This document shows, piece after piece, positions 1-64,000 of a stretch of 64,000 nucleotides of DNA; the stretch's first letter is position 1; each line of letters starts with the position of its first letter. Under the pieces are notes generated by a model. It saw only the letters and a program-made list of their open reading frames with translations, was not told the DNA's origin and searched no databases. Source of the stretch: Dehalococcoidia bacterium (lineage in GTDB: Bacteria; Chloroflexota; Dehalococcoidia; Lucifugimonadales; Lucifugimonadaceae); the NCBI GenBank assembly GCA_026421215.1, contig JAPKBN010000006.1, positions 1 to 64,000 of the forward strand. The letters are read 5' to 3'. The position numbers and the translations under genes were made by a program.

Positions 1-2
1 CA

Positions 3-473
3 CGTGACATAGACATCAAGGTTCTGGCGCCGCTTGTAGAGACGAAAGCGCGAGAACTGGTCGATGAAGGTGCACGTGCTGTCGTTGTGTGTTGCGCCGG
101 CGATTTCCCGGACATCGATTGCGGTGTTCCGGTGCTTAGGCCGGGCAGGTTGTTGCCGGCGCTTGCCGGGGCGATCTGCCGTACTCGAAGAATCGGAGTC
201 GTTTCACCTATCGCTTCGCAGATGGCGCCTGCGCAGGATAAGTGGGAGCGCGACGGGTTCTCGGTGAGAACAGCCTTCGCGTCGCCGTATCGGCACGATG
301 AGATAAAGATTGCAGCCAGAGAGATGGCGGACTCGGAACTTGAGGTTGTGATTCTCGATTGCATGGGCCACGGCGCGGAATATAGGGACGAGTTCACCCG
401 GCTATCCAGACGCCCGGTGTTGCTGGCACAGACGTTGCTGGCGAAGGTGGCAGCAGAGGTGGCTGGTGGATGA
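3..473 (+). CDS. AroM family protein, 5' end cut by window edge
   Basis: The open frame runs from the first bases of the window to the TGA at 471-473, so the start lies outside. The C-terminal ~155 residues visible align throughout with the complete AroM protein that follows, including the shared patterns GVPVL.PG.LLPA, RR(I/V)GVV.PI.SQ, VVILDCMG.G..YRDEF.RLS and QTLLAKVA.EVAGG. AroM proteins are a family of about 225 residues with unknown biochemical function, named after a gene linked to the E. coli aro regulon and resembling the Asp/Glu racemase fold. The pair is a tandem duplication. This copy is more diverged: it has DCMGHG where the second has DCMGLG, and RRPVLLAQ where the second has GVPAIAAQ. 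The frame is uninterrupted, so it may still be functional. Confidence 0.85.
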   Translation, partial: RDIDIKVLAPLVETKARELVDEGARAVVVCCAGDFPDIDCGVPVLRPGRLLPALAGAICRTRRIGVVSPIASQMAPAQDKWERDGFSVRTAFASPYRHDEIKIAAREMADSELEVVILDCMGHGAEYRDEFTRLSRRPVLLAQTLLAKVAAEVAGG

Positions 474-772
474 TCAAGTGCTTTCAGGTAATAGCCTGAA
501 GTGGTCGAGTGCTTCCATCCTGAGCCCGATGCGAAGGGTATGCCGAACTGTCGCACGTCACACAGGTAGTTCGTGGTTACACCGATAATCATGATGGCCG
601 TGTAAGGTTCACGGTAATAACCGGCTGGGCGGAGAAAGCCCCACCACTACAATGACAGTGTTGTGTTGGGCACCCTTCGAGAGCCTACGGACATGTGTGG
701 ATGTTGGAGGAGGGGTAGGGCATATAGTCGCGTCCCCCTACGACGTGTTGGATCGACTGATGGAGAAGAGAT

Positions 773-1444
773 ATGCTCGGACTCGTGACCATTGGGCAGA
801 CGCCGCGGCCGGACTTCGAGACGGCGTTCCGAGAGTACGTCCCAGGCGTTGATTTCCAGATCGTTGGCGTGCTCGACGGGATGTCCACGGACGACATCGC
901 AGAATTGGAGTCTGAATCGGGTGGATACCCGCTCCACATGTTACTGGCTGATGGTTCCACGGCAGATATCCAACTCGATACGATGGTGCCACTCGTAGAG
1001 GATCGAATGCGTGCCTTGGTTAGCGACGGTGCTCACGCCGTGGGGCTGTTGTGCACCGGACGATTCCCGCGTTTTGAGGTCGGTGTTCCTGTACTGGATC
1101 CGGGCAGCTTGCTGCCCGCAATTGCTGGCGCCATTGCACCCTCCCGTCGCGTCGGCGTGGTTACGCCCATTGAGTCCCAGGTCGACATCGTGAGGGAGAT
1201 CTGGGAAGGGGATGGTTTTTCGGTCACCGTGGCGGTCGATTCGCCTTACCACGAAGGTGGAATTGAAGCTGCTGCGGCGGTTATGGCGGGTGCGAGGCCC
1301 GAGGTGGTGATACTGGATTGTATGGGGCTTGGTCCAGGATATAGAGACGAGTTCGCCCGGCTCTCCGGGGTTCCGGCGATCGCGGCACAGACACTCCTTG
1401 CCAAGGTTGCGGGAGAGGTGGCAGGCGGGTTGTCCCGAATCTGA
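773..1444 (+). CDS. AroM family protein
   Basis: A complete 223-residue protein. The N-terminus carries the family signature GLVTIGQTPRPDFE, and the C-terminal half carries VVILDCMGLGPGYRDEF, both typical of AroM. Length matches the family (about 225). No enzymatic role is established for AroM; structural relatedness to Asp/Glu/hydantoin racemases suggests a small-molecule enzyme, but that is inference. The ATG at 773 is preceded by GGAGAAG (762-768), a reasonable ribosome binding site, and the TIGQTPR motif begins only five residues later, which supports this start. The 299 bases between the two AroM genes hold only a possible -10 hexamer TACAAT near 647-652. The next genes on this strand are the TPP enzymes. 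Confidence 0.85.
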   Translation: MLGLVTIGQTPRPDFETAFREYVPGVDFQIVGVLDGMSTDDIAELESESGGYPLHMLLADGSTADIQLDTMVPLVEDRMRALVSDGAHAVGLLCTGRFPRFEVGVPVLDPGSLLPAIAGAIAPSRRVGVVTPIESQVDIVREIWEGDGFSVTVAVDSPYHEGGIEAAAAVMAGARPEVVILDCMGLGPGYRDEFARLSGVPAIAAQTLLAKVAGEVAGGLSRI

Positions 1445-1568
1445 TCCATTTCCGAACTGGACGGGCCGAATTATTGCCTCCCTCCTGTGCTAATCTTCCC
1501 GGCGGATTGCTTGGTGATCGCCCCGCCACGTGGATGAGGGCGATGCCGTTCAGAATGAGGCTTAATTC

Positions 1569-3221
1569 ATGACGAAAATGACGGGCGGCGAGGCGATTGC
1601 GAAATCGCTCGTACGCGAGGGTGTCGAGGTGGTCTTTGGACTTCCCGGGGTCCAGCTTTACGGAATTATGGCGGGGCTTCGTGACGAACCGAGCGTTCGT
1701 TTCATCACGACTAGGCACGAACAGGCGACCGGCTATATGGCCGATGGTTATGCCCGTGCGGGTGGTGGTCCCGGATTCGGAACCGCCCTCGTCGTACCCG
1801 GCCCCGGCTTGCTTAATGCAGCGGGCGGACTTTCAACCGCGTACTCGGTCTCATCGCCCGTCTTCATGATCTCCGGCCAGGTGCAGCGTGACTTCATCGG
1901 CAAGGATGTCGGAATGCTGCACGAGGTCAACGACCAACTGACGCTGATTGAGCCGATCACTAAGTGGCGCAAGCGTGTCTTGGAGGTCGGTGAGATTCCC
2001 GCCGCAGTGCAGGAAGCTGTCTACCAGCTCAAGACGGGACGGCCCCGACCGGTCGAGATTGAAGTACCGCCGGAGACGATGGAAGAGCAGGGCGAGGCGA
2101 CGCTGCTCGACCCGAAATCAGCGGTTCGGGAAGCGGCCGACTCCACACGAATAGACAGCGCTGCAGAGATGCTTATCAATGCCAAAAGCCCGGTCATCAT
2201 CGCGGGCGGTGGCGTGGGTCTTGGAAATGCCCACGACGCGCTGATAGAACTTGCGGAGGCGCTCCAGGCCGGTGTGTTCACGACGCTCAACGGCAAGTCT
2301 GCGATCCCGTGGTCGAATCCCTTTAGCCTCGGATTGAACAGGGGAGCGAGCGCAAGCACTCCCGCCGGGAAGTACTACGGAGAGGCCGATGTGGTCATTG
2401 GCGTAGGTTCAAGGCTCGCAGGTCTCGGCGGATCGATCGTGTCGGGCGATAAGAAGGTTATCCATATCGACATCGACTCCGAAGAGATCGGCCGGAGCCA
2501 CGACAACACGTATGGTCTGGCTGGCGATGCCGGAAAGACCATGAAGGAACTGGCGGCGCGTATCCGGTCGGCCGGTTCGCGGCCATCACAGGTCGACAAG
2601 ATTGCTGATGTCAAGAAGACCGTGTTCGACTCGGCGCCTGGGACACAGCCCCAGTGGGACATCCTCCAGAGCCTGCAGGCTGGCGTGCCGGATGACACGA
2701 TCCTGATTCCAGACAGCACCCAGATTGGCTACTACAGCATGGCTTTCTGGAAGGTAGCTTCCCAGAACTCTTACATCGGCTCTGGTTACTCTGGGAATCT
2801 CGGATTTGCGTTCCCGACCGGTCTTGGAGCGAAGGTCGCCCAGCCCGACCGCCCTGTCGTCGTAGTCGCCGGAGACGGTGGCTTCATGTACAACGTTTCT
2901 GAGATGGCGACCGCCGTTCAGCACGACATCAACCTCGTGACCGTGGTGTTCAACGACAATGCATTCGGTAATGTTGGTCGTGACCTGGACCTTGGATGGG
3001 GTGGCGCTTACGGCACCGAACTCCACAACCCGGACTTCCCTCGGCTCGCGAGATCGTTCGGGATGGAGGCCATACAGGTCAAGGACCCGACGAAGGTCGG
3101 CGATTCCATATCGGACGCGATTCAGATGAACAAACCGGTGCTTGTCGAAGTGCCGGTAGGTCCTATGCCGGTCCCCGGGTTCTTCGGCCAACGGCCTCAG
3201 GCCCCGAAGAAACCCGAATAG
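1569..3221 (+). CDS. thiamine-pyrophosphate-dependent enzyme (acetolactate synthase-like), copy 1
   Basis: A 550-residue protein with the three-domain layout of the TPP-enzyme family of acetolactate synthase, benzoylformate decarboxylase and oxalyl-CoA decarboxylase. The N-terminal pyrimidine-binding domain contains ITTRHEQATGYMADGYARA, in which the Glu after His corresponds to the cofactor-activating glutamate. A central domain follows, and the C-terminal diphosphate domain contains GDGGFMYNVSEMATA and NDNAFGNV, the GDG...N metal/TPP motif. Substrate cannot be read from sequence; a 2-oxo acid decarboxylase or carboligase is most likely. A close paralogue follows after 96 bp, then an HpcH/HpaI aldolase and an Ldh2-type dehydrogenase on the same strand, which suggests one oxo-acid pathway. 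There is no small regulatory subunit gene nearby, so a true IlvB is unlikely. Confidence 0.85.
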   Translation: MTKMTGGEAIAKSLVREGVEVVFGLPGVQLYGIMAGLRDEPSVRFITTRHEQATGYMADGYARAGGGPGFGTALVVPGPGLLNAAGGLSTAYSVSSPVFMISGQVQRDFIGKDVGMLHEVNDQLTLIEPITKWRKRVLEVGEIPAAVQEAVYQLKTGRPRPVEIEVPPETMEEQGEATLLDPKSAVREAADSTRIDSAAEMLINAKSPVIIAGGGVGLGNAHDALIELAEALQAGVFTTLNGKSAIPWSNPFSLGLNRGASASTPAGKYYGEADVVIGVGSRLAGLGGSIVSGDKKVIHIDIDSEEIGRSHDNTYGLAGDAGKTMKELAARIRSAGSRPSQVDKIADVKKTVFDSAPGTQPQWDILQSLQAGVPDDTILIPDSTQIGYYSMAFWKVASQNSYIGSGYSGNLGFAFPTGLGAKVAQPDRPVVVVAGDGGFMYNVSEMATAVQHDINLVTVVFNDNAFGNVGRDLDLGWGGAYGTELHNPDFPRLARSFGMEAIQVKDPTKVGDSISDAIQMNKPVLVEVPVGPMPVPGFFGQRPQAPKKPE

Positions 3222-3317
3222 CCGAACTCCAGCTAATAAAATCCCAACGTTTGGCCGTTTCGGCCCGCGCAACCCTGATCAGCACACTCGGTGCCGATCA
3301 CTTTAGGAGAGTCCTGA

Positions 3318-4946
3318 ATGGCTCAAATGACCGGTGGCGAGGCACTCGCAAAGTCGCTCTATCGAGAAGGCGTCCGTGTAATGTTCGGGCTCCCCGGTAT
3401 CCAGATGTACGGCATCATGTCAGCCCTTCGAGACGAGCCGGGCATCCGGTTCATCACAACCCGTCATGAACAGGCAACGGGATACATGGCTGACGGCTAT
3501 GCGCGTGCCGGCGGTGAGGGTGGGTTCGGTACGGCGCTCGTCGTTCCCGGCCCCGGCCTCTTGAACGCCGCAGGCGCGCTGAGCACGGCGTACTCCGCTT
3601 CATCCCCGGTGCTGATGATCTCCGGCCAGGTGCAGCGTGACTACATCGGCAGCGATGTCGGAATGCTCCACGAGGTCAACGACCAGATGGAGGCGATCAA
3701 GCCGATCACCAAATTCCAGCGACGTGCGCTTCAGGTCGGCGACATCCCGCAGGCCGTCCATGATGCCGTGCTCGCTATGAAGACCGGACGACCCCGTCCG
3801 GTAGAGATCGAGATCCCGCCTGAGACTCTTGAAGAGTGGGGCGAAGCTGAACTGCTTGAGGCGAGCAATCCGATTCGGCCTTCTGCACCCGCCAAAGACG
3901 TCGAGAAGGCTGTGGAGATGTTGGCGTCAGCCAAGCGCCCAGTGATCTTCGCAGGCGGCGGCGTGAATCTGGGTGACGCACAGGAAGAACTCAGGGAGGT
4001 CGCAGAGTTTTTGCAGGCGGGAGTCGTAATGACTGGCGAGGGCAAGGGAGCGATCGACAGTCGGCATCCTCTGGCCATTGGCTCGGCACTGAGCCCCGGC
4101 AGCCCGACCGTTGAGTATCTTCAGACCGCTGATGTTGTTCTCGCTGTCGGCACTCGACTGGTCCGTGCCGGTATCAGCCCAGACCAGACGATAATCCAGT
4201 TGGACATCGACCCCGACGAAATTGGCCGCAATTACGAGGCAGCGCACGGACTGGCTGGGGACGCAGCCGCGACGCTTAGGTCGGTCCTTGGCGGCTTGAA
4301 AGCCAGCGGCAGCCCGCGCGAGTCGACAGCAAACACGATTGGTACGGTTCGGGATGCAGCAGACGCTCTCGCGCCGGAAACTCAGCCGCAGGGCACGATC
4401 CTTAAGAGCATCCGAGACAACACGCCGGACGACACGCTCTTTATTAGCGGCATGACGCAGGTCGGCTACTACAGCCGGTCTCACTGGAAAACCTACGGAC
4501 CACGCAGCTTCATTACATCCAGCTACTCGGGAAACCTTGGTTATGCCTTCCCGACGGGACTCGGCGTGAAGGTCGCCCAGCCGGATAAGCCGGTTGTGAT
4601 CACCTCCGGAGACGGTGGTTTCTTGTACTCCTCGCAGGAGCTTGCCACGGCCGTACAGCACGACATCAACGCCGTGGTGGTGGTGTTCAATGACAACGCA
4701 TACGGCAACGTATCCCGTGACTTGGACAACATGTGGGGGGGGACGTATGGCGCTGAGCTGCACAACCCGGACTTCGTTGAGATGGCCGAGGCTTACGGCG
4801 TCAAGGGCATGAAGGTGGACGAGGTGGAGAAGGTTGGTGAAGCCGTCGCCGACGCCATCCAGCTCGACCGTCCGGTGTTAATCGAGGTGCCGGTCGGGCG
4901 AATGCCACAGCCCGCGATGTTCAGAGGTTCAGACCCCGTCAAGTAG
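3318..4946 (+). CDS. thiamine-pyrophosphate-dependent enzyme (acetolactate synthase-like), copy 2
   Basis: A 542-residue paralogue of the preceding gene, collinear over its whole length and nearly identical in the N-terminal domain (GLPG.Q.YGIM, ITTRHEQATGYMADGYARA, FGTALVVPGPGLLNAAG, GMLHEVNDQ). The TPP motif is GDGGFLYSSQELATA followed by NDNAYGNVSRD. The two copies differ most in the central domain and around the active-site loop (DNAF versus DNAY; GWGGAYGTELHNPDF versus MWGGTYGAELHNPDF), as expected for related but not identical substrates or for a heteromeric pair. GGAG at 3307-3310 lies 7 bp before the ATG. The 96-bp gap to copy 1 suggests co-transcription. Function beyond 2-oxo-acid TPP chemistry is not determinable. 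Confidence 0.85.
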   Translation: MAQMTGGEALAKSLYREGVRVMFGLPGIQMYGIMSALRDEPGIRFITTRHEQATGYMADGYARAGGEGGFGTALVVPGPGLLNAAGALSTAYSASSPVLMISGQVQRDYIGSDVGMLHEVNDQMEAIKPITKFQRRALQVGDIPQAVHDAVLAMKTGRPRPVEIEIPPETLEEWGEAELLEASNPIRPSAPAKDVEKAVEMLASAKRPVIFAGGGVNLGDAQEELREVAEFLQAGVVMTGEGKGAIDSRHPLAIGSALSPGSPTVEYLQTADVVLAVGTRLVRAGISPDQTIIQLDIDPDEIGRNYEAAHGLAGDAAATLRSVLGGLKASGSPRESTANTIGTVRDAADALAPETQPQGTILKSIRDNTPDDTLFISGMTQVGYYSRSHWKTYGPRSFITSSYSGNLGYAFPTGLGVKVAQPDKPVVITSGDGGFLYSSQELATAVQHDINAVVVVFNDNAYGNVSRDLDNMWGGTYGAELHNPDFVEMAEAYGVKGMKVDEVEKVGEAVADAIQLDRPVLIEVPVGRMPQPAMFRGSDPVK

Positions 4947-5423
4947 GCAGGTGTCCCTGCACCTTATCTTGGCTAGATATGCGTTGCTTTCGCGGACCAC
5001 TGTGGCGGACTCAGATGTCTGGCGTGGCCGTTCCGCGCGCCTAGGTTTGTTTGCTGTGGTGGGGTCTGGGTTCCGATTTCTTAAAGAGTTTGCGCGACAG
5101 GCAGATTCATACACCGTCCCAGAGATCAATCGGTTCGTCTGATCGAACGACGGTCGGGCGAAGATCTCGGCGCATCGGTTCCGGAATTTGTCGCGTTTTA
5201 GTGGGGAGCTTTATGTAACCGGCTCTAACCGCGGTGTCTATCGGAAAGTGGATGCGTCTGAATGATGCGATTCCAAGCCGGATGAGAACGGCTCGGACAC
5301 CTTGACATCGCCCCTCGATGGAGTAGCGTGACGCCCCGTTCCCGCGGACGCCTCGCGCTGCTCGTCCGCCTCCCCTGGATACACGAAATTTGATTTGCAG
5401 CGGTGCCGTAACAGAGGACTTCG
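4947..5423 (+). other. intergenic region without a recognised gene
   Basis: These 477 bases separate the second TPP enzyme from the aldolase. Translations of both strands look random and resemble no family I know. The end carries the ribosome binding site AGAGGA just upstream of the aldolase ATG. I see no convincing terminator, promoter or repeat. Confidence 0.5.
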
Positions 5424-6197
5424 ATGTACCCGAATCCCCTAAAGCAGAAAATTCAGGATGGCAAACTCGTGCTCGGCACAGCCATCCCGACCCACGACAT
5501 TCGTATCGCTGCCGCTCTCGCATTCGACAGTACTGCCGACTTCATATGGATCGACCAGGAGCACTCTCCTTTCGGCCCGCGTGACATGGAGATGATCCCG
5601 ATCATTCTTCGACAGCAGGGTATAGCTCCAATGGTGCGAGTGCCGTGGAATGATCCGACGCACATAAAGAAAGCATTCGACGCCGGCGCCTCCGCCGTCA
5701 TGGTGCCTCAGATCAATAACGTTGAAGAAGCGAAGTTGGCCATCCAGTACGCCAAGTACCCGCCGTTGGGCAACCGCGGTATCTCACCAACGTGGCCCGC
5801 TCTCGCCGGCGAGAGCTTCATAGACGTCATCAACTCGGCGAATGACGAGACGGTTCTGATCCTCCAGCTTGAATCCGAAGAACACTACAACCAGGTAGAT
5901 GACATCCTGGCTCTGGACGGATTTGACGTACTGCTCGTCGGGCCGATGGACCTGTCTGCGTCTCTCGGAGTAATGACCGATATGCAGAACCCGAAGGTCC
6001 AGAAGATCATGGAAGAGATGCCGAAGCGTGCCGAGGGCAGTGGCAAGATTATTGGCACAACCCTGGGAGATCCTGAGGAGATCCGGCAGAAGGTCGACTG
6101 GGGCTACAAATTCCTGAACCTGGGCAGCCCGCTAGGATTCGGGATTAGCTTCATTAACGACAGGTTTGTCGAGTACCGAGATCAGGCCGGGAATTAG
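5424..6197 (+). CDS. HpcH/HpaI aldolase family protein
   Basis: A 257-residue TIM-barrel protein of the HpcH/HpaI (class II, metal-dependent pyruvate-type aldolase / citrate lyase beta) family. Diagnostic stretches are FIWIDQEHSPFG (the D-x-EH pattern at the barrel start), MVRVPWNDP, FDAGASAVMVPQINNVEEA (substrate/metal-binding region), GNRGISP, and LQLESEEHYNQVDDILALDGFDVLLVGPMDLSASLG, which includes the metal-ligand Glu and the GP.DLS..LG signature. Family members cleave 4-hydroxy-2-oxo acids to pyruvate and an aldehyde, or run related reactions. The ATG follows AGAGGA with good spacing. It lies between the TPP enzymes and an Ldh2-type dehydrogenase on the same strand, consistent with oxo-acid catabolism. 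Confidence 0.88.
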   Translation: MYPNPLKQKIQDGKLVLGTAIPTHDIRIAAALAFDSTADFIWIDQEHSPFGPRDMEMIPIILRQQGIAPMVRVPWNDPTHIKKAFDAGASAVMVPQINNVEEAKLAIQYAKYPPLGNRGISPTWPALAGESFIDVINSANDETVLILQLESEEHYNQVDDILALDGFDVLLVGPMDLSASLGVMTDMQNPKVQKIMEEMPKRAEGSGKIIGTTLGDPEEIRQKVDWGYKFLNLGSPLGFGISFINDRFVEYRDQAGN

Positions 6198-6310
6198 GCC
6201 GACTGATCCGTACCGCAGATAATTAACGGCATTAGTGTGATACGCCTGCACTGCGAGTGCCTCAGGAAACTTGAGAGCCTCAAAGAGTGGGCTGGTAACT
6301 GGAGTTTTAA

Positions 6311-7420
6311 ATGGTTCTGCCACGGTTCCGAGTTCCGGAAGACATCGCGATACGCGTCCCGCAGGAGAACATGCGGGCGACGCTCGAGGACATGTTCCAG
6401 CATGTAGGGATGTCACCGGAGGACGCGGCGCAATCTGCCGACGTGCTGGTGTTCGCCGACCTGCGCGCTATCGAGACGCACGGTGTGTCGAACATGATGC
6501 GGTCTTACATGGAGCGTTTCGCTGCGGACGACATCAACCCTCGGCCCAACTGGAAGGTCGTCCGGGAGTCGCTTTCCACGGCAACAATCGACAGCGACTC
6601 CGGGCACGGTCTCGTGATCGGGCCGCTGGCGATGAAAATGGCTATCGAGAAGGCGGAGAAGACGGGCATCGGCGCGGTCGCCGTCGGAAATGGCCGACAC
6701 TTCGGCGCCGCCGCGTATCACGCCATGATGGCGCTGCCGCACGACATGATCGGCGTGGCGATGACCGTGGGCGGGATCAATGTACTGCCGACCTGGAGTT
6801 CAGAGCCGTTGATTGGCCTGAACCCGATCGGATTCGCTGCCCCGACGCGTAATGAAGCACCGTTTGTTTTCGACGCAGCGATGAGCAGTGTGGCGGGGAA
6901 CAAGGCGACGCTTGCCAAGCGGCTTGGCGTCAAGATGATGCCTGGCTGGATCGCCGACGAACACGGTACCCCGATCATGGAAGAGACGGATGTGCCTGAG
7001 AAGTCGTTCATGCTGCCGGTAGGTGGCACACGTGAGCTCGGCTCTCACAAGGGGTACGGACTATCGGTCATGGTCGACATCCTTTGCGGCGTGCTGTCTG
7101 GAACCGGCCCAGGATTTGTGGTTAAAGGCCGGGCAGAGCAAGGCAAGGCATCTGGCGGCGCTGCGACGCATCACTTCACCGCGTACAAGATCGAGGCTTT
7201 TACGGACCTTGAAGGCTTCAAGGACGACATGGATCATTTCATGAAGACCCTGAAGGACTCAAAGCCCGCGCCTGGAAACGACCGGGTGGTTTACGCCGGG
7301 TTACCTGAACACGAGGACAACATCGAACGGCTGGAAAACGGAATTCCATACCACCCTGAGGTGATCGACTGGTTCCGGGATATTACGTCCGAACTGGAAC
7401 TGGAGTGGCGCCTGACCTGA
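6311..7420 (+). CDS. Ldh2/malate-lactate dehydrogenase family oxidoreductase
   Basis: A 369-residue protein of the Ldh2 family of NAD(P)-dependent oxidoreductases (malate, L-lactate, ureidoglycolate and 2,3-diketogulonate dehydrogenases), which are unrelated to classic Rossmann LDH/MDH. Seen here: an N-terminal helical segment with DLRAIETHGVSNM (family R...THG motif), SGHGLVIGPLAM, the nucleotide/substrate stretch GNGRHFGAAAYHA, AMTVGGINVLPTWSSEPLIGLNPI and the C-terminal GSHKGYGLSVMVDILCGVLSGTGPG. It probably reduces or oxidises a 2-oxo/2-hydroxy acid; the exact substrate is unknown. GGAG at 6301-6304 is 6 bp from the ATG. It sits 113 bp downstream of the aldolase gene and probably shares its pathway. 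Confidence 0.88.
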   Translation: MVLPRFRVPEDIAIRVPQENMRATLEDMFQHVGMSPEDAAQSADVLVFADLRAIETHGVSNMMRSYMERFAADDINPRPNWKVVRESLSTATIDSDSGHGLVIGPLAMKMAIEKAEKTGIGAVAVGNGRHFGAAAYHAMMALPHDMIGVAMTVGGINVLPTWSSEPLIGLNPIGFAAPTRNEAPFVFDAAMSSVAGNKATLAKRLGVKMMPGWIADEHGTPIMEETDVPEKSFMLPVGGTRELGSHKGYGLSVMVDILCGVLSGTGPGFVVKGRAEQGKASGGAATHHFTAYKIEAFTDLEGFKDDMDHFMKTLKDSKPAPGNDRVVYAGLPEHEDNIERLENGIPYHPEVIDWFRDITSELELEWRLT

Positions 7421-7556
7421 GTCACCGCGTTCTGGAAGAACTCAAGAATCCATTTACGGGTGTTTGTCGCGTATTGAGGCCAGTCCCCGGAGAGGGAACT
7501 CGTGGTCAATTCCTGCTCATACCAACCGAGATTCCGTGCCGGTCACAATAAGAGGA

Positions 7557-8885
7557 CTAACGGGAACTGTCCTCTGCGGCGTCCCGTTCGGCGTCCGGCG
7601 TGTAACGGTAGTTACTGACACCGGGGAGGAATTTCCAGATTAACCCTACGACTACGATGGATATCAATCCACCGATCACCATGGTGGGACCGGCACCAAC
7701 TATTGCAGACATTTGTGCCACTTCGTACTGACCGACATGATTAGCACTCATTGCGGCGAATGAATGTGCGCTGCTGGCTCGGCCAAGTAACCGGTCCGGG
7801 GTAGTCAACTGAACCACCGTTTGGCGCATGACCATGCCGACGGCATCGGTAGCACCGAGACATGTAACGATGATGATTCCGACCCAGAATATATGGATGG
7901 ATCCGAACGCTATCAACAGCAACGCGTAAAGTGCGGTAGCGAACAGCACTAGCACACCTTTTCGAGGCATCTTCGCGGTGTAAAGGACCAGGGCACTACC
8001 TGCGATGCCGCCTATGCCGTTAACGCTTGTCAAGATCCCAGTACCCGCGGCGCCTAAACCGTAGAGTTGATCGGAAAATATAGGGAAAAGGAATCTGTAG
8101 AAGCTGAATACGGTAACTCCGATATCCAGTAGGTACAGACCAGGTAATATCCTGTGTCTTCGTACGAACTTGACTCCTTCTATCAAAGAAGTCCATGTGG
8201 ATGTGAACGTCACCTTGACTGTTGAGTCGGCAGGTTTTCCAGATACGCGAATGAGGTACGGTGCGATCACACTTACGGCCGACACAATCATGGCTAACGC
8301 GAAGGCCCAATCCACCCCAAATAATTCGTAAACCCCGACGAAAGCCAGTGGGGCCACAATGCTGGCTACCTGGAACGTAGCAGTGTTGGTAGATACAGCG
8401 TGTGACAGGAGCCGGCGCGGGACAACACGCGCGATCATCGCGGGTCGAGCGGATCCTCCCAGCACGTTGACCATGCCGGTTATGCCTTGAACAAGGAATA
8501 TATGCCAAACGGCCAACGATCCACTGAAGGCAGCCAATGAAAGGGCAACAAGTGAGACGAAAGACACAAATTGAGTCATCGCCATCAACTTTTTGCGGTC
8601 AACTAGGTCGGACAATATTCCGCCGAATAAGACGACTGGAATTTGAGAGAGTTGTATAACGCCTAGAAGCCCCAGCGTGACTGCTGATCCGGTCTCGTCA
8701 TATATCCACTGGGCACTGATCAGCAGCCTGAGTGTCATGGCGGTAGACGCAGCAGTCCCGCCTAGCCAGAGCATAGTGAAATCGTAGTATGCGAACGCCG
8801 ACCACGGTCTGAGGGCTACTTGAGGTGCGGCCTGACTGGCTGCTGGGGACTCTTCGGCAGATGCCTGCGTATCGTCTACAGCCAT
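7557..8885 (-). CDS. major facilitator superfamily transporter
   Basis: A 442-residue integral membrane protein with about 12 predicted transmembrane stretches, beginning around residue 35 after a short Ala/Gln-rich cytoplasmic N-terminus. The motif GGILSDLVDRKKLM after the second helix is a clear MFS loop 2-3 signature (G...D..DRK). The overall pattern resembles the MFS_3/enterobactin-exporter-like group, which usually moves drugs or small organic molecules outward. The substrate is unknown. The gene stands alone on the minus strand, convergent with the Ldh2 gene and followed upstream by a methyltransferase gene in the same orientation. Confidence 0.85.
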   Translation of the reverse strand: MAVDDTQASAEESPAASQAAPQVALRPWSAFAYYDFTMLWLGGTAASTAMTLRLLISAQWIYDETGSAVTLGLLGVIQLSQIPVVLFGGILSDLVDRKKLMAMTQFVSFVSLVALSLAAFSGSLAVWHIFLVQGITGMVNVLGGSARPAMIARVVPRRLLSHAVSTNTATFQVASIVAPLAFVGVYELFGVDWAFALAMIVSAVSVIAPYLIRVSGKPADSTVKVTFTSTWTSLIEGVKFVRRHRILPGLYLLDIGVTVFSFYRFLFPIFSDQLYGLGAAGTGILTSVNGIGGIAGSALVLYTAKMPRKGVLVLFATALYALLLIAFGSIHIFWVGIIIVTCLGATDAVGMVMRQTVVQLTTPDRLLGRASSAHSFAAMSANHVGQYEVAQMSAIVGAGPTMVIGGLISIVVVGLIWKFLPGVSNYRYTPDAERDAAEDSSR

Positions 8886-8994
8886 CGGCCTCGCCGCCTA
8901 TGAGCGGCGTCGGCGTCTGAATTCACGGCGGGAATCTTAGTCCCCGATACCGGGCAACGCAATGGCTGATATCGATGAGAAATGAATGTCAGAC

Positions 8995-9825
8995 CTATTC
9001 GCTGAACTGGACTACGTAATCGACATTCGTGTGGGCGTTAGGGAATTCGATTGGCTGCGTAACGATAGTCACTTCCCCACCGATTTCTCGAAACATTCGA
9101 GTCACTATGTCCCTGTCGAATCCCGGGTGTGGCTTTCCGAACTCTGGCGGGGGTTCTATTCCGAGACCCTTTAGGCGATCTGAGAAAGCGGCCAGATTAT
9201 GCTCATCTCGCTCAAGATCTATATCGCGTTTTTGCAGCCGCCCCATCCACGTGGTTCTGTTTTCCTCTCGCCCGCGCTCGCCCGACTTCCACTGGTTGGA
9301 CCGTTCCCGGTCCGGGATGTCGCCGAACATTACGGTGCCGCCTGGTGCGACCGATTTGCAGAGAGTTTCGATGTGCTCCCTCACTTCCGTGTGGGTCGTA
9401 AAGCTCTGGGCGTTGTAGTAGGAGAGTAGTTTCGTGAAAGAGCCACTCGATGATGGGTTCAGCGTCAAGTCTGGGTTGTCATCGCCAAGGACCACCCACT
9501 CGATATCGCCACCACCCTTGATTCCGCGATTGACCACGGCTTTCGTCATATCTGCAGCGGTGGTTGACGAGACCCGGGTTGCCAGTGCACGAGTTATGGC
9601 GCCTGTGCCACTGCCGTAATCCAGCAATGTGTCGCAAGCATTCAGGTTCAGTTTCGTCGCGATATCATCCGCCATCTGTTCGGCGAGCTCGGGACTCAAT
9701 CCCCCAGGACGGCCGGTCACGAACTCGTCGTTTGGCTCCAGTTGCGCCAGAGATTCAAAGAAGGTTGTCCACTGCACTCGACAGTATCTCCGTTTCGAAG
9801 CCGAACACTCGGCAAACGTATCCAT
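8995..9825 (-). CDS. class I SAM-dependent methyltransferase
   Basis: A 276-residue protein with a Rossmann-type methyltransferase core. Motif I is LLDYGSGTGAITRALA (residues ~64-80), followed by an acidic residue region TAADMTKAVV and the later VAPGGTVMFGDIPDRERSNQW (post-motif region). The substrate is not recognisable. The ATG at 9825 gives 17 residues before a possible GTG start at about 9774; both have weak GGGA/GGAG sites, so the start is uncertain. It is divergent from the aldolase gene at 9966, and the 140-bp gap between them must hold both promoters. Confidence 0.75.
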   Translation of the reverse strand: MDTFAECSASKRRYCRVQWTTFFESLAQLEPNDEFVTGRPGGLSPELAEQMADDIATKLNLNACDTLLDYGSGTGAITRALATRVSSTTAADMTKAVVNRGIKGGGDIEWVVLGDDNPDLTLNPSSSGSFTKLLSYYNAQSFTTHTEVREHIETLCKSVAPGGTVMFGDIPDRERSNQWKSGERGREENRTTWMGRLQKRDIDLERDEHNLAAFSDRLKGLGIEPPPEFGKPHPGFDRDIVTRMFREIGGEVTIVTQPIEFPNAHTNVDYVVQFSE

Positions 9826-9965
9826 GTGGTCCCACGCGACAGCGCATGTAATGGTAGCGGTGAAGTGTGTGGTTTTGGTTACCGTTTGTTACCCCTTCCA
9901 ATGGGGTCTACACTCCGGGCCGCAGGCAACGCTTTAATTAACCACTTCAGGAGGAGTTCCAGAAG

Positions 9966-10856
9966 ATGGCAAAACGCATCAATCGCTGTATAGACCTGAT
10001 GGAGGCCGGACACCCGATCTACTACACGGGCGCCGGAGAACTGACATACGAAAACGGCAAGGAGCAGGCACAGACATGGGCCGACTTCCTGATCGTGGAC
10101 TTTGAGAAAGATCCGTTTGATGTCGTCGGGCTTAATCAGTTCATGCAGGGGATCGTCGACGGCGGACCTACTCCGGACGGATACCGCATGGCGACAGTGC
10201 TCGCGACGCTTCCAGCGAACGCCAAAACCCGCAACGAGGTAGAGGCGAATGCATGGCAGGTGAGACATGTTCTTTCGGCCGGCATCCACGGGATTCTTCA
10301 CACGCACGCCAGGCAGGCAGACGCCGTGCAGGCATTTGTGGAGCAGGTGAGGTGGCCGTTCCAGACTATCGGCGTCGGACGTGATGGCGGACTGGGGCAG
10401 GGTCAACGTGGCGCAGGCGGGCAGGCAAAACCGGCCGCTCTATGGGGCATGACGCCACAGGAGTACACCCGGGTGTCTGATCCGTGGCCGCTCAACCCGG
10501 ATGGTGAGTTGATTCTTGGCCTGAAATTGGAAGACCGTGAGTGCGTCGCCAACGCCGAGTTCACGGCGGCCGTTCCCGGGATCTCGTTCGCCGAGTGGGG
10601 CCCGGGCGATATGGGCATGTCTTACGGTTTCTCGGACGCTCACGATCCTCCTTACCCGGAAGAGATGGATCAGGCGCGCCTCAAGGTACGCGCTGCGTGT
10701 GATAAGGCGGGGATCGGATTCCTGTGTAGTTGGCATGACCCAAATATGTCGGAAGAAGAGAACCTCAAGTACATGCTCGACTGGGGTGTGAAGGTGATCT
10801 CGGGCGGCAACTCAGCTGTCAAGGAGATGGGCCTCAAGATCTTGCCCCGGACGTAG
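9966..10856 (+). CDS. HpcH/HpaI aldolase/citrate lyase family protein
   Basis: A 296-residue TIM-barrel protein distantly related to the aldolase at 5.4 kb. Recognisable are ADFLIVDFEKDPFD near the start, ATLPANAKTRNEVEANAWQVRHVLSAGIHGILHTHARQADAVQAFVEQVRWP (the equivalent of the V...D...A..A..AG..G...P..., here with His-Thr-His in place of the usual substrate loop) and, near the C-terminus, FAEWGPGDMGMSYGF, the counterpart of GP.DLS..LG. The family suggests cleavage or lyase chemistry on a carboxylic acid. AGGAGGAG at about 9949-9956 precedes the ATG at 9966, a strong ribosome binding site. It has its own promoter region, divergent from a methyltransferase gene. Confidence 0.78.
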   Translation: MAKRINRCIDLMEAGHPIYYTGAGELTYENGKEQAQTWADFLIVDFEKDPFDVVGLNQFMQGIVDGGPTPDGYRMATVLATLPANAKTRNEVEANAWQVRHVLSAGIHGILHTHARQADAVQAFVEQVRWPFQTIGVGRDGGLGQGQRGAGGQAKPAALWGMTPQEYTRVSDPWPLNPDGELILGLKLEDRECVANAEFTAAVPGISFAEWGPGDMGMSYGFSDAHDPPYPEEMDQARLKVRAACDKAGIGFLCSWHDPNMSEEENLKYMLDWGVKVISGGNSAVKEMGLKILPRT

Positions 10857-10891
10857 TGAGGGAAGCCAGATAACCGAAGTAGCTCAAGTAC

Positions 10892-11767
10892 TCAGGGGGC
10901 GATCGCTATGGTGATCGCCCCTGCTGTTACCAGCACTGCGCCCAAAATCCGGCCCCCCGGAAATGGCTCCTTTAAGACAAACACACCAAGGCCTACTCCA
11001 ACGAGCAACCCGATCTCACGAAACGGCCCGACGTAGCTGACGGGTGACACGGTGAGGGCTGTAAGGATCATCCCGTACGCGGCGAACTGAAACATGCCGC
11101 CGGCGACGATAGCTCTTGCATGTCGATGCCATTCGTTGGCGAAAACGGCGCGGGTTCGGCCACGCATGATGAACGGCAGTAACCCGAACGTAGCCGACGT
11201 TGTCATCAGGTACATGTAGAGCAGGGGAGTGACGTGTTGCACACCCTGTTTGTCCACCGTTGAGTAACCGGCGATTATCAACCCGGTCAGCAGCGCGTAC
11301 ACGATTCCTGGAGATCGCAAAACAGCCATGGGATCGGAAAGCATGGATCTGACTCTGCCCCACCAGGAGAGGGTGAAGATTCCGGCCGCCACGCCGGCCA
11401 CTCCTATGACGGCAAGAAACGACATCGATTCGTTCAAAAGCAAAACACCGGATACGGGGATCAGCATGAGGCCGGTGCCTCGGGCGATCGGATAGACCAA
11501 CGAGAGGTCGCCATCTCGATAGGCGCGACTGAGCGTGAAGAAGTAACCCAGGTGCAGGATCCAGGTGGCGGCGAGGAATATCCAACCCCTCGAGTCGGGC
11601 GGATTTGTCCAGAACAGCACGACTGCAAGCGGCAGTAAAATCACGTTGATGCTCACCGCCATCCACCAGGTGAACACCTCGGCGTCATCGGCACGCTTTA
11701 TGAGGAAATTCCAGGAGGCGTGCGCGAACGCTGACATTATTACGAGTGCGATTGTTGCGCCGGTCAT
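10892..11767 (-). CDS. EamA/DMT superfamily permease
   Basis: A 291-residue, highly hydrophobic protein with about ten transmembrane segments arranged as two EamA repeats of five helices. The start ALVIMSAFAHASWNFLIKRADD, the mid-repeat boundary near residue 140 and the end GRILGAVLVTAGAITIAIAP fit the drug/metabolite transporter superfamily (10 TMS, ~300 residues). Members export amino acids, metabolites or nucleotide sugars; substrate unknown here. It ends only ~35 bp from the convergent aldolase gene. The ATG at 11767 starts directly in the first helix. Confidence 0.85.
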   Translation of the reverse strand: MTGATIALVIMSAFAHASWNFLIKRADDAEVFTWWMAVSINVILLPLAVVLFWTNPPDSRGWIFLAATWILHLGYFFTLSRAYRDGDLSLVYPIARGTGLMLIPVSGVLLLNESMSFLAVIGVAGVAAGIFTLSWWGRVRSMLSDPMAVLRSPGIVYALLTGLIIAGYSTVDKQGVQHVTPLLYMYLMTTSATFGLLPFIMRGRTRAVFANEWHRHARAIVAGGMFQFAAYGMILTALTVSPVSYVGPFREIGLLVGVGLGVFVLKEPFPGGRILGAVLVTAGAITIAIAP

Positions 11768-12161
11768 TGACGGGAGGATAACTGTGAATGGCAGGATAAA
11801 GTCAGCGGATTCCGGCTGCGTTTTGCTGAATGTATGGCCGGTGTCCGTTTATATGTAGTAGGACGCAAATCGCCCACCGGTGAAGCCGGCCGATTGACTC
11901 GTGTATGTAGAGGCGAGTGCTAAACCCGTCAAACCGCAGAGATCGCCCGGCCCACTCGCATTTCAACTTCGCCTTCCGGCGAGTTGCTCACGTGAGCCTT
12001 CAAAACTCCCGGAGATGTTGTCGGGGATTGATCTGATGCGGTTCCGTTGGTCAGTGTTTGTCCCGATCTAGTCGCCGCCCCAACAAATCCTAACCACGTC
12101 ATAATGTGTCCTGAAAACGCATCGGACGTGATTGCAAGCCCACCTGAAGGGACCCTCCTCG
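11768..12161 (+). other. intergenic region between divergent genes
   Basis: About 390 bases separate the divergent EamA permease and the D-aminoacylase-like gene. I see no coding signal. A possible -10 element (CATAAT, about 12099-12104) and a GAAGGGA site at 12146-12152 belong to the downstream gene. No repeat or terminator was recognised. Confidence 0.45.
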
Positions 12162-13751
12162 TTGGTTGATATCAAGATCGTTAACGGCCAAGTGATTGAT
12201 GGCACTGGAAGCCCCGGGTTCTACGCCACGGTGCTTGTAGAGGGAGATACGGTCTCGATACACCGGGGTGAGCATGATCACATCGAGGCGATGCGGACGA
12301 TCGACGCAACGGGGCATGTTGTGTCGCCGGGTTTCATCGACGTACATTCACACGCCGGTCTTACGATCCTGGGTGAACCCCATCACGATCCAAAAATTAG
12401 GCAGGGCGTGACGACCGAATTGATTGGCATAGACGGCAACTCGTGGACGCCCTTTCGCACACACGATGAATTACGGCAGTTCATAGAACTCGACAGTGGC
12501 CTCAACGGCTATCCACCGGAGCCGGCTGACTGGCTGACCCTGACCGAGTTCCTGGCGAAGTTTTACGAGCGAGTAGCCGTCAATATCTGCTACATCCTCG
12601 GCAACTCGCCGGTACGTATCTGGGGTGTCGGCTGGGACGACAGACCGGCAACACGAGACGAGATCGCCAATATGCGGGCGGCCGTCAGGGAGACGATGGA
12701 GGAGGGCGCATGGGGATTGTCAACGGGACTCGACTACCCACCCGGCTCGTACGCGTCGACTGAAGAGTTGATCGAACTGAGTGCTGAGGCGGCAAGGTTG
12801 GGAGGTTTTTATCACACGCACACGCGCGCCTCTTTACTAAAAAAAGGGTTACTTGCGCCCTGGGAAGAGGCGCTCGAAATCGGCCGTAAGGGCGGAATTC
12901 CGGTGCATCTGACGCATTACCGGCAGGGTGCACAGGGCGTTGGCAGTCATCTCGACTACCTGGGGCTGGTGGAAGACGCGGTTGATGAAGGCATGGACGT
13001 CACGTTTGACTGCTACACCTACCCGTATTCAGGGACCCGGGTAACGATAGCGTTGCCGCAGTGGACGATGGACGGAGGGGTGGCGCGCCTCAAGAAGGCG
13101 CTTACGGATGGCGAGGATCGTGAACGTATCACCTCAGAGATGTCGGACGGTGGATCAGCCTGGCGAGATCTGAGTGCGAACTGGCTTACAAACTTCAGGC
13201 AGCCGCATAATCATGGTTACGACGGGCACTCGATCACAGAGATCGCGATAATGCGGGGCCAGGAGCCGGTCGAGGCGCTCATGGACCTGTTGATCGAAGA
13301 AAACCTCGGCATTTCCACTGTTGCTTTAGGAACCAACCCGCACACGCTTTCGGAGTTCGTTTCGCACCCTTACGGAATGATCGGGAGCGATGCACTCTTG
13401 TTTGGCGAATACCCGAGTCCGAGATCGTACGGCTGTTTCCCACTGGTGCTTGCAGAGTTTGTACGTGCCGAGAAGAATCTGCGGCTTCCTGAGGCCATAC
13501 GCAAAATGACCTCGTTCCCGGCGCAGCGAATGGGCATCCCGGATCGAGGGATTCTTCGGGACGGGTTTCGGGCGGACATCGTCATTTTTGACGCGCAGAA
13601 CGTGAAGACTCGCGCGACGAAGGCGAACCCGAAGGTGTACCCGGAAGGCATTCCGTATGTGATCGTCAACGGGAAGGTCGTGATAGATGAAGGCGAGAAC
13701 ACCGGTAATCTGGCCGGTCGGCCACTCAAGCGCGGTAGGGCGAGGACTTAA
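12162..13751 (+). CDS. N-acyl-D-amino-acid deacylase/D-aminoacylase-like amidohydrolase
   Basis: About 529 residues from a TTG at 12162. I prefer this start to the upstream TTG at 12132 because GAAGGGA (12146-12152) sits 9 bp before it and the protein then begins VDIKIVNGQVIDGTG, the normal start of the family. The fold is the amidohydrolase superfamily: beta-sandwich N-terminus, then GFIDVHSHAG (HxH metal motif), GLSTGLDYPPG, HTHTR, VHLTHYRQG (metal histidines), IGSDALLFG (catalytic Asp) and the late PAQRMGIPDRGILRDGFRADIVIFD closing the sandwich. Characterised relatives hydrolyse N-acyl-D-amino acids or dipeptide-like amides. It is followed after 3 bp by a small protein gene and then a hydantoinase-like gene, suggesting a cyclic/linear amide pathway. 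Confidence 0.85.
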   Translation: MVDIKIVNGQVIDGTGSPGFYATVLVEGDTVSIHRGEHDHIEAMRTIDATGHVVSPGFIDVHSHAGLTILGEPHHDPKIRQGVTTELIGIDGNSWTPFRTHDELRQFIELDSGLNGYPPEPADWLTLTEFLAKFYERVAVNICYILGNSPVRIWGVGWDDRPATRDEIANMRAAVRETMEEGAWGLSTGLDYPPGSYASTEELIELSAEAARLGGFYHTHTRASLLKKGLLAPWEEALEIGRKGGIPVHLTHYRQGAQGVGSHLDYLGLVEDAVDEGMDVTFDCYTYPYSGTRVTIALPQWTMDGGVARLKKALTDGEDRERITSEMSDGGSAWRDLSANWLTNFRQPHNHGYDGHSITEIAIMRGQEPVEALMDLLIEENLGISTVALGTNPHTLSEFVSHPYGMIGSDALLFGEYPSPRSYGCFPLVLAEFVRAEKNLRLPEAIRKMTSFPAQRMGIPDRGILRDGFRADIVIFDAQNVKTRATKANPKVYPEGIPYVIVNGKVVIDEGENTGNLAGRPLKRGRART

Positions 13752-13754
13752 TTA

Positions 13755-14417
13755 ATGCCATTGGATTTGATCTACGAGGCACGCAGCACATCGCTTCATC
13801 ACGGCGCGCTACCGGAGTTCTTAGAACAGATCGCTTCCGGGGAGTATCCGGGGCTTCATCAACCCGGCGGCGAGGTACTACGCGTCATGGGCACGATCAT
13901 CGGCGCGCCCGAGACGGACGTGCTTCGGGTGACGACTTTCAAAGACATCTCGGCCTGGGAGGCGTCTGTTGCCGATTACACTCGCTCATCTCTTGTGGAG
14001 AGCGAGTCTGTGCGGCTAATGAGGCCCATCGCGGAGCGCCCTCTGGCGCAGATTCCGGATGAACACCGGCGAAATTTCTACGGGTATCGACGGTTTCATG
14101 TCGATCCCAGCGACCTTGTTGAGGTGGTGGATACATCTGAGAACGGGGTGTGGCCGCGTATCGAGCAGCAGGACGCTCGGATTCTCGGCTTGTGGCAGAC
14201 AGTGGGATCAGCTTATCCGCTTGAAGTCACATTGCTCACCGGCTACCACTCGCCGACCCACTGGGAATCTACCCGGGTATGGACGGGCAGGCCGGATAAC
14301 ATTTCCGACGCCGAGTGGGAGAGCAGTAGAAAGCGGCGGGACCGCCGTGCGGCATTGACCAGATCCCAGTGGGTCCACCTGATGCGGAACTTTACTTTCG
14401 GGCCGCGGAACGATTAA
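13755..14417 (+). CDS. NIPSNAP-like/dimeric alpha-beta barrel protein of unknown function
   Basis: A 220-residue protein. The first ~85 residues (LIYEARSTSLHHGALPEFLE then LRVTTFKDISAWEAS) follow the pattern of NIPSNAP-type ferredoxin-like domains (iyElR.y.l..G.l.efl). The second half has a similar beta-alpha plan (FYGYRRFHVDP, LEVTLLTGYHSPTHWEST), so it may be two fused copies of the domain. Such domains usually form dimeric barrels that bind small molecules or act as monooxygenase-like accessory enzymes. No catalytic residues can be assigned. It starts 3 bp after the amidohydrolase stop (AGGA upstream) and precedes a dihydropyrimidinase-like gene, so probably one operon. Confidence 0.6.
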   Translation: MPLDLIYEARSTSLHHGALPEFLEQIASGEYPGLHQPGGEVLRVMGTIIGAPETDVLRVTTFKDISAWEASVADYTRSSLVESESVRLMRPIAERPLAQIPDEHRRNFYGYRRFHVDPSDLVEVVDTSENGVWPRIEQQDARILGLWQTVGSAYPLEVTLLTGYHSPTHWESTRVWTGRPDNISDAEWESSRKRRDRRAALTRSQWVHLMRNFTFGPRND

Positions 14418-14471
14418 GACTGATCTAAGCGCAACACTAAAATTAAAGAAATTTACCAGGAGCTTCACATA

Positions 14472-15896
14472 GTGGCAGAGCAAAGAGTCGATACGGTTGT
14501 TTCAAATGGAACGGTTGTCACCGCGACGTCCGAGGTGGAGGCTTCGATCGCAATCAAGGACGGACGGGTCGTGGCTATCGGGTCGCCGGACTCGATGCCC
14601 GAGGCTGATCGCGTTATAGACGCATCCGGGCGCTACGTTCTGCCGGGACCGATCGACGGGCACGCTCATTTCCGTGGTTGGGAGGATTTTGAGCTTGCCG
14701 GGAAAATGGCGGCGAAGTCCGGGTTGACGACAATTATTCCCTTCGGCGAGCCAAACCACAGCGAGCACGAGGGATTGCCGGCTGCGGCTACCCGAATTTC
14801 TGGCGAAATCAACGCCGGATCCGTGATCGACATGGGTCTCCACCTGATGCTAGGCGCAGACCCGTATGTCTTTGACGGCATTCCGGACGCGATGGACATG
14901 GGTATCCGTTCGTTCAAGGCGTTTATGACCTACAAGAGTCGGCGGCCGAGAACGATGGTGGACGACGAGTTCATCATCCGGGCAATGGAACTGATAGGCA
15001 GCAACGGCGGCGTAACGCAGCTTCACTGCGAAAACGGCGATGTGATCGACCATCTCGAGAAACGGTTCCGTGACGAGGGCAAGGTCAAACCGATCGATTT
15101 TCCGGACGTTGCGCCGCCATGGGTTGAGGAAGAGGCGATTAACCGGGCGATTATGCTGGCGAAGATGACTGGCAGTCCGCTCTACATCGTTCACCTGAGC
15201 ACACGACTCGGGCTGGAACGGGTCAAGCGGGCGCAGGCGGAGGGTTTGCCGATCTGGACCGAGACCTGCCCGCAATATCTGCTTCTGGCTGCCGAAGACC
15301 ACGAGAAGTGGGGGCCGTTGCTCAAGATCGGCCCGCCGCTGCGCTACCGGGACGGTGGAGACCATGATGCGCTATGGGAGGGTCTCGAGGGCGGGTATAT
15401 CTCATGCATCGCGAGCGACCACTCTCCGCATCCATATGAGGACAAGATGAAGGGCGCGGACAACGTGTTCTTCATGCCGGGTACGGAACTTCCCGTACCA
15501 TTTGGCGCTCCAAGTATCGAGACGATCGCCCCGGTGGTGTACTCGAAGGGTGTCGAAGAGCGAGGGCTTGGCCCGCGCTGGTTCGCCCGTGTGATGTCCG
15601 AGAACCCGGCCCGTATATTTGGCCTTTACCCACAGAAGGGAACGATCCAGGTGGGTTCAGACGCGGATCTGGCGATCGTGGACCCAGACAAGATGCACAC
15701 CATCCGGGAGGCGGACATGCTCGGCAAGGCCGGATACACGCCTTACGAAGGAATGGAGCTCAAGGGAGCGATCACTATGACGCTGCTCCGAGGCGAGGTG
15801 TTGATGGAAGACGGTGAGGTGAAGCTCGGCCCGGAGTACGGTCAGTTTGTACGGAGTGGTGCGCCTGTTGCGCCACTTGGTGGGCGCGTTCGGTAG
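14472..15896 (+). CDS. dihydroorotase/allantoinase/hydantoinase family amidohydrolase
   Basis: A 474-residue cyclic amidohydrolase. The GTG start has AGGAG (14458-14462) at 9 bp spacing. Metal-centre motifs are present in order: GPIDGHAHFRG (HxH), SFKAFMTYKS (the lysine expected to be carbamylated), LHCENGD (His), IVHLSTR (His) and IASDHSPHP (Asp). This set fits the binuclear dihydropyrimidinase/allantoinase/hydantoinase group rather than the short dihydroorotase. Substrate is a cyclic amide or ureide; which one cannot be told. The C-terminus (GTIQVGSDADLAIVDPD) closes the beta-sandwich. It is the third gene of a run with the D-aminoacylase-like and NIPSNAP-like genes. Confidence 0.85.
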   Translation: MAEQRVDTVVSNGTVVTATSEVEASIAIKDGRVVAIGSPDSMPEADRVIDASGRYVLPGPIDGHAHFRGWEDFELAGKMAAKSGLTTIIPFGEPNHSEHEGLPAAATRISGEINAGSVIDMGLHLMLGADPYVFDGIPDAMDMGIRSFKAFMTYKSRRPRTMVDDEFIIRAMELIGSNGGVTQLHCENGDVIDHLEKRFRDEGKVKPIDFPDVAPPWVEEEAINRAIMLAKMTGSPLYIVHLSTRLGLERVKRAQAEGLPIWTETCPQYLLLAAEDHEKWGPLLKIGPPLRYRDGGDHDALWEGLEGGYISCIASDHSPHPYEDKMKGADNVFFMPGTELPVPFGAPSIETIAPVVYSKGVEERGLGPRWFARVMSENPARIFGLYPQKGTIQVGSDADLAIVDPDKMHTIREADMLGKAGYTPYEGMELKGAITMTLLRGEVLMEDGEVKLGPEYGQFVRSGAPVAPLGGRVR

Positions 15897-15932
15897 GAGA
15901 GGTGCGGGGACCCAGCACGCGGGTTGTAGTTA

Positions 15933-17207
15933 TTAAACCTCGTCTTCCACGATGTCCACTGACACTTCAGAGGTTTCGTCCGAAACGGCAGGTGTGGACG
16001 CCACCGGAGGCACTACATAAGTAGGCCTCGGGTCCGGCACAACGCCCCATGTAGCGCGGTCGACCTGGTGGGCGCGTACCCAGTCCCAATCGATCTCTAC
16101 TCCGATCCCCGGGCCTTCCGGCGCGTACACATTGCCGTCTGAATCGATGGCGTCCAAGTCATCGCTGTAGTTCAGATAGACCGGAGATTTTGTGGTGCGC
16201 ACCATCGGATGAATCAAGCCCAGCTCGTACCAGTTGGTGTTCCTGATCGCTGACATGATGTGGCGATGGACGGGCCCCGGCCCGTGCAGTTCCACGTCCA
16301 GACCGAAGCCCTCGGTGGCTGCGGCGATCTTCATCGTACCGGTGATCCCGCCATCCTCATGCGCTCCTGCCCGTACAAAATCGGTGGCATCGGCGACTAT
16401 GAAATCGACATGCTGTTCAAGTAATCGAATGTGTTCCGTCTGGAGGATCGGTGTCTTGATCATCCCGCGTAGCTTGCGGTGAGCGAACTGCGAGACTCCG
16501 CCGTCCTTGTACGGGTCTTCGAACCAGAAGAAACCGGCCTCGTCACAGGCGCGGCCAACGGCGAGGGTCTCTGCAAAGTTTTCGTATTCGCAGGCGGGGT
16601 CGATCATGAGCGCGATCTCGGGTCCCACAGCTTCCCGTACACCGAGAACGTTGGCTATCTCCCGTGATATCGGGCCATTGCCCCAACCGTGAATTTTGAA
16701 TGCCTTGTAGCCCATTTCTTTGCATTGCTGGGCGAAATCGGCGAACTGTTGCGGGGTGCCCAGACCACCGTTTTCGTCCCCGTGCAAGGTGCTGGCGTAT
16801 GCGGGGAGCGCCTTGTGGGTGCCGCCGAGCATGCGGTAGAGCGGTGCGTTGAACAGTTTGCCGGCAATGTCCCAGAGGGCGATGTCGACCGGTCCTGTAC
16901 CGGTCATATCGAAGTGCCTGAGGCCCCGCTTAGAGTCCTGGTAGATCTTTTCCCGCTCAAGTGGATTTTTGCCGATAAGGTAGCCGGTAAGCATTTTGAT
17001 CTGCTCGGCGGTCGGCCCCCTGAGGCCGACGTGATCACCCGTGATGCCTTCCGAGGTGTGGATACGGAGGATGCCCTCTCGGCTCGTTTTCCGTGCGCCC
17101 GCCTCAAACACCATGTTGAAGGTGTTGTAGTCAACGCCGACGTTCTCAAGTGTGTGTTCAAACCAAAGCATCTCTATGCCGGTGATGGTCAGGTTGTTTA
17201 GTGACAT
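15933..17207 (-). CDS. mandelate racemase/muconate lactonizing enzyme family protein (enolase superfamily)
   Basis: A 424-residue enolase-superfamily protein. I place the start at the internal ATG (17207), giving MSLNNLTITGIEML, because family proteins begin with this I...I.. strand; an upstream ATG at 17246 would add 13 unconserved residues. The capping domain is followed by the barrel with FKIHGWG (a K-x-H catalytic motif at the end of strand 2), metal ligands in ALMIDPAC (Asp), FWFEDPYKD (Glu) and ILQTEH (Glu), and a late His in VELHGPGPVHRH. This resembles sugar-acid dehydratases/racemases of the MR subgroup; substrate unknown. The C-terminal ~20 residues are acidic and low complexity. 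It probably forms an operon with the upstream nucleoside hydrolase. Confidence 0.82.
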   Translation of the reverse strand: MSLNNLTITGIEMLWFEHTLENVGVDYNTFNMVFEAGARKTSREGILRIHTSEGITGDHVGLRGPTAEQIKMLTGYLIGKNPLEREKIYQDSKRGLRHFDMTGTGPVDIALWDIAGKLFNAPLYRMLGGTHKALPAYASTLHGDENGGLGTPQQFADFAQQCKEMGYKAFKIHGWGNGPISREIANVLGVREAVGPEIALMIDPACEYENFAETLAVGRACDEAGFFWFEDPYKDGGVSQFAHRKLRGMIKTPILQTEHIRLLEQHVDFIVADATDFVRAGAHEDGGITGTMKIAAATEGFGLDVELHGPGPVHRHIMSAIRNTNWYELGLIHPMVRTTKSPVYLNYSDDLDAIDSDGNVYAPEGPGIGVEIDWDWVRAHQVDRATWGVVPDPRPTYVVPPVASTPAVSDETSEVSVDIVEDEV

Positions 17208-17307
17208 CTGGTCTTTAATTCCTTTGGCGATTCGATAAACGTGCAAGGCGTGCAGTGACAGGCTGCCCGCTCAGGATTTCTCCCTCACATCTTGAAATAG
17301 GTTGACC

Positions 17308-17323
17308 CTCTCCCGTGGGAGAG
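17308..17323. repeat. short perfect hairpin between two minus-strand genes
   Basis: CTCTCCC, GT, GGGAGAG forms a perfect 7-bp stem with a 2-base loop on either strand. No T-run follows on the minus strand, so it is not a standard terminator for the nucleoside hydrolase gene. Palindromes of the CCCTCTCCC...GGGAGAGGG kind occur as dispersed repeats in many bacterial genomes, and this may be a fragment of one. Confidence 0.5.
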
Positions 17324-17354
17324 AAAATCCTTGTTTACTCCGATCGGGAAATGG

Positions 17355-18254
17355 TTACTTAAATACTTCGAAATAGGACTTGAAGAACCGTGGTGCATTC
17401 ACTTTCACCCCGACGCGATGCGGTCCATCTTCTCCTGGGGTCCAGTCCGTAATGCCATCATCGCGGTCGTCCGCCCGCGTAACAATAGACGTCCCTGTCT
17501 GGAACTCGACGACGCTATCGTCGAACAGCGTCACCGCCGCCAGCGGATCGTGGAAGTTCAGGATTGCGCGTTCGTCAAACCACACTTCTGACATTTCGTA
17601 TACCGGATTCAGCAGCGGGTGTTGGAAGTACTGCTTCACCTCGTTGGAATTCATCGTGACCTTAGCGGTTACGTCCAAGCCAAGTGACTTGTGATTTGAG
17701 ATATTGCGGGAACTCGGGCCCGAGTACACGATGTCGGCGGCTGCCGGGTCACAGTGGGCATTCCACTCCGCCGATGGAGTTCCGTTGTACGGGTCGATGA
17801 AGCGGCCCAGCATCAGTTGCAGTGATTTCAATAGGCCCGGGATGTCCGGGTGCCTGGTGAACAGGTTGGCGACGTTCGTCATCGGGCCAACGGCAAGCAG
17901 GACGACCTCGTTTGGGTGGGACCGTATCGTTTCAGCCAAGAACTCCACAGCATCGTCATCGCCAAACTCGGTTTCGTGAGGCCAGTTTGGTAGGACTGAC
18001 GCCTGCGGGACCCGCGATTGGCGTGTTGGGCCGTCGAGTCGGTCTTCGGCACCCGGCACGATGCGGATGTCCTGTCCCGCCGTCTTGCATATGGCGCTAA
18101 CTAGCTTTGCCCGCTCCACTGGCTGCCCAGATACGGTCGTTATTCCAAGAAGCTCTGCGCGGGGTTGTGCGAGCAGGTATGCGAGTGCGACGGCGTCATC
18201 GATGTCCGATCCGATATCGGTGTCGAACAGAATTTTGACAGTGCCGTCGCTCAC
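17355..18254 (-). CDS. nucleoside hydrolase (inosine/uridine-preferring family)
   Basis: A 299-residue protein of the IunH/RihA family. The N-terminal calcium-binding signature FDTDIGSDIDDA (residues ~10-21) is complete, and the mid-protein VLLAVGPMTNVANLF and the NAHCDPAAADIVYSG segment match the ribose-binding N..D.EAA region. Family members hydrolyse the N-glycosidic bond of purine or pyrimidine ribonucleosides to base and ribose. Length fits (about 310). It lies upstream of the enolase-superfamily gene on the minus strand and is divergent from the zinc dehydrogenase gene at 18.4 kb, consistent with nucleoside/sugar scavenging. Confidence 0.88.
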   Translation of the reverse strand: MSDGTVKILFDTDIGSDIDDAVALAYLLAQPRAELLGITTVSGQPVERAKLVSAICKTAGQDIRIVPGAEDRLDGPTRQSRVPQASVLPNWPHETEFGDDDAVEFLAETIRSHPNEVVLLAVGPMTNVANLFTRHPDIPGLLKSLQLMLGRFIDPYNGTPSAEWNAHCDPAAADIVYSGPSSRNISNHKSLGLDVTAKVTMNSNEVKQYFQHPLLNPVYEMSEVWFDERAILNFHDPLAAVTLFDDSVVEFQTGTSIVTRADDRDDGITDWTPGEDGPHRVGVKVNAPRFFKSYFEVFK

Positions 18255-18403
18255 TCAAATTTCCTTTTGTTCAAGGCCTGCACGTGGTTTGCCGAATCGT
18301 AGCACCGTGAACGGCGCAATATGGTTGCCTGGCGATGGGGGCCGTGAAAGAATGCGGCCGCATCAGCGGGCTTCAATATCACGGCAAATCACTGCGAACG
18401 GAC

Positions 18404-19435
18404 ATGATGCGAGCACTCGTCTATCACGGCAGAAACGATATCCGGTTGGATCAGGTTCCTGAACCCGAAATCGGTCCAGGTGAGGCGAAAATTCGCATAA
18501 CGAACACTTCGATCTGTGCTACCGATATCGAAGAGTGGAAGTACGGTCCAACGTACATCACGTCCGTTCCGACCGTGATGGGGCACGAGGTATCCGGGCG
18601 TGTGGAGGAGATAAGGGACGGGTCTTCCGGGATATCTGTTGGCGATCGAGTGATGGTGGACAACGTTCTCGTTTGCGGCACCTGTTACTGGTGCCTCTCT
18701 GGCTCCCAAGCGACGTGTCCCAATATGGAGGTCGCCGGGTTGGGGCGCGACGGCGGACTCGCGGAGTTCATGATCTGGCCCGCAGATCACCTGATCGAAC
18801 TGCCGGAGGGCGTGAAGGACGACGAAGCGCCTCTCCTTGAGCCGGCGACTGTGGCCGTGCATGCGGTCCGACGGTCCGGTGTGTGCGTTGGTGATTCGGT
18901 GGCGGTTTTGGGAGTTGGCACGGTGGGTGCGCTGACGCTTCAGGCGTATAAGGCGGCGGGCGCTGTCGTGTACGCCGTGGACGTTCGCGCGAGCAGTCTT
19001 CAGATGGCGGCCCGACTTGGCGCGGATGAGGTGGTAGATGCGAACCGGGGAGATGCCGGAGACTCCTTGCGTGATCTGACGGGCGGCATCGGACCTGATT
19101 TCGTGGTGGAGACCGCCGGAGCCGTCCGTACTCCGCTAGACGCGTTCGACTGGGTGCGGCGAGCCGGGACCGTTGTGCTGGTCGGAATCTACGCCGCCAA
19201 ACCCGAGGTTGATTTCAACGTGATCGTCAGTAAGGAGCTTCGGGTGATCGGTAGCGTGGCCGCCGGCACCGGCGATATGCGCGCCGCCGCGAAGTTGGTC
19301 GCCGACGGCAAGATACGGCTGGGAGAGCTTGTATCGGACCGCATCTCGCTAGATCGCGTGATTCCCGACGGTTTCGAGCGCATGGCGTCCGAATCTAAAG
19401 ATGTGTTCCGGATAGTTGTCTCGCCGGACGCCTGA
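18404..19435 (+). CDS. zinc-dependent medium-chain alcohol/polyol dehydrogenase
   Basis: About 343 residues from the ATG at 18404 (MMRALVYHGRNDIRL), which is the usual family N-terminus; the open frame extends 23 codons further upstream without conserved sequence. Features: catalytic-zinc Cys and GHE in SICATDIEEW...VMGHEVSGRV, a four-cysteine structural zinc lobe (VCGTCYWCLSGSQATC), and the Rossmann motif VLGVGTVGALTLQ with acidic VDVRAS, indicating NAD preference. This layout matches sorbitol/threonine/galactitol-type dehydrogenases. Together with the DUF4432 and aldo/keto reductase genes that follow, a sugar or polyol oxidation pathway is plausible. Confidence 0.87.
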   Translation: MMRALVYHGRNDIRLDQVPEPEIGPGEAKIRITNTSICATDIEEWKYGPTYITSVPTVMGHEVSGRVEEIRDGSSGISVGDRVMVDNVLVCGTCYWCLSGSQATCPNMEVAGLGRDGGLAEFMIWPADHLIELPEGVKDDEAPLLEPATVAVHAVRRSGVCVGDSVAVLGVGTVGALTLQAYKAAGAVVYAVDVRASSLQMAARLGADEVVDANRGDAGDSLRDLTGGIGPDFVVETAGAVRTPLDAFDWVRRAGTVVLVGIYAAKPEVDFNVIVSKELRVIGSVAAGTGDMRAAAKLVADGKIRLGELVSDRISLDRVIPDGFERMASESKDVFRIVVSPDA

Positions 19436-19474
19436 TTAATACCCGAATCAAACATCTCCAGAAAGGCGTGATCC

Positions 19475-20557
19475 ATGCATTACGAAGGTGAACGGACCTA
19501 TGGCTGCCGGATTTCGAGCGCCTGGACATATCGCGGCCTGAGGACGGTGGTTCTGGAGAACGAACTGCTCCGGGTCGTAGTCCTCGCGGACAAGGGCGCT
19601 GACGTCTACAGCATCGTCCACAAACCCTCGGACACCGACTTTATGTGGCGGACTCCATGGGGGGTAAGGGATCCGCAGAAGTTCATCCCTACCACCGGGG
19701 GTGCCGAGAACAACTGGCTGGATGTGTACGAAGGCGGCTGGCAGACGGTCGTGCCGCATGGTGGGTATCCCTCGACGGTGGCGGGCGCCGAATTAGGGCT
19801 GCACGCCGAGATGAGCACGATCCCGTGGGATGTCGTTATCGATGAGGACACCCCTGAACGCGTGGCCGTGACCTTCAGCGTCCGTGGATATCGGACTCCT
19901 TTTTCTGTGACCAAGACCATGACTCTCGAATCTGGGAGCGGTGTCTTGACCTTGGACGAGACTGTGACGAATGACGGAGAGGTGGAGGCTGACGCCGCCT
20001 GGTTGGAGCACCTGGCAATTGGCGCGCCTTTTCTGTCGGACCGCTGTCGGCTGGACGTTCCGTCGTGCACGGTGTTAACCGACCATGAGTCGACGGACGG
20101 GTCATCAAAACTGGTGACCGATCACAGAGGTCCATGGCCGAACGTTCCAGCCAAGGACGGGACGTTGATCGATTTCACTCGTATGCCGCCTATGGAGGAT
20201 CGCTCTCTGGACATGGCGTACATGACAGAGATGCCGGAGGGTTGGTACGCCGTCACTAATGAAGAGACCCAGGTTGGCTTCGGGCTGAGGTTCCCGGCTG
20301 ATGTGTTTCCGTACCTCTGGTACTGGCGAAACCTTGGCGGTGGCTGGGGTTATCCGTGGTACGGACGTTGCTACAACGTGGGGCTGGAACCCTGCACCTC
20401 GATGTCTAACGGCGGGTTGGCGGGGGCGATAGAGAACGGCACGGCGCGCCATTTCGCGGCAGGGGAGTCGCTTTCGGTGACGATTAAGGCAGTGGCTTAC
20501 ACGGGCACAGGGCCTGTGATAGGGATCGACGCCAATGGTGTGGTGACCCGGGGGTAG
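19475..20557 (+). CDS. DUF4432/aldose-1-epimerase-like protein
   Basis: A 360-residue protein resembling the DUF4432 branch of the galactose-mutarotase fold. The opening (RGLRTVVLENELLRVVVLADKGADV) is the usual E...L...VLPDKGAD-type start, followed by LLHTGGAENN-like TTGGAENNW, the WLEHLAIGAPFLS segment (conserved His in the substrate pocket) and LWYWRNLGGGWGYPWYG near the C-terminus. Such proteins are believed to epimerise or bind aldoses; activity is mostly inferred. It starts 39 bp after the zinc dehydrogenase with GAAAGG upstream and likely shares its transcript. Confidence 0.75.
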   Translation: MHYEGERTYGCRISSAWTYRGLRTVVLENELLRVVVLADKGADVYSIVHKPSDTDFMWRTPWGVRDPQKFIPTTGGAENNWLDVYEGGWQTVVPHGGYPSTVAGAELGLHAEMSTIPWDVVIDEDTPERVAVTFSVRGYRTPFSVTKTMTLESGSGVLTLDETVTNDGEVEADAAWLEHLAIGAPFLSDRCRLDVPSCTVLTDHESTDGSSKLVTDHRGPWPNVPAKDGTLIDFTRMPPMEDRSLDMAYMTEMPEGWYAVTNEETQVGFGLRFPADVFPYLWYWRNLGGGWGYPWYGRCYNVGLEPCTSMSNGGLAGAIENGTARHFAAGESLSVTIKAVAYTGTGPVIGIDANGVVTRG

Positions 20558-20810
20558 AAGTGGGTGGTGAGTAAAGCGCTTTTTGCCGTGAGAAAAACGT
20601 ATGTGACGGATGACAAAAGGGCGGTTGATGCGAGGCTGAGAAGCAATCAAATGTGTGATTATTCCCGGCGAGAGATAGTTGGAGTGAAGGCCATAGGCCT
20701 AACATCACACCCGTACGTAATGGCTGCACACCTCTACAATGCGGCGACATTTGATTACGTAACCGATCCGGCACCTTCAGAAACCATGGACACAAGAAGA
20801 AGGACACGAT

Positions 20811-21815
20811 ATGCGCACACGGCAGTTCGGCGACTCGGGCCTGGAGACATCGGCGATCGGATTCGGCGGCTGGCCAATGGGACGTGGCCAGTACGGCGAC
20901 CTTGACGACGATGAGGCGATATCGGCCGTACACGCAGCCTTTGATGGTGGGATCACTTTGTACGACACCGCCGCGGTGTACGGCTGGGGCTACGGCGAGA
21001 CGTTGATGGGAAAGGCGATCAAGGACCTTAAACGGGAAGATATCGTTCTCGTAACCAAGGGTGCACGGGAGTGGAAGGTCGATAACTCTGATAACCGGTC
21101 CGCCACGGTCGCAGACTCCGATCCAGACCTGCTGCGGGCTTCGATAGACGCCAGCCTGAAGAGGCTCCAGACCGATTACATCGACGTGTTCCTGATCCAC
21201 TGGCCCGACAAGGGCCGGCCTTTCTCAGACCCGATGGAAGTGCTTGAGGAGGCCAAGAAGGCGGGCAAGATCAGGCACACGGGTGTGTCCAACTTTTCCG
21301 TGCCGATGATGGAAGAGTCGCTACAGACCAGCCCCATCATCACGGAGCAGATCGGCTACCACATCTTTGATCGCCGACCTGAGGCGGATGTTATGCCATT
21401 CGTACAGTCGCACGGCATGGGCGTCATGGCCTACGGGTCGATGGCGCACGGGTTGTTGACAGGATCGTGGAGTCCGGTGCAGAGCTTTGGCGACGACGAC
21501 TGGCGTAAGGGCGGCGCTAATTTCGGTATCCAGAACTGGGGGCCGGAGCACCTCGCTGCAAACGTGGCTGCTGTTGAGAAACTGAAAGGCATCGCGGCCG
21601 ACCACGGCAAAACGATCGCTCAGCTGGCCATCGCGTGGGTTCTGGACAACCCGACGGTGAGTGTGGCGCTTGCCGGGGCCAAGAAACCTTCAGAAATAAT
21701 CGAAGACATGGGCGGCGACTGGGACCTGCCAGCCGGGCTCAAGGAAACGATCGACAACCTTGTCCTTGGCGAAGGCTCGGGTGTAGGCCTGTCCGGCATG
21801 GAGATCGCCACGTAA
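20811..21815 (+). CDS. aldo/keto reductase
   Basis: A 334-residue TIM-barrel aldo/keto reductase. The catalytic tetrad is in place: Asp and Tyr in LYDTAAVYGWGYGETLMG, Lys in VLVTKGARE and His in DVFLIHWPD. The NADPH-binding end is present as QLAIAWVLDNPTVSVALAGAKKPSEI. Family members reduce aldehydes, ketones or sugar carbonyls. AAGGA lies upstream of the ATG. The stop overlaps the next start (TAATG at 21813-21817), so translation of the amidohydrolase is probably coupled. A -10-like TACAAT at 20736-20741 may belong to its promoter. Confidence 0.9.
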   Translation: MRTRQFGDSGLETSAIGFGGWPMGRGQYGDLDDDEAISAVHAAFDGGITLYDTAAVYGWGYGETLMGKAIKDLKREDIVLVTKGAREWKVDNSDNRSATVADSDPDLLRASIDASLKRLQTDYIDVFLIHWPDKGRPFSDPMEVLEEAKKAGKIRHTGVSNFSVPMMEESLQTSPIITEQIGYHIFDRRPEADVMPFVQSHGMGVMAYGSMAHGLLTGSWSPVQSFGDDDWRKGGANFGIQNWGPEHLAANVAAVEKLKGIAADHGKTIAQLAIAWVLDNPTVSVALAGAKKPSEIIEDMGGDWDLPAGLKETIDNLVLGEGSGVGLSGMEIAT

Positions 21816-22603
21816 TGATGATTGTTGACACGCATTGCCACGCCAGTCACAACTGGTTCGAGCCGGTCGAAACCCTTGTCCACGTCATGGACATGGATGA
21901 GGTGGACCACGCCTTGCTGCTCCAGCACCGGGGCACATACAACGCCGACTACCTGTTCGAGTGCTGTGAGCGCTTTCCCGGCCGCTTAAGGGCCGCGGTG
22001 CAGATCGATTCTAGCGGTGATGACCAGGTCGGAGCGCTGGCGTACGAGGCCGAGCGCGGCGCTGCCGGCGTGCGGCTGTACACCGACGATAACGGCGCGC
22101 CCGAGCAGCCGGGATTGTGGAAGGCTGCCGGTGAACTTGGCGTCGCGGTTAGTGCGCAAGGCACGTTTGAGGGCTTCCTGACGGACGGATATCGGGATTT
22201 GATCGCTTCGGTGCCGGATACACAGATCGTTATCGAACATTTCGGCAATGCGGGGCATGGTCATAAAGCCCCGTATGAGAAGTTCAAGAGGCTGATGGAG
22301 CTGGCCGAGTTGCCAAATACGACTATGAAGCTACACGGCCTCGGCGAGATAGCTGATAGGCCTGCCATCCTTCAGCCGGACTATCGGATCGAGAACATCC
22401 CGCCGTTTGTCGAGATGGCGGTGGAAGCGTTCGGCCCAAAGCGCCTGATGTGGGGGAGTGACTTTCCGCCGAGCGCCGGGAGAGAGGGTTATCACAACGC
22501 CCTAGAGGGTATCCGGAGCCACCCGGCATTGTCCGGCGGTGAGGATGCGCAAGAGGTGATGGGCCGTACCGCTGCACGCGTCTTTGGTTTTGGATCTAGG
22601 TGA
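21815..22603 (+). CDS. amidohydrolase-2 family TIM-barrel hydrolase
   Basis: About 262 residues from the ATG at 21815 that overlaps the preceding TAA; an ATG directly after (21818) is equally possible. The N-terminal IVDTHCHASHNWFEP gives the HxH metal motif, IVIEHFGNAGHG and TTMKLHGLGEI provide further His residues, and LMWGSDFPPSAGREGYHNAL carries the C-terminal metal-binding Asp. This pattern fits the amidohydrolase-2 group (lactonases such as 2-pyrone-4,6-dicarboxylate lactonase and decarboxylases such as ACMSD). Substrate unknown; a lactonase acting after the sugar dehydrogenases is an attractive guess. The stop overlaps the next gene (GTGA). Confidence 0.82.
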   Translation: MMIVDTHCHASHNWFEPVETLVHVMDMDEVDHALLLQHRGTYNADYLFECCERFPGRLRAAVQIDSSGDDQVGALAYEAERGAAGVRLYTDDNGAPEQPGLWKAAGELGVAVSAQGTFEGFLTDGYRDLIASVPDTQIVIEHFGNAGHGHKAPYEKFKRLMELAELPNTTMKLHGLGEIADRPAILQPDYRIENIPPFVEMAVEAFGPKRLMWGSDFPPSAGREGYHNALEGIRSHPALSGGEDAQEVMGRTAARVFGFGSR

Positions 22604-23169
22604 CCTATGATCCCGAGGGAACGGTATTCAATCCGGAACCACCGACGGTTCCAAGGGATCTGTTAAGTCGAGCATTAAACGCTGCGTTGCTCAATCGTGT
22701 GACGTTTCGGGACGTCAGCGACGATGTTGGCGGAAACGTACAGGTTTACGGACTTGTTGGCGCGGCGGCTGTAGCTTCCGCGATCGGGTCGATCGGAGAT
22801 CCGGGCATCGCCATCGCGAATGCGGTCCTGGTGGTAGCCGGTTGGTTGATATACGCACACGTTGCGTCGCTCATGCGTGGCGTGCTATTCGATTCGATAC
22901 ACGCCGACGCCAGTCGTGAGGGAATGATCCGCGTCGTAGGGATCGCATATGGCCCGACTCTATTAAGGGCATTTGCGATCATCCCGGTCATCGGCGGAGT
23001 GATCTGGCTGCTGTCCACAATATGGTTTCTAGTGGTGGTTGCGGTCGGTTTGAAAACGACCCTGGCCTTCGACAACTACTGGCCGGCGATCGGCATCATC
23101 GTCGTGGGAGCGCTGGTGAACGGGGTCCTGTCCTACATCGTCTTCTACATGGTGTTAGGAGTCCGTTGA
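22600..23169 (+). CDS. Yip1-domain-like integral membrane protein
   Basis: A 189-residue membrane protein with a ~45-residue soluble N-terminus and about five hydrophobic segments (around residues 48-65, 68-90, 115-135, 138-152 and 158-185). The arrangement and FDN/GI..VG.L.NG pattern resemble the Yip1 domain family, whose bacterial members have no defined function. The GTG start overlaps the amidohydrolase stop in GTGA (22600-22603), so it is translationally coupled. No signal peptide or catalytic motif is visible. Confidence 0.6.
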   Translation: MTYDPEGTVFNPEPPTVPRDLLSRALNAALLNRVTFRDVSDDVGGNVQVYGLVGAAAVASAIGSIGDPGIAIANAVLVVAGWLIYAHVASLMRGVLFDSIHADASREGMIRVVGIAYGPTLLRAFAIIPVIGGVIWLLSTIWFLVVVAVGLKTTLAFDNYWPAIGIIVVGALVNGVLSYIVFYMVLGVR

Positions 23170-23264
23170 ACTTCTTCATTAACGAGATGTGGGCGGAGTC
23201 AAATAACTGGGCCCGCCCTTAACCCTCTGAATCGACACCCTTAAGTGGACCAGGGAGACTAACA

Positions 23265-24410
23265 ATGGTGGACACAACCGGAGTATCTGTATTTCAACGA
23301 ATGGGTCTAACGCCCGTCATCAACGCCGGTGGGACGAACACAAAGCATTCCGGTTCGCGGATGCGGCCTGAGGTGATCGAGGCCATCGAGGAGTCGTCGA
23401 GCGTGTTCCTGAACATTGACGAACTGCTTATACGGGCGGGTGAGATGATCGCACAGGCGATAGGAGTTGAGGCGGCGTTTGTGACAAGCGGCGCCGCCGG
23501 TGGACTGGTCCTACAATCGGCCGCTGTATTGACCGGTACGGATGTGGCACGCATCCAGAGTCTTCCGATTACCGACTGGTTTCCGAATGAGTTGATCATC
23601 CAGCGTCAGCACCGCTTCCACTACGACCACGCGTACCTGATGACGGGGGCACAGTTTGTTGAGGTAGGCAAAGGTCGCCACTGCTACCCGGAAGAGGTCG
23701 AGGCGGCGATTACACCCAACACGGCCGGGATCATTCATCTCGTATCACCTTTCACCGGTTCGGGTGACATTCCTCTTCCGGTACTGGCGGAGATCGCACA
23801 CCGGCACGACCTCCCGGTGATCTGCGATGCCGCATCCATGCTGCCGCCCCGCGAGAACCTGACCCGGTACCTGGATGAGGGCGCCGACATCGTCAGTTTT
23901 AGCGGCGGTAAGGGTATGCGTGGGCCTCAGAGTACGGGCATCTTGATCGGTAGAGCGGACCTGATCGAAGCTGCCCGGTTGAACGCAGCACCGAATCAGG
24001 CGATTGGCCGCCCGATGAAGGTCTCCAAGGAAGAGATCGTCGGGTTGGTCGCTGCTATCGAAACGTTTGTATCCGAGGATCAGGATGCCGAGACGAACCG
24101 GTTCCGGCGGCAGTGCGAGATGGTTGTTGACCAGATCACCGAGATCCCGGGTATCCGGGCTCAGGTGGAGCACGACGACAAGGATCACCCGATTCCGCAC
24201 GCGGTTATCTATTTTGAACGTAACTGGCGCGGCCCTGATGGCGATGAGATTCATCGGCGTTTGATGGCGCGGTCGCCGAGGGTTTACATCAGCCCGCTTG
24301 GGTTTATGGGCGAGATATACATGGATCCGATCAACCTGCAGGATGGCGAGATCGAGATCGTGGCCGAGGCGATAAGGGACGAACTGTTGAAGGCCTCGAA
24401 CGGGGGCTAG
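23265..24410 (+). CDS. SelA-fold PLP-dependent enzyme (aminotransferase/ammonia-lyase type)
   Basis: A 381-residue fold-type I PLP protein related to L-seryl-tRNA(Sec) selenium transferase and D-glucosaminate-6-phosphate ammonia-lyase. Seen: PVINAGGTNTKHSGSRM (conserved N-terminal G-T-x-T-x-x-G region), AAFVTSGAAGGLVL (phosphate-binding turn), LPVICDAASMLPP (Asp to pyridine nitrogen) and DIVSFSGGKGMRGPQSTGILIG with the internal-aldimine Lys. It is shorter than true SelA (~460) and no selenocysteine genes are near, so an ammonia-lyase or similar catabolic function is more likely. GGGAG lies upstream of the ATG. It ends the catabolic block. Confidence 0.8.
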   Translation: MVDTTGVSVFQRMGLTPVINAGGTNTKHSGSRMRPEVIEAIEESSSVFLNIDELLIRAGEMIAQAIGVEAAFVTSGAAGGLVLQSAAVLTGTDVARIQSLPITDWFPNELIIQRQHRFHYDHAYLMTGAQFVEVGKGRHCYPEEVEAAITPNTAGIIHLVSPFTGSGDIPLPVLAEIAHRHDLPVICDAASMLPPRENLTRYLDEGADIVSFSGGKGMRGPQSTGILIGRADLIEAARLNAAPNQAIGRPMKVSKEEIVGLVAAIETFVSEDQDAETNRFRRQCEMVVDQITEIPGIRAQVEHDDKDHPIPHAVIYFERNWRGPDGDEIHRRLMARSPRVYISPLGFMGEIYMDPINLQDGEIEIVAEAIRDELLKASNGG

Positions 24411-24765
24411 GGGAGCTGATCGGGCAGAACAAGGCTCGCCCCTACGACCTACACACGGTCATCATGAGTCCGAGGCGAAGAATTTTCCGTGGGTCCGTTA
24501 ATTAGGGCTATTGTCGGACGGCAAGATTTTGTCATTGTCGGTAGCCGGCCTCAACGATAAATATCGCGCTGGCGGCTTGCTGCTCTACGAGCGGGACACT
24601 TCTCACCTCACTCCTTTCCCTGACCAGAAGAGGAGGGCAGAAGTATCGATACGAGTGAAGTCACCAATTCCTTAGTTCACCTGCCGCCGTTTACAATGTC
24701 TTTTCGCCAGTTGGCGATCGTCGATTCTTTCGTCGTAACAACATCCACCGGTACCCGTATTTCAA
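24411..24765 (+). other. gap before the his operon, partly repeat-derived
   Basis: This 355-base gap lies between the PLP enzyme and hisG. The first part (24421-24492) looks like a dispersed repeat fragment. The last part carries a -10-like TACAAT at about 24691-24696, a candidate his promoter with no clear -35. I see no leader peptide rich in His codons and no T-box. Confidence 0.5.
24421..24492. repeat. degenerate dispersed-repeat-like segment
   Basis: The text GGGCAGAACAAGGCTCGCCC followed by a GTCATCATGAGTC..GGCGAAGAAT stretch has the look of non-coding repeat families that carry a GGGC..GCCC core and a GTCATCCTGAG..GCGAAG module. It is recognised by appearance only; no second full copy is in this window. 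Related GTCATCC/GGATGAC words occur at 29105-29200. Confidence 0.35.
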
Positions 24766-25794
24766 GTGCCATATCTCCGTATAGCTCTCCCATCTGAAGG
24801 CGCACTCTCCACCGCCGCAACTGAACTGCTACGTGACGCAGGGATGCGCGTCAATCGCTCAAGCAGTCGTACCTACACGGCCCGTATTCCGGCCGTTGAC
24901 GGTGTCGAAGCGCTCTTTCAGCGTGCTTCCGACATCACTGGTCTGATAGACCGAGGTGTAGCCCACATCGGGATTGTCGGCCTGGATCAATTTGAAGAAG
25001 AACATGATGAGGATGGTGATGGGGTCATCCTGATTTCGGACCTCAAGTTCGGTGGGTCTGACCTCGTATTCGCCGTGCCGGACGAGTGGACCCTGGTCCA
25101 CTCGATCGAAGATCTAGCGCGTAAAGCGGAGGAGATCGAGAATGGTGGACGCATACTCAGGGTCGCCACCAAGTACCCTCGACTTGTCGGCCGTTATCTC
25201 ACGGAGCACGGCATCAATTACGAGCCGGTGAGCGCCAAAGGCGGACTCGAAGCGCGCCCGGAGATTGGCGACGCCGACTTGATTGCGGACATAACAGCAA
25301 CCGGCACGACGTTTCGTCAGAACCGACTACGGCGCCTTGACGACCCGCCAGTCCTACGATCTTCGGCGGTATTGATCGGAAACCTGAAGTCTCTTGATCG
25401 GGATGACGCCGGACTCGAGCCCTTGCGACAGATTCTCGAACGCCTCGAATCGCGCGTGGCAGGACAGGGTTATCAGTGGGTGATTGCCAACATCGAAGGT
25501 GAATCGGCGGAGGCTGTCGCGAGCCGCGTCAACTCAGATCCGCGCTACTCCGGGCTACAGGGACCGACGATCGGACAGGTGTTCAGCAAGTCCGGCGGTT
25601 CATGGTTCTCGGTCCAGGTGGTGGTTCCCAAGAAAGATTTGATCCCGGCCATCGATTACATGCGCCAGCTCGGGGCCAGCGGTATCACCGTCAATGAGCC
25701 CGCATACGTTTTCGAGACCCCCTGCGCCGCATACGCCGAGCTTCGGAAGAAGCTTGGCCGACCGCTCGCAGGGAACGGCAGTGTAAAGGCATGA
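24766..25794 (+). CDS. hisG: ATP phosphoribosyltransferase (long form with C-terminal regulatory domain)
   Basis: A 342-residue HisG, first enzyme of histidine synthesis (ATP + PRPP to phosphoribosyl-ATP). The GTG start gives LRIALPSEGALSTAATELL, the normal N-terminus. DRGVAHIGIVGLDQF and LRVATKYPRLVGRYL are conserved in the catalytic domain, and ADLIADITATGTTFRQNRLR is the PRPP-binding loop (normally D.v..G.Tl). The last ~75 residues (FSVQVVVPKKDLIPAIDYMRQLGASGITV) match the ACT-like histidine-feedback domain of the long form, so no HisZ partner is needed. At 342 residues it is longer than usual (~290-300) because of extra sequence before the regulatory domain. hisD overlaps by 4 bp (ATGA). 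Confidence 0.9.
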   Translation: MPYLRIALPSEGALSTAATELLRDAGMRVNRSSSRTYTARIPAVDGVEALFQRASDITGLIDRGVAHIGIVGLDQFEEEHDEDGDGVILISDLKFGGSDLVFAVPDEWTLVHSIEDLARKAEEIENGGRILRVATKYPRLVGRYLTEHGINYEPVSAKGGLEARPEIGDADLIADITATGTTFRQNRLRRLDDPPVLRSSAVLIGNLKSLDRDDAGLEPLRQILERLESRVAGQGYQWVIANIEGESAEAVASRVNSDPRYSGLQGPTIGQVFSKSGGSWFSVQVVVPKKDLIPAIDYMRQLGASGITVNEPAYVFETPCAAYAELRKKLGRPLAGNGSVKA

Positions 25795-27065
25795 AACGGG
25801 TCACGGGTCTCTCGGCAGCCCTAGGGTTACTGTCTGGATCACAACCGAACGACGAAGAGGCCGACAGGGTGGCAGCGCGAATCATCGACGATGTTCGCCG
25901 CAATGGCGACGCTGCGGTGAATCGAATCTCCGGCGAACTGGATGGGGAGCCACTCGACTTCCTGGAAGTGTCCAGGACCGATATTGACGCAGCTTTAGCC
26001 GCCATCCCGACCGAGACCCGTGAAGCGCTTGAGACGGCAGTGGAACGCGTACGCACTTTCCAGTCGGCTGCGATGCCTAAGAGCTGGCACGACGATGAAC
26101 GGCACTACGGCGAACTGGTGACGCCGGTAAAACGTGTTGGCGCATATGTACCCGGCGGTACGGCGCCGCTGGCGTCCACCGTAATCATGACCGTCGTTCC
26201 GGCACGTGTGGCAGGCGTGGACGAGGTTTACCTGACGACCCCTGCAGCTGGGGACGCGCTTCCGCACCCGGCTGTACTCGCCTCCGCCGCCATATCTGGA
26301 GCAGACCGCGTCTTTAAGGTAGGCGGAGCGCAGGCGATCGCCGCGTTTGCGTATGGGACGGAAACCGTGCCTGCCGTTGATCTGATCGTCGGCCCCGGTA
26401 ACGTTTGGGTTACCGCCGCCAAACGCCAGTTGTTCGGGCGTGTGGGCATCGATGGCCTGTACGGACCTACCGAGACGCTCGTCGTAGCGGACGAGACGTC
26501 GGACCCGGAATTCTGCGCCAGCGATCTGCTTGCCCAGGCGGAGCACGACGTCCGAGCACGGCCGATCCTTGTTAGCACGTCCTCGGAAATTGCGGACGCC
26601 GTCGAGGCCGCCCTCTGGAGGCAGTTAGCGGATCTGCCTAGAAATGCGATCGCCGGCGAGGCTGTCGAGACCAATGCCGTGTCGGTTGTCGTCGGTTCCG
26701 TAGAAGAGGCGATAGAGGTCGCAAACGCGGTGGCGCCCGAGCACCTTTGTCTTGCGATTACCAATCCTGCGCCGTATATATCGCTTGTCCGTAGCGCCGG
26801 CGGGTTGTTTGCCGGTGAGTATTCCGCCGAGGTCATAGGGGATTATATTGCCGGTCCAAGTCATGTGATGCCGACCGGAGGTACGGCCCGATTTGCTTCA
26901 GCACTGAACGTGAGGCACTTTCTCAGGTTCACGCCGGTCGTTGACCTGGATAGCACAGGATTCATGGAGATCGCACAACAGGCCGCGGTGCTGGCTCGCA
27001 CAGAAGGCCTTCATGGTCATGCCAACGCGGCAGAGCTGCGCATGAAACGGCTTATCGGGGAGTAG
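25791..27065 (+). CDS. hisD: histidinol dehydrogenase
   Basis: A 424-residue HisD catalysing the last two steps of histidine synthesis (histidinol to histidine, two NAD+). Strong signatures: VKRVGAYVPGGTAPLASTVIM, VGGAQAIAAFAYGTETVPAVDLIVGPGN, AEHD (zinc/substrate ligands), VAPEHLCL (catalytic Glu-His pair) and GPSHVMPTGGTARFASALNV. Length is normal. The ATG overlaps the hisG stop as ATGA (25791-25794), implying translational coupling. Confidence 0.95.
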   Translation: MKRVTGLSAALGLLSGSQPNDEEADRVAARIIDDVRRNGDAAVNRISGELDGEPLDFLEVSRTDIDAALAAIPTETREALETAVERVRTFQSAAMPKSWHDDERHYGELVTPVKRVGAYVPGGTAPLASTVIMTVVPARVAGVDEVYLTTPAAGDALPHPAVLASAAISGADRVFKVGGAQAIAAFAYGTETVPAVDLIVGPGNVWVTAAKRQLFGRVGIDGLYGPTETLVVADETSDPEFCASDLLAQAEHDVRARPILVSTSSEIADAVEAALWRQLADLPRNAIAGEAVETNAVSVVVGSVEEAIEVANAVAPEHLCLAITNPAPYISLVRSAGGLFAGEYSAEVIGDYIAGPSHVMPTGGTARFASALNVRHFLRFTPVVDLDSTGFMEIAQQAAVLARTEGLHGHANAAELRMKRLIGE

Positions 27066-27103
27066 CCCGGGGCACGGTCATGTGGTGTAATCCCGTTTAC
27101 TGA

Positions 27104-28246
27104 ATGCCGACACCACGGGCACTCTATTTACCCAACAGTATTCATACGGAACCACGTTTGTCACAGATGCAGATACAACAGCTGATGCGGCCGCACCTGA
27201 TCACACCTGAGACGTACGCCACGGCGGTATCGCCGGACGAGATGGCGGCGAAGGCCGGTGTCTCGCCGGAGATGATCATCAGGGTCAACCAGAACGAGAA
27301 TCCATTTGGCGCAGACCCTGATATCGCTGCTTCTCTTAATGACATTCCACTGCACCTGTATCCAGACGCAGGTCAGGTCAAGATTCGGACGTCACTGTCA
27401 CAGTACACGGGACACCCGACCGAACAGATCATGGCAGGGGCGGGCGCCGATGAGATGATTGATCTCCTGATGCGGCTGTTCGTTGCGCCGGGTGAGCGTG
27501 TCTTGGACTGCAAGCCTACATTCGGCATGTATCACTTCTGCGCACGGGTGGCTGACGCAGAAGTCGTTTCGATACAGCGTGACGACACGTTTGATGTTGA
27601 TGTTGAGGCGGTTGCTCGTGAGGACGATGAGCGAACGAAGATCGTCTTCTTGGCCTCGCCCAACAACCCGACCGGGAACATCCTCACGGAAGAACAGACA
27701 CGCGATTTGCTAAAACTTGGCATGGTGATCGTGGTCGACGAGACTTATTTCGAGTTCTCCGGTCAGACGGTTGCGCACCTGATTCCTGAGTTCGAGAATC
27801 TTGTAGTTCTGCGATCGTTCAGCAAATGGGCCGGTATCGCCGGGTTGCGTGTCGGATACATGATCGCCAGCACTGAAATCATCAGCCGTCTCATGGATAT
27901 CAAGAACCCGTACAACGTGAACATCGCTGCGGAAGCGGCGTTGCTGGCGACGATGGAACACCGCGCCAAGCTGCTGGGGAAAGTGACGATTCTTCTTGAA
28001 CAGCGGAAGCGCATGGAGAAGGCGTTCGACGCGATGGATCGTGTCTCGTACGTGCCTTCGTACGGCAATTATCTATTGACGCGTTTCGATGATCATCTGG
28101 CGATTGACCTGTACGAGGCGCTGGTCAAAAAGGGCATTTTCGTTCGTCCGTTCTCAGATCCACGACTCACCCATGATTTGAGGATCAGTGTGGGGACGCC
28201 GGATCAGACGACACGTGTGCTGGAAGCGATATCAGAGTTGATCTAG
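27104..28246 (+). CDS. hisC: histidinol-phosphate aminotransferase
   Basis: A fold-type I PLP aminotransferase, 380 residues from the first ATG. The N-terminal ~20 residues (up to the second Met, 27167) are not conserved and there is no clear ribosome binding site for either, so the start could be at 27167. Recognised segments: RVNQNENPFG (substrate arm), GAGADEMIDLL, SPNNPTGN, VIVVDETYFEF (Asp to pyridine N) and SFSKWAGIAGLRVGY with the PLP lysine. It makes histidinol phosphate from imidazole-acetol phosphate with glutamate. It follows hisD by 38 bp, in an order (G-D-C-B) typical of partial his clusters; hisH, hisA, hisF and hisI are not in this window. Confidence 0.9.
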   Translation: MPTPRALYLPNSIHTEPRLSQMQIQQLMRPHLITPETYATAVSPDEMAAKAGVSPEMIIRVNQNENPFGADPDIAASLNDIPLHLYPDAGQVKIRTSLSQYTGHPTEQIMAGAGADEMIDLLMRLFVAPGERVLDCKPTFGMYHFCARVADAEVVSIQRDDTFDVDVEAVAREDDERTKIVFLASPNNPTGNILTEEQTRDLLKLGMVIVVDETYFEFSGQTVAHLIPEFENLVVLRSFSKWAGIAGLRVGYMIASTEIISRLMDIKNPYNVNIAAEAALLATMEHRAKLLGKVTILLEQRKRMEKAFDAMDRVSYVPSYGNYLLTRFDDHLAIDLYEALVKKGIFVRPFSDPRLTHDLRISVGTPDQTTRVLEAISELI

Positions 28247-28393
28247 CCGTTTCAGGCACTTTCTGACGGGCACGACGACGCGACGCATTCCTGATAACCG
28301 GACGCGCGCTGCGCTTGCACCTTTGGGGCTCTCCCACAGACTATTGAACTTCATCGTCGCTTATGCGGTGTTATTACTCGAAAGACAGACCAA

Positions 28394-28993
28394 ATGACCC
28401 AGGACAACCCGCGTACGGCGACCATCGAACGGGGAACCGGTGAGAGCGATATCGCCATCACGGTGAATCTCGACGGTACCGGCGTCACCGATATTAAAAC
28501 TCCGAACGGGTTTATGAACCACATGCTGGACGCTCTTGCACGGCATGGCTCGATTGATCTCTCCGTGCGGGCATCAGGCGACACGGAGTCAGGCCCGCAC
28601 CACATCGCCGAGGACACGGCGATCGTGCTCGGTCGTTGCATCGACAAGGCACTCGGGGAGCGCCGGGGCATCGTGCGCATGGGGCACGCGTTCGTGCCTC
28701 TGGACGAGGCTTTGACGATGTGTGCTGTAGACCTGAGCGGTCGTGGCTACGCGGTTGTGGACATGGGATCTAACAACAATATCGGCGAGTTTCCGACCGA
28801 TCTCGCGCGGCATTTTTTTGAATCGGCATCTGCCGAGGGACGATTCAACATCCACCTCCGGGTCGAGACGGGGACGAACGAGCACCACATCATCGAATCC
28901 GCGTTTAAGGCGTTTGGCCGATCGTTACGTGACGCCGTGACGCTAGATCAGCGAAACCGGGATACGATCCCCAGTACCAAAGGCGCGTTGTAA
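28394..28993 (+). CDS. hisB: imidazoleglycerol-phosphate dehydratase
   Basis: A 199-residue monofunctional HisB without the phosphatase domain. The manganese-binding HHxxED motif is seen twice as in the family: GPHHIAEDTAIVLG (residues ~73-86) and TNEHHIIESAFKAFGRSL (residues ~162-180). The FMNHMLDALARHG and PLDEALTMCAVDLSGR segments are also diagnostic. Catalyses IGP to imidazole-acetol phosphate in histidine synthesis, upstream of HisC. A 147-bp gap separates it from hisC. It closes the cluster. Confidence 0.95.
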   Translation: MTQDNPRTATIERGTGESDIAITVNLDGTGVTDIKTPNGFMNHMLDALARHGSIDLSVRASGDTESGPHHIAEDTAIVLGRCIDKALGERRGIVRMGHAFVPLDEALTMCAVDLSGRGYAVVDMGSNNNIGEFPTDLARHFFESASAEGRFNIHLRVETGTNEHHIIESAFKAFGRSLRDAVTLDQRNRDTIPSTKGAL

Positions 28994-29104
28994 GGCGCGT
29001 TGTTCTGGCGGCCGGGATCGTTCCGCACTAGGCTGCGTCGGTGGGCCAGGTGCCGTTCCATGGTGTGTGGGACTCAAAGACTACCGAGCTTCCTCACATC
29101 CTCT

Positions 29105-29200
29105 GTCATCCCGGGACTGGCCGAAGGACCTTCGTCGCGAGTCTTTTCCCGACCAGACTCTTTGAGACTAAACGCTGTCCTACACTGCCATCAGGATGAC
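29105..29200. repeat. MITE-like segment bounded by inverted GTCATCC / GGATGAC
   Basis: GTCATCC at 29105-29111 and its inverted copy GGATGAC at 29194-29200 bound a ~95-bp non-coding stretch. The arms are only 7 bp, so this could be chance; it is listed because a GTCATCATGAG word occurs also in the gap before hisG. Confidence 0.3.
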
Positions 29201-29382
29201 CGGAAAGAGTGAAGACTTGAACCTCTCTCCACCCCAGCAGTGTGTGGTTTTTATGACTGATGAGCCCGATTCCTGAGGTTATTGAGACGGGCAGGGCGGG
29301 TTCCTACCCTGTTGCTCTAGGCTGGTCCTCAACGTGTGCATAGGCCGTACCCGAAAGAACAAAGGTCATCCGAGATAAGGTG

Positions 29383-29439
29383 CAGGCGTGCCTGCCAACG
29401 CGGGGATAGGGTGCAGGGTACCTACTACAGGCGTGCCTG
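29383..29439. repeat. two direct copies of CAGGCGTGCCTG
   Basis: The 12-mer CAGGCGTGCCTG occurs at 29383-29394 and again at 29428-29439, 45 bp apart start to start. Each copy can itself fold (CAGGC/GCCTG arms around GT). The second copy ends four bases before the purS stop codon. They may act as a bidirectional transcription end or be remains of a short repeat element. Confidence 0.5.
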
Positions 29440-29443
29440 ACTG

Positions 29444-29692
29444 TTAAGCGGGGTTGAGGTCGAAGTTGTAGCGCTCAATCACTGGATTCGCCAGTAGTTT
29501 CTCGCACATCTCATTGACCTGTTTTTCGGCTACTACACGATCTGATTCATCGAGCGTTATCTCGATGAACTTTCCTGCCCTGACACTATCTACAGAATCG
29601 AAGCCAAGGGTCGCTAGGGCGCGGGCTATCGTCAGGCCCTGTGGGTCGTTAACGGTCGGTTTGAGCGTGACCCGTACGGTGGCGACAAACAT
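29444..29692 (-). CDS. purS: phosphoribosylformylglycinamidine synthase subunit PurS
   Basis: An 82-residue protein, the normal size for PurS. The segment VTLKPTVNDPQGLTIARALATLGFDSVDSVRAGKFIEI is the family core (LK..V.DPQG..i...L..LGf..v..vr.GK..el), and NPVIERYNFDL is the usual C-terminal end. PurS bridges PurQ and PurL in the three-part FGAM synthase. The ATG at 29692-29690 overlaps the preceding stop in TAATG, which identifies this start over a longer open frame reaching 29905. purQ and purL do not follow, unusual because purS is commonly next to them. Confidence 0.93.
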   Translation of the reverse strand: MFVATVRVTLKPTVNDPQGLTIARALATLGFDSVDSVRAGKFIEITLDESDRVVAEKQVNEMCEKLLANPVIERYNFDLNPA

Positions 29693-30366
29693 TAGAAGAG
29701 GTTGCCTGGCACACTTTCCGGTGCTCGGTCCAGGTAGGCGTCGATGAAGGCGTTCAACCGGTCGGCGTCGAACTCGTCCATCTGATCGATGTGCCTCCAG
29801 GAGGTGATGGCGATTCGGGTGGACATGTTCGGATATGGAGCGAGTATGAACTGGGCGCCCTGACCCGGGATTACCGACTGAAGTTGATTCACAAGGTCGG
29901 AGCAATCTTCTGCGCAGTTATAGTTCAAGATGATGCCGCCGTGCTCCAAATTGTGGATCTGAACCTCATCCGGGAGTGGAGTTCCGTAGGCGCCCCAGCG
30001 TGCGGGAGAGCCGGTTGGGACGGTCTCTGACGGATTAGTAATCCAGTGCGGTCCGGAAGCTGGCGGGATGGTGAGGTAGGGGCCTCCGGCTTCTCCCGGT
30101 GTGATGTGAGCGCGCCCCTGATCATCGAGGATATCAACGGGCCCGCCAGCGTTCAGGTTGACGTTCGAACTCGTTTGATTCCCCGAACCTCCCGGAACCA
30201 GGAGACTGATGATGAAAAGGAGGGCGACGCTGGAGCCTATGGCGATAATGATGTAACGTTTTCGCCGCTTACGTCCATCCGACTTACTACGACGTTGTGC
30301 CCGTCGCTCTCCGCGCGTCAATCCTCGTCGGTTGTCTGGCCTTGTGGTCGCTATGCGGTCTGGCAT
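29692..30366 (-). CDS. DUF3105 membrane-anchored protein
   Basis: A 224-residue protein with a strongly basic N-terminus (residues 13-37, many Arg/Lys), one transmembrane segment (about 38-58) and an extracytoplasmic DUF3105 domain. Typical DUF3105 features are IPPASGPHW, ARWGAYGTPLPDEVQIHNLEHGGIILNY and the late FILAPYPNMSTRIAITSWRH. The HNLEHGG element has two His that might bind metal. A CAEDC pair lies just after it. No biochemical function is established. It ends in TAATG overlap with purS, and purC lies 42 bp upstream, so it is physically embedded in the purine operon. Confidence 0.8.
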   Translation of the reverse strand: MPDRIATTRPDNRRGLTRGERRAQRRSKSDGRKRRKRYIIIAIGSSVALLFIISLLVPGGSGNQTSSNVNLNAGGPVDILDDQGRAHITPGEAGGPYLTIPPASGPHWITNPSETVPTGSPARWGAYGTPLPDEVQIHNLEHGGIILNYNCAEDCSDLVNQLQSVIPGQGAQFILAPYPNMSTRIAITSWRHIDQMDEFDADRLNAFIDAYLDRAPESVPGNLF

Positions 30367-30408
30367 TTATCCCTCTGTGATCGCCGTGTCCACCGGGTTG
30401 GGTGGAAT

Positions 30409-31317
30409 TCAGGCGACGAAAGTGTCTCCGGTCAGGCGTTCGAATGCCTGGATGTACCTGTCACGTGTCATACGGATAATATCCGCAGGAAGATCAGGGG
30501 CAGGTGGTTCCCTGTCCCATCCGCTTTCCAGCAACCAGTTTCTCACGAATTGCTTGTCGAAAGCTGGTGGAGAAGCCCCCGGTTTGTAGTCCGATTGCGT
30601 CCAGAACCTGCTCGAGTCTGCCGTAAACAGCTCATCTATCAGCGTGAGTTCGCCGTCGATCAAGCCAAATTCCATCTTGGTATCGGCGACAATCATTCCA
30701 CGTCCGGCGGCGTACTCTTGGGCTACTTCGAAGATACGTAGCGTTACTTCTTCAAGTGTGGCGGCCATTTCGACGCCGACGAGATCCACGACCTCGGACG
30801 GCGTCATTGGGATGTCATGTCCCTCTTCCGCCTTGGTGCTCGGGGTGAAGATCGGCGGCTTAAGTTTTTGCGCTTCAACGATACCTTCCGGTAGATTCTG
30901 GCGGTTGAGCGTCCCGTGTTCCGAGTATTCAGCCCAACCTGCGCCCGTGATGTATCCACGTACAACGCACTCGATATTAAGGCGCTCGGCACGACGAATC
31001 ACCATAGAGCGCCGACGCATCTCGTCCGGCAGTTCCGCAAGCGCCCCGGTGCGTGGCACTTCTGACAGCGCGTCTTTGTCGTCCGCCATACCGATGACGT
31101 GATTCGGCATGACGTCCGCTGTCAGATCAAACCAGAAATTGGACATCTGGGCCAGGATCGTTCCCTTGTCTGGAACCGGTGAAGGGAGGATCACATCAAA
31201 AGCCGAAATACGGTCCGTCGCGATCATGAGAAGGCGACCGTTGCCGATGTCGTACGTGTCTCGTACCTTGCCACGGTGGAGGAGGCCGGAGAAGTTGGTT
31301 TCGCTTACTGAAGGCAT
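30409..31317 (-). CDS. purC: SAICAR synthetase (phosphoribosylaminoimidazole-succinocarboxamide synthase)
   Basis: A 302-residue PurC of the longer type. Seen: LLHRGKVRDTYDI (nucleotide-binding GKVRD.Y), ATDRISAFDVILPSPVPDKG (substrate loop), the CVVRGYITGAGWAEY segment, IVADTKMEFGLIDGELTLIDE (metal/ATP site) and DSSRFW. Catalyses CAIR + aspartate + ATP to SAICAR. It lies between purB (8 bp upstream) and the DUF3105 gene in the minus-strand purine operon. Confidence 0.95.
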   Translation of the reverse strand: MPSVSETNFSGLLHRGKVRDTYDIGNGRLLMIATDRISAFDVILPSPVPDKGTILAQMSNFWFDLTADVMPNHVIGMADDKDALSEVPRTGALAELPDEMRRRSMVIRRAERLNIECVVRGYITGAGWAEYSEHGTLNRQNLPEGIVEAQKLKPPIFTPSTKAEEGHDIPMTPSEVVDLVGVEMAATLEEVTLRIFEVAQEYAAGRGMIVADTKMEFGLIDGELTLIDELFTADSSRFWTQSDYKPGASPPAFDKQFVRNWLLESGWDREPPAPDLPADIIRMTRDRYIQAFERLTGDTFVA

Positions 31318-31325
31318 AGAACCGA

Positions 31326-32654
31326 TTAGTCCTCGGTTGCCGGCTCTGCCACGACGCAGAACCCGAGTCGTCCGTATGTGTGCCGGACGTAGCGCAGGAA
31401 GTGGTTGTAGTCGAACAGGGTCTCCAACTCTTTGGTTCCGATCGCGTCCGTCACTTCTGAGTCGTTGCGGAGCAGTTCTCTGAAGTCCAGGCTTTCGTCC
31501 CAGGTGCGCATGGCCAGAGATTGGACCTTTTTGTAGGCCGCTGTCCGGGCCATGCCAGATTCCACGAGCGCCAGCATGACACGTGGCGAGAAGGGCAAGC
31601 CACGGGTCAACTCAAGGTTGACCATCATGCGTTCCGGGTACACACGCATTCCCTTGATTACCGCGGTGAACCGCTCAAGGATGTAATCGACTGCTAAAGA
31701 GGAGTCCGGAAGGATCATCCGCTCTGCCGATGAGTGGCTGATGTCACGTTCGTGCCAGAGCGGGACGTTGTCTAGCGCCGTAATGGTGTGTCCCCGCACA
31801 AGCCGGGCCAGGCCGCAGATTCGTTCGCAGATCTCGGGGTTCCGCTTGTGCGGCATGGCAGAAGATCCGGTTGTCACGAATCCGGGTTGGGCGAACGGCT
31901 CTTCAACTTCTCTTATTTCGGTACGCTGCAAGGCCCGGATTTCGGTGGCGAACTTGTCCAGGGATGCCGCTATGAGCGCGAGCGTCTGGACGTACTGGGC
32001 GTGGCGGTCGCGCTGGATGATCTGGTTAGATACGGGCGCGGGTTCGATGCCGAGTTCGATGCAGACGGTTTCCTCTATCTCGGGCGGAACGCTGGCGTAT
32101 GTCCCAACAGGTCCTGAAATCTTCCCGACTCCGACGACTTCCCGTGTTTGTGCCAAGCGAACCTTGTGGCGACGCATCTCGTCCCACCACAGGGCAAATT
32201 TGAGTCCGAAGCTCATTGGCTCTGCGTGTATGCCGTGGGAGCGACCCATCGCCGGTGTGTCAATGAACTCTTCTGCACGCACTTTAAGAACAGCCATGAG
32301 GTCATCGACGTCTTTATCCAGCAGGTCAATCGCTTGGAGCAATTGGAGGCTCAAGGCGGTGTCTTTGACATCATTAGAGGTCAGGCCGTGATGGATCCAG
32401 CGGCTCTCGTCGCCGAGGCTGGCCATAACGGAGCGAGTGAACGAGACGACATCGTGTTTCGTCTCTTCGAAATGCAGGTTGTATAGCTCCATGTCGAAGC
32501 TGGCGCCCCGGATGAGATCCATGTCTGATCGCGGCACAACTCCGAGGTTTGTCCAAGCCTGGCTGGCTGCGATCTCGATGTTAAGCCAGAGGCCGTACAT
32601 GTTTTCGTCCGACCAGATTTTTGACATTGCCGGTCGTGAATAGCGAGGGATCAT
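31326..32654 (-). CDS. purB: adenylosuccinate lyase
   Basis: A 442-residue fumarase/aspartase superfamily enzyme. It begins IPRYSRPAMSKIWSDENMYGLWLNIEIAASQA, typical of the bacterial PurB group. HHGLTSNDVKDTA, MGRSHGIHAEPMSFGLKFA (active-site His) and the signature loop GSSAMPHKRNPE (catalytic Ser) are complete. It cleaves fumarate from SAICAR and adenylosuccinate. The ATG overlaps the stop of the HAD-phosphatase gene (ATGA, 32651-32654), and purC follows 8 bp downstream. Confidence 0.95.
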   Translation of the reverse strand: MIPRYSRPAMSKIWSDENMYGLWLNIEIAASQAWTNLGVVPRSDMDLIRGASFDMELYNLHFEETKHDVVSFTRSVMASLGDESRWIHHGLTSNDVKDTALSLQLLQAIDLLDKDVDDLMAVLKVRAEEFIDTPAMGRSHGIHAEPMSFGLKFALWWDEMRRHKVRLAQTREVVGVGKISGPVGTYASVPPEIEETVCIELGIEPAPVSNQIIQRDRHAQYVQTLALIAASLDKFATEIRALQRTEIREVEEPFAQPGFVTTGSSAMPHKRNPEICERICGLARLVRGHTITALDNVPLWHERDISHSSAERMILPDSSLAVDYILERFTAVIKGMRVYPERMMVNLELTRGLPFSPRVMLALVESGMARTAAYKKVQSLAMRTWDESLDFRELLRNDSEVTDAIGTKELETLFDYNHFLRYVRHTYGRLGFCVVAEPATED

Positions 32655-33379
32655 TCGGCGGCCTTCGTGGGTGTTGAGTTGCTGGAATTTTGGTCTGGTT
32701 CGAGCTTGAATTCTGAGATGTATTCAGCGATCGAGTGAAAGTCTTCGAACTCGATAGCCTCGATACCGTTGTTTCTGCAATGCTCCAGAAGCCTTGAACG
32801 AGCGAACACTGTATCCGCCTTTTCTGCGGCGCATGAATCGGATCGTAGACCGTCGCCGATGAATATCACCTTCTGGCCGGCTGCACGCGCTTTCTCGATT
32901 GGTTCGCATTTGCAAACGGCCCAGTCGCGGCAAAACTCCCGGTTAGATGGGTAATCGTAACGGAACGACATGGTCGTACCATCCGGCGCGGTAGGCTCAC
33001 CCATGACGGACAAGATAGGGACATCAGCCAGACCGTTCACCGCCAGGACTGGCTCGATGTAAAAATCGATCCCGGCGGAGGCGATCATGAACTGGCCGCC
33101 CTGTTCACGCGTCGTTTCCACGGCCTCGAGAAAGCCGGAGCGAAGGTTCACATTATCGCTGGCCCACGATCTGAGTTGTTCGACTGGCGCCGTAATCGTA
33201 CTGATTATTTTTTCTTGATAGTCGCGGAACGTTAATGCCCCGTCCTGGTATTCCTGATTGATAGCGGCGGCATCCGGACCGGCGAATTCTGCGATCAGAC
33301 GCTGCGCCGCGTTGCAGTCGGCGGCGGTGTCGTCGAAATCGCACACAACAAGGAGGGTGTACTCAGCGCGCTGTGTCAC
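32651..33379 (-). CDS. HAD-superfamily phosphatase (MtnX/SerB-like) inside the purine operon
   Basis: A 242-residue haloacid-dehalogenase phosphatase. Motif I is VVCDFDDTAAD near residue 14 (nucleophilic and acid/base Asp), motif II lies in FMIASAGIDFYIEPVL (Ser/Thr then helix), and motif III/IV is VIFIGDGLRSDSCAAEKAD (Lys upstream, GDG..SD). The layout is of the MtnX / phosphoserine-phosphatase type with a C1 helical cap. Its natural substrate cannot be read. It overlaps purD by 4 bp upstream and purB by 4 bp downstream (ATGA both times), so it is made in step with these enzymes; a purine-pathway phosphoester is a reasonable guess. Confidence 0.8.
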   Translation of the reverse strand: MTQRAEYTLLVVCDFDDTAADCNAAQRLIAEFAGPDAAAINQEYQDGALTFRDYQEKIISTITAPVEQLRSWASDNVNLRSGFLEAVETTREQGGQFMIASAGIDFYIEPVLAVNGLADVPILSVMGEPTAPDGTTMSFRYDYPSNREFCRDWAVCKCEPIEKARAAGQKVIFIGDGLRSDSCAAEKADTVFARSRLLEHCRNNGIEAIEFEDFHSIAEYISEFKLEPDQNSSNSTPTKAAE

Positions 33380-34656
33380 GGGGCGGGCGATTTCACGGCA
33401 CGTGTCGCGATGTCTCGCCGATACTCAACACCTTCAAAGTTGATTGCTTGAGTTATGGCGTATGCGGTCGTCCGCGCCTCGAAGATGTCCGATCCTCTCG
33501 CTACAACATCGAGGACTCTCCCACCAGCGGTGAGGACGGTTCCGTCCTCTGCTTCGACGGTTCCGGCGTGGAACACCTCTGTATCACCAGAGATGCTGGC
33601 AAGGCCGCTTATCGGTTTGCCTGTCTCGTACGAGCCCGGATATCCGCCGGACGCCATCACGACGCACACGGCAGCCTGGTCGTTCCACTGGACATCGATC
33701 TGATCGAGCTTTCCGTTTGCTGCAGCCAGTGCGATTTCCAGCAGGTCTGTTTCAAGTCGGGATAGAACGACTTGCGCCTCGGGATCCCCAAAGCGGCAGT
33801 TGAATTCGATCACGCGTGGCCCTGACTCGGTCAGCATCAATCCGGCGTAAAGGGTTCCTGTGAACGAGGCCCCCTCGGCATCCATCGCGGTTGCTATCGG
33901 TTCTAGTATCTCCGCCCGGACTTGCATCGCCAGTTCCGGTGTCCAGAACTCGGGCGGGGTGTACGCGCCCATTCCGCCGGTATTGGGGCCGATGTCTCCG
34001 TCATATGCCCGTTTGTAATCGCAGGCCGCGACCTCGTTTGAAACCGTTTGGCCATCCACGAATGCGAAGACACTGACCTCCGGTCCCGTCATGCACTCTT
34101 CGATCACCACCGTGGCGCCGGCGTCTCCGAACATCCCTCCATGCATCATGTCCGTTACGGCCTTGCTTGCTTCCTTTCGAGACCCGGCAATGATTACACC
34201 CTTGCCCGCGGCAAGGCCGTCTGCCTTCACGACAATCGACCCTTCGTCCAGAGCGTGAATGTGCTGGAGCGATTCCTGTTCGTTGTGAAATGTCGCGAAT
34301 CCGGCGGTGGGCACGCCGTGACGCGCCATGAGCTGCTTTGCCCAACTTTTTGAGGACTCGATGCGGGCGGCGGATTGAGATGGCCCGAATACCGGTATGC
34401 CGGCGATTTTGAGCTCGTCAGTCAGGCCTTCCGCAAGGGGTGCTTCCGGTCCGACGATTACGAGATCGATGCTCCGGTCCTCGGCAAGGGACACGATTCC
34501 TGGGATATCACTGATCGACAAAAGGACGTTCTCGCCGAGCGAGGCTGTCCCTGCATTACCAGGTCCAATCAGAAGTTGGTCCAGCAGCGGACTCCTGCTC
34601 AGGGCAGCTGCCATCGCATGTTCACGCCCGCCAGAGCCGACCAGCAGGACCTTCAA
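33376..34656 (-). CDS. purD: phosphoribosylamine-glycine ligase (GAR synthetase)
   Basis: A 426-residue ATP-grasp enzyme of normal PurD length. Recognisable parts: KVLLVGSGGREHAMAAAL at the N-terminus, VGPEAPLAEGLTD, FGPSQSAARIESSKSWAKQLM, VVKADGLAAGKGVIIA (ATP-grasp), MTGPEVSVFAFVDG, NTGGMGAYTPPE and FNCRFGDPEAQVVL (metal ligands). It joins glycine to phosphoribosylamine. The HAD-phosphatase gene overlaps by 4 bp downstream, and guaA ends 22 bp upstream. Confidence 0.96.
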   Translation of the reverse strand: MKVLLVGSGGREHAMAAALSRSPLLDQLLIGPGNAGTASLGENVLLSISDIPGIVSLAEDRSIDLVIVGPEAPLAEGLTDELKIAGIPVFGPSQSAARIESSKSWAKQLMARHGVPTAGFATFHNEQESLQHIHALDEGSIVVKADGLAAGKGVIIAGSRKEASKAVTDMMHGGMFGDAGATVVIEECMTGPEVSVFAFVDGQTVSNEVAACDYKRAYDGDIGPNTGGMGAYTPPEFWTPELAMQVRAEILEPIATAMDAEGASFTGTLYAGLMLTESGPRVIEFNCRFGDPEAQVVLSRLETDLLEIALAAANGKLDQIDVQWNDQAAVCVVMASGGYPGSYETGKPISGLASISGDTEVFHAGTVEAEDGTVLTAGGRVLDVVARGSDIFEARTTAYAITQAINFEGVEYRRDIATRAVKSPAP

Positions 34657-34678
34657 CGTCGTGAGACCTGTCTTGCCA

Positions 34679-36376
34679 CTATTCCCACTCGATCGTGCCC
34701 GGGGGTTTGCTGGTTATATCCAGAACGACGCGATTCACCTCAGCGACTTCGTTCACGATTCGGTTTGAGATGCGGTCCAGCGTGTCGTACGGCAACTTGG
34801 CCCAGTCTGCCGTCATAGCGTCTTCGCTGGTTACTGCGCGTATCGCCACGACGTAACTGTAGGTGCGCCGGTCGCCCATTACGCCGACGGTCCTGGTGTC
34901 TGTGAGTACTGCGAACGATTGCCATAACTGTTCGTAAAGGCCATCGTTCTTGATTTCGTCCATTACGATCCAGTCGGCGCCACGGAGCGTCTCAAGTTTC
35001 TCGAACGTGATGTCGCCGATCACTCTGATAGCGAGGCCTGGACCAGGGAAAGGTTGCCTGTTGAGTACCTCGGGTGAAATTCCCAGCTCTGCGCCGGCGA
35101 GTCTGACTTCGTCCTTGAACAGGTATCTGAGAGGCTCTACCAGCTTCAGGTTCATGTGGTCAGGCAACCCGCCAACATTGTGATGGGACTTAATGACGTG
35201 CGCAGCTTTGGTCTCCGAGCTCGTGCTCTCGATCACGTCCGGATAGAGCGTTCCCTGTGCCAGGAAGTCGATCTCACCAAGCTCATCGGCTTCTTCCTCG
35301 AAGACACCGATGAACTCCCGGCCGATGATTTTCCGCTTCTCTTCAGGGTCCGTGACCCCGGCAAGCGCCGAGAGGAATCGCTCTGTTGCGTCTATGTACC
35401 GCAGTTTCAGGCCAAGCGTGCGGCTGAACACCGATTGGACACGCTCGGCCTCTTCCCGACGCAGCAGTCCGTTATTGACGAATATGCAGGTTAGATTGTC
35501 GCCAATCGCACGGTGCAGCAGTACCGCTGCCACAGCCGAGTCCACGCCGCCAGAAAGCGCGCAGATCACTTTGCCGTCGCCGACCTGTTGCTTGATGCGC
35601 TCGATCGCCTCGGTGACGAAGTGTCCCGGCGTCCAGTCGCCTGCGGCTCCACAGATCTTGTGGACAAAGTTACTGAGGAGCATTGCACCCTGTGGCGTGT
35701 GTGCCACTTCCGGGTGGAACTGAATACCGAAAACTCCTTCATCATTTCCTATTGCCGCGACAGGGGAGTTTTCGGAGTAAGCAAGTGATTTGAAGCCGGG
35801 CGGGAGCGTTTCGATTCGGTCCCCGTGGCTCATCCAAACTGGAGACGCTTCGTCCAGGCCTTCAAAGAGGTCGGTCGTCTGGTCGTTCCGATGGATGACG
35901 GCGTATCCGTACTCCTGCTGCAAACCCGCAGTCACTGTGCCGCCCAGTTGGTGCGCGAGCGCTTGCATGCCGTAGCAAATGCCGAGGATGGGCACTCCCG
36001 CGTCGAACACCCAGCCTGGAGTTAGCGGCGCATCATCTTCGTAGACGCTGTTGGGACCGCCCGAGAGGATGATTCCAACGACGTTCTTGTTTTCAAGGAC
36101 GGCGCCTTTTGCGGAGTGCGGGACGATTTCGCAGAATACGTTCGCCTCGCGTACGCGACGCGCTATTAGGTGGGAGTACTGCGACCCGAAGTCCATGATG
36201 ATGACCGTCTCAGGCTCTGTAGTGTCCTGATACGGGTGTCCTCCACGGACCCGCTCACCCTGTGCGATTTCCAGATATGTAGCGACCTCGATGTCGCCCG
36301 TCGTCGAGACTCGGCGGCTGTCTGCCACCGCCTTTTCGAGTGCTTCCTGAGGGGTCGTCGCTGCGTCTTCTGACAT
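34679..36376 (-). CDS. guaA: GMP synthase (glutamine-hydrolysing) with ~55-residue N-terminal extension
   Basis: A 565-residue GuaA. Residues ~57-250 are the glutamine amidotransferase domain (IIMDFGSQYSHLIARRVRE, catalytic Cys in ILGICYGMQALAHQLGG, HPEV). Then comes the ATP-pyrophosphatase domain (ALSGGVDSAVAAVLLHRAIG) and the C-terminal dimerisation domain ending DITSKPPGTIEWE. Family members start only about five residues before the DFGSQY strand, so the first ~55 residues, acidic and without known domain, are extra. The ATG has GGGAG just upstream; the only other in-frame alternative is a GTG at codon 17, so the extension seems real. It heads the minus-strand purine operon. Confidence 0.95.
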   Translation of the reverse strand: MSEDAATTPQEALEKAVADSRRVSTTGDIEVATYLEIAQGERVRGGHPYQDTTEPETVIIMDFGSQYSHLIARRVREANVFCEIVPHSAKGAVLENKNVVGIILSGGPNSVYEDDAPLTPGWVFDAGVPILGICYGMQALAHQLGGTVTAGLQQEYGYAVIHRNDQTTDLFEGLDEASPVWMSHGDRIETLPPGFKSLAYSENSPVAAIGNDEGVFGIQFHPEVAHTPQGAMLLSNFVHKICGAAGDWTPGHFVTEAIERIKQQVGDGKVICALSGGVDSAVAAVLLHRAIGDNLTCIFVNNGLLRREEAERVQSVFSRTLGLKLRYIDATERFLSALAGVTDPEEKRKIIGREFIGVFEEEADELGEIDFLAQGTLYPDVIESTSSETKAAHVIKSHHNVGGLPDHMNLKLVEPLRYLFKDEVRLAGAELGISPEVLNRQPFPGPGLAIRVIGDITFEKLETLRGADWIVMDEIKNDGLYEQLWQSFAVLTDTRTVGVMGDRRTYSYVVAIRAVTSEDAMTADWAKLPYDTLDRISNRIVNEVAEVNRVVLDITSKPPGTIEWE

Positions 36377-36397
36377 TAACTCCCAGTGCAGGTCTGT

Positions 36398-36424
36398 CGG
36401 TGAACTGGCCTGTCCAGTTCACCG
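36398..36424. promoter_or_regulatory. perfect 11-bp inverted repeat upstream of guaA
   Basis: CGGTGAACTGG at 36398-36408 and CCAGTTCACCG at 36414-36424 are exact inverted copies separated by CCTGT. The element lies 22 bp upstream of the guaA ATG, in the divergent 217-bp gap before the threonylcarbamoyl-AMP synthase gene. It could be a repressor operator for the purine operon or a hairpin in the guaA 5' leader. It has no T-run, so it is not a plain terminator. No purine riboswitch core was seen. Confidence 0.6.
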
Positions 36425-36593
36425 GCGCTGAAGGGCGTCTGATTAGAGGATTAAAGCTAGCACCCGTGCTAAACTCCGTCAACGCAATTCATTCGTGGGC
36501 ATCGTCGCCCGCGCCGCGCCGTCTAACGGCGGACGGAGCTTCCAATACCAGTGACGACGGGAGCGGCACGTTGCCCCACCACGGAATTCGACT

Positions 36594-37241
36594 TTGAGCC
36601 GTACCACGGAACGGGGTGCTACCGGCCGTTCCGCGGACGGATCAGTGGAGTCGGCGGCGGACGTGATAAGAAGCGGGGGAGTGGTCGCCTTCCCAACCGA
36701 TACCTTCTACGGACTCGGTGTCGATCCTTTTAATGCCGCCGCGGTGAAAGGGTTGTTTGCCGCCAAGGGCAGGCCCGGAAATAGCCCGGTTCCCTTGCTG
36801 ATACCGGGGCCTGAGGATCTGGGATTGATCGCCGCATCTGTGCCCACCGGAGCTACCGCTCTTGCAAGTGCGTTCTGGCCGGGCGCGCTGACTCTGGTGC
36901 TTACCGCTGTCGAAGAATTGCCGGAGGTGGTCTCGGCGGGTGCGGGCACCGTCGGAGTGCGTGTGCCAGATCATGACATCCCAAGGGACATCGCCCGCGC
37001 CGTTGGCGGTCCAATTACCGGAACGTCGGCCAACCTATCCGGGGAGCGATCTCTGAAAACGGCGTCGGAAGTTAAGGACGCGTTCGAAGACGCCCTTGGA
37101 TTCGTTGTAGAAGGCGTCTGTGGAGAGCACGACGCGCCCTCGACGGTCGTAGACTTCTCGGTGGACCCTCCGCTGGTTCGCCGACATGGAGCGATCTCAC
37201 TGGAAATGATCCAACGCGTGTGGACGAATGTCCTTGGCTGA
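36594..37241 (+). CDS. L-threonylcarbamoyladenylate synthase (YrdC/Sua5 domain)
   Basis: A 215-residue protein of the YrdC/TsaC/Sua5 family, making threonylcarbamoyl-AMP for the t6A37 tRNA modification. Seen: GGVVAFPTDTFYGLGVDPFN (PTDT.YGL signature), FAAKGRPGNSPVPLLI (K.R....P ATP/threonine site), FWPGALTLVL, VGVRVPDH and PITGTSANLSGE. It has the YrdC domain only. The TTG start at 36594 is given; a GTG at 36645 (SVESAADVIRSGG) would give a shorter protein closer to the family minimum. It begins a plus-strand run of housekeeping genes. Confidence 0.9.
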   Translation: MSRTTERGATGRSADGSVESAADVIRSGGVVAFPTDTFYGLGVDPFNAAAVKGLFAAKGRPGNSPVPLLIPGPEDLGLIAASVPTGATALASAFWPGALTLVLTAVEELPEVVSAGAGTVGVRVPDHDIPRDIARAVGGPITGTSANLSGERSLKTASEVKDAFEDALGFVVEGVCGEHDAPSTVVDFSVDPPLVRRHGAISLEMIQRVWTNVLG

Positions 37242-37307
37242 GTTGCCCCGTGACAGGGCACTTTCCAATATGTATCGGTATTTACAAACGAACGGTGACG
37301 CTCACTG

Positions 37308-38384
37308 ATGACGACCATGTCAGGCAATCCGCCGGCCGGTTTGACGCAACGGGAAGACGAGCTTGAGACGGCGCTAAAGGCGCTTGTCTCTGAACGGACT
37401 TTGCCGCTTTATCGGATGATGGGCTATCACATGGGCTGGTACGAAACGACCGGCGAGCCCAGGATAGGATCGCCTGGTTTACGCGTCCATGGGGCACTGA
37501 CTCTAATGACTTGCAGCTCCCTCGGTGGGAACTATGCCGATGCACTACCGGAGGCATGTGCCGTTGAGTATCTGTACAACCACATCCTGATCCATGACGA
37601 TATCCGCGACGGCAACTCGGAGCGCGACAACCGCGCATCTGTGTGGTGGTCATGGGGGCCGGCGCAGGCGATCAACACGGGAGATGGCATGCACGCCCTC
37701 GCACGTCTGTCGTTGTTTGAAGCTCGCAATAATGGCGTCCCGACCGAGTCGATTGCGAACGCGATTCGCGTGTTGGACCAGGCCAACCTTGATACGTGTG
37801 AGGGCCAGTACAGGGACATCGCACTCCAGGAACGACTCGATGTCGGCGTGGACGAGTATCTTTCCATGGCGGAATCGCAAACGGGCGCTCTTCTCGCATG
37901 CGCCGTCCAGCTTGGCGCGCTTGCGAGCGGTGACGTTGTTGACTCCGTTGCCGAAGGTCTTAATACGTTTGGGCGAAAGCTCGGGGCAGCGATAAGGGTG
38001 GGAGACGACTGTGACGTGTTCTGGCCGGACGGACAGCGTGATGAGACACGACAGGGTCGGCTCGTTGCCAAGAAGAAGACCCTCCCCGTGGCGTACGTGG
38101 TCGAGTCCGGGACGCCTACGGATCGGCGCCGCGTTGGTGAGATCTACATGGAGCGCGTGATCGACCCGGAGTCCGCTAAAACCCTGACCGAAGTATTGGA
38201 TGCAGCCGGAAGCAGGGAGTTTTCTACGGAAACGATCACCCGATTGCTTGATGAGGGTATATCTGCTCTTGAGACGGCGAACCTACCTGCCGAGACTATC
38301 GAACAGTTGAGCCAGGCGGCGAGATTCCTGGCGAAACCGGAAGGGCTAGATTTGCCCGAAATCACAAACGGCAAGGACGCCTAG
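37308..38384 (+). CDS. polyprenyl diphosphate synthase family protein
   Basis: A 358-residue, mostly helical isoprenyl diphosphate synthase. The first aspartate-rich motif is HDDIRDGNSERDNR (DDxxD followed by Arg), with GDGMHALARL after it. The second motif region reads VGDDCDVFWPDG, where canonical enzymes have DDxxD; here the third Asp is displaced, so activity or product may differ. The family makes geranyl-, farnesyl- or geranylgeranyl-diphosphate. pgk begins at the base right after its stop codon, suggesting tight coupling. Which chain length it makes cannot be said. Confidence 0.8.
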   Translation: MTTMSGNPPAGLTQREDELETALKALVSERTLPLYRMMGYHMGWYETTGEPRIGSPGLRVHGALTLMTCSSLGGNYADALPEACAVEYLYNHILIHDDIRDGNSERDNRASVWWSWGPAQAINTGDGMHALARLSLFEARNNGVPTESIANAIRVLDQANLDTCEGQYRDIALQERLDVGVDEYLSMAESQTGALLACAVQLGALASGDVVDSVAEGLNTFGRKLGAAIRVGDDCDVFWPDGQRDETRQGRLVAKKKTLPVAYVVESGTPTDRRRVGEIYMERVIDPESAKTLTEVLDAAGSREFSTETITRLLDEGISALETANLPAETIEQLSQAARFLAKPEGLDLPEITNGKDA

Positions 38385-39635
38385 ATGCCGGCAGCAGGTA
38401 AAAAGACCGTAGAAGACATAGACCTCGAGGAAGCTCGGGTGCTCGTGCGCGTGGACTTCAATGTTCCGATGTCGGGAACAGCGGTGGACGCGGATCTCCG
38501 AATTTCAGACGACTCCCGGATTCAGGCGGCACTGCCGACGATCGAATACCTGAGAGACCACGGGTGTCGCGTGATGCTCTGCTCTCACATGGGTCGCCCG
38601 GAAGGTGAGGTTGATCCTGATCTTCGGTTAACTCCGGTACGCGAACGGCTATCGGAGTTGCTAGGCGCAGAGGTCAAAGAAGGCAAAGGGCCCGCTGGCA
38701 AGGTTCCGATGTTGGTGATGGAGTCGATGGAGCCAGGCGAGGTAGCTCTCCTTGAGAACCTCCGGTTCAATAAGCGAGAGGAACAGAACGACCCTGGATT
38801 CGCACGCAAGTTGGCCGGTCTGGCAGATGTTTATGTCAACGATGCGTTCGGCACTGCGCACCGTGCACATGCGTCTACAGTCGGCGTCGCCGAATACATG
38901 CCCGCGGTTGCCGGAATGTTGATGGCACGTGAACTTGAGATGCTCGGCGCATGCCTGGAAACCCCCGATCATCCGGTAATCGCCGTTATCGGCGGCGCAA
39001 AGGTGTCTGACAAGATCGCCGTGCTCACGCATCTGGCGAGCAAGGTAGACACAATACTGGTAGGCGGAGGAATGGTTGCGGCGTTCCTGTCCGCCGCAGG
39101 ACATGTGGATGCCGACCCGGAAAGTTACGCCGAGACCGAAGTGGCGCGTTCGCTGTTGAAAGATTCGTCGGCCCGGATTGTGATCCCAACGGATGTCATC
39201 ACGGCGATGGAGTTTTCCGAGGACGCGGAGCCGACTACAGTAAGCGTTCCCGCTATCTCAGAGGGGGCACTGATCCTCGATATCGGTCCGGAATCGGCCG
39301 TCGCATACGCTGAAGAGTTGTCCGGGGCGAAAACGATTATCTGGAACGGACCGATGGGCGTATTTGAGTGGTCGTCGTTCGCCGCGGGCACAACTGCGGT
39401 GGCACAGGCGATCGCCGCAAACAATGACTGTGTGAGCGTTGTCGGTGGCGGATCGACCGCCGAGGTCGTGGGGTCTCTTGGACTCCGGGGCCGGATCACA
39501 CATGTTTCGACCGGCGGCGGGGCGTCCCTGGAGTTCCTTGAGGGCAAGACGCTTCCGGGCGTGGCGGCTCTACTGGATGCGGTTCAAGCGCCAGAAGATT
39601 CACAGGGCGAGTCACAAGATGAATCAGATGTTTAG
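38385..39635 (+). CDS. pgk: phosphoglycerate kinase
   Basis: A 416-residue Pgk. Diagnostic segments: VLVRVDFNVPMSG, HMGRPEGEVDPDLRL, LLENLRFNKREEQNDPGFARKLA, YVNDAFGTAHRAHAST, IAVIGGAKVSDKIAVL, NGPMGVFEWSSFAAGT and VVGGGSTAEVV with STGGGASLEFLEGKTLPGV at the C-terminus. It interconverts 1,3-bisphosphoglycerate + ADP and 3-phosphoglycerate + ATP. The ATG abuts the stop of the prenyl synthase gene. The C-terminal ~20 residues (QAPEDSQGESQDESDV) are an acidic tail beyond the normal fold. tpiA follows after 18 bp. Confidence 0.96.
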   Translation: MPAAGKKTVEDIDLEEARVLVRVDFNVPMSGTAVDADLRISDDSRIQAALPTIEYLRDHGCRVMLCSHMGRPEGEVDPDLRLTPVRERLSELLGAEVKEGKGPAGKVPMLVMESMEPGEVALLENLRFNKREEQNDPGFARKLAGLADVYVNDAFGTAHRAHASTVGVAEYMPAVAGMLMARELEMLGACLETPDHPVIAVIGGAKVSDKIAVLTHLASKVDTILVGGGMVAAFLSAAGHVDADPESYAETEVARSLLKDSSARIVIPTDVITAMEFSEDAEPTTVSVPAISEGALILDIGPESAVAYAEELSGAKTIIWNGPMGVFEWSSFAAGTTAVAQAIAANNDCVSVVGGGSTAEVVGSLGLRGRITHVSTGGGASLEFLEGKTLPGVAALLDAVQAPEDSQGESQDESDV

Positions 39636-39653
39636 TCGTATCGAGGGCCTTAA

Positions 39654-40409
39654 ATGCGCACACCTGTAGTCGCTGGTAACTGGAAGATGAACAACACACT
39701 GGCGGAAGCATCTGCGTTGGCACGGGGCGTGGCAAAGGGTGTATCCGACATTAAAGGTGTCACGACCGTCGTTTGCCCGCCGTCGGTGTCGTTGGTGCCC
39801 GTGTCGATGGCGCTCAACGGAACGAACGTGTTCATCGGTGGCCAGGACGTCAGTTCAAACGCACAGGGAGCGTATACCGGAGAACTGTCGGCGGACATGC
39901 TATTCGGGTTGTGTACTTATGTGATCGTTGGTCACTCGGAACGACGTTCGATGCACGGCGAGGATGACGGGACAACAGCCGCCAAGGCGCGGGCCTCACT
40001 CGCCGTGGGATTGCGGCCGATCATCTGTGTTGGTGAATCACTAGAAGTACGAGATTCCGGCGATGCCGCAGCGTTTGTGGCGTCCCAGGTAGAGGGAAGC
40101 CTCGCAGGACTCTCGGACGTCTCACAGGTTGAGATTGCATATGAACCTGTCTGGGCGATCGGTACCGGCCGGGCTGCGTCGCCGGAAATAGCGCAGGAGA
40201 TGTCTTCTGCCATTCGGGGGGCCGTGGCGTCACTGTATTCGTCAGAAGCGGCCGAAGGTATCGCGATCCTCTACGGAGGCAGCGTGAATGCTGATAACGC
40301 CGCTTCTTATGCGGCGTCTCCGGACGTAGACGGCGCACTGGTCGGTGGGGCGAGCCTGGACGGAGAGGCGTTCTCGCGAATTGTCGAGGCGTTTGCGGCG
40401 TCCGATTGA
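39654..40409 (+). CDS. tpiA: triosephosphate isomerase
   Basis: A 251-residue TIM. Catalytic residues are in their usual places: Asn-Lys in VAGNWKMNN, His in IVGHSERRSM and Glu in IAYEPVWAIGTGRAA, with the flexible loop 6. The phosphate-binding end is ILYGGSVNADNAA and GALVGGASLDGEAF. It interconverts DHAP and GAP. It lies 18 bp after pgk, the usual pgk-tpiA pairing. Confidence 0.97.
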   Translation: MRTPVVAGNWKMNNTLAEASALARGVAKGVSDIKGVTTVVCPPSVSLVPVSMALNGTNVFIGGQDVSSNAQGAYTGELSADMLFGLCTYVIVGHSERRSMHGEDDGTTAAKARASLAVGLRPIICVGESLEVRDSGDAAAFVASQVEGSLAGLSDVSQVEIAYEPVWAIGTGRAASPEIAQEMSSAIRGAVASLYSSEAAEGIAILYGGSVNADNAASYAASPDVDGALVGGASLDGEAFSRIVEAFAASD

Positions 40410-40434
40410 CGGACAGAGCCGCTCATCAATCCCT

Positions 40435-41409
40435 ATGCCCGGCATGAACTCGCCAGCCTCAAAGCCAAAATTGCTCGTCGTGGTTGGCCCGACGGCTTCA
40501 GGCAAGACCGCTCTCTCCATTTCACTGGCGCAGGCGTTTAACGGCGAAGTGATCAACTCAGACTCGCGATTGTTCTACCGGGGGGTTGATATCGGAACGG
40601 CGAAACCGTCGGAAGAAGATCTGGCAGCGGCGGCGCATCATTTGATCGACTTCCTCGAGCCAGAAGATCCGTTCGGACTGGCGGATTATCTTGATTCGGT
40701 CAGAGAAATCGCCGCCAAAGTAATGATCCGAGGGGCCCTTCCAGTTTTGGCTGGCGGGGCAGGTCAGTACGTTTGGGGGTTGCTGGAGGGGTGGAACGTG
40801 CCGCGTGTGACGCCGAACGCCGAACTGCGGGCTGAATTGGAAGGTGTCGCGCAGGAGGAGGGCTATGAGGCGGTATTTGTGCGCTTGGAGGAGCTGGACC
40901 CGGAGGCTGCTGAACGGATCGACTCCAGAAACGTGCGCCGGGTGATAAGGGCTATCGAGGTAGCCCAGGCGGGCGGGAATACTGGGCCTCGACGGGCTGA
41001 AGAGCCTCCTTATGATGCCCTCATTATCGGCCTGAAATTGAGTAGGGAGCATCTTTATGCCCGAATCGATTCCCGAATCGATGGAATGTTGATGGCTGGC
41101 TGGGTGGATGAGGTGCACCAAATGGTGCAACGAGGGGTGCCGATGAACGCTCCGGCGATGACCGGCATAGGCTATCGGGAACTGGCCGGGTACCTGGCGG
41201 GAGAGCGGACGTACTCCGATGCGGTGCATGCCACGAGGCGGGCGACGCGGAGCCTAGCGCGACATCAGGACAACTGGTTTTCGGCGGACGATAAGCGCAT
41301 CAACTGGCTGGACGCGACCGACCCGGAAGGTGTATCAGCAACGGCGACCGATCTGGTTGAGTCATGGCTGTCTGAACGCGATGCAATCGGAAAATGTAGC
41401 AAAAGATAA
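40435..41409 (+). CDS. miaA: tRNA dimethylallyltransferase
   Basis: About 324 residues from the ATG at 40435; the open frame begins earlier inside tpiA, but conserved sequence starts at LLVVVGPTASGKTALSISLA (P-loop). Further motifs: VINSDSRLFYRGVDIGTAKPS, HHLIDFLEPEDPFGLADY, PVLAGGAGQYVWGLLEGW, IDSRNVRRVIRAIEV, and GIGYRELAGYLAGERT...ATRRLARHQ-like ATRRATRSLARHQDNWF. It adds dimethylallyl to A37 of tRNAs reading UNN codons. Another ATG at 40444 is possible; no clear ribosome binding site was seen for either. It follows tpiA by 25 bp. Confidence 0.93.
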   Translation: MPGMNSPASKPKLLVVVGPTASGKTALSISLAQAFNGEVINSDSRLFYRGVDIGTAKPSEEDLAAAAHHLIDFLEPEDPFGLADYLDSVREIAAKVMIRGALPVLAGGAGQYVWGLLEGWNVPRVTPNAELRAELEGVAQEEGYEAVFVRLEELDPEAAERIDSRNVRRVIRAIEVAQAGGNTGPRRAEEPPYDALIIGLKLSREHLYARIDSRIDGMLMAGWVDEVHQMVQRGVPMNAPAMTGIGYRELAGYLAGERTYSDAVHATRRATRSLARHQDNWFSADDKRINWLDATDPEGVSATATDLVESWLSERDAIGKCSKR

Positions 41410-41423
41410 CCCTAAAACATCAT

Positions 41424-41452
41424 TTTACGAACCGATATAACACCTTTAGAAT
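41424..41452 (+). promoter_or_regulatory. sigma70-like promoter upstream of dapF
   Basis: TTTACG (41424-41429), a 17-bp spacer and TAGAAT (41447-41452) lie in an AT-rich stretch between miaA and dapF, about 90 bp upstream of the dapF start. It is the clearest -35/-10 pair in this part of the window. Confidence 0.5.
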
Positions 41453-41548
41453 GACACGCTACGGGTTGTGAAGATTCTGGATTAATTTAGTTATCAGATC
41501 TCATCGGAACTCCAGTCTCTAACCTGTAATCAGGGCAAAGGAATCATT

Positions 41549-42403
41549 TTGGTGCTGCCATTCGTCAAGTTGCACGGAGCCGGGAACGATTACATTGCCA
41601 TTGATGGTCGAGGAATCGATCGCGATTGGGGCGAGCTTTCGGTCGCCATGAGTCGGCTCAACTTCGGTGTCGGATCTGACGGGATAACGCTTGTTCAGGA
41701 TTCGGACCTTGCGCAGGTGCGCATGCGGATCTACAACCCGGATGGCTCCGAAGCCGAGATGAGCGGGAACGGTATCCGACTTTTCGCCAAGTTTGTGATC
41801 GACCGCAAAATTGCCGTGCCAGGTCCGGAAGGGCTGATTGTCGAAACGGGCGGAGGCGTTCGGACAGTCATACCCACGATGGACGGCGAGGTGATGGTGG
41901 CGGCACGTGTGGCAATGGGGGAACCAACCCTTGCGCCGGCAGATATTCCCGTAGATGCGGTGGCAATGGGCAACCCGGACCGCGTTCTCGACTACGAAAT
42001 CGAGGCCGGAGGCCGGAAACTCAAAGTCACATGCCTGTCTGTTGGCAACCCACACGCAGTCGTATTTCTTGAGGAAAACGTGGACGACTTCCCGTTGTTG
42101 GAGATAGGCCCGTATGTCGAGAGCCACTCTTTGTTCCCAAACCGGATCAACTTCGAGATCGCCAACGTTGTGGATTCCGGCACGTTGAAGGCCCGGATAT
42201 TCGAGCGCGGGGCGGGGGAGACCCTATCCTCCGGCACCGGGACGACTGCGACGGCGGTGGCGGCCAAGCTCCACGGCTTCACAGACGATACGGTTCGAGT
42301 CCAGGTTCCGGGTGGTGAGTTGCGGATCACGTGGGCCGGTGAGGGTGAAATTTACCTTGAGGGCCCAGCTGTAGAGGTGTTTGAGGGTGTCTGGCGGGAC
42401 TGA
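41549..42403 (+). CDS. dapF: diaminopimelate epimerase-like protein with Ser replacing both catalytic Cys
   Basis: A 284-residue protein of the DapF fold (two alpha/beta barrels related by pseudo-symmetry). Starts MVLPFVKLHGAGNDYI, normal for DapF; TTG 41549 or GTG 41552 both sit at good distance from AAAGGA (41537-41542). The active-site motifs are intact except for the catalytic residues: canonical CGNG reads MSGNGIR (Ser72) and canonical ACGTG reads ERGAGETLSSGTGTT (Ser228). DapF normally uses the two cysteines as acid and base to invert LL- to meso-DAP. The neighbouring dapL argues for a lysine/peptidoglycan role; the Ser/Ser pair is the oddity. Confidence 0.82.
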   Translation: MVLPFVKLHGAGNDYIAIDGRGIDRDWGELSVAMSRLNFGVGSDGITLVQDSDLAQVRMRIYNPDGSEAEMSGNGIRLFAKFVIDRKIAVPGPEGLIVETGGGVRTVIPTMDGEVMVAARVAMGEPTLAPADIPVDAVAMGNPDRVLDYEIEAGGRKLKVTCLSVGNPHAVVFLEENVDDFPLLEIGPYVESHSLFPNRINFEIANVVDSGTLKARIFERGAGETLSSGTGTTATAVAAKLHGFTDDTVRVQVPGGELRITWAGEGEIYLEGPAVEVFEGVWRD

Positions 42404-42495
42404 CGAGGCCCATTCACTGCGCCCTTCCGCCTACAATCTCTGCCTTGCCCAGTAATCCCCGTTAATAGTCATATCCCAAAGGATCCCCAGCAACC

Positions 42496-43674
42496 ATGCA
42501 CATCGCCGACCGCGTCACACAACTGCCCGAATATCCGTTTGTCACGATCTCACGCACGATCGCGGCCAAACGGGCGCAGGGCATCGACGTGATCTCATTT
42601 GGGATCGGTGATCCTGACCGGGAGACGCCGGGCTTCATCCTGGACGCGCTGGATAAGGGGACACGCACCACCCCGAACCACCGCTACCCGGAATCTGAGG
42701 GTTTGCCGGAGTTTCGCAAATCGGTATCGGACTGGTACCAGCGCAGATTCGGGATTGCGCTTGACCCGGAGACGGAGGCCATCAGCCTAATCGGCGCAAA
42801 AGAAGGGATTGGCCACGCGGCGTTGGCGTTTTTGAACCCGGGCGATATGGCGATCATGCCTGACCCGGCCTACCCGGTGTACGACGTCGGGACGATCTTT
42901 GCCGGTGGTGTTAGCTACAAAGTTCCGATGCACGAAGAGGCTGGATGGCAGTTGGACCTAGACGACATCCCGGCCGAGGTTGCAGACAAAGGGAAGATCC
43001 TCTGGCTCAACTACCCGAACAACCCCACGGGTGGCATCGCATCGATTGAGTACTTCCAAAAGGTGGTTGAGTACGCCAAAGCCCACGACCTGATCGTTCT
43101 GCACGACAACTGCTACAGCGAAGTCACGTACGACGGCTACAGTGCCCCCAGCTTCCTGCAGGCCGACGGCGCCATGGACATCGGCATGGAGTTCCACTCC
43201 CTATCCAAGACCTTCAACATGACCGGATGGCGTGTTGGGGCGGCTGTTGGGAACGCCGACCTCGTCGAGGCGCTTCGCGTCATCAAGTCCAACTTGGACT
43301 CTGGAGTTCCACAGGCGGTTCAAGAAATGGCGGTCGAGGCTCTCAATAACCACGGTGACTGGGTGGTCGAGAACAATCGGGGATATCAGGACCGGCGGGA
43401 CAAAGTCGTCGATGCGTTGCGATCAATCGGATTGGCGGTTATCGCTCCGCAGGCTGGTCTGTACGTCTGGACACGAGTGCCAGAGGGCTACTCGTCAGAA
43501 CAGTTCGCCAATGCGCTGCTTGAAGAACGTGACATCGTAGTGACGCCGGGCAGCTCGTATGGCGAGGCCGGCGAGGGTTATATTCGATTATCGCTTACCC
43601 TTGCAGATGACAGAGTCGCCGAAGGGCTCTCCCGTCTGCGGGACTGGAAAATCCCGCCACCGCCCGCCAGTTAA
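42496..43674 (+). CDS. dapL: LL-diaminopimelate aminotransferase
   Basis: A 392-residue fold-type I aminotransferase of the DapL group. It begins IADRVTQLPEYPFVTI, then VISFGIGDPDRETPG, SLIGAKEGIGHAALAF, WLNYPNNPTGG, VLHDNCYSEVTYDG (Asp-Tyr of the PLP site) and SLSKTFNMTGWRVG with the PLP lysine. DapL turns tetrahydrodipicolinate directly into LL-DAP, skipping the succinyl or acetyl steps. Its product is the DapF substrate, and dapF lies 92 bp upstream. A TACAAT-type -10 (42431-42436) is seen before it. Confidence 0.92.
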   Translation: MHIADRVTQLPEYPFVTISRTIAAKRAQGIDVISFGIGDPDRETPGFILDALDKGTRTTPNHRYPESEGLPEFRKSVSDWYQRRFGIALDPETEAISLIGAKEGIGHAALAFLNPGDMAIMPDPAYPVYDVGTIFAGGVSYKVPMHEEAGWQLDLDDIPAEVADKGKILWLNYPNNPTGGIASIEYFQKVVEYAKAHDLIVLHDNCYSEVTYDGYSAPSFLQADGAMDIGMEFHSLSKTFNMTGWRVGAAVGNADLVEALRVIKSNLDSGVPQAVQEMAVEALNNHGDWVVENNRGYQDRRDKVVDALRSIGLAVIAPQAGLYVWTRVPEGYSSEQFANALLEERDIVVTPGSSYGEAGEGYIRLSLTLADDRVAEGLSRLRDWKIPPPPAS

Positions 43675-43720
43675 GATTCAAGAAGAAGAGCACCAGTAGG
43701 TTTGGAGTACCTCGAACAGC

Positions 43721-44989
43721 TTGGCCAAATCCTCAAGAATCAGGACGTCGAGGCGTCAGGAACGCGTCTTCGTTGTCAGCGCACAGGTCCGTAGACAGAA
43801 ATCGGTCTGGCCGGTCGAAGACTCGCTTGATGAGCTTGCGTCGCTTGCCGAGGCATGTGGAGCGGAAGTCGTGGGACGGATGTCCCAGATGCTCAACAAG
43901 TACTCGCCGACGTACATCGGCAAGGGCAAGATCGACGACCTACGGGTGGCGATCCAGGAAGAGGGCGCGGATACCGTCATCTTTGACGACGAACTCAAGC
44001 CATCGCAACAGCTTCGCCTTGAGGATGATCTGAAGGTCAAGGTGATCGACCGCAGCACACTCATCCTAGACGTGTTCGCCCGTCGTGCACGCTCCTCCGA
44101 AGGTAAGTTGCAGATCGAGCTGGCGCAGAGCGAATACTTGTTGCCGCGACTAGCCGGGCAATGGTCTCATCTTGAACGACTTGGTGGTGGAATCGGAACC
44201 CGGGGCCCGGGTGAGACGCAGATCGAGACCGACCGTAGGCTCGTCCGTAACAAGATATCGCGCATCAAGAAGGAACTCAAAAAGGTTCGGCTGCGTCGTG
44301 AGGGTCAGCGAAACAACCGTCGTCGATCCGATCTCGGTGTGGTGGCATTTGTGGGTTATACGAACGCCGGCAAGAGTGCCCTGTTCAACAAGCTCACGTC
44401 TTCCGAAGTGATGGAGCGCGATCAGCTTTTCTCTACGCTCGACACGACGACCCGCCAGATACATCTGCCGTCCGGAGCGCCGGCGACGATCTCAGATACG
44501 GTCGGGTTCATCTACAAGTTGCCGCCGATAGTTGTGGAGTCATTTGGAGCGACGCTTGAGGAGCTGGAAGAGGCCGATGTCCTGGTGCATGTTGTGGATT
44601 CGAATTCCGAGTACTCGGAGCGGCAAATCGAGGTCGTGGATAAGATTCTGGACGACATGGATTTATCACACGTGCCACGAATACTGGTCCTTAACAAGAT
44701 GGACCTCCTCACGGACGCAGAGCCGGATCAGCCCGCCGCCGAGTCGTACGTAAGTGTCAATGGCGATGGTGACACGGCTGCGAATAGCGGTGATTCTTCT
44801 GATGTGGGAGTCGGCCTTATCGAACGAGATCCGGCGGAATTTGGCGGAGACCTGCGAGGGGAGATTTCTTGCGTCGTGCTCGCGTCCGCAATCAAAGGCT
44901 GGGGCATCGACAGGCTCCGGTGCGCGATCGACGATGAGCTGAAGTCGGCGGCAGAGCGTGCAGAGCTGGTGGCTGAAGCGGTCGGATAG
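43721..44989 (+). CDS. hflX: ribosome-associated GTPase HflX
   Basis: A 422-residue HflX. The N-terminal nucleotide-binding domain contains YIGKGKIDDLR and VIFDDELKPSQQLRLED, then LPRLAGQWSHLERLGGGIGTRGPGETQIETDRR, the HflX hallmark. The G domain has G1 GYTNAGKSALFN, G3 DTVGFIYKLP and G4 NKMD. After NKMD there is an acidic, poorly conserved insert (residues ~340-375, rich in Asp, Ser and Gly) before the last strand. HflX splits stalled or hibernating ribosomes. The start is a TTG at 43721 with GGAG ~13 bp upstream, so it is not firm. Confidence 0.93.
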   Translation: MAKSSRIRTSRRQERVFVVSAQVRRQKSVWPVEDSLDELASLAEACGAEVVGRMSQMLNKYSPTYIGKGKIDDLRVAIQEEGADTVIFDDELKPSQQLRLEDDLKVKVIDRSTLILDVFARRARSSEGKLQIELAQSEYLLPRLAGQWSHLERLGGGIGTRGPGETQIETDRRLVRNKISRIKKELKKVRLRREGQRNNRRRSDLGVVAFVGYTNAGKSALFNKLTSSEVMERDQLFSTLDTTTRQIHLPSGAPATISDTVGFIYKLPPIVVESFGATLEELEEADVLVHVVDSNSEYSERQIEVVDKILDDMDLSHVPRILVLNKMDLLTDAEPDQPAAESYVSVNGDGDTAANSGDSSDVGVGLIERDPAEFGGDLRGEISCVVLASAIKGWGIDRLRCAIDDELKSAAERAELVAEAVG

Positions 44990-45129
44990 CGCTTGTTTGC
45001 CCGCTAGATGGAAGTGACGAAGGCAACGACTGGATGTCCGTCAGGTGAAAGCGGATAAGCGTTTATTCGCCCCAGAACGCTATTGCGTGGCCGTCCGGTC
45101 AAATGATGTTCAGAATCGGTCAAGAAACT

Positions 45130-46053
45130 TTATATCTGCGGTAAGGGAGTCCCGTGGGCATCCAGAATCCTCGCCTCTATTAAGGCCTCCCGGATCTCTG
45201 CCGTCTGCGCATCCGTCATTGGAAGGTTTGGGAGCCTGGGAACTGTGCCTTCGTATCCCAGCAGGTTCAGGCCTGTCTTCTGTACGCCGACTCCCCATGC
45301 CATGCCCAGGTAATCCATGTGGTTGATTCGATCCTGGATCTCCCTGGCCTCGGCGTATCGGTCGTCCAGGCAGGCCTGGATGATGTCACGTGCGATATGC
45401 GGCCCCCAGTTTCCGAACAAGAGGCAGGCTCCGACGGCACCGATGATGCCGCCCGGCATCAGCAACGTCCCGTTACAGGTCCAGAATTTCACGGCATCGT
45501 TTACAAACGACGACATACGGCACTCGTACCTGTAGTTTAGCGACATGATGTATGCGAACACGTTATCGAACGCCGTGATGTCCGCGAGCTCGTCCGCGGC
45601 CACGTCGACGCCCATCGCTGTTTTTGGCTGATGGATGACGATCACAGGTACCGGACTGCCCGCAGTTACCTGTTCGAAATAGTCCTGAACTGGCGCTTTG
45701 CCGCCGCCATCTCCCATGCGTGGAGGAATTCGTACCCGCACGATGTCAGCTCCGGCCTCTGCGTACAGGTTCGCCAGCCGAACGGCCTCCGTCGGCGAAA
45801 GAGTATCAATGCCTGCGATGACGAATTTCCGGCCTGCTTGTGCATCGACAACGGTCTTGATGGAAGAAACCTTTTCCGGTTCGCCCATATGGAACTCTTC
45901 GCCGCCGTAACTGCCAACAACGAATCCCGAAAGAGCGGTGCCGCAAAACTTGTCAATATTGCGGGCAAGGGCATCGAGATCCAGCGACTCATCGTCCCGG
46001 AACGGCATGTTTGTTGGGGCGACGATGATCGGGTCAGTTGTCGGAACGGACAT
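45130..46053 (-). CDS. DHDPS/NAL-family TIM-barrel protein lacking the Schiff-base lysine
   Basis: A 307-residue protein with the dihydrodipicolinate synthase/N-acetylneuraminate lyase barrel plan: an N-terminal APTNMPFRDDESLDLDALARNID, then GSYGGEEFHMGEPEK at the place of the GTTGE loop, an AGIDTLSPTEAVRLANLYAEAGAD repeat and a C-terminal GVGVQKTGLNLLGYEG. The segment that should hold the Schiff-base Lys (I-x-G-I-K-E) reads FDNVFAYIMSLNYRYE, and the YN.P tyrosine is replaced by IHQP. So it is unlikely to use normal class I aldolase chemistry. Function unknown; not DapA. It stands alone, convergent with hflX. Confidence 0.75.
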   Translation of the reverse strand: MSVPTTDPIIVAPTNMPFRDDESLDLDALARNIDKFCGTALSGFVVGSYGGEEFHMGEPEKVSSIKTVVDAQAGRKFVIAGIDTLSPTEAVRLANLYAEAGADIVRVRIPPRMGDGGGKAPVQDYFEQVTAGSPVPVIVIHQPKTAMGVDVAADELADITAFDNVFAYIMSLNYRYECRMSSFVNDAVKFWTCNGTLLMPGGIIGAVGACLLFGNWGPHIARDIIQACLDDRYAEAREIQDRINHMDYLGMAWGVGVQKTGLNLLGYEGTVPRLPNLPMTDAQTAEIREALIEARILDAHGTPLPQI

Positions 46054-46247
46054 ATGTAATCCCTGGCGATTAATCGGTCAGATGGAGTTCGAGTGCCTGA
46101 CTCTCGCGGAGTCCGCTGGACGGGAAATCGGAGGTGTGACGAGATTGTATGCCTGGGTTGAGGGCTCGTCACTGATGTTAAAAAGGGAGGTGTAAGAGGC
46201 AGGGTAGGTGTCTGATTACGATAGAAACAACGTCGCACTATAGTAGT

Positions 46248-46265
46248 TATGTCAATTACGACATA
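46248..46265. promoter_or_regulatory. short palindrome, possible operator
   Basis: TATGTC, AATTAC, GACATA forms perfect 6-bp inverted arms in an AT-rich piece between two divergent genes. It could be a regulator binding site; no family can be assigned. Confidence 0.3.
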
Positions 46266-46492
46266 TTACTTCCGATAAGTATCTAATCCTCATCCGATCA
46301 CGTTGCAATCCCAACGGCACAATCTAAGGATCTACTGAAACACTCCTTCCCCCCCAATGATCCTGCCCGCCTGAACCCGGATGCGCCGCGGTTTCGTATC
46401 GTCATGTGTAAACATCGCATCCAACGGGCGTGCACTGAGCGCTATCACTTACCTCGCCACAGCGTCATCGTGCTACGCTCGAATGAATCGTC

Positions 46493-46519
46493 GCCGACCG
46501 AATGGTCGTCGGCCTTTTT
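46493..46519 (+). terminator. terminator-like hairpin ahead of the S41 protease gene
   Basis: GCCGACC-GAAT-GGTC with outer GGC gives a GC-rich imperfect stem (a three-base bulge on the 3' arm), followed by CTTTTT at 46514-46519. It points along the plus strand, ~60 bp before the protease gene, while the nearest plus-strand gene upstream (hflX) ended 1.5 kb earlier. It may end a short untranslated transcript or act as a leader attenuator. Confidence 0.5.
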
Positions 46520-46578
46520 GTTTCAGCCCGGCATCGCGATTAAGTCAGCGTATTTAACTGACTGGGCCAAAGGTCAAA

Positions 46579-47871
46579 TTGCACTTCATGTTGAAGAGTC
46601 TCAAGCGCTGGAGTCCACTCATTATCGGCGCGTTTATGTTGCTCACCGTGGCGTGTGGCGGTGGTGAAGATGAGGCCGTTACGCCATTTTTTGAAGAAGA
46701 CCTGCCGGGACGAGACCGACTGATAGCAACGGCAAGTCCATTGCCGGTACTCGATAGCCCGGGAGACATTCCAGAAGGGCTGGAGCCCGTCTGGGAGACG
46801 TTCGCGATGCTCGCTCGTGAATACGTTGAGCGGGAGAGCATCGACCCGGAAATTCTGGCACGTGGCGCTATTCGGGGCTTGCTTGATGCGCTGGACGATC
46901 CATACACCTCTTATGTGACGCCAGCGGGATTCGAGCGGCAAATGGAGTCGTTCCAGGGCGATTTTGAGGGTATAGGAGCTCAGATAGACAACACACCGGA
47001 CGGCCAGCGAATCATTGTGGTCGCCCCGATTCCGGACACCCCGGCGGAACGCGCTGGAATCAAGTCCGGAGACATCATCATCGCCGTCGATGGCGATGAT
47101 ACTGAGGGTTGGAGCGTGATCGACGCTGTGAACAAAATTCGCGGCGAAGGGGGCACGCCGGTCGTGCTCACGATACAACGGCTTGGAGAGCTCGATCCCA
47201 TAGAAGTGACGATCATCCGAGGCACGATTCCAACGGCGAGCGTATTCAGACGTGACCTGCACGATGGCGATGGCAACCCGGAGGACCCGCCTTACTCGAT
47301 TATCAGGATCACACAGTTCACCGAGCGAACGCCTGAGGAGTTGCGAGCAGTCATCGAGGACATCAAGGACGTGGGTTCTGAGGGGATCATCTTGGATGTT
47401 CGCTCCAACCCGGGCGGACTGCTGGAATCGACCGTAGACGTTGCTGCCGAGTTCTTGGACGGCGGAATGGTGACGTACGAGATCAACGGGCGCGGGGTTC
47501 GCAGGGACTGGCCAGCAGATCCGGGCGGTTCGGCTCTGGACATTCCACTTGTGGTACTCGTGGACGCGTTCAGTGCAAGCGGCAGTGAGGTGCTTGCAGC
47601 GGCGCTACAGGATCGTGGACGGGCCGCCATCATCGGAACCCAGACCTTTGGCAAGGGCTCAGTGAACATCCTTCGGGACCTTGAAAAGGATGACGGAGGG
47701 GTCTACCTGACGATTGGACGGTGGTACACGCCAAACGGTGGCCTGATCGAAGGCGAGGGCGTGATCCCGGACGTGACGGTCGAGTTGCCGTTCGATGCCG
47801 AAGTGGACCTGCAACTTGAGGCTGCTATCGAGCAGCTCAACTTTCAGTTGTCGATTGTGCAGGTGGGATAG
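46579..47871 (+). CDS. S41 family C-terminal processing peptidase, lipoprotein
   Basis: About 430 residues. The N-terminus (LKSLKRWSPLIIGAFMLLTVACGGG) is a lipoprotein signal with a lipobox ending in Cys, so it should be anchored on the outer face of the membrane. A helical region follows, then a PDZ domain (residues ~115-200, with GIKSGDIIIAVDGDD) and the S41 core: RITQFTERTPEELR, ILDVRSNPGGLLESTVDVA, VDAFSASGSEVLAAAL (catalytic Ser) and GTQTFGKGSVN (catalytic Lys). Such proteases trim or degrade envelope proteins. Start: TTG at 46579 has AAAGG at 5 bp; ATG at 46588 is the alternative. smpB begins 2 bp after the stop. Confidence 0.9.
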   Translation: MHFMLKSLKRWSPLIIGAFMLLTVACGGGEDEAVTPFFEEDLPGRDRLIATASPLPVLDSPGDIPEGLEPVWETFAMLAREYVERESIDPEILARGAIRGLLDALDDPYTSYVTPAGFERQMESFQGDFEGIGAQIDNTPDGQRIIVVAPIPDTPAERAGIKSGDIIIAVDGDDTEGWSVIDAVNKIRGEGGTPVVLTIQRLGELDPIEVTIIRGTIPTASVFRRDLHDGDGNPEDPPYSIIRITQFTERTPEELRAVIEDIKDVGSEGIILDVRSNPGGLLESTVDVAAEFLDGGMVTYEINGRGVRRDWPADPGGSALDIPLVVLVDAFSASGSEVLAAALQDRGRAAIIGTQTFGKGSVNILRDLEKDDGGVYLTIGRWYTPNGGLIEGEGVIPDVTVELPFDAEVDLQLEAAIEQLNFQLSIVQVG

Positions 47872-47873
47872 AT

Positions 47874-48383
47874 ATGCCCAGGCGAGTGGTTGGCCGGGAG
47901 CGAACGGCGGTGACGGATGTCGGTACGCGATACAAGACGATAGCGCAGAACCGTCGCGCCCGATTCAATTACGACATCGGGGAGCAGTTTGAGGCCGGGA
48001 TTGTTCTCAGTGGGACGGAGATTAAATCTGTGCGTGAAGGGCGGGTCAACATCGCCGAGGCGTACGCCCGCGTTCGTGCCGGTGAACTGTGGCTCATGAA
48101 TGCCCATATCGCAGAGTTCAAGGGCGCGAGCCACTACTCAGAGCACGACACACTGCGACCTCGAAAGCTTTTGATCCACAAGAAGGAACTGCGACGGCTG
48201 GAACTGGAGCTCGGCCGGGAGCGCTCCACGCTAGTGCCACTTCGTTTGTATCTAAAAGATCATCACGCAAAGGTGGAGATCGCGGTCGCAAAAGGGCGCC
48301 GCCAGTACGATCGGCGCAACGCGATCAAGGAACGGGAGACCAAGCGCGACATGCAGCGGGCGACGAGGCTTCGGGATCGTTAA
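47874..48383 (+). CDS. smpB: SsrA-binding protein SmpB
   Basis: A 169-residue SmpB. The first ~20 residues (PRRVVGRERTAVTDVGTRYK) extend beyond the usual start; the core ARFNYDIGEQFEAGIVLSGTEIKSVREGRVNI, the Y-E-HD...R.RKLL.HK.E segment (HYSEHDTLRPRKLLIHKKEL) and the C-terminal basic tail with KGRRQYDRRNAIKERETKRD are typical. SmpB brings tmRNA to stalled ribosomes. Its partner RNA gene lies ~125 bp downstream on the same strand. Confidence 0.96.
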   Translation: MPRRVVGRERTAVTDVGTRYKTIAQNRRARFNYDIGEQFEAGIVLSGTEIKSVREGRVNIAEAYARVRAGELWLMNAHIAEFKGASHYSEHDTLRPRKLLIHKKELRRLELELGRERSTLVPLRLYLKDHHAKVEIAVAKGRRQYDRRNAIKERETKRDMQRATRLRDR

Positions 48384-48508
48384 TCCGGACCGCCCTGCCC
48401 TGTTTGATTCAGCGTGAAAATGGTCAGGTCTGGCCAGGTCACGGCGCAGTAGATGTGACTGACGGCTTACGTAAGGTATCCGGTTCGCGGTAGGATTAGG
48501 TGGTATCT

Positions 48509-48862
48509 GGGGACGCGTGGTTTCGACAGAGAGGCATCCGCCAGACTGCAAGCCGAGGGTGCCAACTTCCTCGATAATCCGCTGGCGCAACATTAAACGG
48601 CGAGAAACAACTCGCTATGGCCGCCTAGAAACGGCCACGTAGCCACGATTCTTCCCCCGAGGGGACCGATGGCTGCGACGCTTACTTGGGGTGCTGTCCG
48701 CCTGACGCCGATTGGTGCGGACCTAAGATCATCGGCTGGCCGCTGAAGTAGCCTGACGGAGAGCGAGATCAGCGGCGAGACAATAAATCGCCGACTAAGC
48801 TTGTAGACGTCGAAGCGAAACCCTAGCTGGACGGGGAGTTCGACTCTCCCCCGTCTCCACCA
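48509..48862 (+). ncRNA. ssrA: transfer-messenger RNA (tmRNA)
   Basis: About 354 nt. The 5' end GGGGACG pairs with CGTCTCC before the terminal ACCA (48859-48862), one G-U pair included, giving the tRNA-like acceptor stem. It starts with the conserved GGGGACGCGTGGTTTCGACAG and ends with the T-arm GGGAGTTCGACTCTCCC followed by CGTCTCCACCA. The internal reading frame runs from GCA at 48587 to TAG at 48626-48628 and encodes ATLNGEKQLAMAA, a degradation tag ending in the expected small hydrophobic residues. The G/C-rich stretch between the tag and the 3' domain should hold the pseudoknots. It is encoded next to smpB. Confidence 0.97.
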
Positions 48863-49084
48863 GACCTACATTGGCGAGCCGGTCGGCTTCATCCGCCGTA
48901 AGGAGGAGGAAGCTGATCGGCTCGTCCGCGTGATGGCAGTTTTGAGAAGTCCGGTGAACGCTGGTCGGGCTTCGGAGTCAGGATGAGACCAACGCCCCCT
49001 CGCCGTACGCTCGGGCGACCCGTCGATGTCACCTGGTCTTCAGAATCTCAACATCAGGTCACGATTAAGTCGGTGTCATCTGAG

Positions 49085-50098
49085 CTAGATGTTGAACTGC
49101 GGGTCGCCGTACCCGTCCAGCTTGTCGAAAATCTGTATTCGCCAGCGCTGGGAATCGATCACGAACAAACGTGATCGTACCGCGTCGAATTTGACCCCGG
49201 TTGGAAGTGCAAATTTCCACTCCGGCTCCAGGCTTTCGACACGACGGCGGGCTTTGTGTACGTCCGGGTTTCCGCGCACGTACAGCTTCTGCCACTTCGA
49301 CAGTTCGATGGCAGAACCGCCCAGTTCGCTTATGTAGTTGTATTCGCTGTCGAACACCTGAACGCGATTGTTCACCCAGTCACAAACGTAAATATCGCCG
49401 TTGGGATCTACCGCGACGTCCGATGGGTGGTCAAACTCGCCGGTATCAGATCCGTGACTGCCGATGGAGGCAATGAAGCCGCCGTTTGAATCAAACTTCT
49501 GGACGCGATGGTTCTTGTGATCGGCCACGTACACGTGGCCGTTGGCGTCGACCGCGATGCCCCACGGTGACCGGAACTGGCCTTCACCTGATCCCTGACT
49601 GCCCCACCCGTTTACAAACGCCCCGGCGGCAGTCAATTCCTGGACCCGATGGTTGAGCGTATCCACGATCAGCATGTTGCCGGCCGCGTTGAACACGATG
49701 CCTGAAGGCCGGTCGAACTGACCCTCGCCGGTTCCGGACTCGCCGATGTGGTTCAAAAACAGTCCGTCTCTATCGAAGACGCTTACCACGTGGCGCAGCT
49801 CGTCGGTCACGTACACGTTCGAGTTCGGACCCACGGCCACGCATGCTGGCCACGCTCCTCTAAAGAAGCCCTCGTTGACCTGGCTGAATGTGGTAGTGAT
49901 TTCCTCATCATCGGGCTCGCCGCCAATGGAAAGCCTGAGGACATCGGAAAATCCCGCAGCCTTTTTCACAATGTAGACGTCATCGCCTTCGCCAAACGCG
50001 ATGTTGACGATGCCGGTGATCTGTCTGCCGCCGACGACGTGGCTAAAATCGAATGCCCGTCCGGCTACCGATGTCGTGAGCACTTGGACCTCTTCCAT
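49085..50098 (-). CDS. NHL-repeat beta-propeller protein
   Basis: A 337-residue protein built of NHL/six-bladed propeller repeats. Repeated phrases are visible: GEGQFDRPSGIVFNAAGNMLIVDTLNHRVQEL, GEGQFRSPWGIAVDANGHVYVADHKNHRVQKF and TGEFDHPSDVAVDPNGDIYVCDWVNNRVQVF, about 45 residues apart, plus weaker ones at each end. No signal peptide is seen. Such propellers bind ligands or proteins, and no enzymatic motif stands out. It lies downstream of the DUF1800 and DUF1501 genes on the minus strand, 54 bp from the latter, and is probably co-transcribed. Confidence 0.85.
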   Translation of the reverse strand: MEEVQVLTTSVAGRAFDFSHVVGGRQITGIVNIAFGEGDDVYIVKKAAGFSDVLRLSIGGEPDDEEITTTFSQVNEGFFRGAWPACVAVGPNSNVYVTDELRHVVSVFDRDGLFLNHIGESGTGEGQFDRPSGIVFNAAGNMLIVDTLNHRVQELTAAGAFVNGWGSQGSGEGQFRSPWGIAVDANGHVYVADHKNHRVQKFDSNGGFIASIGSHGSDTGEFDHPSDVAVDPNGDIYVCDWVNNRVQVFDSEYNYISELGGSAIELSKWQKLYVRGNPDVHKARRRVESLEPEWKFALPTGVKFDAVRSRLFVIDSQRWRIQIFDKLDGYGDPQFNI

Positions 50099-50152
50099 TC
50101 TGTTGGTAACTGAAGGTGGGATGTTGGCGCTTTGTGCACCAGGCGCTCGCCG

Positions 50153-51325
50153 TTACTTCTCTATGAATCCCGGATTTTCGAAGTTCCCACCGACGATTGG
50201 CACGGGGTCCAACCCGAGCCAGTCTTCGACAAGGCTTGTGTAGACGCTGCGGAAGTCCAAATCAGGAACGAGGTCTCCCTGGTCAAGATCTTTGGCCTTT
50301 GTCGATGGGTACTGGCCGTACATGCCGCCCTTGACGCCCTTGCCGATTGCGATGCAGACGCCCCCGGCGCCGTGATCCGTGCCTGATCCGTTGTCATACA
50401 CGCGGCGTCCGAACTCTGAGAATAGAAACATCACCACATTGTCCGCGGCGTTGTGCTCTTCGAGATCGTCGAAAAAGTCACGTATAGCTTGAGAGACCTG
50501 GGACCACAACTTGTGGTGAAGACTCAGTTGGTCGGCGTGGGTGTCAAATGATCCGTGGTCGGCGTAGAAAACCCTCGAACCGAGGCCCGCGAGGTGAACC
50601 TGTGCTATGCCCTTGAGCTTTTTCCCGATGCTGGAGTCTGCGTACTCTACGGTCGATGAGTACTTCTCCGGTGCGACGTTCAGGATCTCGGCACCCTTCA
50701 GGGCGTCCAGTCCAGTTTGTCCAAGATAGTCCATCACCGGACCGGTACCGATCGCAGGAGAGTACATACGCTGGTAGCGGCCGAGGACGCGGTCGAGTTT
50801 CTCTTGCGGTGTAATATCGGTGAGAAGTCCGTAGCTATCGATGTTCTCTACGGTGGCTACAGGTACGTTCGGTGCGACGAGTGCACGGAATAATGCCGGG
50901 CCCATGCTGACGGCTGTGACAACGTTTTCCTTGTCGGGGTCAAGTTCACGTACTACCCGGCCAAGCCATCCTTCGGTTCCAAGCTTGTCGGGTTCACATG
51001 TGTGCCATATATCCATGGATCTAAAGTGGGATCTGGGCGAGTTCTCGTAACCCACGCCGTGGATGATCGCCACGTTTCCGTCTTTGTACATGTCCTGAAT
51101 CGGACCCATCGTCGGATGAAGTCCTATCTCGTCATCCAGAACGAGAACGTCTTCTTCGCCAACATTCACGATCGGCCGGTAGTCCCGATATAGAGGGTCG
51201 TTATACGGAACCACGGTGTTCATATAGTCGTTGCCGCCGCTCAACTGCAGCACGACGATTACAGGATCATCAGTTGTCCCGGTTCCGTTTGTTCCGTTCG
51301 TTCCGTTTTCCAAGAGACTCGTCAA
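50153..51325 (-). CDS. DUF1501 domain protein
   Basis: A 390-residue DUF1501 protein of the sulfatase/alkaline-phosphatase-like superfamily. Seen: VIVVLQLSGGNDYMNTVVPYNDPLYRDYRP (family start LvvI.L.GGnDgLn...P), LHPTMGPIQDMYKDGNVAIIHGVGYENSPRSHFRSMDIWHT, FDTHADQLSLH and FLFSEFGRRVYDNGSGTDHGAGG near the C-terminus. Most members carry a Tat signal; here the N-terminus is instead a short Asn-Gly-Thr run (residues 6-18) with no signal or membrane segment. Typically encoded next to DUF1800, as here. Function unknown in the family. Confidence 0.9.
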   Translation of the reverse strand: MTSLLENGTNGTNGTGTTDDPVIVVLQLSGGNDYMNTVVPYNDPLYRDYRPIVNVGEEDVLVLDDEIGLHPTMGPIQDMYKDGNVAIIHGVGYENSPRSHFRSMDIWHTCEPDKLGTEGWLGRVVRELDPDKENVVTAVSMGPALFRALVAPNVPVATVENIDSYGLLTDITPQEKLDRVLGRYQRMYSPAIGTGPVMDYLGQTGLDALKGAEILNVAPEKYSSTVEYADSSIGKKLKGIAQVHLAGLGSRVFYADHGSFDTHADQLSLHHKLWSQVSQAIRDFFDDLEEHNAADNVVMFLFSEFGRRVYDNGSGTDHGAGGVCIAIGKGVKGGMYGQYPSTKAKDLDQGDLVPDLDFRSVYTSLVEDWLGLDPVPIVGGNFENPGFIEK

Positions 51326-51400
51326 GCCTGGTGCCTCCCTGTGTCCGTTTCTGTTCGGTATGTTTAAGCCAACTGGTCGGGATATCTAAGGACTTTGCCG

Positions 51401-52801
51401 TTAGGCGAACTGATACTCCCTGAGTGAGACAACGAGTTGAAGGATCTCGGTCACCTTCGTAGCTCCGCCTTGCCCGGGACGATCGTCTTCCCAGTCAAAT
51501 TCGCCAAGTTTCCGGGCATGGTCTAGCAGTTCACCCCTTGATTCGCTGGGGATCTCAAGCGGACCCATCACATCCAGACAGGCATCGACCACGGCCTCAG
51601 GATCGCTGCCAGATGACTTGATACGGTCGATGATCTTGACCACGCCGGGCCGGGACAGATCACTGATCATCTCTGCCGTGAAGTTGGTGCGCTTCATCAG
51701 CGTGCCACTGTTGATCCATTCAATTCCGGAGTGCCAGCCTTCGACGCTTGGCGGATTTAGAAGCTCCTGCCCCATAAATCCGATCTGGCTGGCCCAACTC
51801 ATCGTCTCCGGCACCGGGCGTTCTGCGTCCTCCACCAACCGGAGTGTTCCTATAACAACCTCGGCGGGATTCTTTACCCGTTTGAACGTGGAGTCTTTGA
51901 AGAAGTCCGAGTTGAAAATTTTCTTGAGCACCGTCCCAATGTGATAATCGCTTTCGATGAGGGCATCGGCGATGAACTGGACGGCTTCAGGATCGTTTGG
52001 CGGAGTGACCGACCACGCGGGAACCTGATGCTCATCGGCTACGAAGAAACTATAGAGGTGACGGGCAATAAAGGCCGCCGTGGCCGGCTTGGACAAGATG
52101 ATGTCGATGATCTCTTCGCCATCGAAATTGCCCGTGTGACCGAGGAAGGTCTTTTCGCCGTAATCGTGGTCGTTCGCCCGGAACTCGTAATCCCAGTCCC
52201 ATCGCCCCATATGGAACCGTGGGAGCTTGTGTTTTAGCGTCCAACCGGTGAATGCCCGTGAGCACTCCCTGACATCGGTCTCGGTGTAATTTCCGACGCC
52301 CATCGTGAACAGTTCCAGGAGCTCCCGACCCCAGTTCTCGTTCACCGAATCCGCATGGTTCTCGTGATTGTCCAACCAGTAGATCATCGCGGGACTCTGC
52401 GCCACCGCCATGAGGAGGTCCTTGTATTTACCAAGACCCATCTCACGGAACGACTCGATCATGTCTTCGATCTCATCGTAGTGATCGACTTTGGCGACGC
52501 CGGTCGCGAAAAGCTGATGGTAGAAAAGGCAGAGTTTCTCTTGGAGCGGGGCCTTTGTATTGATCATTCTCCAGACCCACGGGGCGTGACCCAGCCCGCC
52601 CATCGTTCCCGGTTTCCACCACAGTGGGTAGTAACGCAGGAACTCGTAGATATCTACGGCATCCTGATCCCCGGGGTTCAGAAGCTCCTCGACGGTAGCT
52701 TCATAGCCGAGTTCGACGCGACGCTCAAGCTCTTCTCTTGACGCGCCGAATCCAGCCCTGCGCATCAGGTGTGCCATTAGCGCGATGTTCTGGTCGGTCA
52801 T
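51401..52801 (-). CDS. DUF1800 domain protein
   Basis: About 466 residues from the ATG at 52801, which has GGGAG 9 bp upstream and gives the usual start ALMAHLMRRAGFGASREELE; the open frame extends 46 codons further up without conserved sequence. Family hallmarks are WHNHFATG-like FYHQLFATGV, NENWGRELLELFTMGVGNYTETDVRECSRAFTGW, HDYGEKTFLGHTGNFDGEEIIDIIL and ARHLYSFFV. DUF1800 and DUF1501 genes are regularly paired, suggesting a shared but unknown function. This gene comes first in the minus-strand trio DUF1800-DUF1501-NHL. Confidence 0.88.
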   Translation of the reverse strand: MTDQNIALMAHLMRRAGFGASREELERRVELGYEATVEELLNPGDQDAVDIYEFLRYYPLWWKPGTMGGLGHAPWVWRMINTKAPLQEKLCLFYHQLFATGVAKVDHYDEIEDMIESFREMGLGKYKDLLMAVAQSPAMIYWLDNHENHADSVNENWGRELLELFTMGVGNYTETDVRECSRAFTGWTLKHKLPRFHMGRWDWDYEFRANDHDYGEKTFLGHTGNFDGEEIIDIILSKPATAAFIARHLYSFFVADEHQVPAWSVTPPNDPEAVQFIADALIESDYHIGTVLKKIFNSDFFKDSTFKRVKNPAEVVIGTLRLVEDAERPVPETMSWASQIGFMGQELLNPPSVEGWHSGIEWINSGTLMKRTNFTAEMISDLSRPGVVKIIDRIKSSGSDPEAVVDACLDVMGPLEIPSESRGELLDHARKLGEFDWEDDRPGQGGATKVTEILQLVVSLREYQFA

Positions 52802-53042
52802 ATATCCGGGCTCCCATCGTGAAATTGTTACCGGCAGTGTACGGCAGACACTGGTTCCATGTGGGACCCGATTTGAATTTAGGACGTACCAACCTGGAAG
52901 CCTTGTGGGCAGGACGGTGGCGCGAAATAACCGCCACACACTGTCTTAAAATACGGCTCTGCGAAGGCAAAATGGATCTTCAGGTGTTCACTACCCGAGG
53001 AACGCTAAGAACACGTTGGCAACATATACACGTGCGTTTATT
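52802..53042 (-). other. gap upstream of the DUF1800 gene
   Basis: Contains the DUF1800 ribosome binding site (GGGAG) and presumably its promoter. I recognise no gene here. Adjacent to it on the far side is the helix-turn-helix remnant at 53043-53282. Confidence 0.4.
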
Positions 53043-53282
53043 TCAGAAGGGTGACAGTTTTATGGATCCGTATGCCCCGTTGAAGTGTTGCTCCACCGTG
53101 CGCCGGCTAACTTCAGGTCTGTCTGCCGCGACCTGGTTGTCGTAACACTCACTCACCAGTTCCAACACCTGAACTGGACGGACGGCCAGCGGCCTCGTTA
53201 GATACGCTTCTCGGCTGCTGCAGGAATGCGTCCCTATGACGAATTCGGAATCTACGATGGTAGTTGAGATTGATCCAATCAC
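53043..53282 (-). pseudogene. remnant of a LuxR-type helix-turn-helix domain
   Basis: The minus strand encodes VQVLELVSECYDNQVAADRP followed by EVSRRTVEQHFNGAYGSIKL (about 53192-53055), which follows the LuxR/NarL C-terminal domain position by position (L..RE.EVL.LV..G..NQ.IA..L..S.RTVE.H...IY.KL). Several core positions are degraded (RP for RE, EC for EG, VAAD for IA), and the protein around it is too short for a regulator: no receiver or sensor domain precedes it. A short intact frame of 79 codons remains. I treat it as a decayed fragment of a response regulator; a receiver-domain fragment lies on the other strand at 57691-57995. Confidence 0.6.
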
Positions 53283-53295
53283 CGTGGTGGAGGGA

Positions 53296-54186
53296 TTACC
53301 TCTGATCGGCGTCTATTTCAGGTTGGGCGGATGATGTGGAGGCTGACCATCCCGTGTCGGAAGCCCCATGGCGTGCCGAAAAGTAGTCCTTGGCCTTACC
53401 TACAACCTCGGCGAGGGCAAACATGGCGACCGTGGTCAATACGATCGAACCGCCCGCTGCTAGATCAGCGTAAAACGCGACAGCAAGTCCAACCCATACG
53501 CTGAGCAACCCGAACCCGATCGCCAGCAATAGAGCCGTCCGGAAGCCTCGCGCTAACCTCAGCGCCGCCAATACGGGTATCACGATCAACGCTCCCACCA
53601 TGAGTACGCCAACAACCCGCATGGATGCGGTCACTGTCGCTCCGGTCAGGATGGCCAGAGCCAGGTTCGTCGCTGTGACCCGGACGCCGCTCACGTGTGC
53701 CAGATCCTGGTCGAACGCGCTCTGGGTTAGCTCTGCGTAGAACGATGCAACGAACACGATGACGACCAACAGCAGGATTCCGATGAGCCAGAGATCGCGG
53801 TCGTTTATAGAAAGAACAGTGCCGAACAGGTAACCAAAAAGGTCTGCGTTGAAGCCGGAAGATTTACTGATCACGATTACGGCGATAGCCAGCGATGAAT
53901 AAAGGAAGATTGCAAGGGCCGCATCACCGGGCAACCGGCCGCGTGATCGGAGTTGCTCTATCCCGGCAGCGGATGATGTGGTTGCTATTAACGCGATAAA
54001 TGTCGGGTAGATGCTGGTCACGAAACCGATGGCGACGCCCATCAACGCAACGTGGGACAAGGTGTCAGCGATCAGGGAAAGTCGACGTAGGACGATAAAT
54101 AGACCGAACGCAGGCGCGAGGATCGCGACCATCGACCCTCCGATAAGGGCCCGGGTCATGAAGTCGAACTGAAAAATCTCAGGCAA
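53296..54186 (-). CDS. metal ABC transporter permease (ZnuB/MntB family)
   Basis: A 296-residue membrane protein with about eight hydrophobic segments. MTRALIGGSMVAILAPAFGLFIVLRRLSLIADTLSHVALMGVAIGF is the family N-terminus (FI.lRr.sl..DalSH..l.Gva), and ATNLALAILTGATVTASMRVVGVLMVGALIVIPVLAA matches the late membrane core. It forms the channel for zinc or manganese uptake with the ATPase encoded just upstream (13 bp). The tail after residue 280 is polar. It is the last gene of the fur-znuA-znuC-znuB unit. Confidence 0.9.
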   Translation of the reverse strand: MPEIFQFDFMTRALIGGSMVAILAPAFGLFIVLRRLSLIADTLSHVALMGVAIGFVTSIYPTFIALIATTSSAAGIEQLRSRGRLPGDAALAIFLYSSLAIAVIVISKSSGFNADLFGYLFGTVLSINDRDLWLIGILLLVVIVFVASFYAELTQSAFDQDLAHVSGVRVTATNLALAILTGATVTASMRVVGVLMVGALIVIPVLAALRLARGFRTALLLAIGFGLLSVWVGLAVAFYADLAAGGSIVLTTVAMFALAEVVGKAKDYFSARHGASDTGWSASTSSAQPEIDADQR

Positions 54187-54199
54187 GGATCAACTGTCC

Positions 54200-55060
54200 T
54201 TATCTGTGCTCATGAAGGGCGTCGTGTAGGAGGACATCTACGGGAAAGCCGTACAACTCTGATAAATGCTCGCCGGTTATGTGGTGAGGTGGCCCGTGGA
54301 ACACGACCGTCCGGTTGATACAGGCGCACACGGTCGCTCCCTGCATGACCGCACCTATGTCGTGCGAGATCAAAAACACGGTCATTCCATGTTCACGATT
54401 GAGTGATGAAATGAGTTCATGAAACCGATCACGCCCTACCGCGTCCACTCCGGAGACCGGCTCGTCAAGAAAAAGAAGGTCAGGCTGGCCGACGATGGCG
54501 CGCGCAATCAATGCCCGTTGACGCTGTCCGACCGACAACGATTCGATCGGTCTCCGTCGGAGGTGAGATATACCGGCGACGTCCAGCGCTTCAAGAATCT
54601 CTTTACGGCCGTGTCTGCGGAAGATAGCGAGCGGGTTGAATCCCCTGTACAACCCCTGTTCAACGATCTCCTCTACCGTCGCAGGAAAACGGGTTCCCAT
54701 CCCTTCCACACGTTGCGGGACGTAACCCACCCGGGACCAGTCCCTGAACCGGGCGGAGGACTCTCCAAATAGCTCGACCGAACCTCGAGTTGGTTTCAGC
54801 AGGCCGAGGGCGAGACGGAGTAACGTGGTTTTCCCACTTCCGTTTGGGCCGAGAATGGCGGCGAACTCGCCTTTACGGACCTGGAACGATACGTCCTCCA
54901 CGGCGGGCTCTCCGCCTCCATACGAGTACCAAGTGTTCGTAAACTCACAGACCACCGGCCGATCGGTCGCGAGCTCTGGCCCATGTGACTCTTCAGGACT
55001 CAGCGCCACCGATTCCATGGAATCGGTGGCGCCCATGTTTTCGTTCGGTTCGATGATCAC
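54200..55060 (-). CDS. metal ABC transporter ATP-binding protein (ZnuC/MntA family)
   Basis: A 286-residue ATPase. Walker A GPNGSGKTTLLRL, Q-loop region VGYVPQRVE, signature LSVGQRQRALIARAI, Walker B DLLFLDEPVSGVD and the switch His in VFLISHDIGAV are complete. An N-terminal extension of ~40 residues precedes the domain (starts MIIEPNENMGATD), including a duplicated-looking ATDSMESVALSPEES part. Its start overlaps the stop of the substrate-binding protein gene (ATGA, 55057-55060). Powers divalent metal uptake. Confidence 0.92.
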   Translation of the reverse strand: MIIEPNENMGATDSMESVALSPEESHGPELATDRPVVCEFTNTWYSYGGGEPAVEDVSFQVRKGEFAAILGPNGSGKTTLLRLALGLLKPTRGSVELFGESSARFRDWSRVGYVPQRVEGMGTRFPATVEEIVEQGLYRGFNPLAIFRRHGRKEILEALDVAGISHLRRRPIESLSVGQRQRALIARAIVGQPDLLFLDEPVSGVDAVGRDRFHELISSLNREHGMTVFLISHDIGAVMQGATVCACINRTVVFHGPPHHITGEHLSELYGFPVDVLLHDALHEHR

Positions 55061-56016
55061 TGCTCACATTCCAGCGCGGTCACGAGACTCGCCAGGTTCT
55101 GTTCCATAAGGGAGAAGTAGGTCTCGCCGGACTCTTTCTGGTTGCTGGTGAGGTTTTGCAGAGTGTGGAGGGGAAGTGATTCGACATCCGTTTCACGGGC
55201 CAGAGTGTCGCTCAAACGGTCAGAGTCGATAGGACTCACAAGGACATACCCGATACCGCTGTCAGAAATAGCGTTGCTTAAGTCAGCGAGCGCCCGCGGG
55301 CTTGGCTCTGACTCCGGGTTGATCCCGTTTATCCCGACTGCGTTAACGCCATATCGGGTGGCCATGTAGTTGAAGCTATCGTGGGATGTGATGAATGTGT
55401 CGCGGGAGCAACTCCCAAGGCCTTCTATGAACTGGCCGTCCAGCCCAGTAAGCCGATCGACAAGCGCATCAGAGTTCGCGAGGTATACCGTCCTGCCGTC
55501 TGGATCGGCCTGCACGAGTCCCTCGGTAATAGCGCGTGCCTGCGTGACGGCGAGAACCGGATCGAGCCATATATGCGGATCAATATCGTCAATGAGATCT
55601 GTAGCGACCCCATTGGAGTCAAAATGCCGGGCGACGGAACTTGAGCTTGCCTGCACCGCGATATCGGGAGCGTCCCCGGCATCAAGCAACGCATCGATCC
55701 ACGACTCAAAACCGAGGCCGTTATACACGATCACATCGGCGGCAGCGATCTTGCGGAGATCGCCGGGGGTTGGCTCAAAATCGTGCGCGTCGCCACCGGA
55801 GGGGACGACCTCGTCCACATGCACCCGATCGCCGCCAATCTGGCCAGTGAAATACTCAAGCGGGTACATAGAAACGACCACGCGTACAGTCGCTGAACTG
55901 GCGTAACCGTCGTCAGTGGAAGCGCCGTTTCCCGCGCAGGATGTTGAGATCATAGCCAGTCCAATCGCTGCTAACGAAATGGTCAGGTGAGGTCGGTTGA
56001 TGAGATTTAGTATCAA
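55057..56016 (-). CDS. metal ABC transporter substrate-binding lipoprotein (ZnuA family)
   Basis: About 319 residues from a TTG at 56016, chosen because it gives a lipoprotein signal (LNLINRPHLTISLAAIGLA then MISTSC, lipobox Cys ~27). No clear ribosome binding site is visible, and longer frames run back into the fur gene, so the start is tentative. Metal-ligand positions of the cluster A-I family are seen: His in GDAHDFEPTPGDL, His in DPHIWLDPV, His in TSHDSFNYMATRYG and an acidic residue near VSPIDSD. There is no His-rich loop of the kind common in zinc-specific ZnuA. It delivers zinc or manganese to the permease; genes overlap by ATGA. Confidence 0.85.
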   Translation of the reverse strand: MILNLINRPHLTISLAAIGLAMISTSCAGNGASTDDGYASSATVRVVVSMYPLEYFTGQIGGDRVHVDEVVPSGGDAHDFEPTPGDLRKIAAADVIVYNGLGFESWIDALLDAGDAPDIAVQASSSSVARHFDSNGVATDLIDDIDPHIWLDPVLAVTQARAITEGLVQADPDGRTVYLANSDALVDRLTGLDGQFIEGLGSCSRDTFITSHDSFNYMATRYGVNAVGINGINPESEPSPRALADLSNAISDSGIGYVLVSPIDSDRLSDTLARETDVESLPLHTLQNLTSNQKESGETYFSLMEQNLASLVTALECEQ

Positions 56017-56059
56017 TAGAGGGCGTAGTTTATTGAGGCGGTTGAATATATATGGGGCA

Positions 56060-56494
56060 TCAGGAAGAAGACGAATCCAGGCAACTTCGGCATCGGATGA
56101 ACACCTCCATCCGATGGCCGACGATCTCGCCTTCGATCTCCCGGGTGAGGGATCTGAGGACGCGTTCCACGGTGGTATCACGGAACTCTTCGACGGCCCC
56201 ACACGAGGTGCAAACAGAGTGGTGATGGTGTTCAAGACGTGACGGGCTGTACATCGGGGTGCCATCAGGCAGCACCAGTTTGCAGATCACATCTGCTTTG
56301 ACCAGTAGTTTCAGTGTCCTGTAAACAGTGGCGCGGCCTACGCCTTCGAGTTCGCCCGCAATATCCTCCGCCGAGAACCCGACGTCCCTGCGCTCTATGG
56401 CCGCGACAACCTGCCGCCGCTGGCCTGTAATTCGGAGACCGGCGTCTTCCAGGGCGGCGATAACGTCAGGTTGTGATGTCCGGGTACTGATCAT
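56060..56494 (-). CDS. Fur-family transcriptional regulator (Zur-like)
   Basis: A 144-residue Fur-family repressor. The winged helix spans residues ~10-75, with GRATVYRTLKLL as recognition-helix region. It is followed by RLEHHHHSVCTSCGAVEEF, holding the His-rich regulatory metal site and the first CxxC, and by FIRCRSCLDSS with the second CxxC of the structural zinc. Co-location with the ABC genes suggests Zur or Mur type rather than iron Fur. It heads the operon; a palindromic candidate operator lies 38 bp upstream. It likely represses its own operon when the metal is plentiful. Confidence 0.9.
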   Translation of the reverse strand: MISTRTSQPDVIAALEDAGLRITGQRRQVVAAIERRDVGFSAEDIAGELEGVGRATVYRTLKLLVKADVICKLVLPDGTPMYSPSRLEHHHHSVCTSCGAVEEFRDTTVERVLRSLTREIEGEIVGHRMEVFIRCRSCLDSSSS

Positions 56495-56531
56495 TGTGAA
56501 GCGGTTGAACTTTTCGGGGATTCAAAAGTTA

Positions 56532-56555
56532 TTGATAGTAAGTATCAACTATCAA
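56532..56555. promoter_or_regulatory. candidate Fur/Zur operator upstream of the fur-znu unit
   Basis: TTGATAGT (56532-56539) and ACTATCAA (56548-56555) are exact inverted copies, and a shorter one, TTGATA (56532-56537) to TATCAA (56543-56548), lies within. Overlapping dyads of this AT-rich GATA..TATC type are characteristic of Fur-family boxes. It lies between the divergent... of two minus-strand genes, 38 bp before the regulator start, in the right place for autoregulation. A related AGTATCAATAG word lies near 56008-56018, before znuA. Confidence 0.6.
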
Positions 56556-56601
56556 ATGCATAAGGCGATGTTATGCCGGGCAACGCCATCAGTCAATCAG
56601 G

Positions 56602-57654
56602 TCAACGACCGGTGAGGCGTGACAGTTCGTTCTGTGCGAGAGTTCGACTCTCGGGATTGGTGAATCCGTAAGCTAGGGCCTGTGTTAGGTCCCGAATGGC
56701 TTCGTCCGTGTTGCCCTGCTGCGACTCGCCGAGTCCCTTGATCAGGTAAAGAATGGCGAGCGAATCGGTCTCTGGGTCAGCAAGCAACGCCTGTCGAGCG
56801 AGGGAACTGGCCTCGTCAAAACGTTCTTCCAGAAGTGCCGTTATTGCACGTCCCGTCAAGTTTTCCGTGAGATCTCTGTTGGCATCCGAGTCTCTGAGTG
56901 AAATCAGCACGGTGATCAGTATCAGCACGGCAAATGCGGTGACCGTCGCCGTACCTATAGTCGCCAAACTGGCCTGTCGAACCACAGCTTGAGTGCTCAC
57001 AAGACGACGATTCAGGCCGTACGCGATTTCGGTACTGGCACGCGGTGAGAGCCTGAGTGCGATCGCCGTTCCGGCTATCAGCCCACCGAGGTGCGCCCAG
57101 TTATCGACCCCGGTAGTTGTGAGACCCAGCGACACGTTGACGATGATGATGAGCGCGAGACCACCGAGTGATCCGGGTGCGGACGACCCCAACAGAGATC
57201 GGTTCAGGTACAGGTAGACCGCAAACGCGCCCAGCATTCCGAATATCGCCCCGCTGGCGCCCGCGCCCACGGTCGGTCCCGCCGCATAACTGGCAACGTT
57301 TCCGGCGACGCCCGCAGCGAGATAAAGTGCCAGGAAGGCACGCCAACCATAGGAACGCTCAACGATACCCCCGAATATCAACAGGGATACGCTGTTAGCC
57401 AGAAGATGGAACGCCCCAATATGCATGAACACCGGCGTAACCAGACGCCAGTAATCGCCGTCCGCGATATCGGGGCCGTATTTAGCGCCGTACTTGATCA
57501 ACACCTCAACGTTTTCGGAGCCACCAGCCAGTTCAAGTAACAGGAAATACGCCACATTGATCGCAAGCACGGTCCACATGGCCGGATTGGCGCTCAGCAT
57601 CTCGGACACACCGCCACGTTCCGGGCCTCGCTGGAACGGACTCCGTTCAAACAT
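56602..57654 (-). CDS. rhomboid family intramembrane serine protease with TPR-like tail
   Basis: A 350-residue protein. Six to seven membrane segments cover residues ~25-265, with the rhomboid hallmarks YWRLVTPVFMHIGAFHLLANS (L1 and His/Asn region), GAGASGAIFGMLGAF (GxSG with catalytic Ser) and VDNWAHLGGLIAG (catalytic His). A soluble C-terminal part (residues ~270-350) has ALLEERFDEASSLARQAL and GLGESQQGNTDEAIRDLTQAL, resembling two TPR units, likely for protein contacts. It cleaves membrane proteins within the bilayer; targets unknown. It stands between the fur promoter and the receiver-domain remnant. Confidence 0.9.
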   Translation of the reverse strand: MFERSPFQRGPERGGVSEMLSANPAMWTVLAINVAYFLLLELAGGSENVEVLIKYGAKYGPDIADGDYWRLVTPVFMHIGAFHLLANSVSLLIFGGIVERSYGWRAFLALYLAAGVAGNVASYAAGPTVGAGASGAIFGMLGAFAVYLYLNRSLLGSSAPGSLGGLALIIIVNVSLGLTTTGVDNWAHLGGLIAGTAIALRLSPRASTEIAYGLNRRLVSTQAVVRQASLATIGTATVTAFAVLILITVLISLRDSDANRDLTENLTGRAITALLEERFDEASSLARQALLADPETDSLAILYLIKGLGESQQGNTDEAIRDLTQALAYGFTNPESRTLAQNELSRLTGR

Positions 57655-57690
57655 TCAGTTGTCTCCTGTGACCTTTTTTTGTCTCTTGTG

Positions 57691-57995
57691 TTGTATGGAT
57701 TTCAGGACGGTACCGAAGTTGAGGATGGCGCAATCAGCCTCACAAGGATCTCCGGGTAGCGTTACGACTTTGTCCTAGTAGACCTGGTGATGTCGGTCAT
57801 GGACGGTTTTGAATTCCTGCGGCAGTTACGAGACATGGGCGATGATTCCAGGCCCTATCGTGTGTCCCTTTTGAGCGGAATGGTTGATCCCGCACTCCAA
57901 GCAAACGGACGCGAGTTTGGTGGCGACGCGATCCTGTGAAAATTACTTCGGCTGGACGATCTTCGACCCCCGCTTGTAGATGAACCGGATCCTTT
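57691..57995 (+). pseudogene. remnant of a response-regulator receiver domain
   Basis: Reading the plus strand in the frame of codon 57763 gives VEDGAISLTRISG, a TAG stop (57757-57759), then RYDFVLVDLVMSVMDGFEFL with the phosphoacceptor-type D in LVDL, LRQLRDMG, a middle part, GGDAIL, a TGA stop (57937-57939), then KLLRLDDL. This tracks a CheY-like receiver from helix 1 to helix 5 (...YDLVLVDLMMPVMDGFEFLRQLR...GADA.L.KP.RLDDL), with two in-frame stops, MS for MP, and the conserved Lys followed by L instead of P. No start or output domain is attached. It is a decayed gene, possibly the partner of the LuxR-type remnant at 53043-53282. Confidence 0.75.
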
Positions 57996-58024
57996 ATAAA
58001 TTACCGGGTTCTCATCCACTCAGA

Positions 58025-58783
58025 TCACGATTTATTCCACAGCTGCTCTAGGTGATACCGGGGCTGCCAACCCAATTGCGTCCGCGCCTTTGAGTTATTG
58101 AACATTCCGTGCGGAATGTCCGTGAAAACCATGTAAGTCTCGGCCCGGCTCGGCAATCGTTCCAGTGGCAACTCCATTGCGCACCGGATCGCCTCACCAG
58201 CGTCCGGCCAGGCGATGCTGTACGGGGTCATCATGTCTTTGCCGAGCGATTCCAAGCCGCTGCCGCCGGGTCCGTTTCCAACATCGGCCGGGTCGTACAG
58301 GTGATAGAAGAGCAAGGTCTGTAGATAGATGTCGTGCTTCGTCGTGAACACACGGTCTATCTCCTGTCCAAGCGCTTTTGTATGCGCATAGAGGCGTGTA
58401 CCCGGCTGCGGAGGCATGTCCGGGTTGAGATCGAAATCCCAGTCTTCGTAACTTGGCCCTGCCATCTGGTAGTGCGGCCCGGTATTAATTACGCGCTGGA
58501 TGCCGTGAGTTACGGCGGCGACCATCATGTTGTAGTTGCCACGTGTGTTGACGTCGAAAGCGCTCCTCCGGTGCGGTCTGAGAACGGACAGGTTGATGAT
58601 CGCGTCCATTCCCTCCGCCGCGTCCACCACATCATCCAGCGAGGACACGTCGATCTGGCGCCACTCGTGTGTGGTGACAGGCGATTCACCGATGTCGGTG
58701 ATCCGGAGACGATGACGATCGCCAAGTGCATCAACGACCCACGGCCCCAGCATCCCGTTTCCGCCCAGTATCAAAATGTTCAT
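58025..58783 (-). CDS. NAD(P)-dependent epimerase/dehydratase-like protein
   Basis: About 252 residues from the ATG at 58783, preferred over 58807 because GGGAG lies 7 bp upstream and the protein begins NILILGGNGMLGPWVVDALG, the Rossmann GxxGxxG of extended SDRs. DAIINLSVLRPHRRSAFDVNTRGNYNMMVAA and RLYAHTKALGQEIDRVF (Y.h.K-like YAHTKALG) follow, and the C-terminus NSKARTQLGWQPRYHLEQLW is typical for the family. It probably acts on a nucleotide sugar or similar. Its ATG overlaps the stop of the upstream SDR gene (TGATG), so the two are coupled. Confidence 0.82.
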   Translation of the reverse strand: MNILILGGNGMLGPWVVDALGDRHRLRITDIGESPVTTHEWRQIDVSSLDDVVDAAEGMDAIINLSVLRPHRRSAFDVNTRGNYNMMVAAVTHGIQRVINTGPHYQMAGPSYEDWDFDLNPDMPPQPGTRLYAHTKALGQEIDRVFTTKHDIYLQTLLFYHLYDPADVGNGPGGSGLESLGKDMMTPYSIAWPDAGEAIRCAMELPLERLPSRAETYMVFTDIPHGMFNNSKARTQLGWQPRYHLEQLWNKS

Positions 58784-59514
58784 CAGGCCGCTCCCTGCCC
58801 TTCCCATAGCCCGAGAATCGATGCCGCACGTTTGAGAAGGAATCGTCCATTGGGGATCGGTGACTGTACGTGGATCGTCCGGAACGAAACAGGATGCGGG
58901 GCATCGGCCGATTGCGCATTGGCACTGAGATCGGCGATCAGGGCTGCTTTGATTGCCGTGGCGAGGTCATCGCTGGCGAGCGCAGCACTCTCACCCGAAT
59001 TGACGGCAGCGGCGGTGTCACCGTCTACCAGGGGAAACCCGAGTCTCAGGTTGGCAATCTTGACGGTACCTTCTCGGCCAAACTCCCGGCAGACGTATTC
59101 ACAGAGATGTGCCGATAGGATTACCGGCTCAACGCCCGGAACGGGCCGCCAGTTCTCGGTGACGGTCAAGTTCTCCGAATAGTCATCCAGCAATCGCAAG
59201 GTGCTCAAGTTGACGAACCGGCCAACTCCAGCGGAACGGGCCGCCGTAAGAAGGTTGTACGTGCACCGCGTGTGGAAATCCAGGAGATCGGAAGAGGAGG
59301 CGAAGTGACCACCGTATCCTATGTGTACGATGGCGTCGGCACCTTCAACAAGGCGGTCCGTAGATTCGTCATGACCAAGATCACAGGCCACGATATTTGT
59401 TTCGCCGTCTGCATGACCTGCGAGGTCCGTCAGCACCAGATCATGGTGCGGGGCTAATAGCTCGGCGAGCGACCGGCCTAGTTCGCTCGTGGCCGAGGTC
59501 AATAACAGTCGCAA
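58783..59514 (-). CDS. divergent SDR/epimerase-like protein
   Basis: A 243-residue protein with an SDR-type fold: RLLLTSATSELGRSLAELLA as a degenerate dinucleotide loop (S-A-T-S-E-L-G rather than GxxGxxG), DLVLTDL, ADAIVHIGYGG and VGRFVNLSTLRLLDD. The catalytic YxxxK is not visible; the corresponding part reads SAHLCEYVCREFG. So it may be a non-catalytic partner of the following SDR, with which it overlaps by one base (TGATG). No promoter was identified. The upstream neighbour is the terminator of the cysteine-leader unit. Confidence 0.65.
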   Translation of the reverse strand: MRLLLTSATSELGRSLAELLAPHHDLVLTDLAGHADGETNIVACDLGHDESTDRLVEGADAIVHIGYGGHFASSSDLLDFHTRCTYNLLTAARSAGVGRFVNLSTLRLLDDYSENLTVTENWRPVPGVEPVILSAHLCEYVCREFGREGTVKIANLRLGFPLVDGDTAAAVNSGESAALASDDLATAIKAALIADLSANAQSADAPHPVSFRTIHVQSPIPNGRFLLKRAASILGLWEGQGAA

Positions 59515-59679
59515 CTTGTGCCTCCGGAATGTGGCGGTATTTCGATGGAATCTTGCCAGCGTAACTTGTAATTTATTGCCGCATACGACTCTCGGGACAG
59601 CTTAGGCGCAGCCAATGCCCGTCTCAAGGCGTTTAACGACAATTCGAACGCTGTCTCCACCGCTGCCCTGAACAGGCAC

Positions 59680-59705
59680 AAAAAAACCCCGAATATCTTT
59701 CGGGG
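59680..59705 (-). terminator. intrinsic terminator after the 44-codon ORF
   Basis: On the minus strand, CCCCGAA, a 5-base loop and TTCGGGG form a perfect 7-bp stem followed by seven T (59686-59680). It lies 33 bp after the stop of the small gene and ends the cysteine-leader unit before the SDR genes. Confidence 0.88.
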
Positions 59706-59738
59706 AATCAATTCCATTGGTCGAACCGCGTGAGTCTC

Positions 59739-59873
59739 TTACGGCTCTATGCCTAGTCCTTCAATCGCATTGAGAAATCTATGGAACGCCGAGACGGTTC
59801 GCGTCCAACTCGAACGCAGAACTCCGGGACTTTCATCGATCTGTGGAGTTGGGATCTGTGTAGAGGTAGCCAT
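59739..59873 (-). CDS. 44-residue small protein behind a cysteine-leader attenuator
   Basis: ATG at 59873-59871, TAA at 59741-59739. GGAAG (59883-59879) lies 5 bp before the ATG, a good ribosome binding site. The protein starts MATSTQIPTPQIDESPG, a polar, Pro-rich, probably flexible part, and continues VLRSSWTRTVSAFHRFLNAI, a likely amphipathic helix with Trp, Phe and Arg, then EGLGIEP. It contains no Cys and no Met other than the start. I do not recognise the family. It is the only ORF between the leader terminator (59935-59967) and a second terminator (59680-59705), so it is the probable regulated product of the unit, unless the transcript itself is the product. Confidence 0.6.
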   Translation of the reverse strand: MATSTQIPTPQIDESPGVLRSSWTRTVSAFHRFLNAIEGLGIEP

Positions 59874-59934
59874 TTGTTCTTCCGCTGCTGTGTACAGGCG
59901 TCGGGTTCAACAGATCCCGGGAGCGGAAGCCAAT

Positions 59935-59967
59935 AAAAAAACCCCCGGGAACGAATGTCCGCAGGGG
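59935..59967 (-). terminator. leader terminator (attenuator) between the Cys leader and the 44-codon ORF
   Basis: On the minus strand CCCCTGCGGA (5' arm, from 59967), an ATTCG-containing loop and TTCCCGGGGG (3' arm) give a ~10-bp GC-rich stem with one mismatch and two G-T pairs, followed directly by seven T (59941-59935). Its 5' arm (CCCCTGCGG, 59967-59959) is exactly complementary to CCGCAGGGG at 60024-60016, inside the leader ORF just after the Cys codons, so an alternative 9-bp helix excludes the terminator. This is the classical mutually exclusive arrangement of an attenuator. Confidence 0.75.
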
Positions 59968-59996
59968 CCGCACAGAACGTTGTGGTTATCAACCAG

Positions 59997-60074
59997 CTAG
60001 CGCGCGATTGCTCCTCCCCTGCGGGTGGTACAACAACAAGGGCACATGGTTGCTAGTGATAAAAGGTGAGTCAT
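59997..60074 (-). CDS. 25-codon cysteine-rich leader peptide
   Basis: ATG at 60074, TAG at 59999-59997. The peptide is MTHLLSLATM followed by CPCCCTTRRGGAIAR. Four of five consecutive codons are Cys (TGC CCT TGT TGT TGT), a density not expected by chance. GAGG (60082-60079) lies 4 bp before the ATG, but the -10 hexamer ends only 9 bp before it, so the mRNA may start almost at the ATG (near-leaderless). The coding sequence just after the Cys codons contains CCGCAGGGG, the exact complement of the downstream terminator's 5' arm. The start at the internal ATG (60047) would give a 16-codon version. Polycysteine leader ORFs acting as cysteine-responsive attenuators are known from mycobacteria. Confidence 0.7.
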   Translation of the reverse strand: MTHLLSLATMCPCCCTTRRGGAIAR

Positions 60075-60083
60075 CGTGCCTCA

Positions 60084-60111
60084 ATTCTATTCGGAATGTC
60101 CGTGATTGCAA
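60084..60111 (-). promoter_or_regulatory. sigma70-like promoter of the cysteine-leader unit
   Basis: On the minus strand TTGCAA (60111-60106), a 16-bp spacer and TAGAAT (60089-60084). Transcription would be expected to begin around 60078-60076, two to four bases before the leader ATG at 60074. Confidence 0.6.
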
Positions 60112-60178
60112 AACTTAGGTGGCACGAAACATGTTTTACCGGGCTCTGCCAGTACTGGCCCCGGCTTCCGTTTGTAAC

Positions 60179-61096
60179 TCAATCAGACTTTAGGCCCAGT
60201 AAATCCATCACATTCCCTCCGAGTGCAAGGTCGATATCTATGTCGTTCAGCCCCGAACCACGAACACCCCGTATCGCCCTACCCTGCCGTATCACTGGAA
60301 AGTCGCTGCCGAACAGGATCCGATCCCTTCCAGTGGCGGCTGCAGAGATGGCGTACACGTCGGGTCGATACAGGAACGGCGTGGCGGCACTATCGAAGTA
60401 GACGTTGGATAGGGTTTCCGCCACCTCTGGCATGAGGGCGTAAAACGGCAAACCTCCACCGAAATGGGCAAATATGAACGCCACATCCGGGAATGCTGCC
60501 GCCAGGTTTAGCAATCTATTTGGAGTTGTGACGCCCTTACCAGGGTAGCTGTGACCGACAGGCTCAGACGCGTGTACGAGCACGGGAACCGCGGCTTCGC
60601 TCGCCAACGCCATGATTCCCCGCAATCCTTCCACATCCTCCGGGCTCCAACCCTGCGTATCGGCATGCAGCTCCCCGATGCCACGAGCACCTGAGGACAA
60701 GCAACGTTCGACCTCTCTTAGCGCCGCCTTACCCCATGATGGGTCCACGCTGCAGTAGGGAACGATTTTGCCGGGAAATTCGGCGGCGGTTGCGATTAAA
60801 TAATTGTTCGACAGGCGCGCTGCGTCCTGATCGGTCCAACCGTATCCCAGCGCCACAGAAATATCGACACCGGCCTCATCCATCTCCGTGATCAAGTCTT
60901 TAGATGAGGCTGTAAGGGCGGCTGTGTCGTTAAACAAAGCGGAAAATGTACGATCAGCAGCCAACCAGCGTTCCCGCTGATCTCTGAACTCGCCAGGCAA
61001 TATGTGTGTGTGAGAGTCGACTATCAAAACGTTTGACTGGCCGTCGGTGAAACGAAGGGACCGGCGGAGATTGATATACTTTCGGGACGAATTCAC
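60179..61096 (-). CDS. amidohydrolase-2 family metal-dependent hydrolase
   Basis: A 305-residue frame from a GTG at 61096; conserved sequence starts at LIVDSHTHILPGEF (HxH), so a TTG at 61027 is an alternative start, and the ~22 residues before it are basic and unconserved. The barrel has GARGIGELHADTQGW (conserved Glu-His), VPVLVHASEPVGHSYPGKG (His), FIFAHFGGGLPFY (His) and ILFGSDFPVIRQ (Asp), typical of the amidohydrolase-2 group (lactonases, decarboxylases). Substrate unknown. It lies upstream of and points towards the cysteine-leader promoter, about 70 bp away, and is divergent from the DUF362 gene. Confidence 0.82.
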   Translation of the reverse strand: MNSSRKYINLRRSLRFTDGQSNVLIVDSHTHILPGEFRDQRERWLAADRTFSALFNDTAALTASSKDLITEMDEAGVDISVALGYGWTDQDAARLSNNYLIATAAEFPGKIVPYCSVDPSWGKAALREVERCLSSGARGIGELHADTQGWSPEDVEGLRGIMALASEAAVPVLVHASEPVGHSYPGKGVTTPNRLLNLAAAFPDVAFIFAHFGGGLPFYALMPEVAETLSNVYFDSAATPFLYRPDVYAISAAATGRDRILFGSDFPVIRQGRAIRGVRGSGLNDIDIDLALGGNVMDLLGLKSD

Positions 61097-61167
61097 GTTG
61101 GCGCACAGAATCCCGACGTAATTGCGCCACGCCTCACTTTACCCGACGTTCAACCACCGGAGGCCTG

Positions 61168-62289
61168 ATGGCCAATCCCGAGTTATCCTCTGCTATCCCA
61201 CACACCACGCCGAAGATGGGCGTGGTTGCTGCGATGTACACGACGCCGGAGACGGTTATCGAGGACTACGGCAAGCTGCTCAAACTCGCCAACTACGAGG
61301 AAGCGCTCGCCCCGGGGACGCAGACACTCCTCAAGATTAATCTGTCTTGGCAGCACTATTACCCCGCTTGCTCCACAACTCCGTGGCAGATGGACGGGGT
61401 GATCAAGCAGCTCAAGTCGGACGGGTACGATGATTTGATGGCCGCGCACAACGGGACCGTGGTGGTCGACCCGTTTGAGGGCGAAACCAAGAACAAGCAC
61501 AAAGTGGTGGAGGAAAAGCACGGTATCCCAAGCATCACGCTTGATGTGGCGCCAAACCGATGGGTTCCGTATACGCCAAAGGGCGACATGCTTGTGCTGA
61601 ACGACGTGTTCCCGGACGGTTTGTTCATCCCTGAGACCTTTGCCGGCAAAAACATCATCCACCTCCCCACCGTCAAGACGCACGTATTTACGCAGATGAC
61701 CGGCGCCATGAAAAACGCGTTCGGTGGATTGTTGCATCGCAATCGTCATTGGACCCACGCCGTGATCCACGAAACACTGGTCGATCTTTTGACGATCCAG
61801 AAGGAGATCCACCCCGGAATATTTGCCGTCATGGACGGCACCTTCGCTGGCGATGGGCCGGGCCCAAGGGCCATGCGCTGGCACGAGAAGAATCTGATCC
61901 TTGCAAGTGCAGACCAGGTTGCGATCGACGCGATAGCGGCGAAGATGATGGGGCTTGATCCGATGTCCCTGCCAAAGATCCGTCTTGCCCATGAGGCTGG
62001 TCTCGGAGTCGGAGATCCGTCAGAGATCGAGATCGTCGGAGAGGACATTTCCAACGTTAACTGGCACTTCGCCAGTGGGCAGAGCACGTTCGCCAGCCGG
62101 GGACAGAAGCTGATATATCACGGACCTTTAAAGCCGCTTGAGCGCATCCTGCTCAGGAGTTTTGTAGCTCCGTGGGCCTTCTTTGCCTCAAACGTGTATC
62201 ACAACTCGTTCTGGCTGCGGTTCATTGGCCGTAAGCGCGTTGCAGAGGCTATGAAGACAGGCTGGGGCCGGCTGTTCCTGAGTTACTAA
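61168..62289 (+). CDS. DUF362 domain protein
   Basis: A 373-residue DUF362 protein. The family hallmark is FAGKNIIHLPTVKTHVFTQMTGAMKNAFGGL (L..lKtH..t..t..mKN..G), with LLKINLSWQHYYPACSTTPW at the N-terminal side and FAVMDGTFAGDGPGPRAM plus ASADQVAIDAIAAKMMGLDP after. Many members carry ferredoxin-type clusters; this one has no CxxCxxC motif. Function unknown. Ribosome binding site GGAGG lies 5 bp before the ATG. The C-terminal ~60 residues are rich in Arg, Leu and aromatic residues and may associate with membrane. It overlaps the end of a decayed SDR gene. Confidence 0.82.
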   Translation: MANPELSSAIPHTTPKMGVVAAMYTTPETVIEDYGKLLKLANYEEALAPGTQTLLKINLSWQHYYPACSTTPWQMDGVIKQLKSDGYDDLMAAHNGTVVVDPFEGETKNKHKVVEEKHGIPSITLDVAPNRWVPYTPKGDMLVLNDVFPDGLFIPETFAGKNIIHLPTVKTHVFTQMTGAMKNAFGGLLHRNRHWTHAVIHETLVDLLTIQKEIHPGIFAVMDGTFAGDGPGPRAMRWHEKNLILASADQVAIDAIAAKMMGLDPMSLPKIRLAHEAGLGVGDPSEIEIVGEDISNVNWHFASGQSTFASRGQKLIYHGPLKPLERILLRSFVAPWAFFASNVYHNSFWLRFIGRKRVAEAMKTGWGRLFLSY

Positions 62290-62467
62290 ACGGCGATGCG
62301 AGCATTACCTATCGACGCATCCTGACTATTCAGTGGGCAGTGGATGTCGTCGGCGTACTTAAGCTCGGAATCGTCTTCAGGTTCGTATCCCAGCACTCGT
62401 CGTGCGCTTTCGAGCGACCAGACCTCGAAGTGGCTGGCGCTATCCCAGAGATACCACCCACGACTTT
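62286..62467 (-). pseudogene. C-terminal remnant of an NAD-dependent epimerase/dehydratase gene
   Basis: The minus strand encodes WYLWDSASHFEVWSLESA then RRVLGYEPEDDSELKYADDI, up to a TAG at 62288-62286. The pattern S..(K/E)AR.VLGYEP.DD is the usual end of extended SDR sugar epimerases. No N-terminal Rossmann part precedes it: the sequence upstream is a different gene (62468-62785). I read it as the surviving ~60 residues of a deleted SDR gene. Its end overlaps the DUF362 stop codon on the other strand. Confidence 0.6.
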
Positions 62468-62785
62468 CTAAGCCCCTTCTTCAGGGTGTGCGTCACCACG
62501 AGGCCACTCGTTATGGGCAAACACGCCCAGGTCGCGGCCCTGGTGCACATGGACGATTAGCTCTTCACGGTAGATACCGACGGCGTCGATCAAGTCCTCA
62601 TCGATCATCTCGATTATGTCTTGAATTCCCTCTTGCGTGAGGCTCTCAGACACAACTAGGGTGGCGTGCACAACCGGGGAGGCGTAGTGAATGTCCAATC
62701 GCCCAACCGGCGTAGCTTCTTCGATCACCGTGTAGCACTCGGAGTTGGGGGTGCGCGTCTCGCGCTGGAAGTAAAAACCGGGCAT
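62468..62785 (-). CDS. conserved-looking hypothetical protein downstream of proA
   Basis: A 105-residue protein from the ATG at 62785, two bases after the proA stop (TAACAATG); the open frame extends 13 codons into proA, but MPGFYFQRETRTPNSECYTV looks like a natural start. It is acidic, with a beta-rich first half (VIEEATPVGRLDIHYASPVVHATLVV) and a helix (GIQDIIEMIDEDLIDAV) and ends in VHVHQGRDLGVF. No family recognised, no membrane segment. Close linkage suggests co-transcription with proA. Confidence 0.65.
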   Translation of the reverse strand: MPGFYFQRETRTPNSECYTVIEEATPVGRLDIHYASPVVHATLVVSESLTQEGIQDIIEMIDEDLIDAVGIYREELIVHVHQGRDLGVFAHNEWPRGDAHPEEGA

Positions 62786-62787
62786 TG

Positions 62788-64000
62788 TTAGTTGCGCACC
62801 TGGCCGTCGCCACGGACGACCCACTTGTATGTAGTGATCTCACGGAGACCCAGCGGGCCCCGTGCGTGCAGCCGGTCCGTGCTAACTGCAACTTCCGCGC
62901 CGAGGCCGAACTCCCCGCCGTCATGGAAGTAGGTCGAGGCGTTTGAAAATACGGCTGCGGCATCCACAGTGGACAGGAACCGCTCGCTCGTCTCCTCATC
63001 CTCGGTGACGATGGCCTCGGAGTGGCCCGAGCCGAACTCATCGATGTGACCGAACGCGTCGTCCATGGAGTCCACCACCTTCACAGCGGCGACTAGCGCC
63101 AGGAACTCCTGGCCATAGTCCTCATCCTCGGCGGCCTTCAAATGGTCGCCGCCAAGGACAGGTTCCAGGATGGCAAGCGAGCGTCGGTCGCAGCGAAGCT
63201 CAACGCCGCGGTCTGCAAGTTGGTGAGCGATGGTGGGAAGATAGTTGGGCGCGACCTGCTCATGTATCAACAGGGTGTCGAGGGCGTTGCACACACTGGG
63301 ACGCTGCGTCTTGGCGTTCACCACAATGGAGATGGCCTTTTCAAGATCGGCCTCGACATCCACATACGTGTGGCACACGCCGATACCGCCGGTGATGGCG
63401 GGGACACGGGCGTCTTCACGGACGCGGTTGATGAGCGCCTCGCCGCCACGGGGGATAAGAAGATCAATCAGGCCGCGGGCCTTCAGCATCTCGTCAACTA
63501 TGGCACGGTCCGTAGTGTCTATGAATTGGATCGCATCGGAGGGTAAACCGGACGATTCGAGCGCTTTTCGTGCGATCGATGCCAGTACTTTATTTGAGTT
63601 GATGGCCTCACGCCCGCCACGCAGAACGACCGTGTTCCCCGCCTTCAGACAAAGAGCTGCGATATCGACCGTTACGTTGGGCCGGCTCTCGTAGATGACG
63701 CCGATTACACCAAGAGGCACTCGCACGCGTTCGATCTTCAGACCGTTGGGACGTGTGAATGATTCGATCTGTTCGCGCACGGGATCGTCCAGCGATGCGA
63801 CGTGTCGAACGTCGGTTGCGATCTTTTTAATCCGGTCGGCATCCAGTTTCAGTCGATCGATGATGTGATCGCCAAGCTCGTTGGAATCGGCCGCTGCAAC
63901 GTCCATATCGTTGGCCAATAGGATCTCTTCTATGCGTGCTTCCAAATCCGAGGCCAGAGACATCAGGAATTCGTTCTTCTGATCCGTCGAAGCGGATGCG
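62788..64000 (-). CDS. proA: glutamate-5-semialdehyde dehydrogenase (gamma-glutamyl phosphate reductase), 5' end beyond the window
   Basis: At least 404 codons are visible; the frame stays open to the window edge and the residues before the first internal Met (ASASTDQKNEFL) match the ProA N-terminus, so the real start lies outside. Seen: ILLANDMDVAAA, DRLKLDADRI, PNGLKIERVRVPLGVIGVIYESRPNVTVDIAALCLKAGN, RGGREAINSN, and the catalytic Cys in NAKTQRPSVCNALDTLLIH. It reduces glutamyl phosphate to the semialdehyde in proline synthesis. The complementary kinase proB is not in this window. Confidence 0.95.
   Translation of the reverse strand, partial: ASASTDQKNEFLMSLASDLEARIEEILLANDMDVAAADSNELGDHIIDRLKLDADRIKKIATDVRHVASLDDPVREQIESFTRPNGLKIERVRVPLGVIGVIYESRPNVTVDIAALCLKAGNTVVLRGGREAINSNKVLASIARKALESSGLPSDAIQFIDTTDRAIVDEMLKARGLIDLLIPRGGEALINRVREDARVPAITGGIGVCHTYVDVEADLEKAISIVVNAKTQRPSVCNALDTLLIHEQVAPNYLPTIAHQLADRGVELRCDRRSLAILEPVLGGDHLKAAEDEDYGQEFLALVAAVKVVDSMDDAFGHIDEFGSGHSEAIVTEDEETSERFLSTVDAAAVFSNASTYFHDGGEFGLGAEVAVSTDRLHARGPLGLREITTYKWVVRGDGQVRN

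Follow-up and report, generated by a model that had tools for sequence, protein, structure and literature searches.

A unit on the minus strand of the window, by which we mean the whole 64,000-nucleotide stretch analyzed, is very probably a trp-type, ribosome-mediated attenuator of transcription with charged tRNA-Cys as its signal, as judged by comparison among related genomes, and it lies ahead of an ORF for a protein of 44 residues. The window belongs to a 2.37 Mb Chloroflexota/Dehalococcoidia assembly (G000). Transcription would start at the ATG of a cysteine-rich leader ORF or 1-3 nt ahead of it, as the spacing of the -10 box suggests. When Cys-tRNA is short, a ribosome would wait at the second or third regulatory Cys codon (Cys2 or Cys3) and open a protecting hairpin (1:2), so that CCGCAGGGG (segment 2) stays free; this would pair with CCCCTGCGG (segment 3) as the latter emerges (2:3), the terminator would be blocked, and RNA polymerase would continue into the 44-aa ORF. 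When Cys-tRNA is ample, the ribosome would move over CCGCAGGGG, CCCCTGCGG would pair with TCCCGGGGG (3:4), and transcription would stop at the T-run. We infer that the unit is transcribed, that ribosomes stall in its leader, and that readthrough induces the small protein in cysteine shortage.

Elements of the unit in the window

Upon re-reading the minus strand, we found the promoter, the leader, the 9-bp complementary pair, the terminators, and the 44-codon ORF exactly where the sequence-only reading had placed them (Table 1). We confirmed that this observed set of elements is real and beyond chance; with Cys at a local frequency of 0.7%, four or more Cys among five codons would occur with a probability of ∼1e-8 per position. 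The thermodynamic stability of the region by itself is ordinary (z = -0.61). The attenuator unit matches no family of Rfam 15.0, whose sole match above the gathering score in the window is a tmRNA gene (RF00023) at 48509-48862. A terminator follows the 44-aa ORF, and the unit would be monocistronic.

Table 1. Features of the attenuator unit, in window coordinates
Feature	Position	Strand	Details
Sigma-70-type promoter, TTGCAA-16-TAGAAT	60084..60111	minus	TTGCAA 60111-60106, 16 nt gap, TAGAAT 60089-60084
Leader ORF, 25 codons, MTHLLSLATMCPCCCTTRRGGAIAR	59997..60074	minus	ATG at 60074; read from sequence
Regulatory Cys codons in leader ORF	60044-60042 and 60038-60030	minus	
1:2 protector hairpin, Cys2-Cys4/Thr codons with GGGGAGGAGCAA	60004..60037	minus	predicted by folding
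Segment 2, CCGCAGGGG	60016..60024	minus	antiterminator 5' half
Segment 3, CCCCTGCGG	59959..59967	minus	antiterminator 3' half and terminator 5' arm
Terminator 3' arm, TCCCGGGGG	59950-59942	minus	T7 next, 59941-59935
3:4 intrinsic terminator (putative attenuator), CCCCTGCGGACATTCGTTCCCGGGGG + T7	59935..59967	minus	hairpin -16.5 kcal/mol
Hairpin CTTCCGCT...AGCGGAAG over the Shine-Dalgarno (SD) sequence of the 44-aa ORF	59879..59929	minus	complementary segments kept in 7 genomes
44-aa protein ORF, 44 codons, MATSTQIPTPQIDESPGVLRSSWTRTVSAFHRFLNAIEGLGIEP	59739..59873	minus	ATG at 59873; GGAAG 5 nt upstream
Closing terminator after the 44-aa ORF, CCCCGAA...TTCGGGG + T7	59680..59705	minus	sequence

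Conservation within the genus

A search by DNA through 100 related genomes located the unit in seven of the eight members of the genus (G000, G001, G002, G003, G004, G005, and G007) and, at that level, in none of the others. The eighth genome, G006, is uninformative because its locus breaks off at a contig end, where only a fragment of the neighboring amidohydrolase gene is present. In all seven, the unit follows the same amidohydrolase gene, and the same SDR-type gene lies further along. The promoter boxes vary among TTGCAA, TTGAAA, and TTGCAT and among TAGAAT, TACAAT, and TATAAT, and the gap between the -10 box and the leader start codon is 9 nt throughout; with so short a gap, the leader mRNA would be leaderless or nearly so. 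The C-x-C-C-C motif of the leader is invariant and the codons upstream of it, with the N terminus, vary. The three adjacent Cys codons are TGT in each genome, followed by a constant T-R. Segment 2 invariably starts 5 nt past the last Cys codon, with the stop codon 16 nt beyond it. Segment 3 is identical in all seven genomes and segment 2 in six, with G001 having CCGTGGGGG instead, which introduces two compensating wobbles (U-G and G-U). The attenuator hairpin and a run of T6-T8 are also kept in every case. A hairpin and T-run resembling the closing terminator follow the 44-aa ORF in G002, G004, G005, and G007 as well, and are not evident in G003 and G001.

The sequence-only reading had staked itself on conservation of the Cys run and of the 9-bp pairing in relatives, and it came through, as both are kept in each of the seven loci that are assembled in the genus. 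Because the helices hardly vary inside the genus, covariation comes mainly from other genera. An exact-pattern search for leader homologues in 250 genomes of the order gave seven matches outside the genus, which we dismissed as chance since the reversed pattern, used as a control, matched no less often; relaxed searches found real, diverged leaders beyond the genus.

The same locus in other genera

A loose search with the leader of a sulfate gene matched two loci that likewise have this amidohydrolase gene upstream. The orthologous locus is present in 16 genomes of genus g12, four of g11, and one of g2, in the order amidohydrolase, Cys-rich leader, terminator, and an ORF of 34-40 aa; for G042 and G098, the contig covers only part of the neighborhood. 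Altogether, we counted 28 small-protein units in four genera, including that of the window, all with Cys-rich leaders. Examples are the leaders MSNALRTTTTNSSQQVCTCMCTCTPTGVPSLACCTC and MKEITPQTMCACTCSCQPAGGGASA and the small ORF product MINIFKIALSGIRKALDSAQGLGIEADSLAPARKHR. A g12-like unit sits at a contig end (L252, G098:C81:1-1756) of G098, a genome placed in another family; this copy is perhaps a binning error, or otherwise a transfer.

The sequence-only reading had proposed looking for compensatory changes in the two helices, and these we found. Beyond the wobble pairs of G001, the antiterminator is built from different complementary letters in g12, g11, and g2. In g12, the pairs are ACAGGGGUUC/GAACCCCUGU (A-U), GCAGGGGUUC/GAACCCCUGU (G-U), and GCAGGGGCUU/AAGCCCCUGC (G-C); in g11, they are CGCAGAGGGU/ACCCUCUGCG and CGCAGGGGGC/GCCCUCUGCG; and another family has CCUGAAGGG/CCCUUCAGG. 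A mutually exclusive antiterminator is therefore kept by compensatory change across the seven genomes of the genus, g12, g11, g2, and another family. When we compared leader-to-terminator complementarity with 500 dinucleotide shuffles per leader, p was <0.05 in 32 of 41 units and <0.01 in 22, values that are not independent since the units are related, which makes the test only indicative. Within the seven genus genomes, the complementarity of segment 3 to the leader exceeded shuffles at p 0.002-0.046.

Folding and switch geometry

Three alternative helices can form in all seven sequences. The 1:2 helix, pairing the Cys2-Cys4/Thr codons with GGGG.GG.GCAA, is predicted at -10 to -18 kcal/mol in each and is perfect in G001 (5 bp + 5 bp); the 2:3 helix has -28 to -36 kcal/mol and the 3:4 terminator helix -16 to -19 kcal/mol. 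We followed their competition with virtual-ribosome folding, in which the A-site was moved along the leader and only the RNA downstream of the ribosome was folded. With segment 3 just emerged, the probability of 2:3 was near 1 for an A-site at or before Cys2, ∼0.9 at Cys3, ∼0.5 at Cys4, and zero past the Thr codons. In this folding 2:3 is made with the A-site as far as Cys3 and is lost from Cys4 on, a polarity that predicts an ON state under shortage of Cys-tRNA.

Once the whole terminator had emerged, 2:3 was most probable at Cys2 in G003, G004, and G005; in G001 the peak lay at Cys3, while in G002, the value at Cys2 (0.61) tied with a position beside the start (0.62). G000 and G007 showed at most a trace of 2:3 at the Cys codons, so the switch in these two genomes would have to be kinetic. 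In G000, 2:3 also reached probabilities of up to 0.31 at ribosome positions well ahead of the Cys codons. Once all the RNA is out, equilibrium folding favors the terminator at most ribosome positions, and 2:3 is a clear winner only cotranscriptionally, above all in G000 and G007. In the folding model, a ribosome at the Cys codons leaves segment 2 unpaired and available and one beyond them covers it, in G000 and G007 only until the terminator's 3' arm has emerged.

The folding also bears on translational attenuation in the mycobacterial style, in which the Cys tract would pair near the next SD, a stalled ribosome would expose that SD, and the terminator would be secondary; we consider this unlikely. 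It could draw on RNAalifold, which in its fold of the seven sequences joins UGUUGUUGUACC to GGUACACAGCAG beside the SD, on the conserved helix in which the SD sits, and on the near-leaderless leader, a trait shared with mycobacteria (PMC4633059, PMC9031893). However, several genomes break the long-range pairing between Cys tract and SD, and none of its base pairs has changed on both sides; the predicted access to the SD is independent of ribosome position; and in g12, g11, and g2 the homologous units retain both the 2:3 pair and the terminator. No SD-covering helix was seen in those three genera, and the helix apparently belongs to the window genus alone. Since this local helix covers the SD of the 44-aa ORF at every ribosome position, we grade translational control as possible, with the helix as a conceivable second, translational layer beside the predicted transcription attenuator. 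Three candidate pairings were set aside: the long-range one from RNAalifold, which no compensatory change maintains, and both an SD-sequestering switch and an alternative helix between the terminator arm and CTCCCGGG, whose folding is independent of ribosome position.

Cysteine-rich leaders before sulfur genes

The cysH gene (PAPS reductase), too, has a Cys-cluster leader and a terminator ahead of it in G001-G005 of the genus and in G009, G010, G014, and G061. The genus would thereby carry a second cysteine attenuator, at cysH. In an automatic test of 2:3 pairing, the cysH leaders of the genus were weak (p 0.046-0.65), with the terminator of G002 mis-assigned. At the cysH-cysD loci of the genus (L154, L155, L157, L158, and L159), the Cys-rich leaders (e.g., NCACACCGTPEGEPA) and terminators lie upstream of the PAPS reductase gene. 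No match to the PAPS-reductase family came from G000 and G007, in contrast to the other five members of the genus that were searched, and both keep the small-protein unit; a cysE model had no match over cut-off in the three genus genomes G000, G002, and G005. G000 and G007 possibly depend on reduced sulfur.

Elsewhere in the order, in different genera and families, Cys-rich leaders followed by terminators stand before transporter genes: a PHO4-type permease followed by cysH in G088 (L011:1477-1690), a TauE/SafE transporter in G133 (L116:170-330) and in G067 (L146, where the hairpin has no T-run), and a YeeE/YedE-type sulfur transporter in G153 (L140). In G030 (L009:1407-1560, G030:C10), a gene for a 1-Cys-type peroxiredoxin is preceded by the leader MKFYLTQTCCCCCCQNDNGVTSRV, in which six Cys codons stand in a row, with TACAAT 9 nt before the leader's ATG, a CGGGGU/ACCCCG antiterminator, and a terminator; we read this leader unit as a putative cysteine attenuator on the peroxiredoxin gene. 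The 9-nt spacing from -10 box to start codon is found before several cysH leaders, too. This recurrence of Cys-rich leaders and terminators before sulfur genes is the strongest argument that the window leader reads cysteine, and it provides strong, independent comparative evidence for cysteine sensing. The attenuator reading is thus borne out comparatively by the Cys run, the pairing, its compensated versions, and the leaders before cysH and sulfur-transport genes.

An arrest peptide would account for the leader differently: the nascent chain C-x-C-C-C-T-T-R-R-G-G would itself stall the ribosome, perhaps through a metal (Zn) or redox state and not through lack of Cys-tRNA. TTRRGG and AR* are as conserved as the Cys run, and at a distance of 3-5 kb there are genes for a Fur-family regulator and of the ZnuA type. 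Yet the residues after the Cys codons overlie RNA segments that need conservation anyway, the leader peptides of other units share Cys richness alone (CCCCCC; CTCMCTCTPTG; NCACACCGTPEG), and the targets elsewhere are sulfur genes and not metal genes. We regard arrest of this kind as improbable beside a leader that reads Cys-tRNA.

The small protein and its family

The 44-aa protein has an amphipathic helix followed by GLGIE, and its predicted structure is a single helix at residues 16-39 (pLDDT 79.9). Between genomes, dN is ∼0.04-0.48 and dS ∼0.3 to above 2, dN being the smaller in every pair for which dS is defined, and the variable sites fall 21/18/40 on the three codon positions, a pattern indicating that the protein is under purifying selection. 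A unit that is constitutive or non-coding, with leader and 44-aa ORF as by-products of a structured small RNA, would explain the strong nucleotide conservation between the two ORFs; the low dN relative to dS, the third-position variation, the presence of protein homologues in genera whose RNA has diverged, and regulatory codons that are always Cys make that explanation highly improbable and favor a coding unit under attenuation.

The window protein has no match in Pfam, NCBIfam, PHROGs, or PDB; for the family as a whole, there is no PDB match, and single members give only isolated weak Pfam matches. A first profile (A1) found nothing beyond the genus. Profile A5, which we built after tracing the locus through the neighboring amidohydrolase gene, then reached other genera, and its alignment has in common S/T-x-x-R-R/K, an amphipathic helix, and G-L-x-x-E. 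Searched against 393 genomes of the class, A5 picked up nothing convincing beyond this family of genomes; its matches in other families of the class are subthreshold (E 3e-4 to 1e-2). These proteins of 34-44 residues appear to form a previously undescribed family. The sequence-only reading had made much of a "sulfur-poor" protein, but for a 44-mer, this is at chance level (no Cys, p 0.74; no internal Met, p 0.33) and lends the reading no weight, and the protein it called an orphan has homologues of 34-40 aa in three further genera.

Discussion

The trp, his, and leu leader attenuators of enterobacteria consist of 1:2, 2:3, and 3:4 hairpins with the regulatory codons in segment 1 and a U-run. 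The unit described here has the same predicted architecture, and it differs from them in that the amino acid would be cysteine and the target is a protein of ∼40 residues instead of a biosynthetic operon.

Mycobacteria provide a second comparison. Cys-run leaders without terminators were proposed as candidate regulators of cys operons in Mycobacterium (Seliverstov 2005, PMC1262725), and polycysteine leaderless ORFs of mycobacteria were found to be translated (Shell 2015, PMC4633059). They are cited as acting on translation (Canestrari 2020, doi 10.1111/mmi.14498, as cited in PMC9031893 and PMC13236596). Both systems have a leaderless or near-leaderless short Cys-run ORF before sulfur genes, and in both the sensor would be the speed of the ribosome at Cys codons. 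Whereas the mycobacterial systems are described as acting on translation and no conserved intrinsic terminator was found in them, the window unit has a conserved terminator and antiterminator, and whereas mycobacterial targets include cys operons, those described here also include a stand-alone small protein.

Closer in kind is the uORFC-8-2 motif, a Cys-codon attenuator with a terminator predicted before cysS in Rhodobacterales (PMC8632094). It has in common with our units tandem Cys codons, alternative stems, a 3' U-run, and a proposed Cys-tRNA-dependent attenuation of transcription. However, uORFC-8-2 has two Cys codons and occurs in Alphaproteobacteria, only before cysS, whereas the Chloroflexota leaders have 4-6 Cys codons and precede a small protein and sulfur-assimilation genes. 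In the literature we searched, amino-acid attenuation through leader peptides had not been reported before from Chloroflexota. The principle of Cys-codon attenuation was already known; as far as the literature searched goes, what is new is the phylum and the regulon, and most of all the target, a small protein.

Cysteine attenuators are few, and this one indicates that an attenuator can serve one single protein of ∼40 residues. The role of the small protein can thereby be sought under one clear condition, that of cysteine shortage. The protein may bind a partner protein or the membrane and so adjust sulfur metabolism or uptake when cysteine runs short, a suggestion we hold with considerable doubt. 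Since this kind of sensor is found repeatedly ahead of sulfur genes throughout an order of uncultured and mostly marine bacteria, it would be usable to predict cysteine-regulated genes from sequence alone. As a tentative but serious possibility, these uncultured Dehalococcoidia may have a cysteine "ribulon," with many transcription attenuators, their leaders Cys-rich and leaderless, on sulfate and sulfur uptake, PAPS reductase, a peroxiredoxin, and, at a conserved locus, amphipathic small proteins of the GLGIE family that would regulate the response to cysteine starvation.
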